Shown here: positions 1-61,138 of the stretch, piece after piece
Position numbering within the stretch: the stretch's first letter is position 1
Layout of the letters: the number at the start of each line of letters is the position of its first letter
Assembly (NCBI GenBank): GCA_009773185.1
Contig: WPIF01000016.1
Location: 1 to 61,138 of the forward strand
DNA length: 61,138 nt
Direction of reading: 5' to 3'
Source: Nitrospirota bacterium
GTDB taxonomy: Bacteria; Nitrospirota; Thermodesulfovibrionia; Thermodesulfovibrionales; UBA1546
Notes under the pieces: model-generated
The model's database searches: none
What the model saw: the letters and a program-made list of their open reading frames with translations, nothing else
Told to the model about the DNA's origin: nothing
Program-made: the position numbers and the translations under genes

Positions 1-173
1 CAGGGTGAAATGTCGTTTCCGTCAGAAACTTAGACATTATAACTCGACAGGTGCCTTCTCTTTTACTGTTTATCAGACTGCTTATCAGGAAATATAGGTT
101 GGACACTTAAAGATGCAAAATGGGCTTGCGTACTGTTATAATACCGTTAGATTTCATTGCGGCAAGGCACAAG

Positions 174-2894
174 ATGAAAGACGAGTCCAGAACAAAAGAA
201 CAACTCATAAATGAACTAAAAGAACTGCGCCGTAAAATTGCCCGATTAGAAACCTCAGAAGCAGAACTCAAACAAGCGGCAAAAACGTCTTTATTGGATG
301 ATAAGTCCCACACGGAAGCAATCCTCGCAGCTATAGGAGACGGCATCAGCATCCAGGCTGTCAACTACAGAATACTGTATCAAAATCAGACACATAAAGA
401 CCTGTTTGGCGACCATGTGGGAGAGTTCTGCTATACGGCATACAGGGAAAGAAAGGATGTCTGCGAAGAGTGTCCGATTGCCATGTGTTTCAAGGACGGC
501 AGGATTCATAAAGTTGAAAGAAATTTGATTTCTGATACGGGGATATTGCATATTGCAGTTACAGCATCACCGTTAAGAAATTCAAAAGGTGAAATCATAG
601 CAGGCATTGAAGTTACCAGGGATATTACCAAACGAAAGATGGCAGAGAAGGAGTTGGACCTCGAACGACAGCAATTGCTCTCCATATTCGAGAGCATTAA
701 CGAAGTTGTTTATGTCAGTGACCCACACACACATGAGGTGCTGTACACCAATAAGGCCAGCAAAGATTTGTTTGGCAATGTAGTAGGGCAGAAATGCTAT
801 AAGGCTTTTCAGAATCTGGAATCCCCCTGTCCCTTCTGTACAAATAAGCACATTTTTGGTAGAAGTGAGGGGCAGCCGTATATCTGGGAATTTCAGAATA
901 GAATCAATCATCACTGGTTCCGTTGTATAGACAAAGCCATACATTGGCCTGATGGACGTATGGTCCGCTATGAAATGGCTATAGATATTACCGATCGCAA
1001 GCTTTCGGAGGGGGCCCTGGTTGAGAGCGAGAAACGTTACCGGACATTGGCTGAAGCAGCCCATGACATGATTTTTATAATTGACAGCGAAGACAAAGTC
1101 CAATATGCAAACAGTTTTGCAGCACAGAGCCTCGGATACAGTCCGGAAGATATTATCGGAACACCACGGGAAACACTGTTTCCGGCCGACACAACTTCCC
1201 GGCAGAGGTCTTTTTTACAAAAAGTTTTTAAAAACGGGGCACCCCTCTATTCTGAAAGTGAAACCCAGTTCAAGAACCACAAGCTATGGATTGGTACAAT
1301 GCTGGTACCCATCAAAGATGAAGGCGGAGAGGTCAACTCTGTTCTTGGTATCTCACGTGACATTACAGAGACTAAAAAAGCAGAGGAGGCTATTAAAAAA
1401 TCCGAAGAAAAATACCGGATGCTGATAGAAAATATCCAGGATGGCGTATTTATTATTCAGGATGCGAAGATCAAATTCTTGAACGAGGCATTTGCAAAAA
1501 TAATTGGCTATACAGCAGAGGAACTTGTCGGGATAGATATACAGAAACTCATAGCGCCTGAGGATTTAGATATAGTCATGGACCGCTATCAACAGAGGCT
1601 GGCAGGTAGAGATGTCCCCAAGGAATATGAATTTCTGATGCTGCACAAAGACGGGGTCACAAGGGTTATTGTCAATATGCTTGTCGGCCTTGTTGATTAT
1701 CAGGGCAGAACAGCAAGCATGGGCACTGTCAAGGACGTCACAGAACATAAAAAGATGGAAGCAGAACTTCAGAAAGCACAGAAACTGGAATCCCTCGGGA
1801 TTCTGGCAGGCGGGATTGCACATGATTTTAATAATATTTTAACCGCTATCACCGGCAATATCTCATTGGCAAAAATGTATGCACAACCCGGGTTAGAGGT
1901 CTTTGATATATTAACAGAGGCTGAAAAAGCCTCCCTTCGCGCAAAAAATCTGACAACACAATTGCTGACCTTTTCAAAAGGCGGCATACCAGTTAAAAGG
2001 TTAAGCTCTATACCAAAACTGATTAAAGATTCTTGCAGTTTTGCCTTAAGCGGCTCCAAGATTAAATGTGAGATTTCATCACCTGACAACCTCTGGCCGG
2101 TTGAAATAGATGAAGGACAGATAAGCCAGGTCATCCATCATATGATTATCAATGCACAGCAGGCAATGCCGGAAGGCGGGATAATCAGGGTAAAGGCTGA
2201 AAATATTACTGCAGATGCAGAACATCCATTGCCGCTGAAAGGCGGAAAATATCTGAAGATATCCATCAAAGATCATGGTATTGGGATATCGGAAGAACAT
2301 CTCGCTAAAATATTCGACCCGTATTTCACAACAAAACAGGAAGGAAGCGGACTCGGGCTCGCATCCGCTTATTCTATTATTAAAAAACACGATGGGCATA
2401 TTACAGCAGAATCCAAATTGGGAGAAGGAACAACTTTCTATATCTACCTCCCGGCTTCAGAGAAAAAAATTCCGATAGTTAAGGATACAGGGATATCTTC
2501 TGCAAGCAGAGGAAAAGGAAAGGTCCTTGTGATGGATGACGATGACACAGTCAGGCTTGTTGTGGGCCGCATGCTGGGCCAATGCGGGTATGAGGCAGAA
2601 TTTGCAGAAGACGGGGACAAGGCAATTGACCTTTACAAAAAGGCAAAAGCAACCGGCCAGCCCTTTGATGCCGTTATCATGGATTTAATTATTCCTGCTG
2701 GCATGGGAGGCAAAGAGGCCATTAAGAGGCTGATTGAGATTGACCCGGATATCAGGGCCATTGTTTCAAGCGGCTATTCTGACGATCCTGTACTGTCAAA
2801 CTTTAAAGAATACGGGTTCAAGGATGCCATGGCCAAACCATATGAAATAGCTGAGCTGCGCCAGATGCTGCATAAGGTAATTTCAGGTATATAA
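174..2894 (+). CDS. PAS-rich hybrid sensor histidine kinase with receiver domain
   Basis: Cytoplasmic two-component sensor of 906 residues with no obvious membrane segment. In order: a short coiled coil (about 1-40), four PAS-type domains (about 45-165, 170-280, 285-405, 410-525), a HisKA box with phosphoacceptor His550 in AGGIAHDFNNIL, an HATPase domain (about 650-765, with GIGISEEH and GSGLGLAS) and a C-terminal receiver (about 780-900) with acceptor Asp837 in VIMDLIIP. The first two PAS domains carry Cys-rich stretches (CEECPIAMC and CPFCTNKH) that may bind metal or sense redox state. I chose ATG 174 because it opens directly into the usual MKDESRTKEQL coiled coil; an in-frame ATG at 120 has no ribosome site. 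The signal is unknown. No separate response regulator lies nearby. Nothing is recognised in bases 1-173. Confidence 0.9.
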   Translation: MKDESRTKEQLINELKELRRKIARLETSEAELKQAAKTSLLDDKSHTEAILAAIGDGISIQAVNYRILYQNQTHKDLFGDHVGEFCYTAYRERKDVCEECPIAMCFKDGRIHKVERNLISDTGILHIAVTASPLRNSKGEIIAGIEVTRDITKRKMAEKELDLERQQLLSIFESINEVVYVSDPHTHEVLYTNKASKDLFGNVVGQKCYKAFQNLESPCPFCTNKHIFGRSEGQPYIWEFQNRINHHWFRCIDKAIHWPDGRMVRYEMAIDITDRKLSEGALVESEKRYRTLAEAAHDMIFIIDSEDKVQYANSFAAQSLGYSPEDIIGTPRETLFPADTTSRQRSFLQKVFKNGAPLYSESETQFKNHKLWIGTMLVPIKDEGGEVNSVLGISRDITETKKAEEAIKKSEEKYRMLIENIQDGVFIIQDAKIKFLNEAFAKIIGYTAEELVGIDIQKLIAPEDLDIVMDRYQQRLAGRDVPKEYEFLMLHKDGVTRVIVNMLVGLVDYQGRTASMGTVKDVTEHKKMEAELQKAQKLESLGILAGGIAHDFNNILTAITGNISLAKMYAQPGLEVFDILTEAEKASLRAKNLTTQLLTFSKGGIPVKRLSSIPKLIKDSCSFALSGSKIKCEISSPDNLWPVEIDEGQISQVIHHMIINAQQAMPEGGIIRVKAENITADAEHPLPLKGGKYLKISIKDHGIGISEEHLAKIFDPYFTTKQEGSGLGLASAYSIIKKHDGHITAESKLGEGTTFYIYLPASEKKIPIVKDTGISSASRGKGKVLVMDDDDTVRLVVGRMLGQCGYEAEFAEDGDKAIDLYKKAKATGQPFDAVIMDLIIPAGMGGKEAIKRLIEIDPDIRAIVSSGYSDDPVLSNFKEYGFKDAMAKPYEIAELRQMLHKVISGI

Positions 2895-2913
2895 CCCTTG
2901 TCGCAAAGAGATT

Positions 2914-2942
2914 AAGAAAAAACTGGCGGAGGGGGTGAGATT
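2914..2942 (-). repeat. Displaced tRNA-Ser 3'-end copy (att-like left end of mini-island)
   Basis: These 29 bases match 4673-4701 with one difference (C2923 against A4682). They reproduce the T-arm 3' strand, acceptor strand and CCA of the tRNA-Ser at 4683-4772, plus its A-rich trailer, in the same orientation. A tRNA 3' end duplicated some 1.76 kb downstream of the intact tRNA is the usual footprint of site-specific integration. No integrase gene lies between the copies. Confidence 0.7.
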
Positions 2943-2974
2943 TCCGCCTCGGCGGATTCGCCGGGGAGAACGAA

Positions 2975-3166
2975 CTAGTCTTTCCAGTGCTTTTTGGCTC
3001 TTTTGAATATCTCATCAATGGTCTGTTTTCCATAAAGCCGTTTGGAGATTTCTACATAATCGGTTGGTTCACGGTGAAAGCGCGTAAGAAATTTAAGGGC
3101 AGCAGCAGGCCCAAGGGTTTTATTCAATGCCTCGATCCCTTTAAATTTTATCTCTGTATCATCCAT
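2975..3166 (-). CDS. Small conserved protein paired with YgiT-type protein (antitoxin-like)
   Basis: A 63-residue protein starting at ATG 3166 (MDDTEIKFKG) and lying 22 bases after the YgiT-type gene on the same strand. It is helical and charged, with the motifs GIEALNKTLGPAAALKFL and YGKQTIDEIF. I recall similar short proteins next to toxin-antitoxin-like genes in anaerobes, but cannot assign a function. A longer in-frame extension upstream (to 3274) runs into the preceding gene and lacks a ribosome site. It may be the second member of a small toxin-antitoxin-like pair; this is inference from size and context. Confidence 0.6.
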   Translation of the reverse strand: MDDTEIKFKGIEALNKTLGPAAALKFLTRFHREPTDYVEISKRLYGKQTIDEIFKRAKKHWKD

Positions 3167-3188
3167 TGTCTTTAACTTTTTTTTGCCC

Positions 3189-3443
3189 TTATGCAGCTTC
3201 GTAGTGAACAACAGACATCTCAGAATGCAGTTCTTCGAGTTTATCGAGAACAGATTCAACCTTATCAACAACACCGCTTTTCATATATGCCTCGCTACAT
3301 TCTGAACAAATTTCAGCCGGAACATCTCTAATAACGATGACTCTTTCACCAATAAGAAATGGGATTGTGGTATTCCCGTCTCTCAACTCACCGCCACATA
3401 AAGGGCATCTTTTAATTTTGACCTTTTCTTGTTCTCCAGTCAT
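3189..3443 (-). CDS. YgiT-type zinc-finger protein (MqsA N-domain-like)
   Basis: An 84-residue protein with two CxxC pairs, RCPLCGG near residue 11 and EICSECSEAYM about 35 residues later. This is the zinc-binding N-terminal domain of MqsA/YgiT-type antitoxins. It lacks the C-terminal helix-turn-helix of full MqsA. The start is ATG 3443 because AGGTGG lies 5 bases upstream; an earlier in-frame TTG at 3458 precedes that ribosome site. It is followed by a 63-residue partner. Such YgiT-type proteins often pair with a small toxin, so a toxin-antitoxin role is likely but unproven. It lies inside the tRNA-Ser-bounded mini-island. The 246 bases upstream, to 3689, show nothing recognisable. Confidence 0.75.
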   Translation of the reverse strand: MTGEQEKVKIKRCPLCGGELRDGNTTIPFLIGERVIVIRDVPAEICSECSEAYMKSGVVDKVESVLDKLEELHSEMSVVHYEAA

Positions 3444-3689
3444 TTTCCCACCTCTCAATTTTCCCCTCTGCTATTTATGTGTTAATACTATTAGGAGAGG
3501 CTAAAAATGTCAAGATTTTTTGAAAATTGCGAGGGTAAATTTAACAGTCAAGACATTTACAGAACTATTCAGAGGAAATTATGATTTAGTTCATTTGCTT
3601 CCTGTCATGAATTTTGATAAATTATGGCAGCTATCAGCCCCCGTTTTAGTGATTTGCTAGACGGCTTTTGCTTTTAATGGCCGCTCTCC

Positions 3690-4283
3690 CTATTTTGATA
3701 TTTTTTGTTTAACAATAATAGAGGATCCGGTAGCTTCTTTTATTTCGTGAAGATAATTATTAGCACGTTCTTTTGACGTAAGATTTTTCGATTGTTCCTG
3801 CCATGTTCCACCAATCTCTTCAGCTAACTTAGGTCCAACACAATCCGCTTCCGCAACAACAGCACGAATAGAATTTTTGAGGTTCTGTAGATTTTTTTTA
3901 GGAATAGTTTCCTTACTTAAGAGCGCTTGTCGAAGTTCCTTGGCGTTAGATATCCCAACCCCAAGTGAATCATAAAGCCCGTGCAGTTCCCTCACTAAAG
4001 CATCGTTGCCAGCAAAAATCTCTGGGAGGCGATCCTTATATTTCAGTTCTACATTACAGGTAACGTGCCAGTTTTGCTGGTCGCATGCAAGGACATTATC
4101 CAACCTGTTGCGGGCATTTTGTATCTCGGCAAGAACTGCAAATCGATATGATTTTTTAGCAATGCACCCTTGGTAAGTAAGACATAATGTAAACACACCA
4201 ACAGCAACACTAAGAAGCACAAAAACACCGAACTTCCCCACAAATACTCTTTCTAGACAACTAAGCATATTCTTTTTATTCAT
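3690..4283 (-). CDS. Hypothetical single-pass membrane protein
   Basis: A 197-residue protein not recognised as a family. It has one N-terminal hydrophobic segment (about 15-35, FGVFVLLSVAVGVFTL) followed by a hydrophilic, helical region with three cysteines, so it is probably anchored in the inner membrane with an outward or periplasmic domain. ATG 4283 is taken as start; a GTG at 4298 is also in frame and neither has a clear ribosome site. Composition is AT-rich compared with the rnf and lpx genes. It lies inside the mini-island next to tRNA-Ser, which fits acquisition by transfer. Confidence 0.55.
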   Translation of the reverse strand: MNKKNMLSCLERVFVGKFGVFVLLSVAVGVFTLCLTYQGCIAKKSYRFAVLAEIQNARNRLDNVLACDQQNWHVTCNVELKYKDRLPEIFAGNDALVRELHGLYDSLGVGISNAKELRQALLSKETIPKKNLQNLKNSIRAVVAEADCVGPKLAEEIGGTWQEQSKNLTSKERANNYLHEIKEATGSSIIVKQKISK

Positions 4284-4332
4284 AAAAAAAATTAACACAT
4301 TAATTTAAGTAAAATCAATAAGAAAGGTACTG

Positions 4333-4473
4333 CTAAAGTTCTTGATAAGACTTTATGTTTTCCTTAACGTGACTTCTCTTAATATTTAACGCCTCATAGT
4401 AATGAATCTGGAGCCATCTCTTAGGTATTTTATAAAGCCCTTGATCATTCTTACTTGCCGATTTCCAATCCAT
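4333..4473 (-). CDS. Small hypothetical protein (46 aa)
   Basis: A short reading frame beginning MDWKSASKND and ending at 4333. The case rests on a strong ribosome site: GGAGAGGAGGT lies just upstream of ATG 4473 on the minus strand. The protein is basic with aromatic residues and matches no family I know. It sits between tRNA-Ser and the membrane protein at 3690-4283, in the mini-island. It could be a leader or cargo peptide; coding status is uncertain. Confidence 0.4.
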   Translation of the reverse strand: MDWKSASKNDQGLYKIPKRWLQIHYYEALNIKRSHVKENIKSYQEL

Positions 4474-4672
4474 GTATCTAACCTCCTCTCCTAAAAAATT
4501 TTTTACTGAAGCATCCACTTCTACCTGTACTATGCACCATTATATCAGGTTTTGAAGATGTTCAGTTCAGGAAGAAAATTTAATCAACAAAACATCCTTT
4601 TTAAAATGATTCTGTTCACGGTTTGTTCACGGTTATTATGTAAAGTATTTGAAACAAGAATATTGATTTAAA

Positions 4673-4701
4673 AAGAAAAAAATGGCGGAGGGGGTGAGAT
4701 T
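4673..4701 (-). repeat. tRNA-Ser 3'-end copy of 29-bp direct repeat (att-like right end)
   Basis: This is the intact-tRNA side of the 29-bp direct repeat, overlapping the T-arm, acceptor stem, discriminator and CCA of tRNA-Ser. Its partner is 2914-2942. The bracketed segment carries only small genes of unknown or toxin-antitoxin-like type. Confidence 0.7.
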
Positions 4702-4772
4702 CGAACTCACGGTAGAGTTACCCCTACAACGATTTTCAAGACCGTCGCCTTCAACCGCTCGGCCACCCCTCC
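4683..4772 (-). tRNA. tRNA-Ser (anticodon UGA)
   Basis: Read on the minus strand, GGAGGGG at 4772 pairs with the 3' acceptor strand CCCCTCC, followed by discriminator G and an encoded CCA ending at 4683. The anticodon loop CTTGAAA gives anticodon TGA. The long variable arm typical of class II tRNA-Ser is present, and length is 90 nt with CCA. The 3' end is duplicated at 2914-2942. Confidence 0.95.
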
Positions 4773-4882
4773 AAATAGCGCCATAGTGCAGAAGAGCAGA
4801 AGCACCATAGTTAAATCAGAGTATTAATAATATCAAAAGACGGGATTTTAAGACAAGCCCTTTCAGCGTGGAAGGCCAATAT

Positions 4883-4922
4883 CATAAAAAATAAGAAGCG
4901 CAGATTTTAACTCTGCGCTTCT
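4883..4922 (-). terminator. Rho-independent terminator of the rnf operon
   Basis: An 11-bp perfect stem (AGAAGCGCAGA / TCTGCGCTTCT) with a 7-base loop. On the minus strand it is followed by TTATTTTTTA. It lies 39 bases past the rnfB stop codon. Confidence 0.85.
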
Positions 4923-4960
4923 ATGCTTTGGCACTTTTGAACTAAGAGACTATGGTTCTA

Positions 4961-6145
4961 TTACGCTGCTTCGGCTTTTTTCTTCTTTTTCTCAGCAGCA
5001 GCCGCAAAAACTTCCTGTGCATTGAATGTGCCGTCTATTGACTGAACAGGACACTTTGCAGTGCATATACCACAGCCAATGCATTTATTTTTATCAATAG
5101 CATGCTTTTTCTTTAGCTCGCCTGATGGCGCATTGACAGGGCATACCTTTGCGCATATCTGGCATCCGATGCAGTTATCCAGAACAACCGCCTTTGACCT
5201 GTGAGGTATGAAATCAGTGATTGCCTTTGTAGGGCACTTTGTTACGCAAAGCCCGCATACCCTGCATTTATTAATGTCTATCTTCGAAAAATTATTCACA
5301 ACAGCAGGGGCATCAAAGGGACAAGTCTTCACGCATATCCCGCATCCGGTGCATCCGACCTGGCAGTTCTTCCTTGTGTCTCCGCCCTTGTCCTTTGAAT
5401 GGCATGTAACAAGGACCTGCTTTGATGCAGGAAGCACTTCTATGACCTTCACAGGACATGCTGCCTCGCATTTTCTGCAGCCTGTGCATTTCGTTATATC
5501 AACAAATGGGAGGTGGTCCTCTGTCATTGTTATTGCGCCAAAAGGACATACCCTTGAGCATGTGCCGTAACCTAAACAGCCGTATCTGCAAGACTTGTCC
5601 CCGCCTCCAGCAAGTATTGCAGCCCTGCAGTCCTGAACACCCTCATATTTGAATCTCTTTGTTGCTTTTGACCAGCCGCCCTGACACATTATCCTTGCAA
5701 ATTGAGGCTCCATTGCTGCTGCTGCCTTGCCTGTTATCCTTGCAACTGCCTCTGCGCCTTTTGCTCCGGCAGGAATACAAAGACTGGGCGAGACATCAGG
5801 GTTCTTAACAACTGCCTCCGCATACTGCTCGCAGCCTGCATATCCGCACGCACCGCAATGAGCGTGTGCAAGGACATCCAGCACCTGCTCTACCCTTGGG
5901 TCAACCTGGACAGCGAATTTCTTTGCTGCAAAGGCAAGGCCAAGGCCAAATACAACAGCAAGCCCTGCCAGGAAGACCAGTGTCCACTTAATCAGAGGAA
6001 CAATGTCAACCTTCTCCCTTGCCTCAACCCCGCCGCCGACGCCGGCATAAACAACAGCGCCAAAGTGCCAAAGTATCAAAGTACAAAGGAGCAGAAGCGC
6101 CAAAATTATTATATTTTTCTTCTTTATAAGCAGTTTTCTAAACAT
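4961..6145 (-). CDS. rnfB: Electron transport complex subunit RnfB, extended polyferredoxin form
   Basis: Membrane-anchored Fe-S subunit of the Rnf complex (ferredoxin:NAD oxidoreductase coupled to ion translocation). Length is 394 residues, longer than compact RnfB proteins. Two hydrophobic segments (about 12-34 and 50-72) are followed by the RnfB four-Cys motif CGACGYAGCEQY (near 97-108) and then a long run of [4Fe-4S] ferredoxin motifs (CTGCRKCEAACP, CTGCGICVKTCP, CRVCGLCVTKCP, CIGCQICAKVCP, CIGCGICTAKCP). Classical RnfB has one N-terminal anchor; the extra first segment here is encoded largely by a short-period repeat at 6055-6110. The C-terminus is Lys-rich (AAAEKKKKKAEAA). Last gene of rnfCDGEAB, ending just before a terminator. 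Confidence 0.93.
   Translation of the reverse strand: MFRKLLIKKKNIIILALLLLCTLILWHFGAVVYAGVGGGVEAREKVDIVPLIKWTLVFLAGLAVVFGLGLAFAAKKFAVQVDPRVEQVLDVLAHAHCGACGYAGCEQYAEAVVKNPDVSPSLCIPAGAKGAEAVARITGKAAAAMEPQFARIMCQGGWSKATKRFKYEGVQDCRAAILAGGGDKSCRYGCLGYGTCSRVCPFGAITMTEDHLPFVDITKCTGCRKCEAACPVKVIEVLPASKQVLVTCHSKDKGGDTRKNCQVGCTGCGICVKTCPFDAPAVVNNFSKIDINKCRVCGLCVTKCPTKAITDFIPHRSKAVVLDNCIGCQICAKVCPVNAPSGELKKKHAIDKNKCIGCGICTAKCPVQSIDGTFNAQEVFAAAAEKKKKKAEAA
6055..6110 (-). repeat. Short-period repeat inside the 5' end of rnfB
   Basis: Iterations of a CAAAGT-type unit (GCCAAAGTGCCAAAGTATC and neighbours) followed by GGAGCAGAAGCGCC. A related stretch lies between tRNA-Ser and the rnf terminator at about 4776-4810 (GCCATAGTGCAGAAGAGC), and another inside the moeA-like gene at 43716-43785. 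Here it is translated on the minus strand into a Leu-rich segment that acts as the first membrane helix of RnfB. Confidence 0.6.
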
Positions 6146-6202
6146 CGTTGCTCCTTTAATTTAAAGCTTTAAGCTGTCAGCTATCAGCTTAGGGCTATTT
6201 TA

Positions 6203-6796
6203 TTATAACGTAATCAATCCTGAAAAACCTGTAAATGCCAGCGCTATCAGCCCTGTCACGACAAATGCCATCGGCAGTCCCCTGAAAGGTACAGGCACCT
6301 CGGCAAGCTCGAGTTTTTCGCGGATGCTCGCCATTATTATCAGTGCAAGTGAAAAACCAAGCCCTGAACCCAGGCCGAATGCAAGGCTCTGGATAAAGGT
6401 GTATTTCTCTCCTGCATTAATCAATGGAACCGCAAGTATGATACAGTTTGTTGATATAAGGGCAAGATAGATACCCAGCTTGTAATAAAGCCCCGGCGAT
6501 ATCTTTTTCATTATTGTATCCGAGGCCTGAACAAGGCCGGCTATAATTCCGATGAACACGATGATCTCCAGAAATGTAATCTCGAGCGGGACCAGGACTT
6601 TGGTAAAGATAACCCAACTGGCTGCCGCGCTTATCATCATAACTGAAGTAAAGGTGATGCTCATTCCCACTGCAGTTTCCATTTTTTTGGAAACACCAAA
6701 GAATATGCAGAGGCCGAGAAACCTTGTGAAGACAAAATTATTTATTAATGAAGCTGATATTATCAGTTCAAAAAGTTTTATGAATTCATTTCCCAT
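6203..6796 (-). CDS. rnfA: Electron transport complex subunit RnfA
   Basis: Integral membrane subunit of Rnf, homologous to NqrE, 197 residues and about six transmembrane helices. Family marks include the N-terminal SASLINNFVFTRFLGLC, the STNCIILAVPLINAG segment and GLGSGLGFSLALIIMA. Together with RnfE it forms the pair of inverted-topology subunits that hold an intramembrane [2Fe-2S] cluster; Cys residues at the expected helix positions are present (GLC and TNC). It lies between rnfE and rnfB. The spacer to rnfB holds a short AGCTTTAAGCTGTCAGC repeat and the spacer to rnfE holds a GATACAAGATGC-type repeat. Confidence 0.95.
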   Translation of the reverse strand: MGNEFIKLFELIISASLINNFVFTRFLGLCIFFGVSKKMETAVGMSITFTSVMMISAAASWVIFTKVLVPLEITFLEIIVFIGIIAGLVQASDTIMKKISPGLYYKLGIYLALISTNCIILAVPLINAGEKYTFIQSLAFGLGSGLGFSLALIIMASIREKLELAEVPVPFRGLPMAFVVTGLIALAFTGFSGLITL

Positions 6797-6807
6797 CTTT
6801 TCCTCCT

Positions 6808-6892
6808 AATTCACGATTCATGATACACGATACAAGATGCACGGCCTTTATTCCTTTTGCCTGTATCATGCATCCTGCATCCTGCATCAAAT
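6808..6892. repeat. Short-period inverted repeat (GATACA/GATGCA family) between rnfE and rnfA
   Basis: The left arm has ATTCATGATACACGATAC and AAGATGCA; the right arm has TGTATCATGCATCCTGC and CATCCTGCATC, so the arms can fold on each other. A second copy of the same units, in opposite orientation, is at 58150-58230, where it forms the 3' end of a radical SAM gene. Confidence 0.7.
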
Positions 6893-6894
6893 TA

Positions 6895-7548
6895 TTAATG
6901 TGTTCCATGCGAGGCCTTTTTCATATATTTGGTATCAAGCCAGTTAAAGGCTGCCATCAATATCCCCACCGCCAGAAAACCTCCTGCAGGCAGGACCATT
7001 ATCAGCAGCGGTTTTGTATTAACGAAGGTAAAAACATGCTGCGTTGCCAACCCTGTAGGAAGGGTCAGCGTACCCTTGCCAACCAACTCTCTGAAGAAGC
7101 TGATTGCTGTAAGCGCAAACAGGAACCCGACACCCATACCGAGGCCATCGGCCATTGACGGCATAATACTGTTCTTGCTTGCAAACATCTCCGCCCTTGC
7201 CAGAATAGATGCAAAAGCAACGATCAGGGCAATATAGAGCCCCACCTTGGCATAAACGTCCGGGACAAAAGCGGCCATCATCATTTGCGTTATCGTGACC
7301 CACCCTGAAATGACAAGCATGAAGATCGGCAGCCTCACTTTGGGCTGGATGACCTTTCTCATCAGGGAGATGGTAATGTTCACCATAGTCTGGACAAACA
7401 GTACTGCCAGTCCCATAAATATCCCGTTCTTCAGATTATTTGTGACAGCTATTGAGGGGCAGAGGCTGAGGGCGAGCTTGAAGATTGTATTCTCTTTAAT
7501 AATCCCGTTTAAAAATAATTCCTTGAGACTAGTGCTGTTGCTGGACAT
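6895..7548 (-). CDS. rnfE: Electron transport complex subunit RnfE
   Basis: Integral membrane Rnf subunit (NqrD homologue), 217 residues with about six helices. Recognisable segments are NPVFKLALSLCPSIAVT-like NTIFKLALSLCPSIA, GLYIALIVAFASILARAE and the C-terminal GGFLAVGILMAAFNW. The conserved cysteine in LCPSIA matches the ligand of the shared intramembrane iron-sulfur site with RnfA. The start ATG 7548 has GGAGG upstream and overlaps the end of rnfG by 20 bases, implying translational coupling. Confidence 0.95.
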   Translation of the reverse strand: MSSNSTSLKELFLNGIIKENTIFKLALSLCPSIAVTNNLKNGIFMGLAVLFVQTMVNITISLMRKVIQPKVRLPIFMLVISGWVTITQMMMAAFVPDVYAKVGLYIALIVAFASILARAEMFASKNSIMPSMADGLGMGVGFLFALTAISFFRELVGKGTLTLPTGLATQHVFTFVNTKPLLIMVLPAGGFLAVGILMAAFNWLDTKYMKKASHGTH

Positions 7549-8119
7549 CAGTATTGCCTCCTTCCTTGACTGTCTTTATCAGAAATGCTACACCGTTCTT
7601 TACTGCATCCTCGGTAACAGCCCTGCTGGAAATGGTAGCACCCGAGATTGCCTGCACGAATTCCGTTGTATCAGTCTTAAGGACCTTAAGATGTTCCAGA
7701 TCCTTGCCTTTAAACCTGTTTTTAAAATCATCCGTCTCTATCTCGTCCCCTAATCCCGGCGTCTCCCCGTGTGCAAGGATATTTATCTTCTGAACTCTGA
7801 AATCCTTGTCAACCGCGACAAAGGTATTAATGTAGCTTGAGTATCCTTTACCGAAAGACTGGATAATATATCCGATTGTATCGCCGCCTTTTTTTGAAAC
7901 AAAATATTTTGCGTGCTTGTCGTGAATTGACCAATCTCCTAATTTTATGCTGTCATCCGCCTCAGGCATAAGCTCTTTTAAAGCCTTTTTTTCGGCCTCT
8001 TCGTTGTTCTTGTATATTTTCGGTGACGCTTTTGCAAATACAAAGGCAAGGATGAGCCCGCCTATGAGATATACAATAACAAGGTTCAGGGTTACCTTTA
8101 TAATATCCTTGCCTGTCAT
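7529..8119 (-). CDS. rnfG: Electron transport complex subunit RnfG (covalent FMN)
   Basis: Periplasmic flavoprotein subunit of Rnf, 196 residues. It has one N-terminal membrane anchor (about 8-30) and an FMN-binding domain ending in SGATISS, where Thr162 is the expected site of covalent FMN attachment by ApbE. The gene overlaps rnfD by four bases upstream and rnfE by 20 bases downstream. No apbE gene is seen in the window, so flavinylation must come from elsewhere. Confidence 0.95.
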   Translation of the reverse strand: MTGKDIIKVTLNLVIVYLIGGLILAFVFAKASPKIYKNNEEAEKKALKELMPEADDSIKLGDWSIHDKHAKYFVSKKGGDTIGYIIQSFGKGYSSYINTFVAVDKDFRVQKINILAHGETPGLGDEIETDDFKNRFKGKDLEHLKVLKTDTTEFVQAISGATISSRAVTEDAVKNGVAFLIKTVKEGGNTDVQQQH

Positions 8120-9141
8120 TTCTTTATCTCCTTTGCCTTTGTTTCTTTTAAAGCGCCGAAGACCTTTGATTTAAATCCGCGGTCTATCAAAGGCGCAAAA
8201 CAGTTCATTATCAGTATTGCAAACATTACGCCTTCAGGAAACCCGCCCTTGAGCCTTATTAACATTGTTAAAAATCCGCAGCCTATACCAAAAAGTATCT
8301 GGCCTTTTTTAACCGAAGGGCATGTGACATAATCCGTTGCCATAAAAAATGCGCCTAAAAGCATACCGCCGCTCAAGAGGTGTATGACCGGGTCGCCTGC
8401 AAACAAAGCGCCTTTAGCGCCGAATATCCATGCCATCACAGCAGCAGTACCGAGGAATGATACAGGTATATGCCAGGTGATATATCCCCTGTAGAAAAGA
8501 AAGGCAGCGCCTATTATCAACGCGATAGCAGATGTCTCTCCGATAGAACCTGCCCTGTGGCCTTTGAGCAGTTCCATATAAAGGTTCATCTTGTCGCCGA
8601 ATACCTCTATTAATTTTGAAAGGCCTTCTTCTTTGAGGATACCAAGAGGTGTGGCAGTTGTCTTTGCATCAAATTGAACAAATGCAGCTTCGGGTTTGGT
8701 CCAGATGGTCATGAGCTTTGGGAACGATATAAGCAGGAACGCCCTGCCTATCAGCGCAGGATTAAAGACATTGTAGCCGAGCCCGCCGAATAGCTGCTTA
8801 GTGATTATCACTGCAACAAAAGAACCTACAACCGGGATATAAAAAGGCACAGACGCGGGCAGGTTCATCCCGAGCAGCAAGCCTGTAAGAAAAGCGCTGC
8901 CGTCATTTATGCTGACCTTTTTATTAAGCGCCTTTTGATAAATATATTCGGATAGAAGAGCAGAGATTATGCAAAGAGCTATTGCAAGCACTGCCCTTGG
9001 GCCGAAGAAATAAGCTCCCATAACCGCAGCAGGCAAAAGAGCGATATTTACGCTCCACATTATCCTGCTGGTAGATTCCTCGCTCTTAATATGAGGGCTT
9101 ACCGTAACTATCAGTTCATGTTCTTTTTTTATTTCAGCCAT
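8116..9141 (-). CDS. rnfD: Electron transport complex subunit RnfD (covalent FMN)
   Basis: Integral membrane flavoprotein of Rnf, 341 residues with eight to ten hydrophobic segments. The N-terminus has the usual TVSPHIKSEEST lead-in, GYNVFNPALIGRAFL is present, and the flavinylation region reads TTATPLG with Thr164 as probable FMN attachment residue. The motif is TTATP rather than the common SGATP. It lies between rnfC and rnfG; the 81-bp gap to rnfC holds a GCGTTA-type short-period repeat. Confidence 0.95.
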   Translation of the reverse strand: MAEIKKEHELIVTVSPHIKSEESTSRIMWSVNIALLPAAVMGAYFFGPRAVLAIALCIISALLSEYIYQKALNKKVSINDGSAFLTGLLLGMNLPASVPFYIPVVGSFVAVIITKQLFGGLGYNVFNPALIGRAFLLISFPKLMTIWTKPEAAFVQFDAKTTATPLGILKEEGLSKLIEVFGDKMNLYMELLKGHRAGSIGETSAIALIIGAAFLFYRGYITWHIPVSFLGTAAVMAWIFGAKGALFAGDPVIHLLSGGMLLGAFFMATDYVTCPSVKKGQILFGIGCGFLTMLIRLKGGFPEGVMFAILIMNCFAPLIDRGFKSKVFGALKETKAKEIKK

Positions 9142-9163
9142 TTAACCTCCAAACATCATAATG

Positions 9164-9226
9164 AGCTATTGCGTTTATTGCGTTATGGCGTTTTAACGCT
9201 CCACGCTATAACGCTTAACGCACTAC
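9164..9226. repeat. GCGTTA-type short-period repeat between rnfC and rnfD
   Basis: Irregular iterations of a seven to nine base unit (GCGTTTATTGCGTTATGGCG, then AACGCTCCACGCTATAACGC) that include inverted copies. It fills the rnfC-rnfD spacer and runs into the last codons of rnfC. It resembles the other degenerate short-period repeats of the window in style but not in unit. Confidence 0.6.
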
Positions 9227-10530
9227 GGTTTCGTCTGCGACTTAGCTAACCTCACAAGCTGAACTATCGGCCTTTTTGAAGGGCAGACAAAGGCGCATGA
9301 ACCGCATTCAAAACAGTCGAACAGATTATATTCCTTTGCCTCTTCATAAAAGCCTTTCTCTGAAAGTATGCTCAGCATTGACGGTATAAGGCCCATTGCG
9401 CAGATATCAATACACCTGCCGCATCTTATGCAGGGGCCGAAATCTCCGGCATGCACAACACCTTCCTCAGGTATAACAAGCACCCCTGATGTGCCTTTTG
9501 TCACTGCAACATCAAGAGAAGAAAGGGCAAACCCCATCATGGGCCCGCCTGATATAACCTTGCCGGCCCCTCCCTTGAAACCACCGCTTTGTTCAATAAG
9601 CTCTGAAATCATAGTCCCTATTTTTACCACCAGATTTGCCGGGCTGTTTATGCCTTCCCCTGTTACAGTCACAACCCTTTCTATCAAAGGCTTGCCATAT
9701 CTTGCCGCTTCATATACGGCAAGGGCTGTACCGACATTCTGCACAACAACCCTCACATCCATCGGCAAGGCCCTCGGCGGGACTTCCCTCCCGGTTGTAG
9801 CCTTTATCAGCATCTTTTCAGCGCCCTGGGGATACTTAACCTCGAGCGCGCATACCTCTATGCCGGGTTCGTTCTTTGCCGCTGCCTTCATCTTCTCTAT
9901 TGCATCAGGCTTGTTGTTCTCTATCCCGACAAAGCCCTTATTCACGCCAAGCACCTTCATCAGGATCTTCAGCCCTTCAATGACCTCATTCGGTTTTTCA
10001 ACCATCAGCCTGTAATCTGCGGTAAGGTAAGGCTCGCATTCAGCGCCGTTGATTATTACCGTATCAATAGGTTTTTCTTTCGGAGGCGAAAGTTTCACCG
10101 ATGTAGGAAACGCAGCGCCTCCCATTCCGACAATGCCCGCTGCCTTTATCTTTTCTTTAAGCTCTTCAGGAGAAAGCTTCATATAATCAGGGTTATCCTT
10201 AAGCGCGGCCCATTCCTCTTTACCGTTATTCTCTATAACAATAGAATTCACCATCCTGCCCATTGCATTGGGGAACTCTCCTATTGCAATCACCTTTCCG
10301 GATACAGAGGAATGAACAGGGGCTGATACAAAACCTCCGGGTTCACCGATCATTTCACCTTTTTTAACTTCCTGCCCTATTGTAACTATTGGTTTGCACG
10401 GCGCTCCCAAATGCTGGCTTAACGGGATCACGACTCTCTGCGGGGGCTTTGCTTCTGAGATAGGCCTGTCTTTTGCGAGTTCTTTCTTGTCAGGGGGATG
10501 TATTCCGCCCTTAAACGTTGCGAGAGCCAT
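9223..10530 (-). CDS. rnfC: Electron transport complex subunit RnfC
   Basis: Peripheral NADH/flavin and Fe-S subunit of Rnf, 435 residues. The N-terminal barrel-sandwich domain contains PLSQHLGAPCKP; the central Rossmann-like flavin/NADH region has GIVGMGGAAFPTSVKL and INGAECEPYLTADYR; two [4Fe-4S] motifs follow near the C-terminus, CIRCGRCIDICAMGLIP and CFECGSCAFVCPSKRP. First gene of the operon. The ribosome site AAGGAGG is part of the palindrome CTCCTTAAGGAG, so it could be masked in a small hairpin. Confidence 0.95.
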   Translation of the reverse strand: MALATFKGGIHPPDKKELAKDRPISEAKPPQRVVIPLSQHLGAPCKPIVTIGQEVKKGEMIGEPGGFVSAPVHSSVSGKVIAIGEFPNAMGRMVNSIVIENNGKEEWAALKDNPDYMKLSPEELKEKIKAAGIVGMGGAAFPTSVKLSPPKEKPIDTVIINGAECEPYLTADYRLMVEKPNEVIEGLKILMKVLGVNKGFVGIENNKPDAIEKMKAAAKNEPGIEVCALEVKYPQGAEKMLIKATTGREVPPRALPMDVRVVVQNVGTALAVYEAARYGKPLIERVVTVTGEGINSPANLVVKIGTMISELIEQSGGFKGGAGKVISGGPMMGFALSSLDVAVTKGTSGVLVIPEEGVVHAGDFGPCIRCGRCIDICAMGLIPSMLSILSEKGFYEEAKEYNLFDCFECGSCAFVCPSKRPIVQLVRLAKSQTKP

Positions 10531-10576
10531 TTTAAAATTCCTCCTTAAGGAGAATAGCTGGCAAAAAGCCTATCAG

Positions 10577-10605
10577 TTTTAACATTAAAAATAGAAATAT
10601 GTCAA
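10577..10605 (-). promoter_or_regulatory. Sigma70-type promoter of the rnf operon
   Basis: On the minus strand TTGACA is followed, after exactly 17 bases, by TTAAAA. It lies about 47-75 bases upstream of the rnfC start, in the divergent gap with trpD. Confidence 0.65.
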
Positions 10606-10659
10606 GTATTATGATAAAATTATTTTTAAGTTATTTAATAAAGGAGCTTATCAGACGAG

Positions 10660-11670
10660 ATGATAAAAGAAGCCATTAATATTATTGTAAGCGGAATAAG
10701 CCTGTCCGAGGCCGAGATGGCGGAGTGCATGAAAGAAATTATGGAGGGGAAGACAACAGATGCCCAGATAGGCGCACTTCTCACAGCCCTTAGAATAAAG
10801 GGCGAGACCGTTGAGGAGATAACAGGCGCAGCAAGGATCATGAGGGAAAAGGCCTCAACCATTAAGGCGCCTGAAGGGGTTCTGGATACCTGCGGAACAG
10901 GCGGTGACATGTCACATACATTTAATATATCAACAACAACAGCGCTGGTTGTTTCAGCATGCGGGGTGCCTGTTGCAAAACACGGGAACCGCTCTGTATC
11001 AAGCCAGTCAGGAAGCGCTGATGTGCTTGAGGCGCTCGGCGTTAAAATAGACCTGCCTCCTGATAAAGTTGAAAAATGCCTTTTCGAGACAGGATTTGGA
11101 TTTTTATTCGCTCCCCTCTTTCATCCTGCGATGAAGTACGCCATAGGCCCCAGAAGGGAAATGGGAATAAGGACCATTTTTAATATCCTCGGCCCCTTAA
11201 CAAATCCCGCAGGGGCAAAAAAACAGGTGCTCGGCGTCTTTGCAGAGAAACTCACAGAGCCATTGGCAAGAGTGCTCGGGAATTTAGGCGCCAGTGATGC
11301 AATGGTTGTGCACGGCGTAGACGGCCTCGATGAGATAACACTCACTGACGGAACAAAAGTATCAAGATATATGAACAATAATGTAGAGAACTTCATCATC
11401 TCCCCTGAAGACTTCGGCATCGAAAGAGGCAAACTGGAAGACCTTGTCGGAGCCGATAAAATGAGCAATGCCAGGATAACACTCTCAATACTGAATGGAG
11501 AAAAAGGGCCCAAACGCGATGTGGTTCTTATGAATTCGGCCGCAGCCCTTGTTGTAGCAGGAAAGGCAAAGGATTTCAGGGCCGGCGCTACAATAGCAGC
11601 AGAGGCAATAGATTCAGGCAGGGCAATGAAAAAATTGGAAGAGATAAAAAAGGTATCGAACTCGCTGTAA
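10660..11670 (+). CDS. trpD: Anthranilate phosphoribosyltransferase
   Basis: Transfers phosphoribose from PRPP to anthranilate, the second step of tryptophan synthesis. Length 336 residues, normal for the family. The PRPP and Mg motifs are visible: [15 protein letters not shown] (near 79-93), the [18 protein letters not shown] stretch (near 107-124) and the [18 protein letters not shown] segment. The start ATG follows AAGGAG at about 9 bases. No other trp genes are nearby, so the gene is separated from the rest of the pathway. Confidence 0.95.
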
Positions 11671-11732
11671 GGCTTGCCCAAACATCTTCATTTAGTGCAA
11701 AATATCAGATACTTTTATGAGGGGGGTATTTT

Positions 11733-12662
11733 GTGCCAATTAAGGTTGGTGTTATAGGAACAGGCTATCTGGGCAGGCATCATGCAAGAATCTATTCGGA
11801 GATAGAGGGGGCAGAGCTTGTCGCCCTTATTGATACTGATCTGGAAAAGGCAAAGAAACTCGCAGATGAATATAACTGCAAGGCATACTCTGATTACAGG
11901 GATATCATTGACAGGCTCGATGCAGTCAGTATTGTCACCCCTACTATCTATCATCATAAGATAGCTCTGGACTGTTTGACGGCAGGCAAAGACCTGCTCG
12001 TTGAAAAACCAATAACCGTAACAGTCTCCGAAGCGGATGAACTCATCAGCGAGGCTGAGAAAAGAAAACTCATACTCCAGGTCGGGCATCTCGAAAGATA
12101 TAACCCGGCTGTGCTCGCTGTATCAGGGATGATAAAAAAACCCCGGTTCCTTGAAGCAGAAAGGCTTTCTCCTTTTCTGGGCAGGGGGATTGATGTGGAT
12201 ATAACACTTGACCTGATGATACATGATATAGACATTATACTCAGTTTTGTGTCATCTCCTGTCATAGATATAAAGGCCACAGGCGCAAGTGTTCTTACGG
12301 ATACCATAGATGTTGCAAAGGCATGGCTTGAGTTCGGAAATGGCTGCGCAGCATTATTAACTGCAAGCCGCCTCTCGCCTGAAAAGCAGAGAAGGCTTAA
12401 AATTTACCAGCAAGACTCTTACCTGTCTGTTGATTATCAGAGCTGTGAGGTAAGGTCTTATTTCAAAAAGGCAGGAGATATAGCATTTGATGTAATACAG
12501 CCGGAAAAAAAAGAGCCCTTAAAAGAAGAACTCATTGACTTTGTAAACTGCATAAAGCAAAGGAATAAACCTAGGGTTTGCGGCAAAGAAGGAAGAAATG
12601 CGCTTAAAATAGCTCTGGATATAACTGAAAAAATAAAAAATACAAATGGAGAGATAAATTAA
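11733..12662 (+). CDS. Gfo/Idh/MocA oxidoreductase, probable UDP-GlcNAc 3-dehydrogenase (GnnA-like)
   Basis: NAD-dependent oxidoreductase of 309 residues with an N-terminal Rossmann fold (GVIGTGYLGRHHARIYSE) and the EKPITVT motif near residue 90. It starts at GTG 11733 behind GAGGGGGG. It overlaps by one base with a DegT-type aminotransferase and heads an operon with lpxB, msbA and waaA. GnnA/GnnB of other bacteria convert UDP-GlcNAc to its 3-amino form, which leads to amide-linked acyl chains in lipid A. Family and context make that role the best guess; substrate specificity cannot be read from sequence alone. Confidence 0.8.
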   Translation: MPIKVGVIGTGYLGRHHARIYSEIEGAELVALIDTDLEKAKKLADEYNCKAYSDYRDIIDRLDAVSIVTPTIYHHKIALDCLTAGKDLLVEKPITVTVSEADELISEAEKRKLILQVGHLERYNPAVLAVSGMIKKPRFLEAERLSPFLGRGIDVDITLDLMIHDIDIILSFVSSPVIDIKATGASVLTDTIDVAKAWLEFGNGCAALLTASRLSPEKQRRLKIYQQDSYLSVDYQSCEVRSYFKKAGDIAFDVIQPEKKEPLKEELIDFVNCIKQRNKPRVCGKEGRNALKIALDITEKIKNTNGEIN

Positions 12663-13750
12663 TGATCCCAATGGTTGATTTAAAAAAAGAATTTACTGAA
12701 ATTAAAAAAGAGGTCTTTGAGATGCTGACAGAGATACTGGAGAGTTCGCACTACATACTCGGCCCCAAGGTCTCTGAGCTTGAAAAAAAGATCTCGGACT
12801 ACCACGGTGTCGCTGCTGCAATAGGCGTTGCATCAGGCACGGATGCCCTCCATCTCAGCCTTGATGCCCTGGGCATCGGAGAAGGAGATGAGGTCATCAC
12901 AACACCGTTCACGTTCTTTGCAACTGCCGAGGCAGTCATTTACACGGGCGCTACGCCTGTTTTTGTTGATGCAGAGCCGGACACATTAAACATAGACGTA
13001 AACCTGATAGAGAAAAAAATAACAAAAAAGACAAAGGCAATTATTCCTGTTCATATATTCGGCCATCCTGCCGACATGGAAGAGATAAAGAAGTTAGCAA
13101 AAAAACATAAACTTAAAGTAATTGAGGACTGCGCACAGGCATTCGGAGCTGCTATCAATAATAAAAAAGTCGGCAGCTTTGGAGACGCGGGATGTTTCAG
13201 TTTTTATCCCAGCAAAAATCTGGGCGCTTATGGTGACGGCGGGATGATAACGCTTAATGATTCTGTTATAGCCAATACTATTAAAAAGTTAAGGAACCAC
13301 GGCTCCGGAGGGGCTTACAAGCATGAATCAGTAGGGTTTAACAGCAGGCTCGACGAGATACAGGCGGGAATACTTCTTATTAAACTCAAGCGGATTGATG
13401 ACTATAACTCAAAGAGAAGGCAGAATGCAGCCCTTTACAATAAATTTCTGTCAGATAAAGTAAAATGCCCCAAGGAAAAAAATGGTTGTTATCACGTGTA
13501 TCATCAATACACAATAATGTCTCCTGAACGGGACAAGATACAGAATAAATTAAAGGATAACGGCATCTCATCTGTTGTCTATTATCCGATACCGCTTCAC
13601 CTTCAGGAGGCGTTAAGTTTTCTGGGATATAAAGAAGGAGATTTCCCTGTTGCTGAAAAGGCAGCAAGAGAAGTCCTTTCACTGCCGATGTATCCCGGAC
13701 TTGAGGAAAAAACAATAAAAGAGATTGCAGAAATAATTAATGGTCAATAA
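12662..13750 (+). CDS. DegT/DnrJ/EryC1 aminotransferase, probable GnnB-like
   Basis: PLP-dependent sugar aminotransferase of 362 residues. The PLP lysine lies in FSFYPSKNLGAYGDGGM; GTDALHLSLDALGIG and PVHIFGHPADM are family signatures. Start ATG overlaps the stop of the preceding oxidoreductase (TAATG). With that gene it probably makes a 3-amino-UDP-GlcNAc for lipid A; lpxB follows 9 bases later. Alternative substrates such as O-antigen amino sugars are possible. Confidence 0.82.
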   Translation: MIPMVDLKKEFTEIKKEVFEMLTEILESSHYILGPKVSELEKKISDYHGVAAAIGVASGTDALHLSLDALGIGEGDEVITTPFTFFATAEAVIYTGATPVFVDAEPDTLNIDVNLIEKKITKKTKAIIPVHIFGHPADMEEIKKLAKKHKLKVIEDCAQAFGAAINNKKVGSFGDAGCFSFYPSKNLGAYGDGGMITLNDSVIANTIKKLRNHGSGGAYKHESVGFNSRLDEIQAGILLIKLKRIDDYNSKRRQNAALYNKFLSDKVKCPKEKNGCYHVYHQYTIMSPERDKIQNKLKDNGISSVVYYPIPLHLQEALSFLGYKEGDFPVAEKAAREVLSLPMYPGLEEKTIKEIAEIINGQ

Positions 13751-13759
13751 GACAGGACT

Positions 13760-14896
13760 ATGAAAACTGTCATGATAGTCACAGGCGAAAGCTCAGGCGA
13801 ATTATACGGTTCATTATTAGCAAAGGCCCTGAAAACCAGATGCCCTGACCTGCATATAATCGGCATCGGCGGCGAGAAGATGAAGGAGGCCGGGGTTGAC
13901 CTCATAGCAGGCATAGCAAGTTCATTCGGCATCTCAGAGGTAGTCTCATCTTACAAGGCCCTGCAAGAAACCTTCAAAAAGGCCGTCAGCGCAATGGTAA
14001 AATTCTCTCCCAAGGTAATAGTTCTCATAGATTATCCTGACTTCAATATCCGTCTGGCAAAGATTGCAAAGGAAAAGGGAATAAAAATCTTCTACTATGT
14101 AAGCCCGCAGGTCTGGGCCTGGCGCAAAGGAAGGGTAAAAACAATTGCAGAGGTATCAGACAGGATTGCAGTTATCCTGCCGTTTGAAGAGGCTATGTAC
14201 AGGGATACAGGCGCTCAGTGCGAATTTGTGGGACATCCTGTTATGGAAGAGATAGAATCCATGGAACAGGATAAGGCCGCACTGAAAATGTCGCTCGGGT
14301 TAACAGCAGAGAGGCCGGTACTTGCCCTGCTTCCAGGCAGCAGGCCGCATGAACTCAAGAGTCTCCTGCCTGTTATGCTGGATGTGGTAAAGGCCTTCGC
14401 CTCAGAGCTTTCAGGTTACAACTATCAGTTTATAATGCCTGTTGCCCCTAATATTGATATGGAAAAATATAAAGGCCAGCTTGAGCAGCTGAAAAATAAA
14501 GGCGTAATCATCAAAAAAGAAAATGCGGTAAATGCGCTTGCAGCATCTGATATGGCTGTAATTGCCTCAGGCACGGCAGCCTTGCAGGCTGCATTCCTTG
14601 AAACACCTATGGTTGTGATATATAAGGTTTCGCCTCTCTCATTTTTTATTGCTAAACTAGTGGTAAATGTACAATATATTTCGCTTATAAATCTGATATC
14701 GGACAGGGAAGTCGTAAAAGAGCTTCTCCAGTCCGGGGCGAATGCAAAAGACATCATATCAGAATTAAAGAAGATACTGCGGGATAAAGATTACAGAGAC
14801 CGGATGACAGGACAGTTCAGGGCAGTAAAGGATATTTTTGCAGGCAAAAGGCCTTCAGCAAGAGTAGCAGAAATAATATGTGAGATGGCAGCATGA
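13760..14896 (+). CDS. lpxB: Lipid-A-disaccharide synthase
   Basis: GT19 enzyme joining UDP-2,3-diacylglucosamine and lipid X into the lipid A disaccharide at the inner face of the cytoplasmic membrane; 378 residues. Family marks: MIVTGESSGELYGS at the N-terminus, IDYPDFNIRLAK, YYVSPQVWAWRKGRV, LLPGSRPHELKSL and ASGTAALQAAFLETPMVV. It overlaps msbA by four bases (ATGA), so the two are translationally coupled. Confidence 0.96.
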   Translation: MKTVMIVTGESSGELYGSLLAKALKTRCPDLHIIGIGGEKMKEAGVDLIAGIASSFGISEVVSSYKALQETFKKAVSAMVKFSPKVIVLIDYPDFNIRLAKIAKEKGIKIFYYVSPQVWAWRKGRVKTIAEVSDRIAVILPFEEAMYRDTGAQCEFVGHPVMEEIESMEQDKAALKMSLGLTAERPVLALLPGSRPHELKSLLPVMLDVVKAFASELSGYNYQFIMPVAPNIDMEKYKGQLEQLKNKGVIIKKENAVNALAASDMAVIASGTAALQAAFLETPMVVIYKVSPLSFFIAKLVVNVQYISLINLISDREVVKELLQSGANAKDIISELKKILRDKDYRDRMTGQFRAVKDIFAGKRPSARVAEIICEMAA

Positions 14897-16623
14897 ACTT
14901 CCTTAAAAGAATACTGAACCTTTCGAGGCCGTACTGGGGGCGGATAGCCCTTGCAGGCGTTTGCAGTATTATTGTCTCCGGCCTCAATGGTTCTCTGGCA
15001 TGGCTTGCCAAACCGGCAGTGGATAAGGTATTTGTGGAAAAGAACAGCGAAGCCCTGCTGCTGATTTCATCTGCAATACTTGTAGTTTATCTTTCCAGGG
15101 GTATATTTTCTTTTATCCAGTCCTATCTGATGAGGTCTGCGGGCGCAAAGATAGTAAGGGATATCAGAAACGATCTTTATCACCATACAACCGGCCTGCC
15201 GATGAATTTCTTCGGGAAAGACTCCACAGGGGCCATGATCTCAAGGATAATAAATGATGCAGGCGCTTTTCAGGGGCTGCTTGCCTTCACGATAAAAGAC
15301 CTGTTTGTGGAAAGCTGCACCATAGTCGTACTTATCGGGGTTGCCATGTATATGAGATGGGATCTGACATTAATAGCAATTATTATTCTGCCGTTAGCCC
15401 TGTACGCCGTTTCAAGGCTCGGCAAAAGGCTTAAAAACGTAAGCATGAGGGCACAGGAAAAAATATCCCAGATAACCGAGATACTTGCTGAAAGCTTCTC
15501 GGGCATCAAGATTATTAAATCATTCTGCCGCGAAAAAGACGAGGTATCACGCTTCAGGGACAAGAATCAGGACTTTTACAGGGAGCTGATGAGGTCTACA
15601 AGAATAATTGAGGCAACTTCTCTTATGATGGAGTTCGTCGGCGGGATCGGAATTGCATTCGTGTTCCTGTATGGCGGAAAACTTGTCATAAAGTCAGCAA
15701 TTACTCCAGGAGAGTTCTTTTCCTTTCTTACGGCAATATTCATGATATATACCCCTGCAAAAAGGCTTGTAGGGGTCAATAATTCCCTTCAGCAGGCAAA
15801 GGCGCCATTGGAGAGGATAGATAAACTGCTTGCCGAGGGGAAAGAGGCCGAAGGCAGGACAGAGATAAAAGAGATAAACAAGGACCTATCCTTTAATAAT
15901 GTCTCTTTCAGATATGAAAGCACAAAAGAAGATGCACTGGAAAACATTAATTTCAGGGCCAAAAAAGGAGAAATCATCGCTCTCGTAGGCAAAAGCGGAG
16001 CAGGCAAAACAACATTTGTTGATCTTATATCAAGGTTTTACAACCCGTCTCAGGGCACAATCTCTATAGACGGCACTGACATCTCAAGTGTTACTCTCCA
16101 GTCCCTCAGGTCCCTGATAGGCATTGTAAGTCAGGATATAATACTGTTCAACGATACAGTCCGCTCCAATATAGCTTATGGCAAGACAGGGGCAACTGAA
16201 GAAGAGCTAATAAGCGCAGCAAGGGCGGCATTTGCGCATGACTTTATACTTGAGCTTCCACAGGGCTATAACACCTTTACAGGCGAAAGGGGGATAAGGC
16301 TTTCCGGCGGCCAAAAACAGAGGCTCTCCATAGCAAGGGCAGTGCTTAAAAACCCGCCGATACTTGTGCTCGATGAGGCAACTTCATCTCTTGATTCAGC
16401 CTCTGAGATGATGGTTCAGAAAGCCCTTGAAACACTCATGGAGGGAAGAACAACTTTCGTCATTGCCCACAGGCTTTCAACTGTAAGAAGGGCAGACAGG
16501 ATAATAGTGCTGGATAAGGGCAGGATTGTTGAAACAGGGACACATAGTGAACTTCTTGAGTCAAACGGCCTCTACAAAAAACTCCATGACCTTCAGTTTG
16601 ATGATTCCAAGACTGATTTATAG
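14893..16623 (+). CDS. msbA: Lipid A export ABC transporter, permease/ATP-binding protein
   Basis: Half-transporter of 576 residues that flips lipid A-core across the inner membrane. An N-terminal six-helix domain (about 1-310) is followed by the ATPase with Walker A GKSGAGKTT (near 365), Q-loop, signature LSGGQKQRLS and Walker B ILVLDEATSSLD. It sits between lpxB and waaA in the same operon, which supports MsbA over a generic exporter. Confidence 0.9.
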   Translation: MNFLKRILNLSRPYWGRIALAGVCSIIVSGLNGSLAWLAKPAVDKVFVEKNSEALLLISSAILVVYLSRGIFSFIQSYLMRSAGAKIVRDIRNDLYHHTTGLPMNFFGKDSTGAMISRIINDAGAFQGLLAFTIKDLFVESCTIVVLIGVAMYMRWDLTLIAIIILPLALYAVSRLGKRLKNVSMRAQEKISQITEILAESFSGIKIIKSFCREKDEVSRFRDKNQDFYRELMRSTRIIEATSLMMEFVGGIGIAFVFLYGGKLVIKSAITPGEFFSFLTAIFMIYTPAKRLVGVNNSLQQAKAPLERIDKLLAEGKEAEGRTEIKEINKDLSFNNVSFRYESTKEDALENINFRAKKGEIIALVGKSGAGKTTFVDLISRFYNPSQGTISIDGTDISSVTLQSLRSLIGIVSQDIILFNDTVRSNIAYGKTGATEEELISAARAAFAHDFILELPQGYNTFTGERGIRLSGGQKQRLSIARAVLKNPPILVLDEATSSLDSASEMMVQKALETLMEGRTTFVIAHRLSTVRRADRIIVLDKGRIVETGTHSELLESNGLYKKLHDLQFDDSKTDL

Positions 16624-17854
16624 CGCACTGTATTTTATTGCCCTGCTCTTCCTTCTGCCGTTTGAATACAGGAAAAGGCCCAAAGAATTCAGGCACAGAT
16701 GGCTCAGAGAAAAGTTTGGAAAGATAAAGTCAGGAAGAGTTTCCAGGCTGATTTGGATTCATGCTGTCTCAGTCGGTGAAGTCATGGCGGCAAGACCCTT
16801 ACTTAAAAGGCTTAAAGAAAGATTCCCCTCTGCAAACCTTCTCGTTTCCACAATCACAGACACAGGCCAGAAGATTGCGCTCGAAAAGACCCCTGAGAAC
16901 ACAAAGGTTATATATCTCCCGTTTGACCTCGGCTTTATACTGAAGAGGGCATTAAAAAAAATCCGGCCCTCTCTTTTTATTGCAATGGAAACAGAACTCT
17001 GGCCTAACTTATTCAGGGCGATTAAAAAACAGGGGATACCGGTAATGATAATGAACGGCAGGATATCGGATGATTCATTCAGGGGATACAAAAAGATAAG
17101 ATTTTTCATGAAGGATGTTATTGAATGTGTGGACCTTTTCGGAATGCAGGATTCTGTATATGCCCAAAGGATAAAGGCCCTTGGCGCGCCTGAAGATAAG
17201 ATACAGGTTCTGGGCAATTTTAAATTTGATACAAAACCTTCAGGGAATATTCCTGAATGGACAAAATTATTAGCCCGGCCTGTTATTGTGGCCGGAAGCA
17301 CCCACAGGGGAGAAGAGGATTTGATCATTGCTGCCTTTACAAAGCTTAAGACTGAATTCCCCGAGTTAAACTTAATCATCGCACCGAGGCATCCGGAGAG
17401 GTTTGCAGAGGTTGAGGAACTTATACATAAAAAAAATATGCCGTATATTAAAAGATCTGTTCTTGCTTCTAAACTTCCCGGCTTCCGCGCTTCCGGGCTT
17501 GTGATTATTCTCGATGCAATGGGAGAACTCTCATCTGCTTACGGAGCATGTGACATCGCAATCATGGGCGGCAGCTTTATAACCCACGGCGGCCAGAACC
17601 TGCTGGAGCCGGCATACTGGGCCAAGCCTGTAATATGCGGGCCTCATATGGAGAACTTCCCGTTTGTAAAAGAATTCTATGAAAAAGGCGCTGCAATAGA
17701 AGTTGATGAATCAGGCCTTGTCAATAAATTAAAAGAGCTCCTGCAATCTCCTGAAAAAAGAAACGCCCTCGGCAATAAGGCTAAAGAATTATATAATGAA
17801 AAAGCAGGGGCCGTAGAGAGGGCAGTTAAAGAGATAGAGAGGTTTCTGAATTAA
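16601..17854 (+). CDS. waaA: 3-deoxy-D-manno-octulosonic acid (Kdo) transferase
   Basis: GT30 enzyme adding Kdo to lipid A precursor; 417 residues from ATG 16601. An N-terminal hydrophobic anchor (IYSALYFIALLFLLPFEYRKRP) is followed by WIHAVSVGEVMAARPLL, METELWPNLFRAIKKQ, AGSTHRGEEDL and GGSFITHGGQNLLEPAYW, all typical of WaaA/KdtA. The start overlaps msbA by 23 bases; an ATG at 16586 is an alternative and neither has a strong ribosome site. Last gene of the lipid A operon. Confidence 0.94.
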   Translation: MIPRLIYSALYFIALLFLLPFEYRKRPKEFRHRWLREKFGKIKSGRVSRLIWIHAVSVGEVMAARPLLKRLKERFPSANLLVSTITDTGQKIALEKTPENTKVIYLPFDLGFILKRALKKIRPSLFIAMETELWPNLFRAIKKQGIPVMIMNGRISDDSFRGYKKIRFFMKDVIECVDLFGMQDSVYAQRIKALGAPEDKIQVLGNFKFDTKPSGNIPEWTKLLARPVIVAGSTHRGEEDLIIAAFTKLKTEFPELNLIIAPRHPERFAEVEELIHKKNMPYIKRSVLASKLPGFRASGLVIILDAMGELSSAYGACDIAIMGGSFITHGGQNLLEPAYWAKPVICGPHMENFPFVKEFYEKGAAIEVDESGLVNKLKELLQSPEKRNALGNKAKELYNEKAGAVERAVKEIERFLN

Positions 17855-17864
17855 AACTTTCCCG

Positions 17865-18152
17865 TCATCTGGCTTTTGTTGTTAGATGCATACTTGCTTT
17901 AGACTGCAGAGGGTATTTTTCGGGATTTTCGAGGTTGTCAATTTCTAGGTCAACATCCAATTCAGGCCAGTACAGATGATAGCTATGAAGCAGCTGAACA
18001 TTCTGTATGGAATTCAATGTCTGGTCTTTAAAGTAAGGATAATCCTTATAACTCAGAAAGTATTCTTTTTCTTCTACAAAAAGCCAGATACCAAAAGGCG
18101 TTATATTTTCAACGCTTACTGAAATGCTTTTGCCATGCTTTAATGATTTCAT
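17865..18152 (-). CDS. DUF2442-type protein
   Basis: A 95-residue protein resembling DUF2442 (SVENITPFGIWLFVEEKEYFLSY and YPYFKDQTL are typical). Start ATG 18152 follows GGAGG by eight bases; a more upstream start at 18170 would put that ribosome site inside the gene. It overlaps the DUF4160 gene upstream. DUF4160/DUF2442 neighbours are common in bacteria and are suspected toxin-antitoxin-like pairs, without firm function. Confidence 0.75.
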   Translation of the reverse strand: MKSLKHGKSISVSVENITPFGIWLFVEEKEYFLSYKDYPYFKDQTLNSIQNVQLLHSYHLYWPELDVDLEIDNLENPEKYPLQSKASMHLTTKAR

Positions 18153-18351
18153 CTTTATGTTCCTCCACAATCTTTTGAATTTCGTTCAGTTTTCTTGGGT
18201 TCAACCCATGAGATAAAGCCAATGATATTATGGGTTCCAGCCAAAATTTAGCCTCTCCATCCTCGCATGTTACATGGATATGGATTCTATCCTCCTCATT
18301 TGAAAGAAAATAAAATCTATATCCCTTTTCCCTGAAAATTGACGGACTCAT
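18109..18351 (-). CDS. DUF4160-type protein
   Basis: An 80-residue protein with the DUF4160 pattern: MSPSIFREKGYRFYFLSNE, then IHIHVTCEDGEAKFWLEP and a helical C-terminus LNEIQKIVEEHKDEIIKAW. It overlaps the following DUF2442 gene by 44 bases, indicating one transcript. Function unknown; the pair looks like a small mobile or stress-linked module. Confidence 0.8.
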   Translation of the reverse strand: MSPSIFREKGYRFYFLSNEEDRIHIHVTCEDGEAKFWLEPIISLALSHGLNPRKLNEIQKIVEEHKDEIIKAWQKHFSKR

Positions 18352-18618
18352 ATAATAAGAATTTAAAACAATTCGCTCTTTTTTGCAATCACCATCTAAC
18401 CATATGCGATAATCCTCATCGCAGAAAAAAGTTTGCTGCCGGCAATTCCCTCGCGAGAATTAAGTTCAGCAATAGCATATTGGTCATTTTAAAAATATAA
18501 TGATAGCCATAAGATATGTCAATAAATTCTTTAAGGGATATTGACCAGATTAAAACTTCCTGCTATAGTCCTGTAACTAGCTAATAACTGGTTGACCGGC
18601 AAGAATAGGGGTGTTTCG

Positions 18619-19266
18619 ATGAACAATAATCATTCTTATTTTGTCCTTTTGATCATACTGGTACTTAGTGCAGAAATAGCCGGAGCAGAAGATGTAACAC
18701 AACACGCACTCACACCGACTGACCAAAAAAATCACATTGAGTTCATAAAACAGTTGTCCCCGGATCAGTTAAATACTTTATCCGGCACGTATCCTGATTT
18801 TCGTATCCTTAAACTTTGTTCCGGCCGTTTTAGCGGCGCTGACCGGGATGAAGTCGTGTTGGGTATTTGGAAACCTGCGGGGTCAAAGAACCGGTGGAAG
18901 CGCGAAGTCCACCGGGTTGGATTAATATGGAATGGGAAGACATGGGAAGTTCATGTCATTGATGATGAAATTGAAAAAGACAAGGAAATAAGCCGGTCGT
19001 TTCCCATGCAGTGGCAGTACACGTTCAACAAGAAGGGTTTTTCCGGGAGAATGAAGTGCGGTATAGAGTCTGAATTTAGCGGCGATTCAGACCTTACTTA
19101 TGCGCTTGGTGACAAACCTTTCTTTAATTTGCAAGGAAAAGGGCTTTTAAACAATAAGCCTGTTTGCTTTGCAACTGACGATGTCTATAACAACTGGGAT
19201 TGCGTTGTATACAGCCCCAAAGATGGCCGCTTCCGGCTATGGTTTCAACAGGCCCATGCCGACTGA
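18619..19266 (+). CDS. Secreted hypothetical protein
   Basis: A 215-residue protein with a signal peptide (about 1-24, hydrophobic core YFVLLIILVLSAEIAGA, cleavage near AGA-ED). Start ATG 18619 has AGGGGTG upstream; an in-frame ATG at 18592 is less suitable. The mature part is rich in Trp and charged residues (NRWKREVHRVGLIWNGKTW) and suggests a beta-rich periplasmic domain. Family not recognised. It converges on the radical SAM gene. The sequence CTAATAACTGG at 18581-18591 recurs upstream of the PIN-like gene at 35236. Confidence 0.6.
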   Translation: MNNNHSYFVLLIILVLSAEIAGAEDVTQHALTPTDQKNHIEFIKQLSPDQLNTLSGTYPDFRILKLCSGRFSGADRDEVVLGIWKPAGSKNRWKREVHRVGLIWNGKTWEVHVIDDEIEKDKEISRSFPMQWQYTFNKKGFSGRMKCGIESEFSGDSDLTYALGDKPFFNLQGKGLLNNKPVCFATDDVYNNWDCVVYSPKDGRFRLWFQQAHAD

Positions 19267-19309
19267 AGGAACTTTTGGAAACAAAGATACGCTATCTGGC
19301 GTTTGCAGC

Positions 19310-20788
19310 TTACATGCTGTAGGCGTAGTCGTTATAGGCCATCAGCGTCAGGATTGTCGAAATCCTCACGCGTTTGTTAAACACCTTCGGCAGTATTTTA
19401 AATATAAACCCTGTCCTCCTGAAATTTAAGGAAAAAGCCAGGGTCAAAAGCCTGATGGCAAAGAGAAAACGATATTTGAACTTTAACGGGTCAATCTCAT
19501 TGGAATGCTTCCAGAAATCAATGTCCCAGTAGTATTTTAATTTTCTGTAGATGGCATCAAAAGAATAAACAGCCTGAATCACCTTTTTGTGCCCCTCAAG
19601 CAGCTCCTCTTTTGTTATCAGGGACGGCTTAAAGACAACATTTTTTGCGTCATACTTGCTCCAGTCTTTGTGAAGAATCCGGCCCTCCTGTTCAAGGCGT
19701 TTAAAAAGCTTTGTTCCCGGGAAGGGCGTAAGTATATTGATTAACGGCATCAGCAAATTATTTCCCTCTATGAAATTAATCAACTCGTCAAAAGTGGATT
19801 GCGTCTCGAAATCGTATCCCAGTATGAATGAACTGTGGACGAGAATTCCGTGCGCCTGTATATTTTTTATCGCATCTGCATAATTATGCTTGAGATTAAT
19901 CCCTTTTTCCATGCAGGACAGATTTTTTTCAGATATGGATTCCAAGCCGACCAGAATAGCCCCGCAGCCGCTTTCTTTCATTAAAGTGAGAGTCTCGTCA
20001 TCCTGCCCGACATTTATGGATGCCTGACACGACCAGTTTAGATTGTAAGGTTTTAATGCCGCAAACAATTCACGTGCAAATTTCCTGTTTGCAATTATAT
20101 TGTCATCAGCAAAAAATATGGATCTTTTCTTGAACGACAGGGGCGTATCTTTACTTATATCCCTGATTTCCTCTATGACCTGAGCAACTGTTTTATTCCT
20201 GATTTTGGTTCCGTCAAAGGCATGGACCGAACAGAATTCACAATGAAACGGGCACCCCTTTGTGGTCTGCACAATATCCGCAAAATACTGGCCCTTTGAA
20301 AGAGCCGACCTGCCCGGAAGCGGAGAAGCTGTCAGGTCAGCCTGCCTGTCAGCCTTATAAGTCTTTTTGAGATTCCCGCTCATGACATCCTGCAAAAGAG
20401 ACTGCCAGACATATTCAGCCTCGCCGATAACAACGGTATCACAGTGTTCCAGCGCCTCGTCCGTGCACATTGACGGATGAATGCCGCCCAAGACAGTCTT
20501 TACGCCCTTTTCGCGGAAAGTATCAGCTATCTTGTAGGCCCTCTTTGCGAACAGGGTCCTTACAGTGATGCCAACCAAATCCGCAGGCCAGTTATAATCC
20601 ACATCTTCTATGTTTTCATCAAATACCCTGATTTCATGTTCCGGAGGCGTTAGCGATACCAATGTGGGGAGAGCAAGGAGATATGAAAAATATTTTTTGG
20701 AAAACAGGAAAGTGGAAAAGAATTCATAGTCATAAAAACTCTTTTCGCCTTCATCGGTATTTCTTGGAATAATAAGAGCTATCTTCAT
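19310..20788 (-). CDS. B12-binding-domain radical SAM protein
   Basis: A 492-residue enzyme with an N-terminal cobalamin-binding-like Rossmann domain (about 50-150, DLVGITVRTLFAKRAYKIAD and VLGGIHPSMC) and a radical SAM core with the CX3CX2C cluster motif in KGCPFHCEFCSVHAF (near 200). The C-terminal 110 residues are basic and hydrophobic (LLTLAFSLNFRRTGF), as in the DUF4070 group that includes hopanoid methylase-like proteins. The substrate cannot be assigned. It stands alone between a convergent secreted protein and clpB. Confidence 0.85.
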   Translation of the reverse strand: MKIALIIPRNTDEGEKSFYDYEFFSTFLFSKKYFSYLLALPTLVSLTPPEHEIRVFDENIEDVDYNWPADLVGITVRTLFAKRAYKIADTFREKGVKTVLGGIHPSMCTDEALEHCDTVVIGEAEYVWQSLLQDVMSGNLKKTYKADRQADLTASPLPGRSALSKGQYFADIVQTTKGCPFHCEFCSVHAFDGTKIRNKTVAQVIEEIRDISKDTPLSFKKRSIFFADDNIIANRKFARELFAALKPYNLNWSCQASINVGQDDETLTLMKESGCGAILVGLESISEKNLSCMEKGINLKHNYADAIKNIQAHGILVHSSFILGYDFETQSTFDELINFIEGNNLLMPLINILTPFPGTKLFKRLEQEGRILHKDWSKYDAKNVVFKPSLITKEELLEGHKKVIQAVYSFDAIYRKLKYYWDIDFWKHSNEIDPLKFKYRFLFAIRLLTLAFSLNFRRTGFIFKILPKVFNKRVRISTILTLMAYNDYAYSM

Positions 20789-20866
20789 ATTATATTTTTA
20801 ACCTGCACGGCTATGAAAATATTTGCATAACCTCTGAAATTATAACATAGATGCCCGTGAAAATAT

Positions 20867-23539
20867 TTACGCTGCTTCTACTTTTTCCTTCTTCAGCCTT
20901 GCCTCAGCAAGACCGCTGAAAACAAACCTGTCCTTTTTAAAATCAGCCTCAACAATATCACCTTCTTTGAATGTCCTGTCGAGCATCTTAAGGGCCAAAG
21001 GATTAAGAATCTCTTTCTGCAGGACTCTCTTCAGCGGCCTTGCGCCATAGACAGGGTCAAACCCTATCTTTGCAAGATGCTCTTTTGCAGCATCTGTCAG
21101 GGTTATATCAATGTTTTTTTCTTTTATAAACTTTTTCATCCGCTCTATCTGTATCACAACAATCTGCTTCAGGAGCGCCATTGATAACGGATTAAAGATT
21201 ATAATCTCATCAACCCTGTTAATGAACTCAGGCCTGAAGAATGCCTTGAGGTCTGCCATTACCTTGTCTTTTAAATCCTTGTTATCCTCGCCTTCACTTG
21301 TGCCCCAGTATGCAACGGGCCTCCCGGCCCTTTCTGTAAGGAGTTCCTGTATGTGAGTGCTGCCAATATTAGATGTCATGATTAAGGCTGCATTTCTGAA
21401 ATCAACAGTGCGCCCATGCCCGTCTGTGAGCCTTCCGTCATCCAATACCTGCAGCAGGAGATTGAAGACCTCAGGGTGCGCTTTTTCTACTTCATCAAAG
21501 AGTATTACTGCATAGGGCCTTCTTCGAACAGCCTCTGTAAGCTGCCCTCCTTCTTCATAACCAACATAACCTGGAGGCGCGCCAATCAGCCTTGAGACTG
21601 TGTGCCTTTCCTGATATTCAGACATATCAATCCTTGTCATTGCATTTTCATCGTCAAACAGAAATTCTGCCAGGGCACGCGCAAGCTCTGTCTTCCCGAC
21701 TCCTGTCGGCCCCAAAAATATGAATGAGCCAATGGGCCTGTTCGGGTCCTGTATCCCTGCCCTTGAACGCCTTACAGCATTTGATACAGCGCTGATTGCG
21801 TCATCCTGCCCGACAACTCTTAATTTAAGCCTTTCTTCCATCTTAAGAAGTTTCTGAATCTCTCCTTCGAGCATTCTTGAAACAGGCACCCCTGTCCACT
21901 TGGAAACAACCTCGGCAATATCCTCTTCATCAACTTCTTCCTTGAGCATCTTTCTCCTTGCCTGTACGCCTGTAAGTTTTTTGCTCTCTGCCTCAAGGGA
22001 TTTCTGGAGTTCAAGAAGCTTTCCGTATCGTAATTCAGACGCCTTTGTCAGGTCGCCTTCACGCTCTGCACGCTCTGATTCTATCTTTGTTTTTTCTATC
22101 TGCTCTTTAACATCTCTTATCTTTGAGATTATCTCCTTCTCGCTGAGCCACTGGGCCCTGAGTTCATCTCTTCTGGACTGAAGCTCCGCCATCTCCTTTT
22201 TAATCTTTTCAAGTTTTTGTCTTGCATCATCAGAATCCTCTTTCATAACAGCCTGCTTTTCTATCTCATGCTGCCGGAGTTTTCTTTCAAGCTCATCAAG
22301 CTCAACAGGCATGCTGTCTATCTCCATCCTCAGTTTTGACGCAGACTCATCTATAAGGTCTATCGCCTTATCAGGCAGGAACCTGTCGGCAATGTATCTG
22401 TGAGATAAAATAGCGGCAGATATTAAAGCTGAGTCTTTTATCTTTACTCCGTGATGGACTTCATATTTTTCCTTGAGCCCGCGGAGGATGGATATGGTGT
22501 CTTCAACTGTAGGTTCTTTTATATAAACAGGCTGAAACCTTCTTTCGAGCGCCGGGTCTTTTTCTATGTGCTTTCTGTATTCATCAAGCGTTGTAGCTCC
22601 GACACACCTCAGGTCTCCCCTTGCAAGCGCTGGCTTCAGCATATTCGATGCGTCAATTGCGCCTTCCGCAGCGCCTGCGCCGACAACAGTATGAAGTTCG
22701 TCAATGAAAAGTATAATCCTGCCCTCTGCCTGCTCTATCTCCTTCAGCACTGCCTTAAGCCTTTCTTCAAATTCACCCCTGAATTTTGCCCCGGCAACCA
22801 GGGCTCCCATATCAAGGGCAACTACCCTCTTGTCCTTCAGGGTCTCGGGGACATCGCCCGCAATAATCCTCTGTGCAAGGCCTTCTGCTATGGCAGTCTT
22901 GCCGACCCCGGGCTCTCCGATAACCACAGGGTTATTTTTTGTCCTTCTTGAAAGCACCTGAACAATGCGCCTTATCTCATCGTCCCTTCCGATAACAGGG
23001 TCGAGCTTTCCTTTTTTTGCCAGCTCTGTGAGGTCACGGCTGTACCTTGCAATTGCCTGATATTTATTCTCAGGATTAGTGTCTGTTACCCGCTGGCTGC
23101 CCCTTATCTCCCGCATGGCAGACAATGCCTTATCAGAATTAATGCCATATCTCTTAAGGAGTTCTGAACTCGGGCCCCCGATATTTATGAGGGATAAGAG
23201 AAGGTGTTCAACGCTCACATATTCGTCATTGAGATGCTCTGCTTCTTTAAATGCCTTCTCTATGACATCTTTCAGGCGCGGCGATATATATATCTGCCCT
23301 ACCGGAGTTGCCCCGAGAACTTTAGGAAACTTTTCTATCTCCTTCTCTATCTCTGCCTGGATATTTTTCGGGTCAGTACCGAGCCTTTTCAATATCTGCG
23401 GGGCTATGCCTTCAGAATCCTCAAGCAAAGCAAAAAGCAGGTGTTCGGGCTGAAGCTCCTGGTTCCCCTTGCTTTCAGCAAACCTCTGTGCCTCCTGAAC
23501 AGCCTCCTGGCTTTTTATTGTTAATTTATCCATCCTCAT
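20867..23539 (-). CDS. clpB: ATP-dependent chaperone ClpB
   Basis: Hsp100 disaggregase of 890 residues. Clp N-terminal repeats (about 1-145), first AAA+ domain with Walker [10 protein letters not shown], a long coiled-coil middle domain (about 400-530, continuous charged heptads) and second AAA+ domain with GPTGVGKTE. Presence of the middle domain separates it from ClpA/ClpC. Start ATG 23539 follows GGAGG. It is the third gene of a dnaJ-hspR-clpB operon, two bases after hspR, which implies heat-shock control through HspR. Confidence 0.96.
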
Positions 23540-23541
23540 GG

Positions 23542-23913
23542 TTAGTCCTCCTCTCTATACGAGCCATTGGCAGAAAAAAGCCTTTTGATTCTCTCCTCAA
23601 AATCATCTCTCATATTTTTATCCAGTGCCAGCATCATCTCTTCCACTTCCCTGTGCAAGGCCTCAAGCCTGTGCCTCATCCTCAGGATAATATCCACGCC
23701 TGCCTTATTTACTCCCATCTCTCTCGTAAGGCTCAGTATAAGATGAAGTTTTTCAACATCATCTTCCGAGTAAAGCCTTAAGCGTTTCATCCTGCGGGGT
23801 GTTATAAGCCCTTCTCTCTCATACATACGCAATGTCTGCGGATGGACCCCGAGCATTTCTGATACAACACTTATCATGTACAAGGGCTGTTTTTTATCTT
23901 TTTTATTTACCAT
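23542..23913 (-). CDS. hspR: MerR-family heat shock repressor HspR
   Basis: A 123-residue DNA-binding repressor. The MerR helix-turn-helix covers about 12-50 ([26 protein letters not shown]; quoted in part), then [17 protein letters not shown] and a coiled coil with [15 protein letters not shown]. HspR binds inverted HAIR repeats and, in actinobacteria, uses DnaK as co-repressor. ATG overlaps the dnaJ stop (TAATG). Its target is probably the operon's own promoter at 25094-25123. Confidence 0.92.
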
Positions 23914-25001
23914 TATTTTCCCCTCATAATATCTTTTCTGGGGTTCTCATTATATAAAGCCTCTATGTCTTTTATAGCCTCTTTAGCCCTGGCATTAAGG
24001 TCCTTTGGAACAATTATCTTTGCAACAACATACTGGCTTCCTCTTGCGCCTGTTTTGGGTGATGGGAACCCCTTCCCTGACAGCTTGAATTTCTGGCCTC
24101 CCTGTGTCCCCGGAGGGATTGTCATTACTGCGCTGCCGTCTATTGTAGGCACCTCGATCTTTGCGCCAAGGGCTGCCTCACCAAAAGTTATCGGCACATC
24201 TATAAGAAGGTCCTGTTCTTTTCTTGCAAATAACAGATGGGGCCTTACTGTAACCTCTATCCTCAGGTCTCCGGAAGGCCCTCCTGCTTCACCTGATTCT
24301 CCCATGCCTTTAAGCCTAACTATTGAGCCAGTGTCAACGCCGGCTGGTATCTTTGCCTTTATTGTTTCTGTCTGCAATATATTGCCTTTGCCCTTGCAGG
24401 TTTTGCATAAGTTAGTAACCTTTTTGCCGCTGCCCCTGCATACCGGGCATGTCTGAGATATTTTGAAGAATCCCTTTGATGTTTGAAACTTTCCGCTTCC
24501 CTTGCATCTGTCACAGGTCTGATATGCCTCTGCGCCTGTGCCGTTGCATGCCCTGCAGGGGATTTCACGTGTCAATGTTATCGGCCTTGTCACGCCTGTA
24601 AACGCCTCTTCAAGGGAAAGCTCAATAGACATGAGCATATCAGCGCCCTTACGCTGGAAATGCTCATACCCTCCTCTTCTGCCTCCCCCTAAAAAGTCAG
24701 AAAATATATCGCCAAATTCAAAGGATTCGCCAAAGTCAGGCCTTGCACCTTCAAACCATGGCCCGCCTGCCTCAAAAGGAGTCTTTCCAAACCGGTCATA
24801 TTCTGCCTTTTTCTTTTCATCACCGAGAATGCTGTAGGCTTCATTTATTTCCTTGAACTTCTGCTCTGAGGCCTTATCGCCGGGATTCAGGTCAGGGTGG
24901 TATTTACGCGCAAGTTTCCTGTAGGCTTTTTTTATCTCATCCTGAGATGCGTCCTTGCTTACTCCGAGTAACTCATAATAGTCTTTAACTGCTGACGGCA
25001 T
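23913..25001 (-). CDS. dnaJ: Chaperone protein DnaJ
   Basis: Co-chaperone of 362 residues. The J domain is near 4-70 with HPD in [11 protein letters not shown], followed by a Gly/Phe-rich stretch and the DnaJ zinc region with four Cys pairs ([32 protein letters not shown]), then the substrate-binding C-domain. Start ATG 25001 lies six bases after GGAGG; a GTG at 25007 would overlap that ribosome site. First gene of the hspR operon; no dnaK or grpE in the window. Confidence 0.94.
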
Positions 25002-25093
25002 CTTCACCTCCGCTCGCCCTTACAATAACTTTATCAAATGCCGGGCCTCATTTTAATAGTGTAAATAAATGTCAGGCTAATACTGTTGTTCAT

Positions 25094-25123
25094 ATAATAG
25101 CAGTTGAGCCGATGCTTGTCAAG
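25094..25123 (-). promoter_or_regulatory. dnaJ-hspR-clpB promoter with overlapping HAIR-like operator
   Basis: On the minus strand TTGACA (25122-25117), a 17-base spacer and TATTAT (25099-25094) form a near-consensus sigma70 promoter. The inverted half-sites CTTGA and TCAAC, 11 bases apart (25103-25123), fit the outer parts and spacing of the HAIR operator CTTGAGT-N7-ACTCAAG. HspR bound here would cover the -35 box. The inner half-site bases are not conserved. Confidence 0.6.
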
Positions 25124-25153
25124 TTGGTTTACTGGGTGGGCATAACATTGGAG

Positions 25154-25492
25154 TCAGCCAAGCAATGACCTGATGAAATTAAGATAATTGATATCTTTTT
25201 TTATTATCTCGATTCCCATCCCATGTTTTAAAGCCCTGACAGGCGTTCCGACTACCCTCCCCATAGAGGGCTTTAGGGCCCTTTTGACCTTGCCTGTTAA
25301 TTTTGAAATTGCGCCTTCAGGCAGATAAACCGTCATGTCAATTATCGTATCAGGAACAACGGGGTGGGTTGTCCTTACAAAAATCCCGTTTAAAGAAAAA
25401 TCACTGGCTATTCCCCTGTAAGTTACACCATTTGCAATAAATTCCGTTTCACAGCGGAATATAAATCTTTTTTGCTGTCTTTTATTAGCCAT
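25154..25492 (-). CDS. PilZ domain protein
   Basis: A 112-residue single PilZ domain. The c-di-GMP motifs are recognisable: RFIFRCETEF (an RxxxR-type arginine pair) and DFSLNGIFV (D/NxSxxG). A second-messenger receptor, probably a stand-alone adaptor. It lies downstream of the 53-residue Cys-rich gene on the same strand. Confidence 0.85.
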   Translation of the reverse strand: MANKRQQKRFIFRCETEFIANGVTYRGIASDFSLNGIFVRTTHPVVPDTIIDMTVYLPEGAISKLTGKVKRALKPSMGRVVGTPVRALKHGMGIEIIKKDINYLNFIRSLLG

Positions 25493-25517
25493 AAGCTAAT
25501 CTTAGCATATATCTTTT

Positions 25518-25679
25518 TCAATATGAACGGAACAGCGGCTTGTGAATTTTTTTATTCTTGTCTTTCCCGCTTTTTTTACGGGCCGGTTGATGGCATACGG
25601 CACAGCGGGTCTCGCTGCAGCACTGGCAAAAAGTGCAGTCAGGACACGGATATTTCTTTAGCGGTTTCTTTTTCTCCAT
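25518..25679 (-). CDS. Small cysteine-rich protein (53 aa)
   Basis: A short gene starting at ATG 25679 and ending in TGA at 25518. The protein has eight cysteines, seven of them packed into CPDCTFCQCCSETRC, then AVCH and a Lys-rich tail, as in small metal-binding or zinc-ribbon proteins. I have seen similar KYPCPDCTFC proteins in anaerobic bacteria, without assigned function. It sits head-to-head with pdxA and upstream of the PilZ gene. Confidence 0.65.
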   Translation of the reverse strand: MEKKKPLKKYPCPDCTFCQCCSETRCAVCHQPARKKSGKDKNKKIHKPLFRSY

Positions 25680-25770
25680 ACCGTATTTTAATTATACCCT
25701 TCTTTTTCCGATCCGCAAATCTTAGTCCTGACTCTTGTAGTAAACAAAGAAGAGTTGTTATTATTTGTTT

Positions 25771-26745
25771 ATGAAAAAAATCGCAATAACAATGGGTGAC
25801 CCCGGAGGAGTTGGGCCGGAGATAATCGTAAAGGCCCTTTCATCTGCTGAGATAAGGGAGATTTGTATCCCTGTTGTTATCGGCGACAGGCTTGTAATCG
25901 AAGAAGCAATGCATATGCTCAATCTGCCATTAAAGTTAAGGGTACTCAAATCGCCTGAGGAATCCGGAGGGGAAAGAGAGACAATTGATTTGATTGATAT
26001 GAAATTGCTCGGCAAATTCATGGGAGGAAAACCGACTGCTGAAGGCGGAAGGGCCTGCGCAAGTTATATCAAAAAGGCTGCTGAACTAGCTCTTGATAAA
26101 AAAGTTGATGCGGTTGTTACGGCTCCAATATCAAAAGAGGCATTGAAGATGGCAGGGATAAGATGGCCGGGGCATACCGAAATGCTTGCTGAACTCACAG
26201 GCACAGATTATTATGCGATGATGCTAGCTGGAGGGCCTTTAAAGGTAATACTTGTTACGATACATACCTCGCTTAAAAGCGTGCCTGAGATGATAACAAG
26301 AGAAAGGGTATTGAAAACTATAAGGCTTGCAAAAAAAGCATGCGACATGATGGAGATAGAAAATCCGGAAATAGCAGTGGCAGGGCTTAACCCTCATGCC
26401 GGTGAAGCAGGCATATTCGGGGATGAAGAAATCAAAGAGATTATCCCTGCCATTGAGGATGCAAAAAAAGAAGGCATTCAGGTAACAGGCCCGTTGCCCC
26501 CTGACACGATCTTCCATAAAGCTTATAAAGGCGAATTTGATATTGTGGTCTGCATGTATCATGACCAGGGACTGATTCCACTTAAGATGATTGCCTTTGA
26601 GCAGGGAGTAAATGTTACAGTCGGCCTGCCGATTATCAGGACATCCTCTGACCACGGCACTGCCTATGATATTGCATGGAAGGGAATTGCCAATTCTTCA
26701 AGCATGATTGAGGCGATAAAAATGGCAGTGAAGCTGAAGATATAA
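25771..26745 (+). CDS. pdxA: 4-hydroxythreonine-4-phosphate dehydrogenase
   Basis: NAD-dependent enzyme of pyridoxal phosphate synthesis (DXP-dependent route), 324 residues. MGDPGGVGPEIIVKAL at the N-terminus, the GHTEMLAELTG metal/substrate region, NPHAGEAGIFGDEE and the C-terminal SSDHGTAYDIAWKG are typical. Start ATG 25771 is preferred over the in-frame TTG at 25765. It ends in a hairpin terminator shared with the convergent gene. Confidence 0.95.
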   Translation: MKKIAITMGDPGGVGPEIIVKALSSAEIREICIPVVIGDRLVIEEAMHMLNLPLKLRVLKSPEESGGERETIDLIDMKLLGKFMGGKPTAEGGRACASYIKKAAELALDKKVDAVVTAPISKEALKMAGIRWPGHTEMLAELTGTDYYAMMLAGGPLKVILVTIHTSLKSVPEMITRERVLKTIRLAKKACDMMEIENPEIAVAGLNPHAGEAGIFGDEEIKEIIPAIEDAKKEGIQVTGPLPPDTIFHKAYKGEFDIVVCMYHDQGLIPLKMIAFEQGVNVTVGLPIIRTSSDHGTAYDIAWKGIANSSSMIEAIKMAVKLKI

Positions 26746-26776
26746 TCTCTTTGGCACTAACCCCTGCCTGTAAAAA

Positions 26777-27229
26777 TCAAAGAGAGGGTTGCAATCCCTC
26801 TGTTTTTGTAACAAGCCATTTCACGCGTTCTTTTGCCAATGTGAATTTCAGATGCGCAGGAGTTTTGGGGTCGCCGACAATAATGCCTGTCTGATTTCCA
26901 ATGGTGGCAACAACCCTGACATCCACCCCGGCAGTTGCCGAGTTTTCTTTTACCTCGACCTTCAGATTTTCATACTCGACTTTAATGTCCGACATAACCT
27001 TGAACTGCTCTTCAAGAACCCTTTTCAGCAGCGCATATGAGAGCCCATATTCATCCTGATAATTAAACGAGACCTTTGCCATGATATTATCAATTTCTTT
27101 TTTTTCTATTGCCGCTGCTCCCTGCTTAATAAGTTTTTTAATTCTGGCTGTGTCCGAAGGCCATAAAAAATAGATGATTATTGGAGCGAGGATTAAAAGA
27201 AAAAGCAGTATGGCTGATTTTTTGCTCAT
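26777..27229 (-). CDS. Hypothetical membrane-anchored protein (NTF2-like fold suspected)
   Basis: A 150-residue protein with an N-terminal membrane anchor (about 6-22, ILLFLLILAPIIIYFLW) followed by a helix-rich then beta-rich domain. The pattern IKKLIKQGAAAIEKKEIDN, then a C-terminal beta sheet (HLKFTLAKERVKWLVT), resembles small NTF2/SnoaL-like domains, but no firm family match can be claimed. Its 5' side faces copy 1 of the nested hairpin repeat, 24 bases upstream of the start codon. Confidence 0.65.
   Translation of the reverse strand: MSKKSAILLFLLILAPIIIYFLWPSDTARIKKLIKQGAAAIEKKEIDNIMAKVSFNYQDEYGLSYALLKRVLEEQFKVMSDIKVEYENLKVEVKENSATAGVDVRVVATIGNQTGIIVGDPKTPAHLKFTLAKERVKWLVTKTEGLQPSL
26781..26807 (+). 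terminator. Terminator of pdxA overlapping the convergent gene
   Basis: AGAGGG / CCCTCT stem with a 7-base loop followed by GTTTTTG on the plus strand, 36 bases after the pdxA stop. It lies inside the last codons of the convergent gene at 26777-27229. Confidence 0.55.
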
Positions 27230-27252
27230 GGTATTTTATTTTCACAAAGCAG

Positions 27253-27383
27253 GCGGTATATAGTGCTCGAGCGGTTTTATTTTGCCGATATTCCGACAGG
27301 TTATATATGAACAATCAAGAGGTAAAATCCTCGGAGTCCCGATTCTTATCGGGACGAGAATGAGCGAGAATGCTGTATCTTGT
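27253..27383. repeat. Nested hairpin repeat element, copy 1
   Basis: Inner left box GAGCGGTTTTATTTTGCC (27269-27286); inner right part has the small hairpin GAGG-TAAAAT-CCTC (27319-27332), the hairpin TCCCGAT/ATCGGGA and GAATGAGCGAGAATG. Outer stem arms (about 27254-27268 and 27368-27382) can pair with about 11 of 15 positions including wobbles. It lies between an OsmC gene and the gene at 26777-27229, both minus strand. Compare copies at 44321 and 52118. Confidence 0.75.
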
Positions 27384-27394
27384 CTTATTCCCAT

Positions 27395-27853
27395 TTATTC
27401 CTCACTGGTTATATTATACTTCACATCCACCTTGATGTCTTTTCTCAGCGAATGATAAACCGAGCAATATTTCTCCTGCGAGAGCGCTATGACCCTGTCC
27501 ATTTTTTTCGGAGTTATGCCCTTCCCCGAGATATTTATAATCAGCTCCATTGATTTATAGTATTGAGGCGGAGTGAGATTCCTTTCGCCCGAATAATCAA
27601 TCTTGAAGCTTGTTATCTCAGCCCTCATCTTTTGCAGGAATGATACAACGTCTATTGCAAGGCATCCTGCAACGCTCATCAACAATGTTTCCGTGGGCGA
27701 GCACCCCCACTGAAACGTGGCATCATAATCAACCTCCTCGCCGCGCTGGGTCCTGCCATGAAATATCAGCTCCTTCTCCCAGGTCAAGGCACCCTTATTA
27801 ACAGGCGGTATCTTTTCTTTATAGCCTGCGAGGTCTAATGTTTCCTTCTCCAT
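27395..27853 (-). CDS. OsmC family protein
   Basis: A 152-residue OsmC/Ohr-type thiol protein. The family region GCSPTETLLMSVAGCLAIDVV carries one of the reactive cysteines (AGCLA) and the second lies in KYCSVYHSL. OsmC proteins reduce organic hydroperoxides; this subgroup in anaerobes has no proven substrate. It is followed by copy 1 of the nested hairpin repeat. Confidence 0.88.
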   Translation of the reverse strand: MEKETLDLAGYKEKIPPVNKGALTWEKELIFHGRTQRGEEVDYDATFQWGCSPTETLLMSVAGCLAIDVVSFLQKMRAEITSFKIDYSGERNLTPPQYYKSMELIINISGKGITPKKMDRVIALSQEKYCSVYHSLRKDIKVDVKYNITSEE

Positions 27854-27905
27854 TTTTTCTCCTTTGATATATATAGAATTTCAGTTATAATTTTGTAAAG
27901 GATTT

Positions 27906-29003
27906 ATGCCTATGAAGATTTTATCAAAGAAGTCAAAAAAAGTCAGCGGTAAAGGTTTTTCTGCTTTTCCGAAAAGCCCGCTGAAGCTCACTTTAATATT
28001 TTCCCTGCCGTTTGTTTTAATATTCATATCGCTCCTTACAGCCCTGATTTTATGGGAGAAAAAAAGCCGGGAGCAGGAACTTGTGGCTGAATTAAGAGAG
28101 ACGGCAAGGGCTTATTTCGAGCAGATACTCATTACCAGGCTCTGGAATGCCAACCATGGCGGTGTATATGTTGAGGTTACCAATAAAACACAGCCAAATC
28201 CGTATCTCAGAGATGATCCTGAAAGGGACATAGCAACGATAGACGGCAGAAAGTATACAAAGATAAATCCTGCATATATGACCAGACAGATATCGGAAAT
28301 AGCATATCAGAAGGGCAGATACAAATTCCATATAACAAGCCTTAAGCCTGTAAATCCAACGAATAAGGCAGATAGCTGGGAAACCCGCCAGTTATCTTTA
28401 TTCGAAGAGGGTAAAAAAGAAGAGGCTTATGAAGTGGTTACAGATAACAGGGGAACGAGGTTCAGGTATATGGCTCCCTTGTTAATGGAAGCGGCCTGTT
28501 TCAAATGCCACGAAAAATCTGGCTACAAGCTGGGAGATGTAAGGGGAGGAATAAGCGTGGATATCCCTATGGAAGTTCGGATAAGCGCTCAGCTGGCGCA
28601 GACAAAAAGGAGCCTGATAGCTTTCAGCACTATAGGGACGACTACATTAATTTTTATAGTCGCTATAACGTGGATTTTTTCAAGAAGGATTATACGGTCT
28701 GTAGAAAGAGAAATGGAAAACGAGCGGCTGAAGACCGCCATTCAGCTCGCAGGAGCTGCAGCCCATGAACTCAGACAGCCGATGACAGCGATAATAGGAT
28801 ATGCAGAACTGCTGAGAGATAAGGCCTCAAAGCACGAACCCATAAAAGAAGAACTTGAAATAGTAGTTCAGCAGTGTTATAAAATGGATGAAATAATAAG
28901 GAGGATGCTGAGTATCACCAAATATAAGACAAAGGTTTATTCAGAGGACACAGAGATATTTGACCTTGAAATTCCGCAGGATAAGACAGATTATAAGCAG
29001 TAA
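27906..29003 (+). CDS. Tll0287-like heme sensor with HisKA domain but no ATPase domain
   Basis: A 365-residue membrane protein: TM1 (about 32-52), a periplasmic DUF3365/Tll0287-like domain with one c-type heme motif in CFKCHEKSG (near 200), TM2 (about 240-260), then a HisKA dimerisation box with AAAHELRQPMTAIIGYAE (His about 296). The protein stops about 70 residues after that histidine, so the ATP-binding domain of a kinase is absent. The frame is open and ends cleanly, so it is not an obvious frameshift. It could be phosphorylated by a partner kinase or act without phosphorylation. No downstream kinase fragment follows on this strand. Confidence 0.8.
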   Translation: MPMKILSKKSKKVSGKGFSAFPKSPLKLTLIFSLPFVLIFISLLTALILWEKKSREQELVAELRETARAYFEQILITRLWNANHGGVYVEVTNKTQPNPYLRDDPERDIATIDGRKYTKINPAYMTRQISEIAYQKGRYKFHITSLKPVNPTNKADSWETRQLSLFEEGKKEEAYEVVTDNRGTRFRYMAPLLMEAACFKCHEKSGYKLGDVRGGISVDIPMEVRISAQLAQTKRSLIAFSTIGTTTLIFIVAITWIFSRRIIRSVEREMENERLKTAIQLAGAAAHELRQPMTAIIGYAELLRDKASKHEPIKEELEIVVQQCYKMDEIIRRMLSITKYKTKVYSEDTEIFDLEIPQDKTDYKQ

Positions 29004-29008
29004 TTATT

Positions 29009-30421
29009 TTATGTCACGGCAATTATTGCGTCTTTAATTACTTTCAGCAATTGAAGCAGATTCTCATGGCTGATGCTTAGCGGCGGCATTATGACAACGA
29101 CATTTCCCAACGGCCTGATAAAAACCCCGTTCTCTCTTGCATGGTACGCAACCTTCCACCCGATTTTTTCTTCCCATGCATAGGGTTCTTTTTTCTGCTT
29201 GCCTTTTACAAGTTCAACCCCTGCCATGAGCCCCTTGTTCCTTACGTCACCAACATGAGGTAATCCGGATATCTCATTGAGCCAGCTTTCAAGGATCTGA
29301 ATTTTAGGCTGAAGTTTTTTCAATGTTTCTTCTTTTTCAAATATATCAAGACATGCAAGGGCTGCTGCGCATGCCAATGGGTTGCCTGTATATGAATGCC
29401 CGTGGAAGAATGTCTTCAGCTCCCTGAATTCGCCTAAAAACGCATTAAAGATTTCATCGGTTGCAATAGTTGCTGCAAGGGGAAGGTAGCCGCCTGTGAT
29501 GCCCTTTGAAAGGCACATTATATCAGGGGCTACATCTTCATGCCCGCACGCAAACATCCTGCCTGTCCTTCCGAAACCTGTTGCAACCTCATCAGCTATC
29601 ATAAGGACATTATACTTTGTACATAAATCACGCACACCTTTAAGATAGCCGGTTGGCGAGACAATCATGCCTCCTGCTGCCTGAACAAGCGGCTCAATTA
29701 TCACTGCTGCAATCCCGGAAGAATTTTCTCTGAGCATGTCTTCCATCCTTTCAAGGCAGGCAAGCTTGCAGCCGGGGCAAGAGAGTCCGGCCTCACACCT
29801 GTAGCAGTATGGAGACGGAGCTGAGTATGCCTTGAATAACAGAGGGCTGAAGGCCTTATGGAATGTCTCTACCCCTCCGACACTTACAGCTCCCAGTGTA
29901 TCGCCATGGTATGCATTTCTAAGAGACAGAAAAGTATTTTTCCCGCCTATGCCTTTGTGTATCCAGTACTGAAATGCCATCTTGAGCGCAACCTCAACAG
30001 AGGTAGAGCCGTTATCGGAATAAAAAACTTTGGTCAGTTTAGCGTTCAGCGTTCGGCGTTCAGCGTTTTTATCTAACTTCTGACTTCTGACTTCTGACTT
30101 CTGTACTATTTTTATCAGTTTCTCCGCTAATTTAATTGCAGGCACATTGCTCAGGCCAAGCATTGTCGAATGGGAAATCTTATCTATCTGCTCTTTGATG
30201 GCATCGTCAATCTCTTTTTTCCTGTGTCCATGTATGTTGACCCATATTGAAGACACGCCATCCATATACCATCTGCCATAAATGTCTTTTATAAAACAAT
30301 CCCTGCCTTCAGAAATGACAACTGGTTTCTCATCAACCCACTCCTTCATCTGTGTGAAGGGATGCCAGATGTATTTTTTGTCTGCTTCCTCGAGATGTCT
30401 GGTTTCGTCCTGGATACCCAT
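29009..30421 (-). CDS. bioA: Adenosylmethionine-8-amino-7-oxononanoate aminotransferase
   Basis: PLP enzyme of biotin synthesis, 470 residues. WHPFTQMKEW at the N-terminus is a BioA hallmark; YSDNGSTSVEVALK, DEVATGFGRTGRMFA and the PLP lysine in CLSKGITGGYLPL are present. It is longer than usual because about 20 residues (KSEVRSQKLDKNAERRTLNA) encoded by a short-period repeat at 30043-30105 are inserted just before KVFYSDNGS. No other biotin gene is adjacent. Confidence 0.93.
   Translation of the reverse strand: MGIQDETRHLEEADKKYIWHPFTQMKEWVDEKPVVISEGRDCFIKDIYGRWYMDGVSSIWVNIHGHRKKEIDDAIKEQIDKISHSTMLGLSNVPAIKLAEKLIKIVQKSEVRSQKLDKNAERRTLNAKLTKVFYSDNGSTSVEVALKMAFQYWIHKGIGGKNTFLSLRNAYHGDTLGAVSVGGVETFHKAFSPLLFKAYSAPSPYCYRCEAGLSCPGCKLACLERMEDMLRENSSGIAAVIIEPLVQAAGGMIVSPTGYLKGVRDLCTKYNVLMIADEVATGFGRTGRMFACGHEDVAPDIMCLSKGITGGYLPLAATIATDEIFNAFLGEFRELKTFFHGHSYTGNPLACAAALACLDIFEKEETLKKLQPKIQILESWLNEISGLPHVGDVRNKGLMAGVELVKGKQKKEPYAWEEKIGWKVAYHARENGVFIRPLGNVVVIMPPLSISHENLLQLLKVIKDAIIAVT
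30043..30105 (-). repeat. In-frame short-period repeat inside bioA
   Basis: Two unit types in tandem: CAGCGTTCGGCGTTCAGCG (same unit as in cobA-hemD and the acyl-synthetase gene) and four copies of the ACTTCTG unit. It keeps the reading frame and encodes a hydrophilic insert. Confidence 0.8.
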
Positions 30422-30455
30422 ATTCGTAGATTAACTTAAAACAGGCAAAATAAGT

Positions 30456-31130
30456 TTAATCTTTCTTTTTCTCCTCCGGAACTGCCATGTGCCTTATTAT
30501 TTTCCCTTCAACGAGATAGACCACCATCTCTGCAATATTTGTTGCATGGTCTGCAATCCGCTCGAGATATTTTGATATGTATGTTATCTTGACAGCGCGC
30601 GATATGGTCTTTGGGTCCTGTATCATAAACAGAAGAAGTTCGTTGAATACCTGATAGTTAAGATGATCAACCAGATCATCCCGTGTCAGCACATCCCTTG
30701 CCAAAACAGAATCTTTTTTCACAAATGCATCAAGGGCATCCTTTACCATCTTCTGGGCTATCTCAGCCATACGCGGTATATCTATATATGGTTTAAGCTG
30801 GGGCTCTTCATTAAGTTCCAGTGCTCTTTCGCATATATCTACGGCAAGGTCTCCTATCCTTTCAAGGTCTGTTGTAATCTTCATCGCTGTTGTTATCAGC
30901 CTTAAGTCTCTTGCACGGGGCTGTCTTAATGCAATCAGCCTTATGCATTCCTCATCTATCTCTACATCAATCGCGTTTACTGCATGGTCATCGTCTATGG
31001 TATTCATGGCAATTGCAGAGTCCCTCTCAACAAGTGACTTTATCGAGTCGTTTATTGCCTGCTCCACCATAGATCCGAGTTTCAAGACCTTCTCTATCAA
31101 TGCCCTTAATTCTTCATCAAAAATAGCCAT
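30456..31130 (-). CDS. phoU: Phosphate transport system regulatory protein PhoU
   Basis: A 224-residue all-helical protein built of two three-helix repeats, each with the E(R)xxDxxxDI-type metal motif (DLERIGDLAVDICERA near 90 and KYLERIADHATNIAEM near 190). It damps PhoR signalling and Pst activity when phosphate is plentiful. Its ATG overlaps the pstB stop. Last gene of the pst operon. Confidence 0.95.
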   Translation of the reverse strand: MAIFDEELRALIEKVLKLGSMVEQAINDSIKSLVERDSAIAMNTIDDDHAVNAIDVEIDEECIRLIALRQPRARDLRLITTAMKITTDLERIGDLAVDICERALELNEEPQLKPYIDIPRMAEIAQKMVKDALDAFVKKDSVLARDVLTRDDLVDHLNYQVFNELLLFMIQDPKTISRAVKITYISKYLERIADHATNIAEMVVYLVEGKIIRHMAVPEEKKKD

Positions 31131-31894
31131 CAGCCAAACCTCCCTGTTATATAATCTTCTGTAAGTTTCTCAGAAGGAGCTGTGAAAATCTTATCAGTCC
31201 TGCCGAATTCAATCAGCTCACCAAGCATCAAAAATCCTGTCCAGTCGGATATCCTCGCAGCCTGCTGCATATTATGAGTAACAATAATAATCGTAACATC
31301 TTTTTTCAGGTTTATAAGAAGTTCTTCTATTTTACCTGTGGATATCGGGTCCAGGGCGGATGTCGGCTCATCAAAAAGCAAAACCTCGGGCTCAACAGCC
31401 AGTGCCCTTGCAATAACAAGCCTCTGCTGCTGTCCGCCTGAAAGGTCATATGCGCTGGCATTCAGCTTGTCTTTTACTTCATCCCACAAAGCTGCATGCT
31501 TAAGAGCCCTTTCAACCCTCTCGGAAAGTTCCGGCCTCTTTTTGACTCCTTTAAGTTTGAGCCCATATGCAATGTTGTCATATATTGTCATGGGGAAAGG
31601 GGTGGGTTTTTGAAATACCATCCCGATGCTGCTCCTCAGTGTAATAAGGTCTATGTCACTGGAAAGGATGTTTCTGTCCTGAAAGATTATCTCTCCTTCA
31701 TATTTATTTTTGGGATATAAGTCATGCATCCTGTTAAAGCATCTAAGGAGGGTTGTCTTGCCGCAGCCTGAGGGGCCAATTAATGCAGTGACCGCATTTT
31801 TATAGGCCGATAAACTTATACCCTTAAGGGCATGCACATTTCCTGCATAATAAAAGTTCAGGTCCCGTATTTCTATCTCGATATTTTTGCTCAA
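31130..31894 (-). CDS. pstB: Phosphate ABC transporter ATP-binding protein
   Basis: A 254-residue ATPase of the high-affinity phosphate importer. Walker [10 protein letters not shown], a Q-loop with [12 protein letters not shown] typical of PstB, signature LSGGQQQRL and Walker [13 protein letters not shown]. It overlaps pstA by four bases and phoU by one. Confidence 0.97.
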
Positions 31895-32733
31895 CCCTTA
31901 TACCTCCACTTTATGATAAACCTTCCCAGCAAGGTGAGGAAGAGTATGAATATCGTAATCATTAATGATGCAGCCCATGCCTGGGCATGCCAGTCATCAT
32001 AGGGGCCCATCGCATACTGAAAGATAGTTACAGTTAAAGAAGAGACAGGGCCATTCATGTTTGTTGAGAAAAAGGAATTGTTAAAGGATGTAAATAAAAG
32101 CGGCGCGGTCTCGCCTGCAACCCTTGCTATAGAAAGCAAAATCCCGGTCAATATGCCAGCAGCTGCTCCCCGGTAAACAATTTGTATAATAACCTTATAG
32201 TATGGCGCACCAAGAGCAAAAGCAGCTTCCCTTAATGTCCATGGAACGAGGGTGAGCATGTCTTCCGTGGTTCTAAGCACAACAGGAATCATTATTATTG
32301 ACAGGGCAATAGCCCCGGCCCATCCGCTGAAATGCCCAATCGGCCTTACAAGGATTGCGTAGATAAAGGTTCCAATGACGATTGAAGGAACGCTTACCAT
32401 TATATCGGAGAGCACACTTATGAGCCTTGCAATCTTTCTCCCCCTTGCATATTCCGCAAGGAATGTGCCTCCGAGCACGCCGATGGGAACGCCTATCAAT
32501 GTTGCAAATATTGTTATCATTAACTGCCCTATAAAAGCGTTCCTCAACCCGCCTCCTTCAACTCCGGCAGGCGCAGGGTCGGCGATGAACAGGCTCAGAT
32601 TTAATGCCTTTATCCCATGCACAAGTACGTCACCAAGGATAAAGACAAGCCAGAAAAGACCTGTAAGAGCGGCAAGGGTGCTGAGTGTCATGGCAATAAC
32701 ACCTTCTGCCTTTCTTTTTTGTTCTCGTGTCAT
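31891..32733 (-). CDS. pstA: Phosphate ABC transporter permease PstA
   Basis: A 280-residue permease with six membrane segments. The coupling-helix EAA-like loop is [27 protein letters not shown]. It pairs with PstC to form the channel and overlaps pstB by four bases. Confidence 0.95.
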
Positions 32734-32782
32734 GACTTTAACGGTCCAAACGGTTTGAACTCTTCAAAGCGGTCATTAGAGT

Positions 32783-33724
32783 TCATCTTGAATACTTCCT
32801 TTCTGCCTTAAGCAGAAAAAATTTCGCAATAGCAAGTGTGATGAAACTCATCACAAAAAGTACAAGCGCCAGATAAAAAAGCGATGAAAGATAAATATCT
32901 TTGTCTGCCTCTGCAAATTCATTTGCAAGGGTTACAGTTATAGTTGCGGCTGCATCAAGGAGCGATGTGGTTATCCTGTGGTTGTTCCCGAGAACGAACG
33001 CAATTGCCATAGTCTCGCCGAGTGCTCTTCCCAAAGAAAGAACTATCCCGCCGAAAACTCCAAGTTTCGAATATGGTATTACTATGTTTTTTATAACTTC
33101 CCATTTCGTAGCTCCAATGGCATATGCAGACTCCTTGACAACAGAAGGAGTAAGGTTAAAAGAATCTCTTGATATGCTTGCTGTAAAAGGTATTATCATA
33201 ATGCTCAGGATTACGCTTGCCGTTAAAATATCAATCCCCATTGGAGTGCCCCTGAAGAGTATTTCTACAAGCGGAATACCGGCGGCAATCTTTTTCAGAA
33301 AAGGCTCTATATACTTGCTCATTATGGGAGAAAGCGTGAAGAGTCCCCACATGCCGTAGATGATGCTCGGTATTGCTGCCAGAAGCTCTATGGCTATGCC
33401 GATAGGCCCTTTGAGAAAATTCGGGGATATTTCCGTAATAAATATTGCAATTCCTATGGCAACAGGGATTGCGATTATAAGGGAAAGGAACGTTGTGATG
33501 AATGTCCCATAGATATTAGTCAAGGCGCCGAAGGACTCTTTTACAGGGTCCCAGTCCGTTGACGTGAGGAATTTTATGATTCCAAATTTTCCTATCGAAA
33601 GGGAGGACTCTTTAACAAGTACAAATAAGATACCGATGATAAATATGACTACTGAAAAAGATGCAATGGCTGTAATAAAGGAGAATATCAGGTCAACAGG
33701 ATTTTTTTTAGAGAACATTGCCAT
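32783..33724 (-). CDS. pstC: Phosphate ABC transporter permease PstC
   Basis: A 313-residue permease with six membrane segments. ESAYAIGATKWEVIKNIVIP is the EAA-type loop, and GRALGETMAIAFVLGN is a PstC signature. Start ATG 33724 follows GGAGG. It lies 22 bases after pstS on the same strand. Confidence 0.95.
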   Translation of the reverse strand: MAMFSKKNPVDLIFSFITAIASFSVVIFIIGILFVLVKESSLSIGKFGIIKFLTSTDWDPVKESFGALTNIYGTFITTFLSLIIAIPVAIGIAIFITEISPNFLKGPIGIAIELLAAIPSIIYGMWGLFTLSPIMSKYIEPFLKKIAAGIPLVEILFRGTPMGIDILTASVILSIMIIPFTASISRDSFNLTPSVVKESAYAIGATKWEVIKNIVIPYSKLGVFGGIVLSLGRALGETMAIAFVLGNNHRITTSLLDAAATITVTLANEFAEADKDIYLSSLFYLALVLFVMSFITLAIAKFFLLKAERKYSR

Positions 33725-33746
33725 TTAAGTCCTCCTGATATCCATA

Positions 33747-34763
33747 TTAATAAATCCCGTTTGCCTTCCAGTAAGCCCTGACCTTCTCCTTCAGAGATTT
33801 CGGCAGAGGAACATATATAAGCTCCTTAGCCTTATTATCTCCGTTCTTGAACGCCCAGTCAAAGAATTTAATGATATTCTTGTTTGAGCCGGTCTTCTCC
33901 TTTGCAAGGAGTATGAAAGTTGCTCCTGCAATCGGCCATGAACCCTTACCCGGCGCATTCGTAAGCCAGAGATAGAAATCTTTTTTTGGATCAAAGTCAC
34001 CAGACTCGGCAGCATCTTCAAAACTCTCAAATCCGGGCGCGACGAAATTACCCGCTGAATTTCTGAGCTGTGTATAATCGAGTTTGTTTTGCTTTGCGTA
34101 AGCGAATTCGACATATCCGATAGAGTTGGGTGTTCTCTTCACATAATTCGCTACTCCTTCATTCCCTTTGCCCCCGATTCCAACAGGGAATTTCACTGCC
34201 TTGCCAGCTCCGGCCTTGTCTTTCCATGCAGGGCAGGTTTCTGCCAGATAGTGAGTAAAGATGGCAGTCGTACCTGAGCCGTCAGAACGGTAAACAACCG
34301 TAATTTCGCCCTGAGGCATTTTGAGGCCGGGGTTCATCTTCCTGATGCCGGCGTCATTCCATGATTTGATTTCACCGAGAAATATCTTACAGAGCATGTC
34401 CGAATCAAGTTTAAGCTGGCCGGGGTTAACACCCTCAAGGTTGCCGACAGGAACAACGCCGCCGATGACTGCAGGAAACTGCAAAAGCTTGTCTTTCTGA
34501 AGCTGTTCGGGCTTAAGAGGGTCATCAGATGCGCCAAAATCAACGGTCCTCTCTGTGACCTGCCTAACGCCGCCGCCTGAACCTATTGACTGATAATTGA
34601 GCTTTACGCCTGTGATCTTGCTATACTCATAAGCCCAGGCCGAATAAACGGGATAAGGGAAAGTTGCTCCGGCACCATTAAGGGTTTCAGCGGCATTCAC
34701 ATCCGTGAATGACAGGGCTAACAATATTACTGCTGCCAATTTCAAAACGTATTTCATATGCAC
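33747..34763 (-). CDS. pstS: Phosphate ABC transporter substrate-binding protein
   Basis: Periplasmic phosphate receptor, 338 residues with a signal peptide (about 1-24, LAAVILLALSFTDVNAAE). GAGATFPYPVYSAW, the phosphate loop SIGSGGGVRQVTE and YRSDGSGTTAIFTHYL are PstS signatures. It leads pstSCAB-phoU. AAAGGAG lies just upstream, and a Pho-box-like repeat is at 34838-34861. Confidence 0.96.
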   Translation of the reverse strand: MHMKYVLKLAAVILLALSFTDVNAAETLNGAGATFPYPVYSAWAYEYSKITGVKLNYQSIGSGGGVRQVTERTVDFGASDDPLKPEQLQKDKLLQFPAVIGGVVPVGNLEGVNPGQLKLDSDMLCKIFLGEIKSWNDAGIRKMNPGLKMPQGEITVVYRSDGSGTTAIFTHYLAETCPAWKDKAGAGKAVKFPVGIGGKGNEGVANYVKRTPNSIGYVEFAYAKQNKLDYTQLRNSAGNFVAPGFESFEDAAESGDFDPKKDFYLWLTNAPGKGSWPIAGATFILLAKEKTGSNKNIIKFFDWAFKNGDNKAKELIYVPLPKSLKEKVRAYWKANGIY

Positions 34764-34837
34764 TCCTTTTGTTTGGCCTTATTGATGCTTCTGCATCTGA
34801 AGATAGTGTATACAACAGATGTTACCGCAATATGAAG

Positions 34838-34861
34838 GGAATGTTAAGATTTGGTTACAAC
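34838..34861 (-). promoter_or_regulatory. Candidate Pho-box-like direct repeat upstream of pstS
   Basis: On the minus strand TTGTAAC and TCTTAAC lie with an 11-bp period about 75-98 bases upstream of pstS, the spacing expected of PhoB half-sites. The sequence is AT-rich and not a close match to the enteric box, so this rests on spacing, position and the nearby phoB gene. Confidence 0.4.
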
Positions 34862-34912
34862 TTTAAAGTATTTAATCAGAGTATCTAATTACTGAGCATG
34901 AACATGTGGAGT

Positions 34913-35075
34913 TTGTCTAAAAACTACCATTCCCACATAAAGTCGTCATTCTCGCGAAGGCGGGAATCCAGTCCCTTTTGAAGTTGTACTGGTTCCCCTT
35001 CTGCAAGGGGACAGCGTCTGGATCCCCCGGTCAAGCCGGAGGATGACAAATACTGAGTTTTTAGACAGGCTCTGT
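34913..35075. mobile_element. MITE-like element with terminal inverted repeats
   Basis: The ends TTTGTCTAAAAACT and AGTTTTTAGACAGGC are inverted copies. Inside are further paired segments (GTCATTCTCGCGAAGGCGGG and GGAATCCAG on the left; CTGGATCCCCCGG and TCAAGCCGGAGGATGAC on the right), a style of non-coding repeat seen in many bacterial genomes. About 160 bp, no open frame. It lies between pstS and the inserted plus-strand genes. Confidence 0.7.
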
Positions 35076-35195
35076 GTCCCTATTTCCTCAACCACTTAGG
35101 AAGAAGTACTTCCTGAAATCCGCGCTTTTCAAAAAATTGAAAATAGTGTAACTTATTATTGGTAATCAACTATGGGGAAAGTCGAGTTTTATCTG

Positions 35196-35276
35196 ACTAA
35201 CATGCAAATTCCGATATTATCGGGGCGGTTTCCGTCTAATAACTGGGTGACTAACATCGGATTTCCGTTGTTAGTG
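35196..35276 (+). other. Weak attC-like or stem-loop site upstream of the PIN-like gene
   Basis: ACTAAC and GTTAGT outer arms enclose AAATTCCGAT and ATCGGATTT inner arms with an unpaired T, giving an 81-base imperfect palindrome with a non-palindromic middle. This is the arrangement of an attC site (two core sites, two inner sites, one extrahelical base), but both core sites deviate from RYYYAAC/GTTRRRY by one base. CTAATAACTGG and CTAATTACTGG (35236, 35288) flank it. Confidence 0.35.
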
Positions 35277-35305
35277 CCATTAACGGTCTAATTACTGGTT
35301 AATTT

Positions 35306-36265
35306 ATGAAAAGCATGACAAAAGTCTATATAGAAACGTCTGCAGCAAACTACTTCTTGAATAATCTCAATGGGGAAGGTGCAGAAGCAACGCGAAGGCT
35401 TCAGCTTTCAAAGGGCCGTCATTGGTTCATTTCTACAACTGTACTCTGGGAAGTCCTTCAAATCGTAGAAAGAAGAGACTTAGATGCATGTCTTTTTCTC
35501 GGATCATATCTGTTTCATGATCGGCTGCTCAAGTCTGCTGCAGAAATCGGAATTGACTACATTGAAAGAGGAATGCCAGATTACCTAGTTCTAGATTCGC
35601 CTTTTACCGATTCAACGCTTGGGCTTAGTTGGCAACGTGCCTGCAAGGACAAGTCCTACTCGTTCTTTGTGGACGACAAAGCATTCACAGAGGTAACTTC
35701 AGAGCTTAAGAGAATATCAAGGCACATTAGATATCTCGCAGGTGAGCGCGAGAATTACAAGCCTACTCTCGATGATAGCATTAGGGGTCTTGCTTCATTT
35801 CTTGATGAAATCTACGACAAGTATTTCTCGGATAACGTTCCTCCGTTGACCAACTGGCTAAGAAAAATTGCGTTGCTAGTCGTATTTCTCCAATTATGCC
35901 TTAGCCTTGACATTACCAGGGATGTTGTCGAGCAATATTGGCGAAAGACGACAATAGAAGACCCTTTTGAAAGACTTACCTATCTCATGGAGAAGTACGC
36001 TGCGATTGTCCGACAGGGGCCTTTCTGGAACATCGCTAATGCTATATTCATTCAGTCTGCTCGGTCCGGGCTTAGTAGTCGCGGCGCATTCCATGATGGG
36101 CTACATGCTATTTACTTGCCCTTCGTGGATATTTTCTTCACGAATGATGACCATTTTCGGTCTCTGAGGGACAAGTCATATAAAGAATTCAGAGAACTGC
36201 TTTACGATAAGATATTTCACTTAGATGAGGTCGAGCTCTTGAGAGTAGAACACAAGTTAATTTAA
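35306..36265 (+). CDS. PIN-like domain protein (cassette gene)
   Basis: A 319-residue protein. It opens with KVYIETSAANYFL, like the acidic-threonine start of PIN nucleases (with Glu instead of Asp), and ends with HDGLHAIYLPFVDIFFTNDDHF, like the last acidic strand of a PIN fold. Between them is a long helical region. Nuclease activity is possible but the family is not firmly known to me. Arginine codons AGA, CGT and CGC are mixed and the gene stands out from the purine-rich neighbours. Its TAA stop overlaps the attC-like site at 36260, as in integron cassettes. It lies on the plus strand inside a minus-strand phosphate locus. Confidence 0.7.
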   Translation: MKSMTKVYIETSAANYFLNNLNGEGAEATRRLQLSKGRHWFISTTVLWEVLQIVERRDLDACLFLGSYLFHDRLLKSAAEIGIDYIERGMPDYLVLDSPFTDSTLGLSWQRACKDKSYSFFVDDKAFTEVTSELKRISRHIRYLAGERENYKPTLDDSIRGLASFLDEIYDKYFSDNVPPLTNWLRKIALLVVFLQLCLSLDITRDVVEQYWRKTTIEDPFERLTYLMEKYAAIVRQGPFWNIANAIFIQSARSGLSSRGAFHDGLHAIYLPFVDIFFTNDDHFRSLRDKSYKEFRELLYDKIFHLDEVELLRVEHKLI

Positions 36266-36318
36266 CCACGCCGTCGAGAGGGTCGCTTAAAACCGCGCCC
36301 CTCACGGCGACGTTAGGC
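36260..36318 (+). other. Integron-type attC-like recombination site
   Basis: R'' ATTTAAC (36260-36266, fits RYYYAAC) and R' GTTAGGC (36312-36318, fits GTTRRRY) bracket inner arms CGCCGTCGAGAGGG and CCCCTCACGGCG that pair as CGCCGT/ACGGCG with an extrahelical base, then GAG-GGG/CCC-CTC. The middle (TCGCTTAAAACCGCG) is unpaired. Length is 59 bp, the classic size. It follows the PIN-like stop codon directly. No integrase gene is in the window. Confidence 0.6.
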
Positions 36319-36424
36319 TATCTCTTGCGAGCGTAGTCATAGAGCGCAATCCGAATAGCAGCTCACTTGCGGTAGAAACTCTACTTATAAATGGCTCGAA
36401 TTAACGAGAACGTTTCAATAATCA

Positions 36425-37327
36425 GTGGAAGGCTCGATAAGGTGTCAGGAATTGGAATCTAAACATCCTAAACATAACTGCTGCCACGTGACACTTCCGC
36501 TTCCTGATTTTTCAGGGTCTGCGGAGGACGACCAGTTTCGCTCACGATTCATTCAATGCCTCCTACACCAACCACCACCGCAGTGGCCGACGCAAATTGG
36601 TGAGGAGCCAATACCAAGAGTATTAGTCCAATACTGGCACGATCTCAATCACGTACCCGACGATGTTCAGGAGTGTCTCAACAGCTGGGAATCTCTTCGA
36701 AACCACGGCTTCAGGCGACTTATATTTGATGACGAGCGTGCCCGATCGTTCATAAGCAAACACTTTTCCGCAGAGCACGTCGAAGCGTTTGACCTCTGTT
36801 ACCATCCGGCAATGCGCTGTGATTACTTTCGACTTTGCTACATCTTCAGATACGGCGGTTTTTATGTAGACGCCGACGAGGTATATCAGGATACGGGATG
36901 TGAAGCTTTCTTCAATGACAACAAGCTCAAAATACGGCCTCTCTGCTATGACACTGCAACTGACGCAATGGTAAGAAATGAGATATTTCTGAAAGACACC
37001 AGCTACCCTTCGAGTCGAATTTTCTACGTCGCCAATGATCCGATCATAGGGCCGGCAGGACACGAACTAATACGATTAGCCATTGAGCGGTCCACTCGCA
37101 TTCTCCTTCTGCGTTCGGAGAGGCCAGAAATTCAATCGACTACAGGTCCCGGGAACCTATCTGCCAGTTTGGTAAACCATGCAATCAGAACCAAATTGGC
37201 ATGTAGAGAATGGGATTTCCTGATTCTACCGAACTGGAGGTATACCTCTGTCTGCCAGTGGTCTTTAAGCTATCGAAATGATGAGAGGAATTGGAGATTT
37301 TTGAATACTCCGCGATTTACAAGATGA
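36425..37327 (+). CDS. GT32-type glycosyltransferase
   Basis: A 300-residue sugar transferase of the OCH1/capsular type. IPRVLVQYWHDLNHVPDDV near 64-82, then MRCDYFRLCYIFRYGGFYVDADE, whose DAD is the metal and nucleotide-sugar DXD motif. GTG 36425 is the first start in frame; a later start is possible because no ribosome site is clear. Its stop overlaps the ATG of the next gene (ATGA), so the two are coupled. Donor and acceptor unknown. The 106 bases before it, after the attC-like site, hold nothing else recognised. Confidence 0.8.
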   Translation: MEGSIRCQELESKHPKHNCCHVTLPLPDFSGSAEDDQFRSRFIQCLLHQPPPQWPTQIGEEPIPRVLVQYWHDLNHVPDDVQECLNSWESLRNHGFRRLIFDDERARSFISKHFSAEHVEAFDLCYHPAMRCDYFRLCYIFRYGGFYVDADEVYQDTGCEAFFNDNKLKIRPLCYDTATDAMVRNEIFLKDTSYPSSRIFYVANDPIIGPAGHELIRLAIERSTRILLLRSERPEIQSTTGPGNLSASLVNHAIRTKLACREWDFLILPNWRYTSVCQWSLSYRNDERNWRFLNTPRFTR

Positions 37328-39627
37328 ATATTATCAAGAGTAACAGAATTATAATGAAGTTAATATTTTGGTTAAAAAGCTTGTCTAGGAGGATAAGCCC
37401 AAGAACCGAAATTAATATATTCGGACTCAAGCGAGATGGTGCGAACGATTGCATTAGACTAGTATACGTAATTAACCTTACTCGCCAGAAGAAACGATGG
37501 GAACAATTTGCAAAAGAGGCACGAATTCAAAAGATATCAGGTAAAAGAAACTTATTCGACTTCTGTGAACGAGTTGCAGCTGTGGACGGCAGTGCTATTA
37601 AGACTGATGACGTTATATCATCGGATATTGATAAAACATACAACCTGAAGGAACAATTCTATGTGGATCCGGACCCGCGCCTGATACACATAGTAAACAA
37701 TAACATTGTTATTAGTATGACACCGGAAGAGATTGCCGTTGCACAGTCACATCTTAAAGCATGGAACAAAATGGTTAATGAGAATATATCTTATGCATTA
37801 ATTCTCGAGGACGACGTATTCTTTGAGAATAATTTTGCAGAGCAAGCAAATTTAGTATGGCAAGAATTGCCGCAACAACGAGAAGACGGCTATCGATTTG
37901 ACATTCTTTATTTATCATACCGAGAAGTCGATCGAGGAGCAGAAAAGAATATCCATTCAATAAACCTGTTTCGTCCAGTTCGCGGTCTATGGTGGCTATC
38001 CGGTTATGTTCTTTCATATGGGGGTGCAATAAAGTTGCTTAATGCACTGCCAATTCGTGGGCCAGTCGATCTATGGATAAACCATCAGTTTAATAAGTTG
38101 GATGTCTTCGCAACTTCAATTTCAATAATCTCTCAGCGGTTGGATTGGAAATCAGACAACAAATATTCAATCCTGCCAGTGCTTTCTCAGGTTGGCATAC
38201 AATCTGATAAATCTCTTTTACTTCTTGAACGAAAGGTTGGAAGTAAACCAATATTCGCAATCAGCTCAGACGATGCTGAAAGAGCAAGTTTACAAATTGC
38301 TCTAAGCCTTCTTGGCTACAGATGCTGCAACTTGGTTAGTGATGAGTTTTTCGAAGATACAGCGAGATTGATCGATAACGCACAGCCACTACCTTTCGAT
38401 GCCTATATTGATGTGGCTGGTATTGTCAGTAGATATAAGCAACTGGAAGTCCAATATCCGGAAGCCGTCTTTATTCTTACTGCACGAAATCTGAACGCAG
38501 TTGATAATACAGTAGAAGCAATATCAGACATGAGCGCAAAGATCGCGGAGCGGCGCAAACATCATGGTGCCTTCCTGAACTATTTTAGTAATCGACCAGA
38601 AAAGTTATTGATCATTAACGGCTCTAACGTTGAGGGTTGGGACCGGCTTTGTAATTTCCTCGGATGTGATGTACCTGACGTTGCGTTTCCTAATATGGAT
38701 CCATTTCCGAAAATGGATAAGTTAAATATTAATGTAAGTGGCCAGGTTCCTATTAAGGTTGCCGATTGCGATCTTCTAGAACATGATGTTCATCCATGGA
38801 TAATGCCGGCTGCAAAACTATCTAATTTTGGTCAAACTGAAATAACTCGATATGGTACAAGAACAGGTTCGTTTACACGTTGTTACTCAGATAATTTCGA
38901 ATATATCAATGCTGCTTATTGGAAAATACTTGAAAACACCTTTCCTTCCAATCTTGCAAGATTCCAATCTGAGAATTTAAGTCTCTTGGATGAAGGTGGG
39001 ATTCGGATGATCTTACGAAAACAAAAATCAGGAAACCGTGATTACACTTCAGCGTCAATCGCAAGCAATGCGAAGTATCGTTACGGTCGCTTCGAAGTTG
39101 AACTGAAACCTGCTAAGGCAGAAGGAGTATTAACTGCATTTTTTCTCCACCGAAATGATCCCTGGCAAGAGATTGATCTTGAGTTTTTGGGCAAAGATAC
39201 AAGCCGAATTTTGGTCAACGTCTACTATAATCCTGGCGAAGAAGGTACCAACTACAACTATGGCAACCGAGGTACACCAGTCCTTATCAATCTTGGCTTC
39301 GATGCGGCTGATAACTTCCATCGTTATGCGATTGAGTGGGAATCTGACGAGATTCGCTGGTTTGTTGATGATGAATTAGTACATGTAAGAGGCACATGGG
39401 AACCTACACCTATACCTGATCTACCTATGCAATTCCATATTAACACATGGCCTTCACGTTCTGAGGATTTAGCAGGAAGATTGAATTCCCAGCAACTACC
39501 AATAAATAGTGATATACGATCATTTGTACTTTCAGCGTGGATGTCGCCTAACCTCAGCTGCAACGATCACTACGACTATTCCAACAACATGAGCGTCCAC
39601 ATCGACTCGCCAAAAAGCGGCGCGTGA
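37324..39627 (+). CDS. Fusion protein: GT25 glycosyltransferase / sulfotransferase-like / GH16 glycosidase
   Basis: A 767-residue three-part protein. About 20-300 is a GT25 (LPS/collagen-type) transferase: VYVINLTRQKKRW, TPEEIAVAQSHLKAW and LEDDVFFENNF with Glu162-Asp163-Asp164. About 305-465 resembles a sulfotransferase C-half (YPEAVFILTARN, WDRLCNFLGCDVPDVAFP), but the N-terminal PAPS loop (usually PRSGTTSLQ) reads SSDDAERASLQ and looks degenerate. About 500-755 is a GH16 beta-jelly-roll with catalytic EIDLE (Glu616, Asp618, Glu620), RYGRFEVELKP before it and WFVDDELVH after it. There is no signal peptide, so the GH16 part may work in the cytoplasm or as a transglycosylase. ATG 37324 is chosen for its ATGA overlap with the GT32 gene. 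The gene ends nine bases from the phoR stop. Confidence 0.8.
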   Translation: MNIIKSNRIIMKLIFWLKSLSRRISPRTEINIFGLKRDGANDCIRLVYVINLTRQKKRWEQFAKEARIQKISGKRNLFDFCERVAAVDGSAIKTDDVISSDIDKTYNLKEQFYVDPDPRLIHIVNNNIVISMTPEEIAVAQSHLKAWNKMVNENISYALILEDDVFFENNFAEQANLVWQELPQQREDGYRFDILYLSYREVDRGAEKNIHSINLFRPVRGLWWLSGYVLSYGGAIKLLNALPIRGPVDLWINHQFNKLDVFATSISIISQRLDWKSDNKYSILPVLSQVGIQSDKSLLLLERKVGSKPIFAISSDDAERASLQIALSLLGYRCCNLVSDEFFEDTARLIDNAQPLPFDAYIDVAGIVSRYKQLEVQYPEAVFILTARNLNAVDNTVEAISDMSAKIAERRKHHGAFLNYFSNRPEKLLIINGSNVEGWDRLCNFLGCDVPDVAFPNMDPFPKMDKLNINVSGQVPIKVADCDLLEHDVHPWIMPAAKLSNFGQTEITRYGTRTGSFTRCYSDNFEYINAAYWKILENTFPSNLARFQSENLSLLDEGGIRMILRKQKSGNRDYTSASIASNAKYRYGRFEVELKPAKAEGVLTAFFLHRNDPWQEIDLEFLGKDTSRILVNVYYNPGEEGTNYNYGNRGTPVLINLGFDAADNFHRYAIEWESDEIRWFVDDELVHVRGTWEPTPIPDLPMQFHINTWPSRSEDLAGRLNSQQLPINSDIRSFVLSAWMSPNLSCNDHYDYSNNMSVHIDSPKSGA

Positions 39628-39635
39628 CCCGCGTG

Positions 39636-41369
39636 TTACAGGAAGATTTTTATTTTCGTGCCTTTGCCAGAAACGCTCTCTATATGCATGTTCCATCCAT
39701 GCGCTTTCACAAGGTGTTTGACTATTGCAAGCCCGAGCCCTGTTCCGCCCATTTTTCTTGAGCGGGCAGGGTCTACCCTGTAGAATCTCTCTCCCAGTCT
39801 TGGAAGATGCTTTACCGTGATTCCAATGCCGGTGTCTTCAACAAATAAACATGGTTTGCTGTCTTCTTCGCCTATGCCGATGGTCACACCTCCGCTCTCA
39901 GTGAATTTTATTGCATTATCCACGAGGTTGGTAAATATCTGGATAAGCCTTTCCTTATCAGCAGAGAGTTTCCTGAATTCTGGTTTTATAGTTGTTTTCA
40001 GGTAAAGGTTCTTTTCGTCTGCCCTGCCCTTAAGGATGGTTAATACATTTTCAAAGACATCTTCAGCATCTATTACGGATTTTTGAACTTTGATGACGCC
40101 CAGTTCTATTTTCGAGATGGTCATAAGGTCATCCACAAGGCTGTCTATGCGCTCGCTGTTGGATTTAATCGTATGAAGGAATTTAACTGCATTTTCCTTA
40201 TCGTCAAGCGCGCCTTCCAGCAGAGTATCTGCAAAACCCTTGATTGCAGTGATAGGCGTCTTAATCTCATGCGAGACATTTGCAACAAAATCCTTTCTCA
40301 TTTGTTCCAGTTTTTTGAGTTGTGTGATGTCATGGAATACGGCAACAAAACCTGCGAGCTCTCTCTCTCTATAAAACAGAGGAGAGACCCTTACTACAAC
40401 ATGCCTCTCTTCAGGGTAGTCGAGCCCGAACTCGGCTATGCCCGGCAAGAGGTTTTTACGCACGCTGTCCATCAAAGAAAAAAAATCATGGTTCCTGACA
40501 ACCTCAATAAAAGGTTTCCCTCTTACAGGGGTGTCTCCAAAGAATTTTCTTGAGACAGCGCTTGAGAGGAGAATAATATCTCTGGGGTCTATTATTAAAA
40601 GCGCATCCGGTATGCTCCGCAGAATTACACTAAGGCGGTTTTTTTCTTCCTCATTTTTAGCTATCATGTCCTGAAGCTTTTCAGACATTGCAGTAAGATT
40701 TCCCGCAATTTCGTCGAATTCCCCGGCATTTTGCAGAAAGAGCCTCTTGTCTATCTCTCCCCTGGACAATGACCTCGAGAAATCCGTTATCTGCTTAAGA
40801 AGCCTTCTCAGGTGGTCTGTCTGCCAGACTGAAAATATCCATGTCGCCAGCAGGACTATGAGAACAACAAGGCTAATCTTCATCCTGAGAAGATTAATCG
40901 AACTATCAACATCTTTCAACGGTACCGCCATCCTTATAAAGCCGGTCGCCTTTCCATTCTGTAAAATATTTTTCGCAATATAAAGAAAATTATGTTTCAG
41001 AGTATCGCTGTGCCGTATTGCCATGCCAGTATCAAAAAGAAGTGACTGCTCTACCTCTGTCCTGTGTAAGTGGTTATCCATAAGAGCAGAATCGGTATCC
41101 GAGTCGCCTATTACCTTCCCGTCATTTGCAATAATTGTCACACGCGCATTGGTATCTTTTTTCAATTGCCTGCAGAGGCCGTCCAGATTGGTTTGCCTGA
41201 AAGATATGCTTTTCGAGATGAGGCTTATTTGGACAGCAAGATTTTTCTTAAGATTATCTATATAATTTTCTCTGACCGCGGATGTGATATATATCTCGAC
41301 AAATAGAACCGCCAGCAATATCATGACGGCGTACAGTATAAAAATTCGCCTAAAGATGCCGGATTTCAT
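39636..41369 (-). CDS. phoR: Phosphate regulon sensor histidine kinase PhoR-like
   Basis: A 577-residue membrane kinase: TM1 (about 8-28), periplasmic sensor, TM2 (about 160-182), HAMP, PAS (about 235-330), HisKA with FVANVSHEIKTPITAIKGF and an HATPase with N box NLVDNAIKF and MGGTGLGLAIVKH. It overlaps phoB by four bases (ATGA). Context with phoB and the pst operon supports a phosphate role. The inserted plus-strand genes lie directly beyond its 3' end. Confidence 0.92.
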   Translation of the reverse strand: MKSGIFRRIFILYAVMILLAVLFVEIYITSAVRENYIDNLKKNLAVQISLISKSISFRQTNLDGLCRQLKKDTNARVTIIANDGKVIGDSDTDSALMDNHLHRTEVEQSLLFDTGMAIRHSDTLKHNFLYIAKNILQNGKATGFIRMAVPLKDVDSSINLLRMKISLVVLIVLLATWIFSVWQTDHLRRLLKQITDFSRSLSRGEIDKRLFLQNAGEFDEIAGNLTAMSEKLQDMIAKNEEEKNRLSVILRSIPDALLIIDPRDIILLSSAVSRKFFGDTPVRGKPFIEVVRNHDFFSLMDSVRKNLLPGIAEFGLDYPEERHVVVRVSPLFYRERELAGFVAVFHDITQLKKLEQMRKDFVANVSHEIKTPITAIKGFADTLLEGALDDKENAVKFLHTIKSNSERIDSLVDDLMTISKIELGVIKVQKSVIDAEDVFENVLTILKGRADEKNLYLKTTIKPEFRKLSADKERLIQIFTNLVDNAIKFTESGGVTIGIGEEDSKPCLFVEDTGIGITVKHLPRLGERFYRVDPARSRKMGGTGLGLAIVKHLVKAHGWNMHIESVSGKGTKIKIFL

Positions 41370-42064
41370 ATGTCTGCATCCATATAATAACCTATTCCCC
41401 TTTTGGTTTTTATATATAAAGGATTTGAAGGGTCGTCTTCTATCTGTGCCCGCAGCCTCCTTATATGCACGTCAACAGTCCTTGGCTCCACAAATGCTTC
41501 ATCTTTCCAGACAGCATCAAGAAGCTGGTCGCGGCTGAAAACCCTGCCCTTCCTTTCGGCAAGATATAAGAGGAGCTTAAACTCAGTTGCGCTGAGATTT
41601 AGCGGCATATTCTTTTTTAAGACTGCAAAGGTTTCTCTATTTATAGCGAGGCCTGCTATCCGGATAACAGATTCTTCCACGGTTTTTTCACCGGACCTTC
41701 TCAAGACAGCCTTTACGCGGGCTACAAGTTCCCTTGGGCTGAAGGGCTTTGCAATATAATCGTCTGCACCCATCTCGAGGCCCAGGATTTTGTCCACATC
41801 TTCTCCTTTTGCGGTAAGCATGATTATCGGCAGGTGTTTTGTCTTTGGATCATTTCTGAGGATACGGCAAAGTTCCATGCCCTGTATACCTGGAAGCATG
41901 AGGTCGAGAATAACAAGATTGAAATTACCCTTGCGTATTTTCTTCAGGGCTTCTTCACCGTCTGAGGCAGATGAGACTTCAAACCCTTCTTTTCTCAGGT
42001 TATAAGAAACGAGCTCTGCCAGGTCTGGTTCGTCATCAACTATCAATATTTTTTTTGTATGCAT
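41366..42064 (-). CDS. phoB: Phosphate regulon response regulator PhoB-like
   Basis: A 232-residue OmpR-type regulator. The receiver carries acceptor Asp in LVILDLMLPGIQG (about Asp54) and Lys in YIAKPFSPRELV; the winged helix ends with DVHIRRLRAQIEDDPSNP. It is coupled to phoR. Probable target: pstS promoter repeats at 34838. Confidence 0.93.
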   Translation of the reverse strand: MHTKKILIVDDEPDLAELVSYNLRKEGFEVSSASDGEEALKKIRKGNFNLVILDLMLPGIQGMELCRILRNDPKTKHLPIIMLTAKGEDVDKILGLEMGADDYIAKPFSPRELVARVKAVLRRSGEKTVEESVIRIAGLAINRETFAVLKKNMPLNLSATEFKLLLYLAERKGRVFSRDQLLDAVWKDEAFVEPRTVDVHIRRLRAQIEDDPSNPLYIKTKRGIGYYMDADI

Positions 42065-42110
42065 GCTTAGTTATAGCATCTGATATGCCAATGATGCAAC
42101 AAAAAGATAC

Positions 42111-43088
42111 TCAGCCCCCTATTTTGGACATGGAGGCCGGGGCCGAAAAAGGACGATTGTCTTTACTGAAATAATGTCCGGGCGGCTTGACGGTCACAGC
42201 CCTGAAAAACAGGGCTTCGAGTTCTTCATCGGATATGCCATTGCGCATGGGAGTTCTTATATCCACTTCGATATCAGAGAAAAGGCACGGCCTTATTCTC
42301 CCGTGGGCAGTCAGCCGGAGCCTGTTGCAGTAATCACAAAAGCAATCGCTTATCGGGCTGATAAAACCAATAATCCCTTTTGCCCCTTTTATACGATAAT
42401 TTCTTGACGGGCCCTTGCCCTTAAATTCAAGAAGGATAAGTTCGCCAAGCGAGGATATTTTTTCGATAAGTTCTGATTTTTTTACACATGCATCCGGTTT
42501 AAATCTCCTGTTACGGCCTACAGGCATGAGTTCTATAAATCTTATGTGATAGTTTTTATCAAAAGTAAGAGACGCAAATTTAAGTATTTCATCATCATTG
42601 ACTCCGCGTATCGGAACAACATTAATCTTTACCGGGTCAAGGCCAACCCTTTCCGCTTCATTCACCGCTTCCCAGACATGCTGTATGTTGCCGCCCTGCG
42701 TCATATTGCTGTATCTTCGGGCATCGAGGGTGTCGAGGCTTATATTTATACGGTCCAACCCTGCTTTTTTTAGTGCACCAGCCATATCAGCCAGCATAGT
42801 CCCGTTTGTGGTTATGCTGAGGTCCTGTATCCCGATTTCCTTAATCCCGGAGATAATTGATATTATGTCTTTTCTCATTAAAGGTTCACCGCCTGTTATA
42901 CGCACTTTCATAAGGCCGTGTTTGTGAGCAATACGGACAAACCTTGTAATCTCTTCATCTGTCAAAATTTCTGACTGCTCAAAATACCCCGGTTGCTTGT
43001 CAGGGATGCAGTATATGCATTTCAGATTACATTTATCAGTTATGGATATTCTAAGGTAATCTATCTGTCTTTCGAATGAATCCTGCAT
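42111..43088 (-). CDS. moaA: GTP 3',8-cyclase
   Basis: Radical SAM enzyme for the first step of molybdenum cofactor synthesis, 325 residues. YLRISITDKCNLKCIYC has the CX3CX2C cluster; the second cluster cysteines appear in SDCFCDYCNRLRLTAHG followed by RPCLF; the C-terminus ends in GG, the conserved MoaA tail needed with MoaC/cyclase function. Start ATG 43088 lies one base past the moeA-like stop; longer frames to 43199 overlap that gene. Confidence 0.95.
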   Translation of the reverse strand: MQDSFERQIDYLRISITDKCNLKCIYCIPDKQPGYFEQSEILTDEEITRFVRIAHKHGLMKVRITGGEPLMRKDIISIISGIKEIGIQDLSITTNGTMLADMAGALKKAGLDRINISLDTLDARRYSNMTQGGNIQHVWEAVNEAERVGLDPVKINVVPIRGVNDDEILKFASLTFDKNYHIRFIELMPVGRNRRFKPDACVKKSELIEKISSLGELILLEFKGKGPSRNYRIKGAKGIIGFISPISDCFCDYCNRLRLTAHGRIRPCLFSDIEVDIRTPMRNGISDEELEALFFRAVTVKPPGHYFSKDNRPFSAPASMSKIGG

Positions 43089-43089
43089 T

Positions 43090-44298
43090 TCAATCTTTTC
43101 CGAAGTGGCATAAGGGATAATGGCAGACATCGCATCTGATGCATAGACCGCTATGTCCAAGTTCTGCCAATTGCTTCCTCCCAATTTTTTCGCCGGCAAG
43201 AATTCTGGGAAGTATTATATCAAAGACTGTGGTTTTGCTGTACATCCCGCAGGCAGGGATTCCCAGGATGGGAATCACCGCATGGCGTATGGCGCATGGC
43301 ACAACAATATTATCCCTATGCTCTATGCCCTCTGCTCTCTGCTCTCTGCTAATGTACGCTACCAAAAACATCGCTCCCGGAAGCATTGCCGAGCCGTATG
43401 TCATATCAGTTGCCCCAAGTTTCCTTATGGCAAACCTTGTTACGTCATCCGGGTCAACAGACATGCCGCCTGTTGTTATGAGCAGGTCTGCGCCCATTTC
43501 GATTAATTCTCTGAGCCTCGCGCTTATGAATTCTTCCTCATCAGGCGCATAATACACTCCAACAATCTCACCGCCCATTTCCTCTATCTTTTTTGTGATT
43601 ACCGGCGCAAAGGCATCTTTTATCCTGCCGTAATAAACCTCATTGCCTGTGATGACGATACCGGCGCGCGGACGACGCAGACCCTTGACTTCAACAACAC
43701 CAGAGCAGGAAGCGTCAGAGTGACATAGGGTCACAGGGTCAGAGTATTTGATACTTTGATACTTTGACGCTTTGACACTATTTGCAATCGCTACCGCCGC
43801 CTCAATCACTTTCTTCTTCACCACTAACGGTATCGCCCTCGTGCCTGCAACTGTCTGCCCCTTTTTAACTACTGTATTATCATGAAGAGTAGCGCACATA
43901 ACATCACCCATCATATTGAATTCTAAAAGAGCCTCTTTATTTACCCTTAGAAGTCCGTCTCTTGCAGCAATTATATCTATCTTGCCTTCTTTCGGCTCTC
44001 CTTTTATCACAACTCCTGCTCCCATAAGAGCCTTTGCAATTGCATGCGCAGCATCGTCTTCATGCATCTCATCATCAGCAATATTTAAGACAAACAGATG
44101 TTCCTTCCCGAGCCTCTGGAGATGGCATACGTCTTTTTCCCGTATGATGTGCCCCTTTCTGAAAGCCCGGCCTTTAAATTCACCAGGCCTTATCTCTGTT
44201 ATGTCATGGGCAAGGACAGTCCCCACAGCTTCATTTACAGGGATTGTCTTAACATTATTGCCGGGATGACTGGGTTTTCCATTTGCTGTTTCACACAT
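43090..44298 (-). CDS. MoeA/MogA-type molybdopterin-binding protein with C-terminal Cys cluster
   Basis: A 402-residue protein with a MoeA-like N-terminal domain (KTIPVNEAVGTVLAHDITEI, AFRKGHIIREKD) and the MPT-binding domain (AGIVITGNEVYYGRI, LLITTGGMSVDPDD). The last 20 residues carry CIRCDVCHYPLCHF, a four-cysteine motif not found in standard MoeA. Two in-frame repeat-derived inserts are present: NSVKASKYQSIKYSDPV (43716-43785) and REQRAEGIEHRDN (about 43310-43360). Strong ribosome site AGGAGG before ATG 44298. It probably works in molybdenum insertion or cofactor delivery to ArrA. Confidence 0.85.
   Translation of the reverse strand: MCETANGKPSHPGNNVKTIPVNEAVGTVLAHDITEIRPGEFKGRAFRKGHIIREKDVCHLQRLGKEHLFVLNIADDEMHEDDAAHAIAKALMGAGVVIKGEPKEGKIDIIAARDGLLRVNKEALLEFNMMGDVMCATLHDNTVVKKGQTVAGTRAIPLVVKKKVIEAAVAIANSVKASKYQSIKYSDPVTLCHSDASCSGVVEVKGLRRPRAGIVITGNEVYYGRIKDAFAPVITKKIEEMGGEIVGVYYAPDEEEFISARLRELIEMGADLLITTGGMSVDPDDVTRFAIRKLGATDMTYGSAMLPGAMFLVAYISREQRAEGIEHRDNIVVPCAIRHAVIPILGIPACGMYSKTTVFDIILPRILAGEKIGRKQLAELGHSGLCIRCDVCHYPLCHFGKD
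43716..43785 (-). repeat. In-frame short-period repeat inside the moeA-like gene
   Basis: Iterations of a TGATACTTTGA-like unit (ATACTTTGATACTTTGACGC) and GGGTCACAGGGTCAGAG. A related CAAAGT unit occurs at 6055-6110 in rnfB. The frame is kept. A second repeat region (CTCTGCTCTCTGCTCTCTGC) is at about 43325-43350 in the same gene. Confidence 0.7.
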
Positions 44299-44320
44299 AA
44301 GAGCCTCCTATGATTTTCAA

Positions 44321-44461
44321 TTGCAGGAGGGAATTGTCTTTGAGCGGTTTTATTTTGCCGATATGCAAACAGAATACATAAGATAATAAAGAGGCAAAAT
44401 ACCTCGGAGTCCCGACACAGGCCGGGGCGAGAATGAGCGAAAAGATTGTTCCCTTCTGCAA
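44321..44461. repeat. Nested hairpin repeat element, copy 2
   Basis: Inner left box GAGCGGTTTTATTTTGCC (44342-44359); inner right part GAGG-CAAAATA-CCTC, GTCCCGACACAGGCCGGGGC, GAATGAGCGA. Outer arms TTGCAGGAGGGAATTGTCTT (44321-44340) and AAGATTGTTCCCTTCTGCAA (44442-44461) pair at 16 of 20 positions. The arm sequences differ completely from those of the other two copies. It lies between the FmdE-ModE gene and the moeA-like gene. Confidence 0.8.
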
Positions 44462-44466
44462 ATTAT

Positions 44467-45420
44467 TCATCTTTCAAATATCCTCTTAAACTTTTCATCA
44501 ACGATTTCTTTTATTCCATTTTCCAATGCTTCATATTTTTTCAGGAATTCTTTTGCCTCGTTTGTCAGGGTTGCGCCTCCGCCATTTTTCCCGCCTGTCT
44601 TTCTTTCAACAAGACTAACGCCAAGCCTTTCTTCCATCGCTTTTATATAACTCCATGCCCTTTTGTAAGAGATGCTTATCTCCTTTGCCGCCTGATTTAG
44701 GGAGCCGTGTTTATCTATCGCCTCAAGCAGGAACCTTCTCCCCCTGCCAAATACAGGCTCTCCTTCAACCTCTATCCAGAGTTTTGATTTAATCTTTAAA
44801 CCGTTATGACTTTTTTGCACAGCGCGAGGCAATAAAAAATCAGTCCCGGGCATATAGTATCCGCCATCTGCACATGGTTTGCATAAGGCTTCCCCCTCTC
44901 GATGAATCTCTCTCATATCCTGTACATGCTCGCCGCAATTTTCACACTTAGCCCTGCTTAACGGCCTGCCCGGCATGTCCTCGGGCCTGATGCTGATATT
45001 GACATCCATCATATTAAAGAGCTCTTCGTCCGGCATTATTTTATAAGCTTCAAGCTGAGCTGTATATTTATTCTCGATTTCAGGAAAATATTCCTTTGCC
45101 TTCTCCCTCGAATCCTCTCTTGCGATTACCCTTACAGCCCTCCCTGTTTTGAGATTCAAAAATGTCGCAGCCATTTTCCCGTAGTCCATAAACTTCATTG
45201 TCCTGTGCCCGAGACTGCATCCTGTAACTGACTGGACTGCATCAGTTGCGCATCTGTCCATTTCTACAAACACAATTATATTTTTCCTGTCTTTGCCTTT
45301 AGGTTCTTTGATGCAAATCTTTTTCAGGCCGAGCATGGACATCCTTACCCCGAGCACCTGCCCGGGACAGAGATGCCCGTGAATTTTTGCGGATTCATCA
45401 AGCAGAGAATCGAAATCCAT
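44467..45420 (-). CDS. FmdE-domain / zinc-ribbon / ModE-type DNA-binding fusion protein
   Basis: A 317-residue fusion. About 1-150 is an FmdE domain (IHGHLCPGQVLGVRM, DRCATDAVQSVTGCSLGH), named after a subunit linked to molybdenum/tungsten formylmethanofuran dehydrogenase. About 165-190 is a CENCGEH...CKPC zinc ribbon. About 215-317 is a ModE/LysR-type winged helix (GRGRRFLLEAIDKHGSLNQAA, SYKRAWSYIKAMEERLG). Start ATG 45420 (MDFDSLLDES) is chosen because the upstream gene ends at 45425 and GGAGA precedes it. It may be a regulator that senses molybdenum or a cofactor. It has no ModE molybdate-binding TOBE domain. Confidence 0.85.
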   Translation of the reverse strand: MDFDSLLDESAKIHGHLCPGQVLGVRMSMLGLKKICIKEPKGKDRKNIIVFVEMDRCATDAVQSVTGCSLGHRTMKFMDYGKMAATFLNLKTGRAVRVIAREDSREKAKEYFPEIENKYTAQLEAYKIMPDEELFNMMDVNISIRPEDMPGRPLSRAKCENCGEHVQDMREIHREGEALCKPCADGGYYMPGTDFLLPRAVQKSHNGLKIKSKLWIEVEGEPVFGRGRRFLLEAIDKHGSLNQAAKEISISYKRAWSYIKAMEERLGVSLVERKTGGKNGGGATLTNEAKEFLKKYEALENGIKEIVDEKFKRIFER

Positions 45421-45424
45421 ATCT

Positions 45425-46444
45425 TCAATATTCTCCTGTACTCCTGTCATTGGTGCTGATATGCAATGATACGTACTCAAACGGATTCACACCTGAGAAA
45501 CCCTTCTCTATACGCAGAGCGCCACGAAAACAAAAATTACGGCAAAGGCTGCAGCCATTGCACAAGGCGCTGCTGAAAGACAATTTTCTGCCTTCACCTG
45601 CGGCTTCAATCTTTAATGCCCCTGACGGACACATGCCCACGCATGCAAAGCAGTTATCACAGTCTTCACTCGCATGAACAGTAAAATAATAATTTTCAAG
45701 CAACCCGCTGTTATTTGATTTTTTGTAAGCGAGAATCCTGTTCAAAAATTCCCTCTTAGCAGGAATCTTTTTGTCCGAATATGACTGAGATGCCCGGACT
45801 GTGTCATCCCTTTCAAAAAACTCCGCTGCCTGAAGAAATGTAAGATTTTTAACAGTGCTGAAAAATCCCCTGCGGTCGTACCCCGCATCTCCGTAGCCGA
45901 GATTTTTTTTGTCATTGATGAGGCTTATATTTCCCGGCAGATTTAAATTCTTTGCCTTAACATTCTTAGCCCGTTCCTCTATTACATCAACAATAAAACT
46001 GTTTTTACAGCGTCCGCATTCAGTCATATTAATGTGAAGTCCTGTATCCAGAAAAACCGAGAGGGACAATATATGCTCCTCTGACAAAAAACCCAAACAC
46101 GGAGTCTTGACATGCGCCTGCATATCGCTTTTTATATTGCAGCCCAAAACAGGAACAGGCACCAAATTCTTAATCCTTCTTAGCCGCGCGAGCACGGAAT
46201 AAAAATCAAATGACTGCATATCAATACAGTCTGACGGGCAGGCTGATACGCAGAGCATGCATTCAGAGCAGTTTTCTGAAATGATATGCACATCTTCATC
46301 AATTGATATTGCCCCAGGGCGGCACATGCCTGTGCATTCTGAACACGAATTGCGGTTATAGCGCATTCTCAGGCATCTTGAGCGGTCGGCCCCAATGCTC
46401 TTTGCGCTGTTCAGGAACCTTTCTGCGATTTTTTCTTTTAACAC
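45425..46444 (-). CDS. Multi-[4Fe-4S] ferredoxin-like protein of the arsenate-reductase cluster
   Basis: A 339-residue soluble Fe-S protein. The N-terminal ferredoxin pair is CSECTGMCRPGA and CSECMLCVSACPSDC; a middle region has conserved single cysteines (CLGF, CGRC); the C-terminal pair is CDNCFACVGMCPSGA and CNGCSLCRNFCFRGA. No signal peptide. It lies between the TorD-like chaperone and the FmdE-ModE gene. It may be an assembly or electron-transfer accessory for the molybdoenzyme; exact role unknown. Confidence 0.8.
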   Translation of the reverse strand: MLKEKIAERFLNSAKSIGADRSRCLRMRYNRNSCSECTGMCRPGAISIDEDVHIISENCSECMLCVSACPSDCIDMQSFDFYSVLARLRRIKNLVPVPVLGCNIKSDMQAHVKTPCLGFLSEEHILSLSVFLDTGLHINMTECGRCKNSFIVDVIEERAKNVKAKNLNLPGNISLINDKKNLGYGDAGYDRRGFFSTVKNLTFLQAAEFFERDDTVRASQSYSDKKIPAKREFLNRILAYKKSNNSGLLENYYFTVHASEDCDNCFACVGMCPSGALKIEAAGEGRKLSFSSALCNGCSLCRNFCFRGALRIEKGFSGVNPFEYVSLHISTNDRSTGEY

Positions 46445-46447
46445 TGC

Positions 46448-47119
46448 CTAAACTTGAGCATTTGCATTCAGAAGTTCCTCAGGGAGTACATCTCCGGGAT
46501 GAAAGCTGTTAATAAAGGTGAGGGTGCAGTCCGCAAGCGACCTGTAAAACCCGTTGGTTGCGCCTTCCCTCATTTTGTTGCAAAAAGGCTGTATCCACTG
46601 ATTGAGAAATCTGTTTAAAAAAAGTTCCTGAATCTTTATAGAATTTAGCGCCGTGGCTATGTCGGACTTTTCAAGGGCCTCTGTCTCCCTGAATATCAGA
46701 TAATACATAAATTCAAGCTCCACGGTTATGTGGTCAGGCAAATTCCTGAATTCTTTGTCTATAGAAAGCCCTTGCTCCTCATACATCTTTATGACTTCCA
46801 TAGTAGAATCGCCCATGACCCTCCTTTCACCGTCGAGATACACTGAACCATACGGCGGGGCTAAAAGCTCATTCGGCCCAACAAAGAGTTTTGCATAATC
46901 CACATTAAGCTCTACTTCGCCGGATATTAAAAATACTTTTCCCATTTCAGCGGCAAAGTCTGAAGCCTCAGGAGAGACCTCTTTCAGCAATGATGCAAGA
47001 TTTTCAAAAATACCCTCCTTAATAAAAACTTCCTTCTCAGGCTGATAAAAGCATGCTGACAGAAGTCTATAGCAGTCGCCTCTCTTTTTTTCACGGCAAA
47101 CAAATTCTTTGATATCCAT
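46448..47119 (-). CDS. TorD/DmsD-family molybdoenzyme chaperone (ArrD-like)
   Basis: A 223-residue helical chaperone that guards Tat-exported molybdoenzymes until the cofactor is inserted. The family motif is PPYGSVYLDGERRVMGDSTM (about 89-108, as Y-x-S-x-Y/F) with YAKLFVGP before it and LPDHITVELEFMYYL after it. ATG 47119 follows AGAGG by five bases; the GTG six bases earlier overlaps that site. It lies just after arrB; a perfect palindrome separates the two. Confidence 0.9.
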   Translation of the reverse strand: MDIKEFVCREKKRGDCYRLLSACFYQPEKEVFIKEGIFENLASLLKEVSPEASDFAAEMGKVFLISGEVELNVDYAKLFVGPNELLAPPYGSVYLDGERRVMGDSTMEVIKMYEEQGLSIDKEFRNLPDHITVELEFMYYLIFRETEALEKSDIATALNSIKIQELFLNRFLNQWIQPFCNKMREGATNGFYRSLADCTLTFINSFHPGDVLPEELLNANAQV

Positions 47120-47141
47120 CGTCACCTCTTATTTCACAATT

Positions 47142-47180
47142 GTCATTGCGAGAAGGTCGATACGACCTTCTCGCAATGAC
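47142..47180. repeat. Perfect 18-bp stem palindrome between arrB and torD-like gene
   Basis: GTCATTGCGAGAAGGTCG and CGACCTTCTCGCAATGAC are exact inverted copies with a 3-base loop. The GTCATTGCGAG end is a common dispersed repeat start in bacteria. No T-run follows, so it is more likely an mRNA-stabilising or polarity hairpin than a simple terminator. Confidence 0.75.
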
Positions 47181-47189
47181 TTCACAAAT

Positions 47190-47987
47190 CTACGCTTTCC
47201 TGGCTACGGCCTTAAAGCTTCTTATATAATAAACATTGGGCTGCGTGCCCTTCTCGCCCGGCTTTAACAGCTCGCCTTTGTTGTTTTTCAGGCTAACCGC
47301 TTTGTACTTTTTAATAAGCTGGCTTACTTCGCTCGCCGGATCTGAAATGTCTCCAAAAATCCTTGCCTTTGCAGGACATGAGATAACACAATAAGGCAGT
47401 TCACCGTTTACTACCCTGTGCTCGCAGAATATGCACTTTTCGACCTTGCCCTTTTCCCTTACGTTTGCGTAGTCAGAGTGTTTGTACATTGAACGGTGCG
47501 GAGGCACGCTTCCGACAGTCTTTGAGACATCGGCGCCTGATGACGTGCATCCTGGTATAAGTTCCTTCTTATCATTGTAAAAAGGATGAACAGCATCCTC
47601 AAAGTCGTTGAAGCTTATGACGCTGTATGCTGCCTTGCTCTTGTCCACATCCACTGAACTGTAAGGACATGCCTTCTGGCACCGGCGGCAGCCGATGCAC
47701 CTTTCCTGATTGTGGATCGTCATGCCGTTTTCGTGCTTGTGCATGGCTTTCGGCGTAACAGGGCACGCCTTTACGCACGGCGCATCCGAGCAGTGATTGC
47801 AGAGAACAGGTCTCGCCGTAAATCTCACATTCGGAAATTTCCCTTCTTCCTTCATGATGAAGTCTGCCCAATTGAAGGACTGCCCTTTAGTCCTGTCCTG
47901 AGTATTATTTTCTGTTTTGCATGCCAATGCGCATGCGCCGCAGCCTACACATTTTTGCAGATCTATTACCATTCCGTATTTAGACAT
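47190..47987 (-). CDS. arrB: Respiratory arsenate reductase iron-sulfur subunit ArrB
   Basis: A 265-residue four-cluster ferredoxin subunit of the DMSO-reductase family. Motifs: CVGCGACALACKTEN, CNHCSDAPCVKACPVTP, CIGCRRCQKACPYSS and a last group with CIFCEHRVV and CVISCPAKARIFGD. It passes electrons between the quinol side and ArrA. It begins 17 bases after arrA ends on the same strand, the standard arrA-arrB order. Confidence 0.88.
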   Translation of the reverse strand: MSKYGMVIDLQKCVGCGACALACKTENNTQDRTKGQSFNWADFIMKEEGKFPNVRFTARPVLCNHCSDAPCVKACPVTPKAMHKHENGMTIHNQERCIGCRRCQKACPYSSVDVDKSKAAYSVISFNDFEDAVHPFYNDKKELIPGCTSSGADVSKTVGSVPPHRSMYKHSDYANVREKGKVEKCIFCEHRVVNGELPYCVISCPAKARIFGDISDPASEVSQLIKKYKAVSLKNNKGELLKPGEKGTQPNVYYIRSFKAVARKA

Positions 47988-48004
47988 TTATTTTCCCTCC
48001 TTTC

Positions 48005-50623
48005 TCATATTTTTTCGATCTTTACGCCGGTAAAGCCGCCGTTTCTTGCTGTAGCACCGCTGAGCCGATCAAAATCTGACGGCATAAGTTCGTTATTGTT
48101 TCCGCCACGCGCTGTTTTGCCATATTCCTTGGCAGCCACGCGCCCGTAGGCCCAGTGACCCTGACCGTAGCACTTTGCCACGGTTCCGGGACGCACACCT
48201 TCCCAGAGACGGGCTGAACAGGTGATGGAGCCGTTTGTGGATGTCAGCTTGATCCTGTCGCCATCCTTGATCCCCAGTTTCTTTGCATCAACCGGATTGA
48301 TCTTGGCAACATCTTCCCAGCTCTTGTCACCCACGTCCACTTTTTTGAACTCCTGATACCATGTTGTGTTCTGGCTTCTTCCCTCACGGTTGAGTCTCGA
48401 TTTGTAGTCGATGAAGGTGAAGGGATAATCCTTCTCGCTGCCGTGACGCTTTGGTGACTCGTAGTGAGGAACAAATACCAGTTCGCCCTGAGCCTCGTAA
48501 CCGCTGGCTTTTAACACTTCGTCGATGGTGGTCTTGTGCTTTTCGGCGAAAAGGCCAAGGGTCTTCTTCAATGTCTCACTATAGAATTCAAACTTATTTG
48601 TTTTGGTCTTGAACTTGCCCTCAAACTTCTTGGTCTCTGCATTCACCTTGCCCCAGTTCTTCTTGTATGCATAGGTCTCGGAGTTGTAGACACCTTTCTT
48701 TTTAAAATCCTCCCAACCATCGATCTTATCGCCCTTCATCTTCTCCTTGCCATCCCACACCTTCGAACTGGTAATTTTTGCGGCTATTTCGCAGAACTCG
48801 GCGGCATTTATCGGCTTCTTCTTGGTCTCAGGATCTTCAAAAGAGGCATAGTAGTTATACAGGTTGGCGAAGCCTTTAGCCTTCAACTTCTCTGCCAGCA
48901 GCCACATCACTTCGGTCTCTTCGGATTTAACCTGCCAGAGAGTCTTGGCAACCGGTTGCTGAATAGAAACATGACCATGCAGATTGGCCATGTTGGTAAC
49001 AATGGAAAGTTTCTCTGTAGGAGCAAATGTGGCCGGCAATACTATGTCGGCAAACTGGGTCATCTCCGAGGCATTGGTTACCATATGCACAAAGAAAGGA
49101 ACTTTAGCCATAGCCTTTTCCCAACGTTGTGCTCCTGTGCAGGAGAAGGTGAAGTTGGTCCAGGAACTTATCATGATCTGGCAGGCTGCCGGATCCTTCA
49201 GCATGCCATCGGCTATGGCGTTTGTGACTACATTCGCCTTTGCGCTTTCAGTTACTTTCCCGTCCTTGTCAGTCTTTGAATCGTAGCCACCCATAATAGC
49301 AGGCATATCCTTGGCGCCGCGGCCGTCCAATTTTTTGCCCTTGCTGCCCTTCTTGGCCACTTCATCGACAAATTCGTCTTTGATCTCAGGGAATTTATTG
49401 GTAGGCGAACTGGATGACTGGAATACCCCACCTGCTGTCTCGATGGAGCCCAGAATACCGTTTAACGCATACACTGCCATTGCAGCATAGGTGCCGCGGG
49501 GGGTCATGGCCACGCCAGGCCCCATGTAGACTGAACAGGCAGAACCGGCTTTGCCCATGGTGCGGGCAACACGAATGATCTGCTCTGCCGGAATCAGGCA
49601 CTTCTTGGCGGCCCAGGCAGGGGTCTTGTCTTTAAGCTCTATATTCCACCACTTAACAACTCCGTGGGTTTGTTTTTCTTCAAAGGCAGCCTCATCAATA
49701 GTTGAGCCGGCCTTGAATAGGTTTTTGCCGTCCTTGAAGTCACCTACAAACTCCCTGCTCCACAAGCCATCTGTCAGCAGCACATGCGCAATGGCAGATG
49801 CCAGAGCGCCGTCTTCCCCTGGCTTAAGCGGCAGCCATTCGTTGGACTTGGCGGCGATTGAGGAGAGACGGGGGTCAACCGTGATAACTGTGCCACGGTC
49901 GAATATATCGCCAAGTTTGTTGATGGTGTTCGGCACCTGACGGTTTGAGGAGAGCGGATCGCTTCCCCATGCTACTAGGCACTTGGTCTTGGCAAAATCA
50001 TAATCACGGTATCCGAAAAACCCCTGGGTATAACCGGGGCCCATCTTTTCTGCTTCGGCGCAGATTGCGCTGTGCGAGAAATAGTTGCCGGTACCATAGA
50101 TTTTGGGCAGTGTTCCGTAAAGCAGTTCGGTGGATGTAGGAGAGTAACGACCACGTATATAGGCAAGTTTTTCCGGAGTTCCGGCCTTGCGCAGCTCTAT
50201 CATCTTGTCGGCGACGGTATCAAGGGCCTCATCCCAGGAAATAGGCACGAATTTGGGATCAATGCCGCGCCCTTTTTCCGGATTGGTTCGTTTCATGGGA
50301 ACCTTGATACGGTCAGGATCATAGGTCTGCTGGAGCATCATGTGGCCCCTGGGGCAACAATAGCCATTGTTGGCTTTGCTTAGCTGGTTGCCGCGCACCT
50401 TGACGACTCGTTCCTCCTGAACAAAAAACTCCACCGGACACCAGGCTGTGCAACCCTGGCAGGTGGATGGAATCCATTTGCCTGCGTCTGTGCTGCCACT
50501 CACCTTTTCGCCGGCAAGCGCAGCAGGTTTTGCTGCAAATGCATTGAGCGAAGGTCCGGCCAAAGTCATTGCTGCACCGGCTGCAATGCCTGCCTTGAGA
50601 AAGTCTCTTCTCTTAATCTTCAT
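48005..50623 (-). CDS. arrA: Respiratory arsenate reductase catalytic subunit ArrA
   Basis: Tat-exported bis-MGD molybdoenzyme of 872 residues, reducing arsenate to arsenite in the periplasm. Tat signal RRDFLKAGIAAG near 5-16; [4Fe-4S] ligands Cys55, Cys58, Cys62 and Cys89 or 90 (CQGCTAWC, GYCCPRG). The arsenate-reductase motif RGRY is present (157-160), against the GRGWG-type motif of arsenite-oxidising ArxA. The active-site run SHSAICAEAEK holds Mo ligand Cys188 and Lys193, and Tyr205 lies in FFGYRDY; spacing agrees with the known Shewanella ArrA residues Cys193, Lys198 and Tyr210. WSREFVGDF is another ArrA mark. The gene is somewhat GC-richer than its neighbours. ArrB, a TorD chaperone and cofactor genes follow. 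A polysulfide reductase is a less likely alternative. Confidence 0.87.
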   Translation of the reverse strand: MKIKRRDFLKAGIAAGAAMTLAGPSLNAFAAKPAALAGEKVSGSTDAGKWIPSTCQGCTAWCPVEFFVQEERVVKVRGNQLSKANNGYCCPRGHMMLQQTYDPDRIKVPMKRTNPEKGRGIDPKFVPISWDEALDTVADKMIELRKAGTPEKLAYIRGRYSPTSTELLYGTLPKIYGTGNYFSHSAICAEAEKMGPGYTQGFFGYRDYDFAKTKCLVAWGSDPLSSNRQVPNTINKLGDIFDRGTVITVDPRLSSIAAKSNEWLPLKPGEDGALASAIAHVLLTDGLWSREFVGDFKDGKNLFKAGSTIDEAAFEEKQTHGVVKWWNIELKDKTPAWAAKKCLIPAEQIIRVARTMGKAGSACSVYMGPGVAMTPRGTYAAMAVYALNGILGSIETAGGVFQSSSSPTNKFPEIKDEFVDEVAKKGSKGKKLDGRGAKDMPAIMGGYDSKTDKDGKVTESAKANVVTNAIADGMLKDPAACQIMISSWTNFTFSCTGAQRWEKAMAKVPFFVHMVTNASEMTQFADIVLPATFAPTEKLSIVTNMANLHGHVSIQQPVAKTLWQVKSEETEVMWLLAEKLKAKGFANLYNYYASFEDPETKKKPINAAEFCEIAAKITSSKVWDGKEKMKGDKIDGWEDFKKKGVYNSETYAYKKNWGKVNAETKKFEGKFKTKTNKFEFYSETLKKTLGLFAEKHKTTIDEVLKASGYEAQGELVFVPHYESPKRHGSEKDYPFTFIDYKSRLNREGRSQNTTWYQEFKKVDVGDKSWEDVAKINPVDAKKLGIKDGDRIKLTSTNGSITCSARLWEGVRPGTVAKCYGQGHWAYGRVAAKEYGKTARGGNNNELMPSDFDRLSGATARNGGFTGVKIEKI

Positions 50624-50784
50624 TCTCTTTCCTCCTCTTTACTTAATTAAACAACTATTGCTTTGCTGCCGAATAATCAACGAATCTCCCTTTGTTCACT
50701 CCCCCTTCTTTCCCTGAGATTGCACTCCTAAAATTCTTAATTGCACTGCCCATGCTCTTTATAAAAAGCAATCTGGTTTAAGCA

Positions 50785-50810
50785 GCTGTTTTCTGTAAGA
50801 AGAAAACAGC
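50785..50810. other. Stem-loop in the arrA leader
   Basis: GCTGTTTTCT and AGAAAACAGC form a perfect 10-bp stem with a 6-base loop, about 160 bases upstream of arrA and 40-65 bases downstream of the candidate promoter. No T-run follows. It could be a binding palindrome or leader hairpin; function unknown. Confidence 0.5.
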
Positions 50811-50848
50811 CCATGTCTGAATAAACGCTTTAACGCCCCTTTTAAAGA

Positions 50849-50876
50849 ATTATATCAAGTACAATAATAATTGCAA
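50849..50876 (-). promoter_or_regulatory. Candidate sigma70 promoter of the arr operon
   Basis: On the minus strand TTGCAA, a 16-base spacer and TATAAT lie about 226-253 bases upstream of arrA, beyond the end of the PilZ gene. This implies a long leader. The -35 box is weak, fitting activated expression. Confidence 0.45.
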
Positions 50877-50886
50877 AGGGAAAATT

Positions 50887-51555
50887 TTATCTGCTTACCG
50901 AGCGGATAAATTCATCAAGTCGCATCTTATCTTCATCAGGCATCTCTATAAACTCAACCCCTATGTCATAGTGGATCGGATGCTTGTCCGCAATCTCTAT
51001 GCATGAGGCAACTCTTCCGACAAACCTTATAACACTTCCGCTCTTAAGGGCTATCTCCATAGAGAACCTGTCTTCAGGTTTGAAGATTTGCATGGTCTCT
51101 ATGAGCATTCCGCTCAAACTGATAAGCTTGACTCTGTATCCGAAGGAATAATCAACGGTTGCTTTTTCAGGCATATGAATTTTAAATCTGAGGCCCCTCA
51201 GCCTGTCCTCGGTCCCTTTAACCTTGTGGGTTTCTATAAAATCAATAAGCTCGGCAGTCCTGTTCGTCAATACATCACTAAACTCTATGCCTGCATGATA
51301 TATCGGTATCACATCGCCGTGAGGCCCTTTTTGGGACTCGCTTAGCACAGACCATACAGCAATGCCTTTAATCTCTATATGTTTATTCTTCCCCTCTAAC
51401 CTTATGTTATATTCTTTACCGATCTTGAGATTTGTATCAACCTGTATTGCAGCACCGCCGAGGCTTATATTAGTGATTTCCGCCTTAGAGGCAAAAAGCA
51501 CACTCCCGTAAACTCCCTCAACCGTGACCCTCTTATGCCGTCTATTGTCCTGCAT
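50887..51555 (-). CDS. Tandem PilZ-domain protein
   Basis: A 222-residue cytoplasmic protein with two PilZ-like units. The first (about 5-100) has RRHKRVTVEG (arginine motif) and NISLGGAAIQ (D/NxSxxG). The second (about 125-220) has RFKIHMPEKATVDYSFG and SLSGMLIE and is more divergent. Probable c-di-GMP receptor. ATG 51555 is preferred because MQDNRRHKR is the usual entry to the domain; a start at 51594 is also open. Confidence 0.8.
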   Translation of the reverse strand: MQDNRRHKRVTVEGVYGSVLFASKAEITNISLGGAAIQVDTNLKIGKEYNIRLEGKNKHIEIKGIAVWSVLSESQKGPHGDVIPIYHAGIEFSDVLTNRTAELIDFIETHKVKGTEDRLRGLRFKIHMPEKATVDYSFGYRVKLISLSGMLIETMQIFKPEDRFSMEIALKSGSVIRFVGRVASCIEIADKHPIHYDIGVEFIEMPDEDKMRLDEFIRSVSR

Positions 51556-51647
51556 ACCTAAAAAGTTATCACAAGTCAGCCGGCACTTCAACAAAATAAT
51601 TTTTTGGAAATAACTCCTTGCAAATTAAATAAAACAAGACTCAACTC

Positions 51648-52085
51648 TCAGGTTTTTGCCTTCCTGAAACTGGCTATGGATACTACCTTTTTTCTATCAG
51701 CCGGCCTTCTCTGTCGAGGTTCTTTGATATTTTGGGATTCTGCAAAGGTATTCCCCGCGCTCAACATATCCCACCTGTCAAGCTTTACTTTTGCATCAGG
51801 GGAGTAAACAGCTACGATATCATCGCAGTGAAGAAAACAGTTCTCCGGCTTATTGCCCACACCAAATCCGAGTGTGGTTATAATACTTCCGTCTTCAGCC
51901 CATTGAATTGCCCTGGAATTTCTGTTATTGAATACCAGGATTAGCCCTTTTTCTTTTTCCTCATCTGTAAATTTCCTGTTGCCTAATGCTGTGCGGTCAG
52001 AGTACTTTACGATTATGTAAACCCGGCCATAATCATTCAACAGGTCGTAGAACAAATTCTGAAGGTATTTAATCTGATTTTTCAT
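51648..52085 (-). CDS. Hypothetical protein, SspB-like fold suspected
   Basis: A 145-residue protein: a helical N-terminus (YLQNLFYDLLNDYGRVYIIV), a beta-rich core (GLILVFNNRN, IQWAEDGSIITTLGFG, DDIVAVYSPDAKVKLDRWD) and a basic disordered tail (RQRRPADRKKVVS). Helix, beta core and a loose tail with a conserved end recall SspB, the ClpXP adaptor, but identity is not firm. Copy 3 of the nested hairpin element begins 33 bases upstream of its start. Confidence 0.6.
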   Translation of the reverse strand: MKNQIKYLQNLFYDLLNDYGRVYIIVKYSDRTALGNRKFTDEEKEKGLILVFNNRNSRAIQWAEDGSIITTLGFGVGNKPENCFLHCDDIVAVYSPDAKVKLDRWDMLSAGNTFAESQNIKEPRQRRPADRKKVVSIASFRKAKT

Positions 52086-52117
52086 ATCTTTAAAATTATA
52101 AAATTAAACCTGCCAGG

Positions 52118-52283
52118 CAGGATATGACATTCGAGCGGTTTTATTTTGCCGATAGTCCTAAAACCACCCATCTTAAATTCCCCCCTTACCAAGGGAGGAA
52201 CTAAAAGGGGGGTGAGGCAAAATTCCTCGGCGACCGACCGTGCCTGCCGGCAGGCAGGGAATGAGCGAGAATGTTATATCCTG
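52118..52283. repeat. Nested hairpin repeat element, copy 3 (with internal insert)
   Basis: Outer arms CAGGATATGACATTC (52118-52132) and GAATGTTATATCCTG (52269-52283) pair at 14 of 15 positions plus one G-T wobble. Inner left box GAGCGGTTTTATTTTGCC (52133-52150); inner right part GAGG-CAAAATT-CCTC, then GCCTGCCGGCAGGC and GAATGAGCGAGAATG. The middle is longer than in copies 1 and 2 and holds another palindromic run (CCCCCCTTACC with GGGAGG and AAAGGGGGG). It lies between tRNA-Arg and the SspB-like gene. Confidence 0.8.
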
Positions 52284-52311
52284 ACTTGGAATACAGTTCA
52301 TTAAAATAAAG

Positions 52312-52385
52312 TGCCCCCTGCAAGAATCGAACTTGCGACCCCAGGTTTAGGAAACCTGTGCTCTATCCGACTGAGCTAAGGGGGC
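52312..52385 (-). tRNA. tRNA-Arg (anticodon CCU)
   Basis: On the minus strand GCCCCCT at 52385 pairs with AGGGGGC, then discriminator A at 52312. The anticodon arm CAGGT-TTCCTAA-ACCTG gives anticodon CCT. D arm TAGCTCAGTCGGATAGAGC and T loop TTCGATTC are standard. CCA is not encoded. Confidence 0.96.
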
Positions 52386-52449
52386 GTCAACGACAGTGAA
52401 TAGCTATTAGTTACGCGTTATAAGTTAAAAATAATAACATTTATCAGTG

Positions 52450-54054
52450 TCACTTCTCAACAGCAGGCTTACCTTTTCCTGCTGCCCAATTTACTATCTC
52501 CACTGCCATTGCCTCAATAGTTGCCTGCTTTGGCATGATGTGAACTTTTAAGCCTGCCTTTTCAATTGCCTTTGCAGTTACAGGGCCGATAACAGCAATT
52601 GCCACGTCTCTGAGAAGCTCATCAGCGTCTTCTCCTATAATCTCCCTGAAATTATTAAATGTTGCAGCGCTTGTAAATGTTGCAATTGATATGCGGCCTT
52701 CTTTGAGAAATCTCTTTAATCTTTTCCCGTGTATCTCTGGTTTTATTGCCCTGTAAGTTACAGGCACATCTATCTTTCCTCCGAGTTCTCTGACCTTCTC
52801 AGGGAATATCTCCCTTGCCTTTTCAGCCCTCGGTAATAGAAATTTCATCCCTTTTAATAGTTCTGAGTGCGGAATTCTAGGTTTGGATTTTTTTGTCGCT
52901 GAACGCTGAACGCTGAACGCTGAACGCTTCGAGGCGAATGCCTCTATCAATCCTTCCGCATTAAACTCCTCCGGCATTAAATCAACCTTAATGCCGTACT
53001 TTTTTATCTCTGCTGCTGTCTTTGTTCCTATCGCACATATCCTTATGCCTTTTAAATCCCTGATGTCCTTATCCCGTTCAATAAATCTTTTCATAAAATA
53101 TTTAATGCCGTTAGCGCTGGTAAATATCAGCCAGTTATAAGCTTCGACTTTATCAATCGCAGCATCAAGTTCCTTATAATTTTCAGGCGGCGCTATCTCT
53201 ATTGTCGGGAACTCAATTATCTCAGCGCCTAATTCTTCAAGTGGCTCAAATCCTGCTGAGTGCTCCCGCGTAACAAGCACCCTGTGGCCAAACATCGGTT
53301 TTTTCTCATACCAATTAAGCTTGTCTCTTAGTCTAACCACATCTCCAACCACCATAACAGCCGGGGGCCTTATCTCTTTTTCTTTTACAAGGCCGACGAT
53401 GTTATCCAATGTGCCGACTATTGCCTTTTGCTCAGGCCTTGTGCCCCATCTTATTACGGCAACCGGCGTCTCAGGGCCTCTTCCGTTTTCGATAAGTTTT
53501 TTTACAAGCACATCTATGTTTTTGACAGCCATCAGAAAAATAAGGGTCCCGACTCCTGTTGCAAGCCTTGCCCAGTCTATTGCAGACTCATCTTTTGTCG
53601 TGTCCTCATAACCCGGAATAACTGCAAATGACGAGGAATATAACCTGTGCGTAATAGGTATCCCTGCATAGGCAGGCGCTGCAACAGCAGAACTTACGCC
53701 GGGCACAACCTCAAATTCAATATTATTTTTTACAAGCTCTTCTGCCTCTTCGCCGCCCCTTCCGAATACAAAAGGGTCCCCGCCTTTAAGCCTGCAGACA
53801 ACCTTGCCTTCCATTGCCTTTTCAACCAATACCCTGTTTATCTCATCCTGTGTCATTGTATGATGCCCGCCCCGCTTGCCCGCATATATGAATTCTGCAT
53901 CATGGTTTATGTAATTTAAGACCTGCGCATTAAGATGAAAATCATAGATAACCACAGCTGCCTTCTGGAGACATTTCATGCCTTTGATTGTAAGCAGGCC
54001 GATGTCACCCGGGCCTGCACCGACGAGATAGACTTTTCCTTTAGTATTTTTCAT
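52450..54054 (-). CDS. Fused uroporphyrinogen-III C-methyltransferase / uroporphyrinogen-III synthase
   Basis: A 534-residue bifunctional enzyme of tetrapyrrole synthesis. About 1-245 is the SAM methyltransferase CobA (VYLVGAGPGDIGLLTIKG, VVCRLKGGDPFVFGRGGEE, GVSSAVAAPAYAGIPITHR). About 255-530 is HemD (LVTREHSAGFEPLEELGA, FTSANGIKYFMKRF, TFTSAATFNNF). The product, precorrin-2, feeds siroheme, cobalamin or heme d1. Between the two HemD lobes (near 385-410) lies a repeat-encoded insert (KRSAFSVQRSATKKSK). No hemC or hemB is adjacent. Confidence 0.94.
   Translation of the reverse strand: MKNTKGKVYLVGAGPGDIGLLTIKGMKCLQKAAVVIYDFHLNAQVLNYINHDAEFIYAGKRGGHHTMTQDEINRVLVEKAMEGKVVCRLKGGDPFVFGRGGEEAEELVKNNIEFEVVPGVSSAVAAPAYAGIPITHRLYSSSFAVIPGYEDTTKDESAIDWARLATGVGTLIFLMAVKNIDVLVKKLIENGRGPETPVAVIRWGTRPEQKAIVGTLDNIVGLVKEKEIRPPAVMVVGDVVRLRDKLNWYEKKPMFGHRVLVTREHSAGFEPLEELGAEIIEFPTIEIAPPENYKELDAAIDKVEAYNWLIFTSANGIKYFMKRFIERDKDIRDLKGIRICAIGTKTAAEIKKYGIKVDLMPEEFNAEGLIEAFASKRSAFSVQRSATKKSKPRIPHSELLKGMKFLLPRAEKAREIFPEKVRELGGKIDVPVTYRAIKPEIHGKRLKRFLKEGRISIATFTSAATFNNFREIIGEDADELLRDVAIAVIGPVTAKAIEKAGLKVHIMPKQATIEAMAVEIVNWAAGKGKPAVEK
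52898..52930 (-). repeat. In-frame GCTGAAC repeat inside cobA-hemD
   Basis: Four tandem GCTGAACG-type units, the same unit found in bioA (30043-30065) and the acyl-synthetase gene (59285-59325). It encodes SAFSVQRSA and fits a loop between HemD lobes. Confidence 0.8.
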
Positions 54055-54071
54055 ATGCAGATAATTTTAAC

Positions 54072-54105
54072 ACAAAATAAAAAGGCGGGTCTTGCGACCC
54101 GCCTT
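54072..54105 (-). terminator. Terminator downstream of the porin gene
   Basis: Perfect 10-bp stem AAGGCGGGTC / GACCCGCCTT with loop TTGC, followed on the minus strand by TTTTTATTTTG. It lies between the porin stop (54130) and cobA-hemD. Confidence 0.9.
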
Positions 54106-54129
54106 GAAAACCAAATTCAGGTGCTACAA

Positions 54130-55509
54130 TTAGAAGCTGAGTGTGAGGCCGTGAACAGCCTGTGTGATAGGCTTGTCATTGGCTACTGTAGTCCCTGTCG
54201 CTGTGTTAGTTGTCCACCATCCGCCTGTATCAAGATAACCTGCCATAATGAAGTATGTAAGGTTCTTGTCAAGCTTATAGCTTATCTTCAGGTCTGTCTC
54301 TGTGCCAATCCTCTTTGAGTTAGGAGCTCTTTCTGTTACTGTTCCGTTTCCTAATGGCTCAGTGGCCCTGAGAACAAAATAGTCTAAAGATGCTGACAGG
54401 TCTTTTGTCGGGTTGATATCAACTCCTGCCCTGTAATATGTTACGCCATTCAGACCTGTTGAACGGGCGCCGCCCGGTGTGGTTGTTGTATATTCAAAAA
54501 TCTGTGTATAGTGGATATCATTACCGAGTGTAGTCTGGAATGCCTCGTTATCGCCATCGTTGGTAACGTTATCGCCGGAACCGAATGCATACTCACCCCT
54601 TATTGTTACAACAGGGGCAGGTGTAACGCCAAGACCTAACACATAACCATATCCCTTGAATCTGTCAGGAAAACCACCGGCATCAGCGCCATCAGGTGCA
54701 TCGCCAAACTGTTTGTCAAACTCTGCCTTATAAGAAATGATTCCTGCCTTGCCGCTTGCATGAAGGCCTATGTTCTGCAGGTTTGCAAGTACAGCGCCGG
54801 TCTGGTCATCAACATAAGTATAGTTAACACCGAAGGTGTTGGTGCCTACCTTGTATGTAGCAAGCGCTACATAACCATTAATGTCATTTGATGTTCCGGA
54901 TGTCTGGGCTGCTGTGGAACCTTCAACAAATTTTGTTGTAAGGAGCCCGACATGAAGCTGTTTTGTAGGGTCCATAAAGAACACTATTGCGTCATCGCCG
55001 AACTTTGTGTGATCCAGGAACTGCTTTTCACCAAGTGCCAAAGGCATATGGCCGATCTTGAGTCCTGCCGGAATTCCAAGGCCTGTGCCCTTATACAGAA
55101 TCCATGCCTCAAGGAAATCAAGATCAGAATATCCTGTTCCTGAAGCTTTCTGGTTTAAAGAGCCCCATGTATATGTGTCAGATATCTGGCTGCTGCCGGA
55201 ATTTGACTCGAGGTGAATAAAGCCGCTGGTGTTTTTGCTGGTTTCAATAGCGAGGCTGAGCCTTACCCTCTGGTCATACCATGTCTGGGTGTTCGAATCA
55301 CTTGGGACTGACTGCGCCCTTCTGATTCCTGAGGCATTCTTTAAATACCAGCCTCTTACCCTTAACTCACCGCCCATTGTTACCTGGGTTGTGCCCTTTG
55401 CTACTATTGCCTGAGTCTCTGAAGGAATCTCAGAATGAATGGCAAAGGCACTGGCTGTAAAACCGAGAATGAACAACATGCCTAAGACTAATACTAAATA
55501 TTTTTTCAC
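54130..55509 (-). CDS. Outer-membrane porin-like beta-barrel protein
   Basis: A 459-residue secreted protein: signal peptide about 1-23 (LVLVLGMLFILGFTASAFA), a short helix, then alternating amphipathic strands with aromatic girdles (GGELRVRGWYLKN, GYGYVLGLGVTPAPVV, TDLKISYKLDKNLTYFIMAGY) and a C-terminal Phe (HGLTLSF) as needed by the BAM complex. Ion or solute porin; specificity unknown. Start is GTG 55509 with AAGGAGG seven bases upstream. Confidence 0.85.
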   Translation of the reverse strand: MKKYLVLVLGMLFILGFTASAFAIHSEIPSETQAIVAKGTTQVTMGGELRVRGWYLKNASGIRRAQSVPSDSNTQTWYDQRVRLSLAIETSKNTSGFIHLESNSGSSQISDTYTWGSLNQKASGTGYSDLDFLEAWILYKGTGLGIPAGLKIGHMPLALGEKQFLDHTKFGDDAIVFFMDPTKQLHVGLLTTKFVEGSTAAQTSGTSNDINGYVALATYKVGTNTFGVNYTYVDDQTGAVLANLQNIGLHASGKAGIISYKAEFDKQFGDAPDGADAGGFPDRFKGYGYVLGLGVTPAPVVTIRGEYAFGSGDNVTNDGDNEAFQTTLGNDIHYTQIFEYTTTTPGGARSTGLNGVTYYRAGVDINPTKDLSASLDYFVLRATEPLGNGTVTERAPNSKRIGTETDLKISYKLDKNLTYFIMAGYLDTGGWWTTNTATGTTVANDKPITQAVHGLTLSF

Positions 55510-55512
55510 TTC

Positions 55513-55531
55513 CTAACCTCCTTATGGTTAG
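55513..55531 (-). promoter_or_regulatory. Hairpin masking the porin ribosome site
   Basis: On the minus strand CTAACC-ATAAGGA-GGTTAG pairs six bases on each side and includes part of AAGGAGG. A second hairpin (TCCCGCCTTGCGGGA) lies just upstream. Translation of the porin could be controlled at this point. Confidence 0.4.
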
Positions 55532-55674
55532 TTCAGTATTTTATCCCGCAAGGCGGGACTTACTTACTTCCAATCTCCCTCTTATTTATCCTTACCTCCC
55601 GCTATCACCACCACCTTCGTTGTTTAGTGTTAGGTCGTAACGACCGGCTTAACATAAGTTATAAATATTTCGCA

Positions 55675-55704
55675 ATTTTAAGCTGGCCAAGCCATTTTTG
55701 TCAA
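55675..55704 (-). promoter_or_regulatory. Sigma70-type promoter of the porin gene
   Basis: TTGACA and TTAAAA (17-base spacer) or TAAAAT (18-base spacer) on the minus strand, about 170 bases upstream of the start. The rest of this 459-base gap (55705-55968) shows no gene; TTGACA at 55919-55924 may be the -35 box for the TPR gene, with a weak -10. Confidence 0.55.
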
Positions 55705-55968
55705 GGTAAATATTCCCGCAAAAATGTGCCGGGCCGTATACATAATTTCAAAGAGCAAAATACCGGGCAATAAACAGCAACAAATATGCCAAACTTAAGA
55801 TATTGAAAATAAAGGATTTAATCTGCAGCGACATGTGTCTCTTATGCAACGGGGTGTGAATCGTTGCAACAGTACCTTATAACCAAGTATTGAGAGTTGA
55901 ATATATGATATTTAAAATTTGACAGCCTCAGCCTGTAAAATGTAACATTCATTGAGAAGATATCCATT

Positions 55969-56544
55969 ATGAAAAAAACATGGAAATATGATTTCAATAT
56001 TGCCAGGTTCAGCAGGGCCATAGAGGCCAACCCGGAAGATTACCTGGCATATAAAGACCGCGGCAACGCCTACTACAAAAAAAAGCAGTATGACCTTGCA
56101 ATTGCCGATTACATAAAGGCCATTGAGCTGAACTCCGAATTCATTGTGGCTTATAACAACAGGGGGAATGTATATCAGGAAATGGGCCTGTACGAACTCG
56201 CAATCGCTGATTATCAGAAGGCAATTGAGTTAAATCCGAGAAATGGCATGCCCTATAATAACAGGGGGTTTACCTTTCTTCTGATGGGTAAACTTGAAGA
56301 GGCTGAAAGAGACTTAAGAAAATCTCTTGAGCTGAATCCGAATAACATATATGCGCTGAACAGCATGGCAGAACTATATTCAGCAAGGAATGAATCTGCT
56401 GAGGCGTGCAGATGGTTAAAGCAGGCCATAGAAAAGGGATATAACAACTGGGATTATATCAGGACGTCAAAGACATATGATAATATTCGCAATGCTCCAT
56501 GCTATCGGGAAATAATGCCCAGGAAGAATGACCATCCCAGATAA
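55969..56544 (+). CDS. Tetratricopeptide repeat protein
   Basis: A 191-residue protein with at least three TPR units: YLAYKDRGNAYYKKKQYDLA, VAYNNRGNVYQEMGLYELA and MPYNNRGFTFLLMGKLEEA, plus a degenerate one. The C-terminal SAEACRWLKQAIEKGYNNWDYI follows a Sel1/TPR pattern. No signal peptide. A protein-interaction scaffold; partner unknown. Confidence 0.9.
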   Translation: MKKTWKYDFNIARFSRAIEANPEDYLAYKDRGNAYYKKKQYDLAIADYIKAIELNSEFIVAYNNRGNVYQEMGLYELAIADYQKAIELNPRNGMPYNNRGFTFLLMGKLEEAERDLRKSLELNPNNIYALNSMAELYSARNESAEACRWLKQAIEKGYNNWDYIRTSKTYDNIRNAPCYREIMPRKNDHPR

Positions 56545-56626
56545 GGGACTGAGCTTCCGGACTAAAATTTACAATTCATGATATAATCAGATAGTTTTTT
56601 TACTGGCAACTAAAAACTATTTTATC

Positions 56627-56702
<76 letters not shown>

Positions 56703-56707
56703 TTGAA

Positions 56708-56755
56708 ATTCAAGAGGTCGTCCCGATTCATCGGGGTCAGCTCCACCATTGAAAT
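56708..56755 (+). repeat. Partial duplication of the tRNA-Ala 3' half
   Basis: ATTCAAGAGGTCGTC and TCAGCTCCACCATTGAAAT repeat those of the tRNA (56663-56677 and 56691-56709). The T-arm segment between differs: it reads CCGATTCATCGGGG and forms its own hairpin. It ends at the stop codon of the release-factor-like gene. Not a second complete tRNA. Confidence 0.85.
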
Positions 56756-57175
56756 CTACTCATCAATATCAATCCTGGAAGAACGCAGCCTTTTCTTTTC
56801 AGATATGATTCTTTTTCCGGCGAGCATCTTTTCCTTTGCCCTTTTCGAACGTTTCCTCTTCTGCCGCCGTATTTTCTCTATCCTCTGCATCTCTTCGCTT
56901 TCCTTCCCTTTTATCAGCTGCTCTGCCTTTTTTACAAGGATCACTCTGGCGTGATAACGGTTCAGGGACTGTGAACGCTCCTTCTGGCATTTAACCTTGA
57001 TACCTGTCGGGACGTGCCTGAGATAAACACATGTGGAGGTTTTATTTACATTCTGCCCGCCTTTGCCCCCCGAACGGATGAAGGATTCCTCTATATCGCT
57101 TTCACGGATATTAAGGCTGAGCATCTTTTCTCTGAGTGCGTTTTCCTTTGCAGAACTGACAGAAAGCATTCCCAT
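56756..57175 (-). CDS. GGQ peptide-release-factor-like protein
   Basis: A 139-residue protein with the catalytic GGQ motif in [15 protein letters not shown], then [20 protein letters not shown] and a long basic helical tail ([16 protein letters not shown]). It lacks the codon-recognition domain of RF1/RF2, so it belongs to the ArfB/YaeJ or related rescue-factor type that hydrolyses peptidyl-tRNA on stalled ribosomes. An ATG two codons downstream (57169) is an alternative start. Confidence 0.85.
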
Positions 57176-57255
57176 AGTGCAAATAGTATAACATCACTGA
57201 GGACAGGTTGCCCCGTTGAATTGACAGAACTCTTTAGAAAGGTCAATAATTAAGA

Positions 57256-58230
57256 ATGACACAGAGATACAACTCATTCGGCCCGTTTATGAAAAAACAG
57301 TTTGGCACAAGTGTTTATAAGGTTAATATTGATGCCGGTTTTACATGTCCGAACAGAGATGGGACATTGGGTGTGACAGGATGTATCTACTGCAATAATG
57401 ACAGTTTCAGGCCAAGCTCCTGCAAGCCTGCTCTTTCTGTGAGTGAGCAGATAAATAATGGGATTGCCTATCTCAGCCATCGGTACAAGGCCGGGAAATT
57501 CCTCGCATATTTTCAGCCCTATTCAAATACATATGCACCTGTTCAGGAGCTTGAAAAACTTTATAAAGAGGCATTAAGTGTACCGTCAGTCATCGGCATT
57601 GCCATAGGCACAAGGCCTGATTGCATAGACAGAGAAAAACTCGAACTCCTTGAATCTCTGGCAGCGAGCCATTTTGTCCTTGTAGAATATGGCCTTCAGT
57701 CTATTTATGATAAGACCCTTGAATTTATACACAGAGGGCATGACTATAAGACTTTTCTGGATGCTGTTTCGCTGACCCGCAACAGAGGCATTCTCATCGG
57801 CGCTCACATTATAGTCGGGTTTCCGACAGAGACAAGAGATGAGATGCTTGCAATGGCTGATGAGATTTCAACAGTTCAACCTGATTTTTTAAAGATACAC
57901 CAGCTTCAGGTCATCAAAGACACGCCTCTGGCGGAAATGTATAAAGAAAAACCCTTTCATACATTTGAATACGAAGAATATCTGGATTTTGTTGTAGACT
58001 TTATAGAAAGGCTTTCTCCTGAGATTGTCCTTCAGAGGCTCTTTGCAACAGCGCCTGATGACATACTCATTGTTCCGAGGTGGGATAAGAGCCGTTACGA
58101 GGTTACAGGAGATATAGAAAAGAGATTTGTTCAGCGAGACACGTTTCAGGGGAAAAGATACAGGATACAGGATACAAGATGCAGGATGCAGGATAAACAA
58201 ACATCTTGTATCACGCATCGTGCATCATGA
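57256..58230 (+). CDS. Radical SAM protein, TIGR01212/YhcC type
   Basis: A 324-residue radical SAM protein. DAGFTCPNRDGTLGVTGCIYC is the family-specific cluster motif; YFQPYSNTYAPVQ and GAHIIVGFPTETRDEM follow. Function of the YhcC group is not firmly established. The last about 25 residues (RIQDTRCRMQDKQTS) are encoded by a short-period repeat, so the natural C-terminus was probably extended. It converges with and overlaps the acyl-synthetase gene by six bases. Confidence 0.9.
   Translation: MTQRYNSFGPFMKKQFGTSVYKVNIDAGFTCPNRDGTLGVTGCIYCNNDSFRPSSCKPALSVSEQINNGIAYLSHRYKAGKFLAYFQPYSNTYAPVQELEKLYKEALSVPSVIGIAIGTRPDCIDREKLELLESLAASHFVLVEYGLQSIYDKTLEFIHRGHDYKTFLDAVSLTRNRGILIGAHIIVGFPTETRDEMLAMADEISTVQPDFLKIHQLQVIKDTPLAEMYKEKPFHTFEYEEYLDFVVDFIERLSPEIVLQRLFATAPDDILIVPRWDKSRYEVTGDIEKRFVQRDTFQGKRYRIQDTRCRMQDKQTSCITHRAS
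58150..58230. repeat. GATACA/GATGCA short-period repeat at the 3' end of the radical SAM gene
   Basis: Left arm GATACAGGATACAAGATGCA and GGATGCAGGA; right arm CATCTTGTATCACGCATC and GTGCATCATGAATC. Inverse orientation relative to the copy at 6808-6892. Arms can form a hairpin, so it may also act at the transcript end. Confidence 0.75.
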
Positions 58231-60966
58231 ATCCCGAAGCGGGTCTACGCGAAGGGTCGCTCCGACATGCATCAGTTCTTTCACCCTTTCCCTTAGTTCA
58301 TCAGCAAAAAACTGATACGCTTCTTTTTTCTCAGGTTTTTTAAGTTTGTCCAGATCTGATGGATAAAAGGGCTTCCCGAATATCACAGTGATTTTTTTAA
58401 ACCTGAGTTTATATGAGCCTTTAGGCAATGCCTCGAAACTGCCCTTTATCAAAGCAGGCACAACAGGCACATCCATTTCCAGTGCAAGAATGCCTATGCC
58501 TTTTTTAAATTCCATCAGGTTCCCGTCATAAGACCTCCCGCCCTCAGGGAAAATGCAGAGGTTTTTATTATTCCTTAATACATATCCTGAAAGTTGAAGC
58601 GCCTTTTCCAGAAATGCATCAGGGTCAATAGGTATCACATGTGCAAGCCTTGCAATAAACGCAGTTGGCCTGCTTACAAAATATTGCTGAAACCCGTGGA
58701 AATAGAAATTCTTAAGCATTTTCATTGGCAGGACTGAAGCAATGACAAACGCATCCAGATAACTAGAGTGATTGGGAGTGACTATAAACGGGCTGTCGGG
58801 AATATTTTCCTTGCCTTTAATTTCAAGCCTGAAGAATATTTTGAAAAATAGTTTAATGGTTCCCATCAATGCTGAGACGATGAGCCATTCAACTGCTTCC
58901 TGCTTAATACCAATAGCTCTCTTTTCGTTTTCAGACGGCTCCTGTGAGAGGATAGAAGAAAAACCTTTGCCTTTCTGCTGAGAGCTGCCCGCCTCGGACG
59001 GGTTCGCCTGAGGCGAAAGAGCTGAGAGCTGAGAGCTGAGAGCCGACTCTTTTATCCTTTCGACCAAATCTCCCACTGTCTGGATATCTGATGCAAATGT
59101 TTCAGGGAGCGTTATGGAAAATTCCTTCTCGATGCTGACGACAAGCTCTATTCGGTTCAATGAATCAAGGCCAAGATCCAGTTCAAGATTGTCCGTTGAC
59201 TGTACTTGAATATCTTCTTTTAGCAGCGGCTTTATGCACTCAACAACTTTTCTTCCTGTCTCATCACTGATTAATGTTTTGTCTTCTTCTCGCTGAACGC
59301 TTCTCGCTGAACGCTGAACGCTCACCAGGTCTTTGACCATGAACCTTCTTAATTTTCCCAGAGGTGTTCGGGGCAATGGCTCCGGATAAAGGTCAAATCC
59401 TTTAATCCTCATATATAGAGGAAGCTTACTTGAAATACTGCTTATATCCCATTTTAATGTCTCGTGAATATTGCTGATTTTAAGTTTTTTTGCATTTTCA
59501 AGGTCAGGGAAGATAACTGCATGCAGTGATTCAGTCTTTCCTTTTTCCTCAAGGCCAAAGACACATATCTCTTTAACCAAGGGAATCTTCAGATATTCTT
59601 TTTCTATCTCTTCCGGATAGATGTTTTTGCCTGAACTCAGGACTATGACCTCCTTTATCCTGCCTGTTATGAAAACATATCCGTCTTTATCAATATATCC
59701 AAGGTCACCGCTGAAGAACCATCCGCCCTTTATAACCTGTGCCGTTGCCTCAGGATTTTTATAATATCCCTTCATTACCATAGGCCCCTTGATTGCAATC
59801 TCGCCTTCTTCTCCTATGCCCGCCTCCCTGCCATCTCCGTGGTTTATTATTTTTATTTCCGCTGATGAAAACAATATACCAACAGAACCTGCCCTGCGCC
59901 TTTTCATGGGGTTGAATGCGACAACAGGCGATGTCTCGGTGAGCCCGTATCCTTCGAGCACAGTAAAACCTATTGCCTCAAGCCCGTTCATTACCTCAGG
60001 GTCGAGCCTTGCGCCTCCGCTTGCAAAAAATCTGAACTGCTTGCCAAGCGCCTTGTGTGCAGAATTAAATATAACCTTCCCGATATTTATATCCGTGCGT
60101 CTTCTTACGCTGCTGCAGATGGCCAGGATGTTTTTCATTATCCACGATAAGGGGAAAGGAAGCTGTTCTATCTTGTTTATGATTCCGTTTCTGATAAGCT
60201 CAAGCAATTGAGGCACGCCTATAAGAATTGTAACGCCTTTGTCTTTTATTGCAGAAATGATGTCAGTGCCCTTGAGGCTCGGGGAATATGTTACTGATGC
60301 TCCCAGGATTATTGGTATGAGGAATGTGCACATGAAAGGGTATGTGTGATGCAGCGGAAGGACGGAAAGCACGCTGTCTGTTTCAGAGATAACATCCGCT
60401 TCTATTGCAGCCTTTGCATCAGAAATAAAATTTTTGTGAGTCAGCATCACGCCCTTTGGAATCCCTGTTGTGCCTGAGGTATAAATAATAGAAGCGATGT
60501 CTTCCGCGTCAGTATCAGGAAATTTTTCTGTCTTTTTGAAGTTGAGGGTTTCTTTAAAGACAGGCGAGTCAAAGTCTGTTTTTTTTATTTCAAGACCTTC
60601 TGTTGCCTCGTTTATAGTCAGCGCTGTTTTTGAGCTGCAAAAAACAAGCTTTGTTTCCGAGTCAGTCAAAAAATTCCTTACAGCTTCAGGATTAAGCTGT
60701 GCGTCAATCGGAACTGCAATTGCGCCTGCAAGCATAATGCCCATATATGCGATGCACCATTCCGGCCTGTTCTCCGAAACTATCGCAATGCGGTCGCCTT
60801 TGTTTACTCCTGAATTAATCAGATAACTTGCGATTGCCCTGGAATCTGCGCTGAACTTTTCATAAGTTACAGACTTCCATGTCTGGTCATAATAATTGAA
60901 CGCGACTTTGCCCCTGCATTTTTCTGCTGTCCTTAGAAATATGCCCTGAATAGTATCGTTTGTCAT
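58225..60966 (-). CDS. Fusion: acyl-AMP synthetase / acyl carrier protein / 1-acylglycerol-3-phosphate acyltransferase
   Basis: A 913-residue multidomain lipid enzyme. About 1-545: AMP-binding synthetase with YTSGTTGIPKGVMLTHKN and GYGLTETSPVVAF. About 575-650: acyl carrier domain with phosphopantetheine Ser in LGLDSLNRIELV. About 690-913: PlsC-type acyltransferase with NHSSYLD (HX4D) and FPEGGRSYDGN. It would activate a fatty acid, load it on its own ACP and pass it to a lysophospholipid, as in Aas. Two linkers, VQRSARSVQREED and SALSSQLSALSPQ, are repeat-encoded and fall exactly between domains. Confidence 0.9.
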   Translation of the reverse strand: MTNDTIQGIFLRTAEKCRGKVAFNYYDQTWKSVTYEKFSADSRAIASYLINSGVNKGDRIAIVSENRPEWCIAYMGIMLAGAIAVPIDAQLNPEAVRNFLTDSETKLVFCSSKTALTINEATEGLEIKKTDFDSPVFKETLNFKKTEKFPDTDAEDIASIIYTSGTTGIPKGVMLTHKNFISDAKAAIEADVISETDSVLSVLPLHHTYPFMCTFLIPIILGASVTYSPSLKGTDIISAIKDKGVTILIGVPQLLELIRNGIINKIEQLPFPLSWIMKNILAICSSVRRRTDINIGKVIFNSAHKALGKQFRFFASGGARLDPEVMNGLEAIGFTVLEGYGLTETSPVVAFNPMKRRRAGSVGILFSSAEIKIINHGDGREAGIGEEGEIAIKGPMVMKGYYKNPEATAQVIKGGWFFSGDLGYIDKDGYVFITGRIKEVIVLSSGKNIYPEEIEKEYLKIPLVKEICVFGLEEKGKTESLHAVIFPDLENAKKLKISNIHETLKWDISSISSKLPLYMRIKGFDLYPEPLPRTPLGKLRRFMVKDLVSVQRSARSVQREEDKTLISDETGRKVVECIKPLLKEDIQVQSTDNLELDLGLDSLNRIELVVSIEKEFSITLPETFASDIQTVGDLVERIKESALSSQLSALSPQANPSEAGSSQQKGKGFSSILSQEPSENEKRAIGIKQEAVEWLIVSALMGTIKLFFKIFFRLEIKGKENIPDSPFIVTPNHSSYLDAFVIASVLPMKMLKNFYFHGFQQYFVSRPTAFIARLAHVIPIDPDAFLEKALQLSGYVLRNNKNLCIFPEGGRSYDGNLMEFKKGIGILALEMDVPVVPALIKGSFEALPKGSYKLRFKKITVIFGKPFYPSDLDKLKKPEKKEAYQFFADELRERVKELMHVGATLRVDPLRDS
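58995..59045 (-). repeat. In-frame GAGAGCT repeat between ACP and acyltransferase domains
   Basis: Tandem units of GCTGAGAGCT (GCTGAGAGCTGAGAGCTGAG), encoding SALSSQLSALS on the minus strand. A second block, GCTGAACG units at 59285-59325, lies between the synthetase and ACP domains of the same gene. Confidence 0.8.
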
Positions 60967-61138
60967 TTTATTCCATTATCTGAAAAGTTGCATAAAATAG
61001 CAATATGAGCGAAAATACTATCCAATATCTTCTTAAATATCCTTGATTCCCTGATAAGCGAGGGAGGACGCATTTTTTGAGTTTGCAATCAGGAAGTGAA
61101 AGCATATTTTTCGGATAGACGGAATGAGGAGGTTATTT
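60967..61138. other. Window end, no complete gene
   Basis: No complete gene of convincing length. GAGGAGG near 61127-61133 on the plus strand could be the ribosome site of a gene starting beyond the window. Confidence 0.4.

Follow-up and report, generated by a model that had tools for sequence, protein, structure and literature searches.

A GT25/sulfotransferase-like/GH16 protein and its partner genes as a candidate mobile glycan module with a possible role in phage defence

Gene pair and domain architecture

The window, that is the whole stretch of 61,138 nucleotides analysed, contains a gene for a 767-residue protein (gene A) and, directly upstream and translationally coupled to it by ATGA, a gene for a GT32-type glycosyltransferase (gene B). 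The coordinates of the locus are collected in Table 1. Among 73 homologues the first two residues of protein A (M1 and N2) are near-invariant, and its ATG shares bases with the stop codon of gene B in the sequence ATGA; position 37324 was therefore accepted as the correct start of the gene.

Table 1. Features of the locus, in window coordinates, and the evidence for each
Feature	Position	Strand	Evidence
Preceding cassette-like open reading frame, 319 residues, weak PIN similarity	35306..36265	+	PF01850, E 0.04, below cut-off
attC-like site, 59 bp, ATTTAAC ... GTTAGGC, imperfect hairpin	36260..36318	+	Sequence and DNA fold
Putative unit of transfer, B and A, 3.3 kb, 93.8% identical to a distant-family copy	36311..39628	+	blastn boundaries
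Gene B, GT32-type glycosyltransferase, DxD as YVDADE	36425..37327	+	PF04488, E 2e-7
Gene A, GT25/sulfotransferase-like/GH16 protein	37324..39627	+	Open frame, Pfam and AlphaFold2 model
GT25 glycosyltransferase domain, residues 47-250	37462..38073	+	PF01755, E 4e-18
GT25 motif E162-D163-D164	37807-37815	+	EDD in 84/84 homologues
Degenerate, shortened Sulfotransfer_4-like domain, residues about 305-460	38236..38703	+	PF17784 (partial), fold and profile
Lost PAPS loop of the middle domain	38257-38289	+	Loop comparison with relatives
GH16 lichenase-like domain, residues 518-740	38875..39543	+	PF00722, E 1e-33 (residues 559-715)
GH16 catalytic motif E616-I-D-L-E620	39169-39183	+	E.D.E in 84/84 homologues

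The earlier note had read three domains in the one protein, and Pfam matches to GT25, Sulfotransfer_4 and GH16, all above the curated cut-offs, bear this out. The AlphaFold2 model of protein A, built on 73 sequences, had a mean pLDDT of 83.9. The fold search with this full-length model gave a list taken up by GH16 matches, and the GT25 assignment rests on profile and motif. The GT25 profile scored 66 bits against a cut-off of 24, the acidic motif was intact as claimed, and a sequence search matched this part to procollagen galactosyltransferase 1 (E 1.5e-7). The Pfam match and the EDD are thus shared with GT25 glycosyltransferases such as the LgtB-type enzymes of LPS and procollagen galactosyltransferase 1, whereas protein A has three domains, would be cytosolic and is encoded outside an LPS operon.

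GH16 enzymes are retaining-type glycosidases. The GH16 part of the model (residues 518-739) superposed on lichenases with Z 28 and rmsd 1.5-1.9 over about 205 residues (TM 0.87-0.90 of the target), and the predicted structure contains the beta-jelly-roll typical of GH16 lichenases and beta-glucanases (Bacillus BglS, 1gbg, 3o5s). The EIDLE, reported as intact and found so, aligned with the lichenase WDEIDIEFLGKDT, which carries the E-I-D-x-E catalytic triad. Against the NCBIfam equivalog GH16 models the protein reached 136 of 300 bits, far under the cut-off. Unlike the lichenases, protein A carries its GH16 domain fused behind a GT25 domain and a sulfotransferase fold and has no signal peptide. 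Protein A has no hydrophobic N-terminal segment, and neither a signal peptide nor a transmembrane segment was found in any member of the family, in accordance with the earlier observation on the single protein. This absence of export signals throughout the family excluded a secreted GH16.

The middle part was covered by PF17784 (Sulfotransfer_4) at residues 412-458 with E 6e-10, a match to the C-terminal part of the profile only. When modelled separately it gave a moderate pLDDT of 74, and its fold matched sulfotransferases with Z 8.6-10.5, above unrelated P-loop kinases; the top 20 matches were all sulfotransferases, the best being SgdX2 (Z 10.5, rmsd 3.8 over 139 residues). A profile of this part likewise retrieved sulfotransferases, relative to which it lacks a large internal stretch. 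The earlier note had named another fold in the middle or C-terminal part as the outcome that would speak against it; the predicted structures gave a sulfotransferase fold and a GH16 lichenase fold. Its claim that the middle lacks a normal PAPS loop was also supported, as the loop site reads SSDDAERASL in the window protein and GxxGSGLSSL in most relatives. The fold and the C-terminal motif are common to Sulfotransfer_4 enzymes (SgdX2, Cpz8 and a Schistosoma sulfotransferase), from which the middle part differs by its internal deletion and the missing PAPS loop. It has the fold without the loop and was not classed as a sulfotransferase; for the window copy, loss of the loop excluded an active sulfotransferase.

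A recognisable PAPS loop was kept in 60 of the 84 homologues and missing in the other 24, while the catalytic motifs of both flanking domains were present in every one. Mean pairwise identity within the family was highest in GH16 (55%), followed by GT25 (52%) and the middle (41%). Since the catalytic motifs are invariant while the loop is eroded, the GT25 and GH16 domains appear to be under strong selection and the middle to be mostly structural or binding; as judged from these alignments, the sulfotransferase-fold middle is probably a scaffold or binding domain.

Partner genes and family spread

The GT32 profile scored 31.8 bits on protein B against a cut-off of 23, and D149 and D151 were present in 80 of 80 homologues. 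Genes within 10 kb were clustered, which placed A at 87 loci, B at 81 and a carbamoyltransferase gene (C) at 52. Profile searches raised the partners to 82 and 53 of the 87 loci respectively, the latter about 60%; at three of the five loci that lack GT32 the contig breaks off. Across the 87 loci no other dedicated partner of A recurred; the further genes seen repeatedly were common regulators of the two-component type and recombinases. The order of the genes varies (BAC, BA, CBA and C'BA) and the partners are kept; E. coli and Klebsiella carry two-gene versions, that of E. coli at 1836563-1839574 of NZ_AP021893.1. Protein identities were correlated with r = 0.90 between A and B and r = 0.72 between A and C. 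The constancy of B and its correlation with A support the proposal that A forms a functional unit with the GT32 gene, and the suggested building and trimming or transglycosylating of a glycan would fit the invariance of the catalytic residues.

Both carbamoyltransferase domains are present in protein C, whose closest solved relatives act in antibiotic tailoring (GdmN, TobZ and the novobiocin enzyme). A search of the source genome, run without a positive control, found no C. Both domains are shared with the O-carbamoyltransferases TobZ, GdmN and NovN; the difference is that no antibiotic scaffold genes lie near the module. The module might be read as a minimal biosynthetic cluster making a carbamoylated oligosaccharide or glycoside that serves as toxin, antibiotic or chemical defence, for which the relatives of C and the natural-product sulfotransferases SgdX2 and Cpz8 among the nearest folds of the middle of A could be cited. 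This reading is unlikely, as there is no recurrent scaffold-making, export or self-resistance gene and C is absent from about 40% of the copies.

The neighbourhood also bears on whether B and A, with C where present, are a mobile cassette that alters surface glycans (LPS, capsule or exopolysaccharide), for instance through an added or remodelled side chain, and so would change a phage receptor or the serotype. GT25 enzymes are classically LPS galactosyltransferases, as the Pfam name states, and GH16 includes the exopolysaccharide depolymerase ExoK, whose model matched protein A with E 1.5e-26, below cut-off. A change of receptor would also account for the location on mobile elements. However, all members are devoid of signal peptide and transmembrane segment, genes for a flippase, a polymerase or a further glycosyltransferase do not recur near the module, and the hosts differ greatly in their envelopes, including Streptomyces, Acidimicrobiaceae and Chloroflexi, which together make a surface role doubtful. 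A polysaccharide operon was rejected on the missing recurrent flippase, polymerase and further glycosyltransferase.

The scan for relatives of A covered 84,980 species genomes and yielded 154 candidates, of which 80 were retained. Full-length relatives come from no fewer than 80 species in 17 or more phyla, are mostly 33-48% identical, and are annotated at best as 'family 16 glycosylhydrolase'. In the tblastn search against plasmids, cover reached 80% or more in eight records, from Klebsiella, Citrobacter, Aliarcobacter (four), Rhizorhabdus and Sphingobium, and a Rhizobium leguminosarum plasmid matched over 68%. Among 5,426 E. coli genomes the architecture was seen in 4, located on an ICE. The other searched genomes of the source genus, family or order yielded no full-length relative. 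These 80 and more full-length relatives excluded a unique or chance fusion. That A might be a chance fusion or annotation artefact devoid of function has a negligible probability, since the full-length architecture and the catalytic residues are preserved in 84 proteins of 17 or more phyla.

The statement that no protein with this domain order has been described held in part. The full text of 5.39 million open-access papers, to which the search was confined, contained no description of the domain order or of the module. The databases, in contrast, hold many undescribed proteins of the same order, an outcome that the earlier note had named as counting against it. As far as searched, the enzyme families are individually well known, and their combination, the dead middle and the habit of residing in defence islands are undescribed in the literature.

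Transfer of the gene pair

The nearest relative of protein A is a 95% identical protein from another family of the same class. The corresponding copy of B and A (genome G186, locus L014, 9503-12818) lies at another chromosomal site, next to pth and the gene for ribosomal protein L25; the window copy is flanked by pst and pho genes (phoRB). The DNA identity between the two copies starts at the GTTAGGC core (G|TTRRRY) of the well-formed attC-like site at the end of the preceding open reading frame. This site was predicted to fold with -17.5 kcal/mol on the bottom strand; the RYYYAAC...GTTRRRY spacing occurs three times in the whole window and only here between 33 and 41 kb. At the 3' end of the unit (39546-39640) no attC-type hairpin was found, and the genome holds no second copy of the site. 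The integron integrase profile had no match over cut-off in the genome, where a 42-residue C-terminal IntI-like piece was seen on contig C41. Since the 3' end has no foldable attC and the search for an integron-type integrase gave a fragment, the unit is called cassette-like and not a certain cassette. A full integron cassette was thus rejected: the 5' boundary fits, but neither a 3' attC nor an intact integrase was found. The preceding open reading frame is not conserved with the module, and no plasmid relatives of it were found.

In a tree of 78 A proteins, 17 phyla were interleaved, with 28 changes of phylum label against a minimum of 16, many of these labels being derived from MAG titles. 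Copies of the module reside on plasmids, on the E. coli ICE and in prophages. Judged by tree and copy comparison, B and A are transferred together, and horizontal transfer is frequent.

The same copies bear on the reading that the module is metabolic or stress cargo, for example for an intracellular reserve glycan, on mobile elements that also carry defence genes. The window copy sits between phosphate-starvation genes and the E. coli ICE copy is also near metabolic genes. The 93.8% identical copy beside pth and the L25 gene shows that the pho context is not conserved, and defence genes are over-represented compared with random regions of the same genomes; this reading is therefore quite improbable.

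Defence-gene neighbourhood and proposed function

Annotated neighbours of the module were Lit and Shedu at one record and, at further records, an Abi gene, ubiquitin-like and RES/Xre genes, and DUF262 genes (two records). The E. coli ICE copy lies near ABC-three-component genes and ArdC. PADLOC was run on 300 near neighbours, drawn as two samples of 150, and on a control set of 147 genes that came from random regions in 20 of these genomes. A threshold of 1e-15 inflated the counts through the overlapping GajA and GajB models, and stricter runs were used. The strict matches among neighbours included GajA, GajB, HerA, DUF4297, BilC, BilD, LmuB, HamA and DpdF, together with MTase_II, bSEFIR, CARF-RtcR and several PDC candidates. 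A conservative hand count gave about 20 defence neighbours in 300 against 0 of 147 control genes below 1e-31, figures that are estimates because the scan reports families and not proteins; the control gave only weak mad2/mad3 matches. Fisher's test of the enrichment gave p 0.0003 (20 versus 0), or 0.026 with the weak mad2/mad3 matches counted as 3; the counts behind these values are family-level lower bounds from loci that are partly dependent. From the second sample five AAA/UvrD-like proteins had been removed beforehand, which lowered the count. Proximity to defence genes also fits any mobile-element cargo.

Neither A nor B matched a PADLOC model, the best hit being a spurious Cas6 (E 0.045), and a defence system represented in PADLOC was thereby excluded. 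No known defence gene lies beside the window module.

A search of viral sequences with only the window protein gave no match; with the family alignment it gave six contigs in IMG/VR, of which three (L128-L130) were studied, the rest being partial. One contig carries a P2-type terminase, a portal gene and a DNA methyltransferase followed by B-A-C, and stops after C; the gpQ side is seen and the gpA side is beyond the contig. In P2-like prophages a cos-proximal anti-phage hotspot lies between gpA and the portal gene gpQ, and P2 itself carries old and tin there (Rousset et al., PMC9122126). On the second contig the module adjoins GajA and GajB (Gabija) and PDC-S53, and the third has a Lit-like gene. 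The module therefore shares genomic niches with the old/tin hotspot systems and with PADLOC systems such as Gabija, from which it differs in consisting of carbohydrate enzymes and not of nucleases, ATPases or NADases.

Protein A is suggested to be the core of an undescribed mobile two- or three-gene cytoplasmic glycan module that most likely serves to defend the cell against phages or other mobile elements, with a probability of about one half; the location among phage-defence genes is what leads to this purpose. The module would work in the cytoplasm, where B would begin a small glycan on an intracellular acceptor and the GT25 domain of A would lengthen it. Protein C, where present, would carbamoylate the glycan, and the retaining GH16 domain would trim it or move it to the final acceptor, with the sulfotransferase fold holding the two catalytic domains together or binding a partner.

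For the defensive purpose, a tentative and less probable scheme based on sugar chemistry can be drawn. Upon infection, GT32 and GT25 might glycosylate an intracellular target, often with a carbamoylated glycan, and GH16 might release, transfer or limit the mark; the target may be, for example, a small molecule or a protein of the phage or of translation. Known phage-defence systems mainly use nucleases, ATPases, NADases, toxins and signalling nucleotides. If the scheme is true, bacterial immunity in at least 17 phyla would include a new chemistry, that of two glycosyltransferases together with a glycosidase and a carbamoyltransferase. Whatever the purpose, the module represents an overlooked enzyme family carried on conjugative plasmids and on the E. 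coli ICE. A defensive role is open to direct test with the two-gene modules of E. coli and Klebsiella. One of the module-bearing conjugative plasmids, from Citrobacter freundii, also carries arr-3.

Copies of the module in distant hosts

The module proteins were near-identical between a Fusobacteriaceae bin and Aliarcobacter (L056 and L059), between Haliea and Cupriavidus (L048 and L085), and between a Methylomirabilota bin and Burkholderiaceae (L045 and L082), the hosts of each pair differing in phylum or class. These pairs reflect either recent transfer or mis-binned contigs. The module was also located on the Citrobacter freundii IncC plasmid pCf164_LMB-1 (L008; NZ_MH475146.1), where an interval of ~8 kb containing IS21 elements separates it from arr-3; its GT32 region is spanned by an ORF despite the lack of an annotated CDS. 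The GT25/GH16 protein of the P2-like prophage matched PHROG 2835 (E 8e-10), a phage 'glucosyltransferase' of the moron category, indicating that related GT25 domains are present in phages.

Divergent subclade

A divergent subclade of the GT25/GH16 protein comprised L079, L083, L086, L088, L090, L091 and L094, the hosts being Yersinia, Ensifer, Planctomycetaceae, Acidimicrobiaceae, Brevifollis, Sphingomonas and Pleomorphomonas. All seven lack the middle-domain (PAPS) loop, the order for most is O-carbamoyltransferase, GT32, GT25/GH16 gene, and the subclade could be a second subtype.

Repeat and integron-like features of the source genome

The integrase remnant suggests that an integron was formerly present in the source genome. 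The 319-aa ORF had no relatives in the plasmid collection; it is terminated by a well-formed attC and is possibly an orphan cassette gene. The inverted-repeat element has 13 partial matches at other genome sites.

Coordinates and basis of the features
Feature	Location	Sequence or basis
Interspersed inverted-repeat element	window 34925-35080	'tcattctcgcgaaggcgggaatcc...'
Candidate cassette ORF, 319 aa	window 35306-36265	weak PIN similarity, nothing stronger
Integron-type integrase, C-terminal remnant (L099)	G000 contig C41, about 54568-54687	HKHVETTMVYTHVLRDMKNAPQSPLDSL
Prophage GT25/GH16 gene	L128 9947-12214
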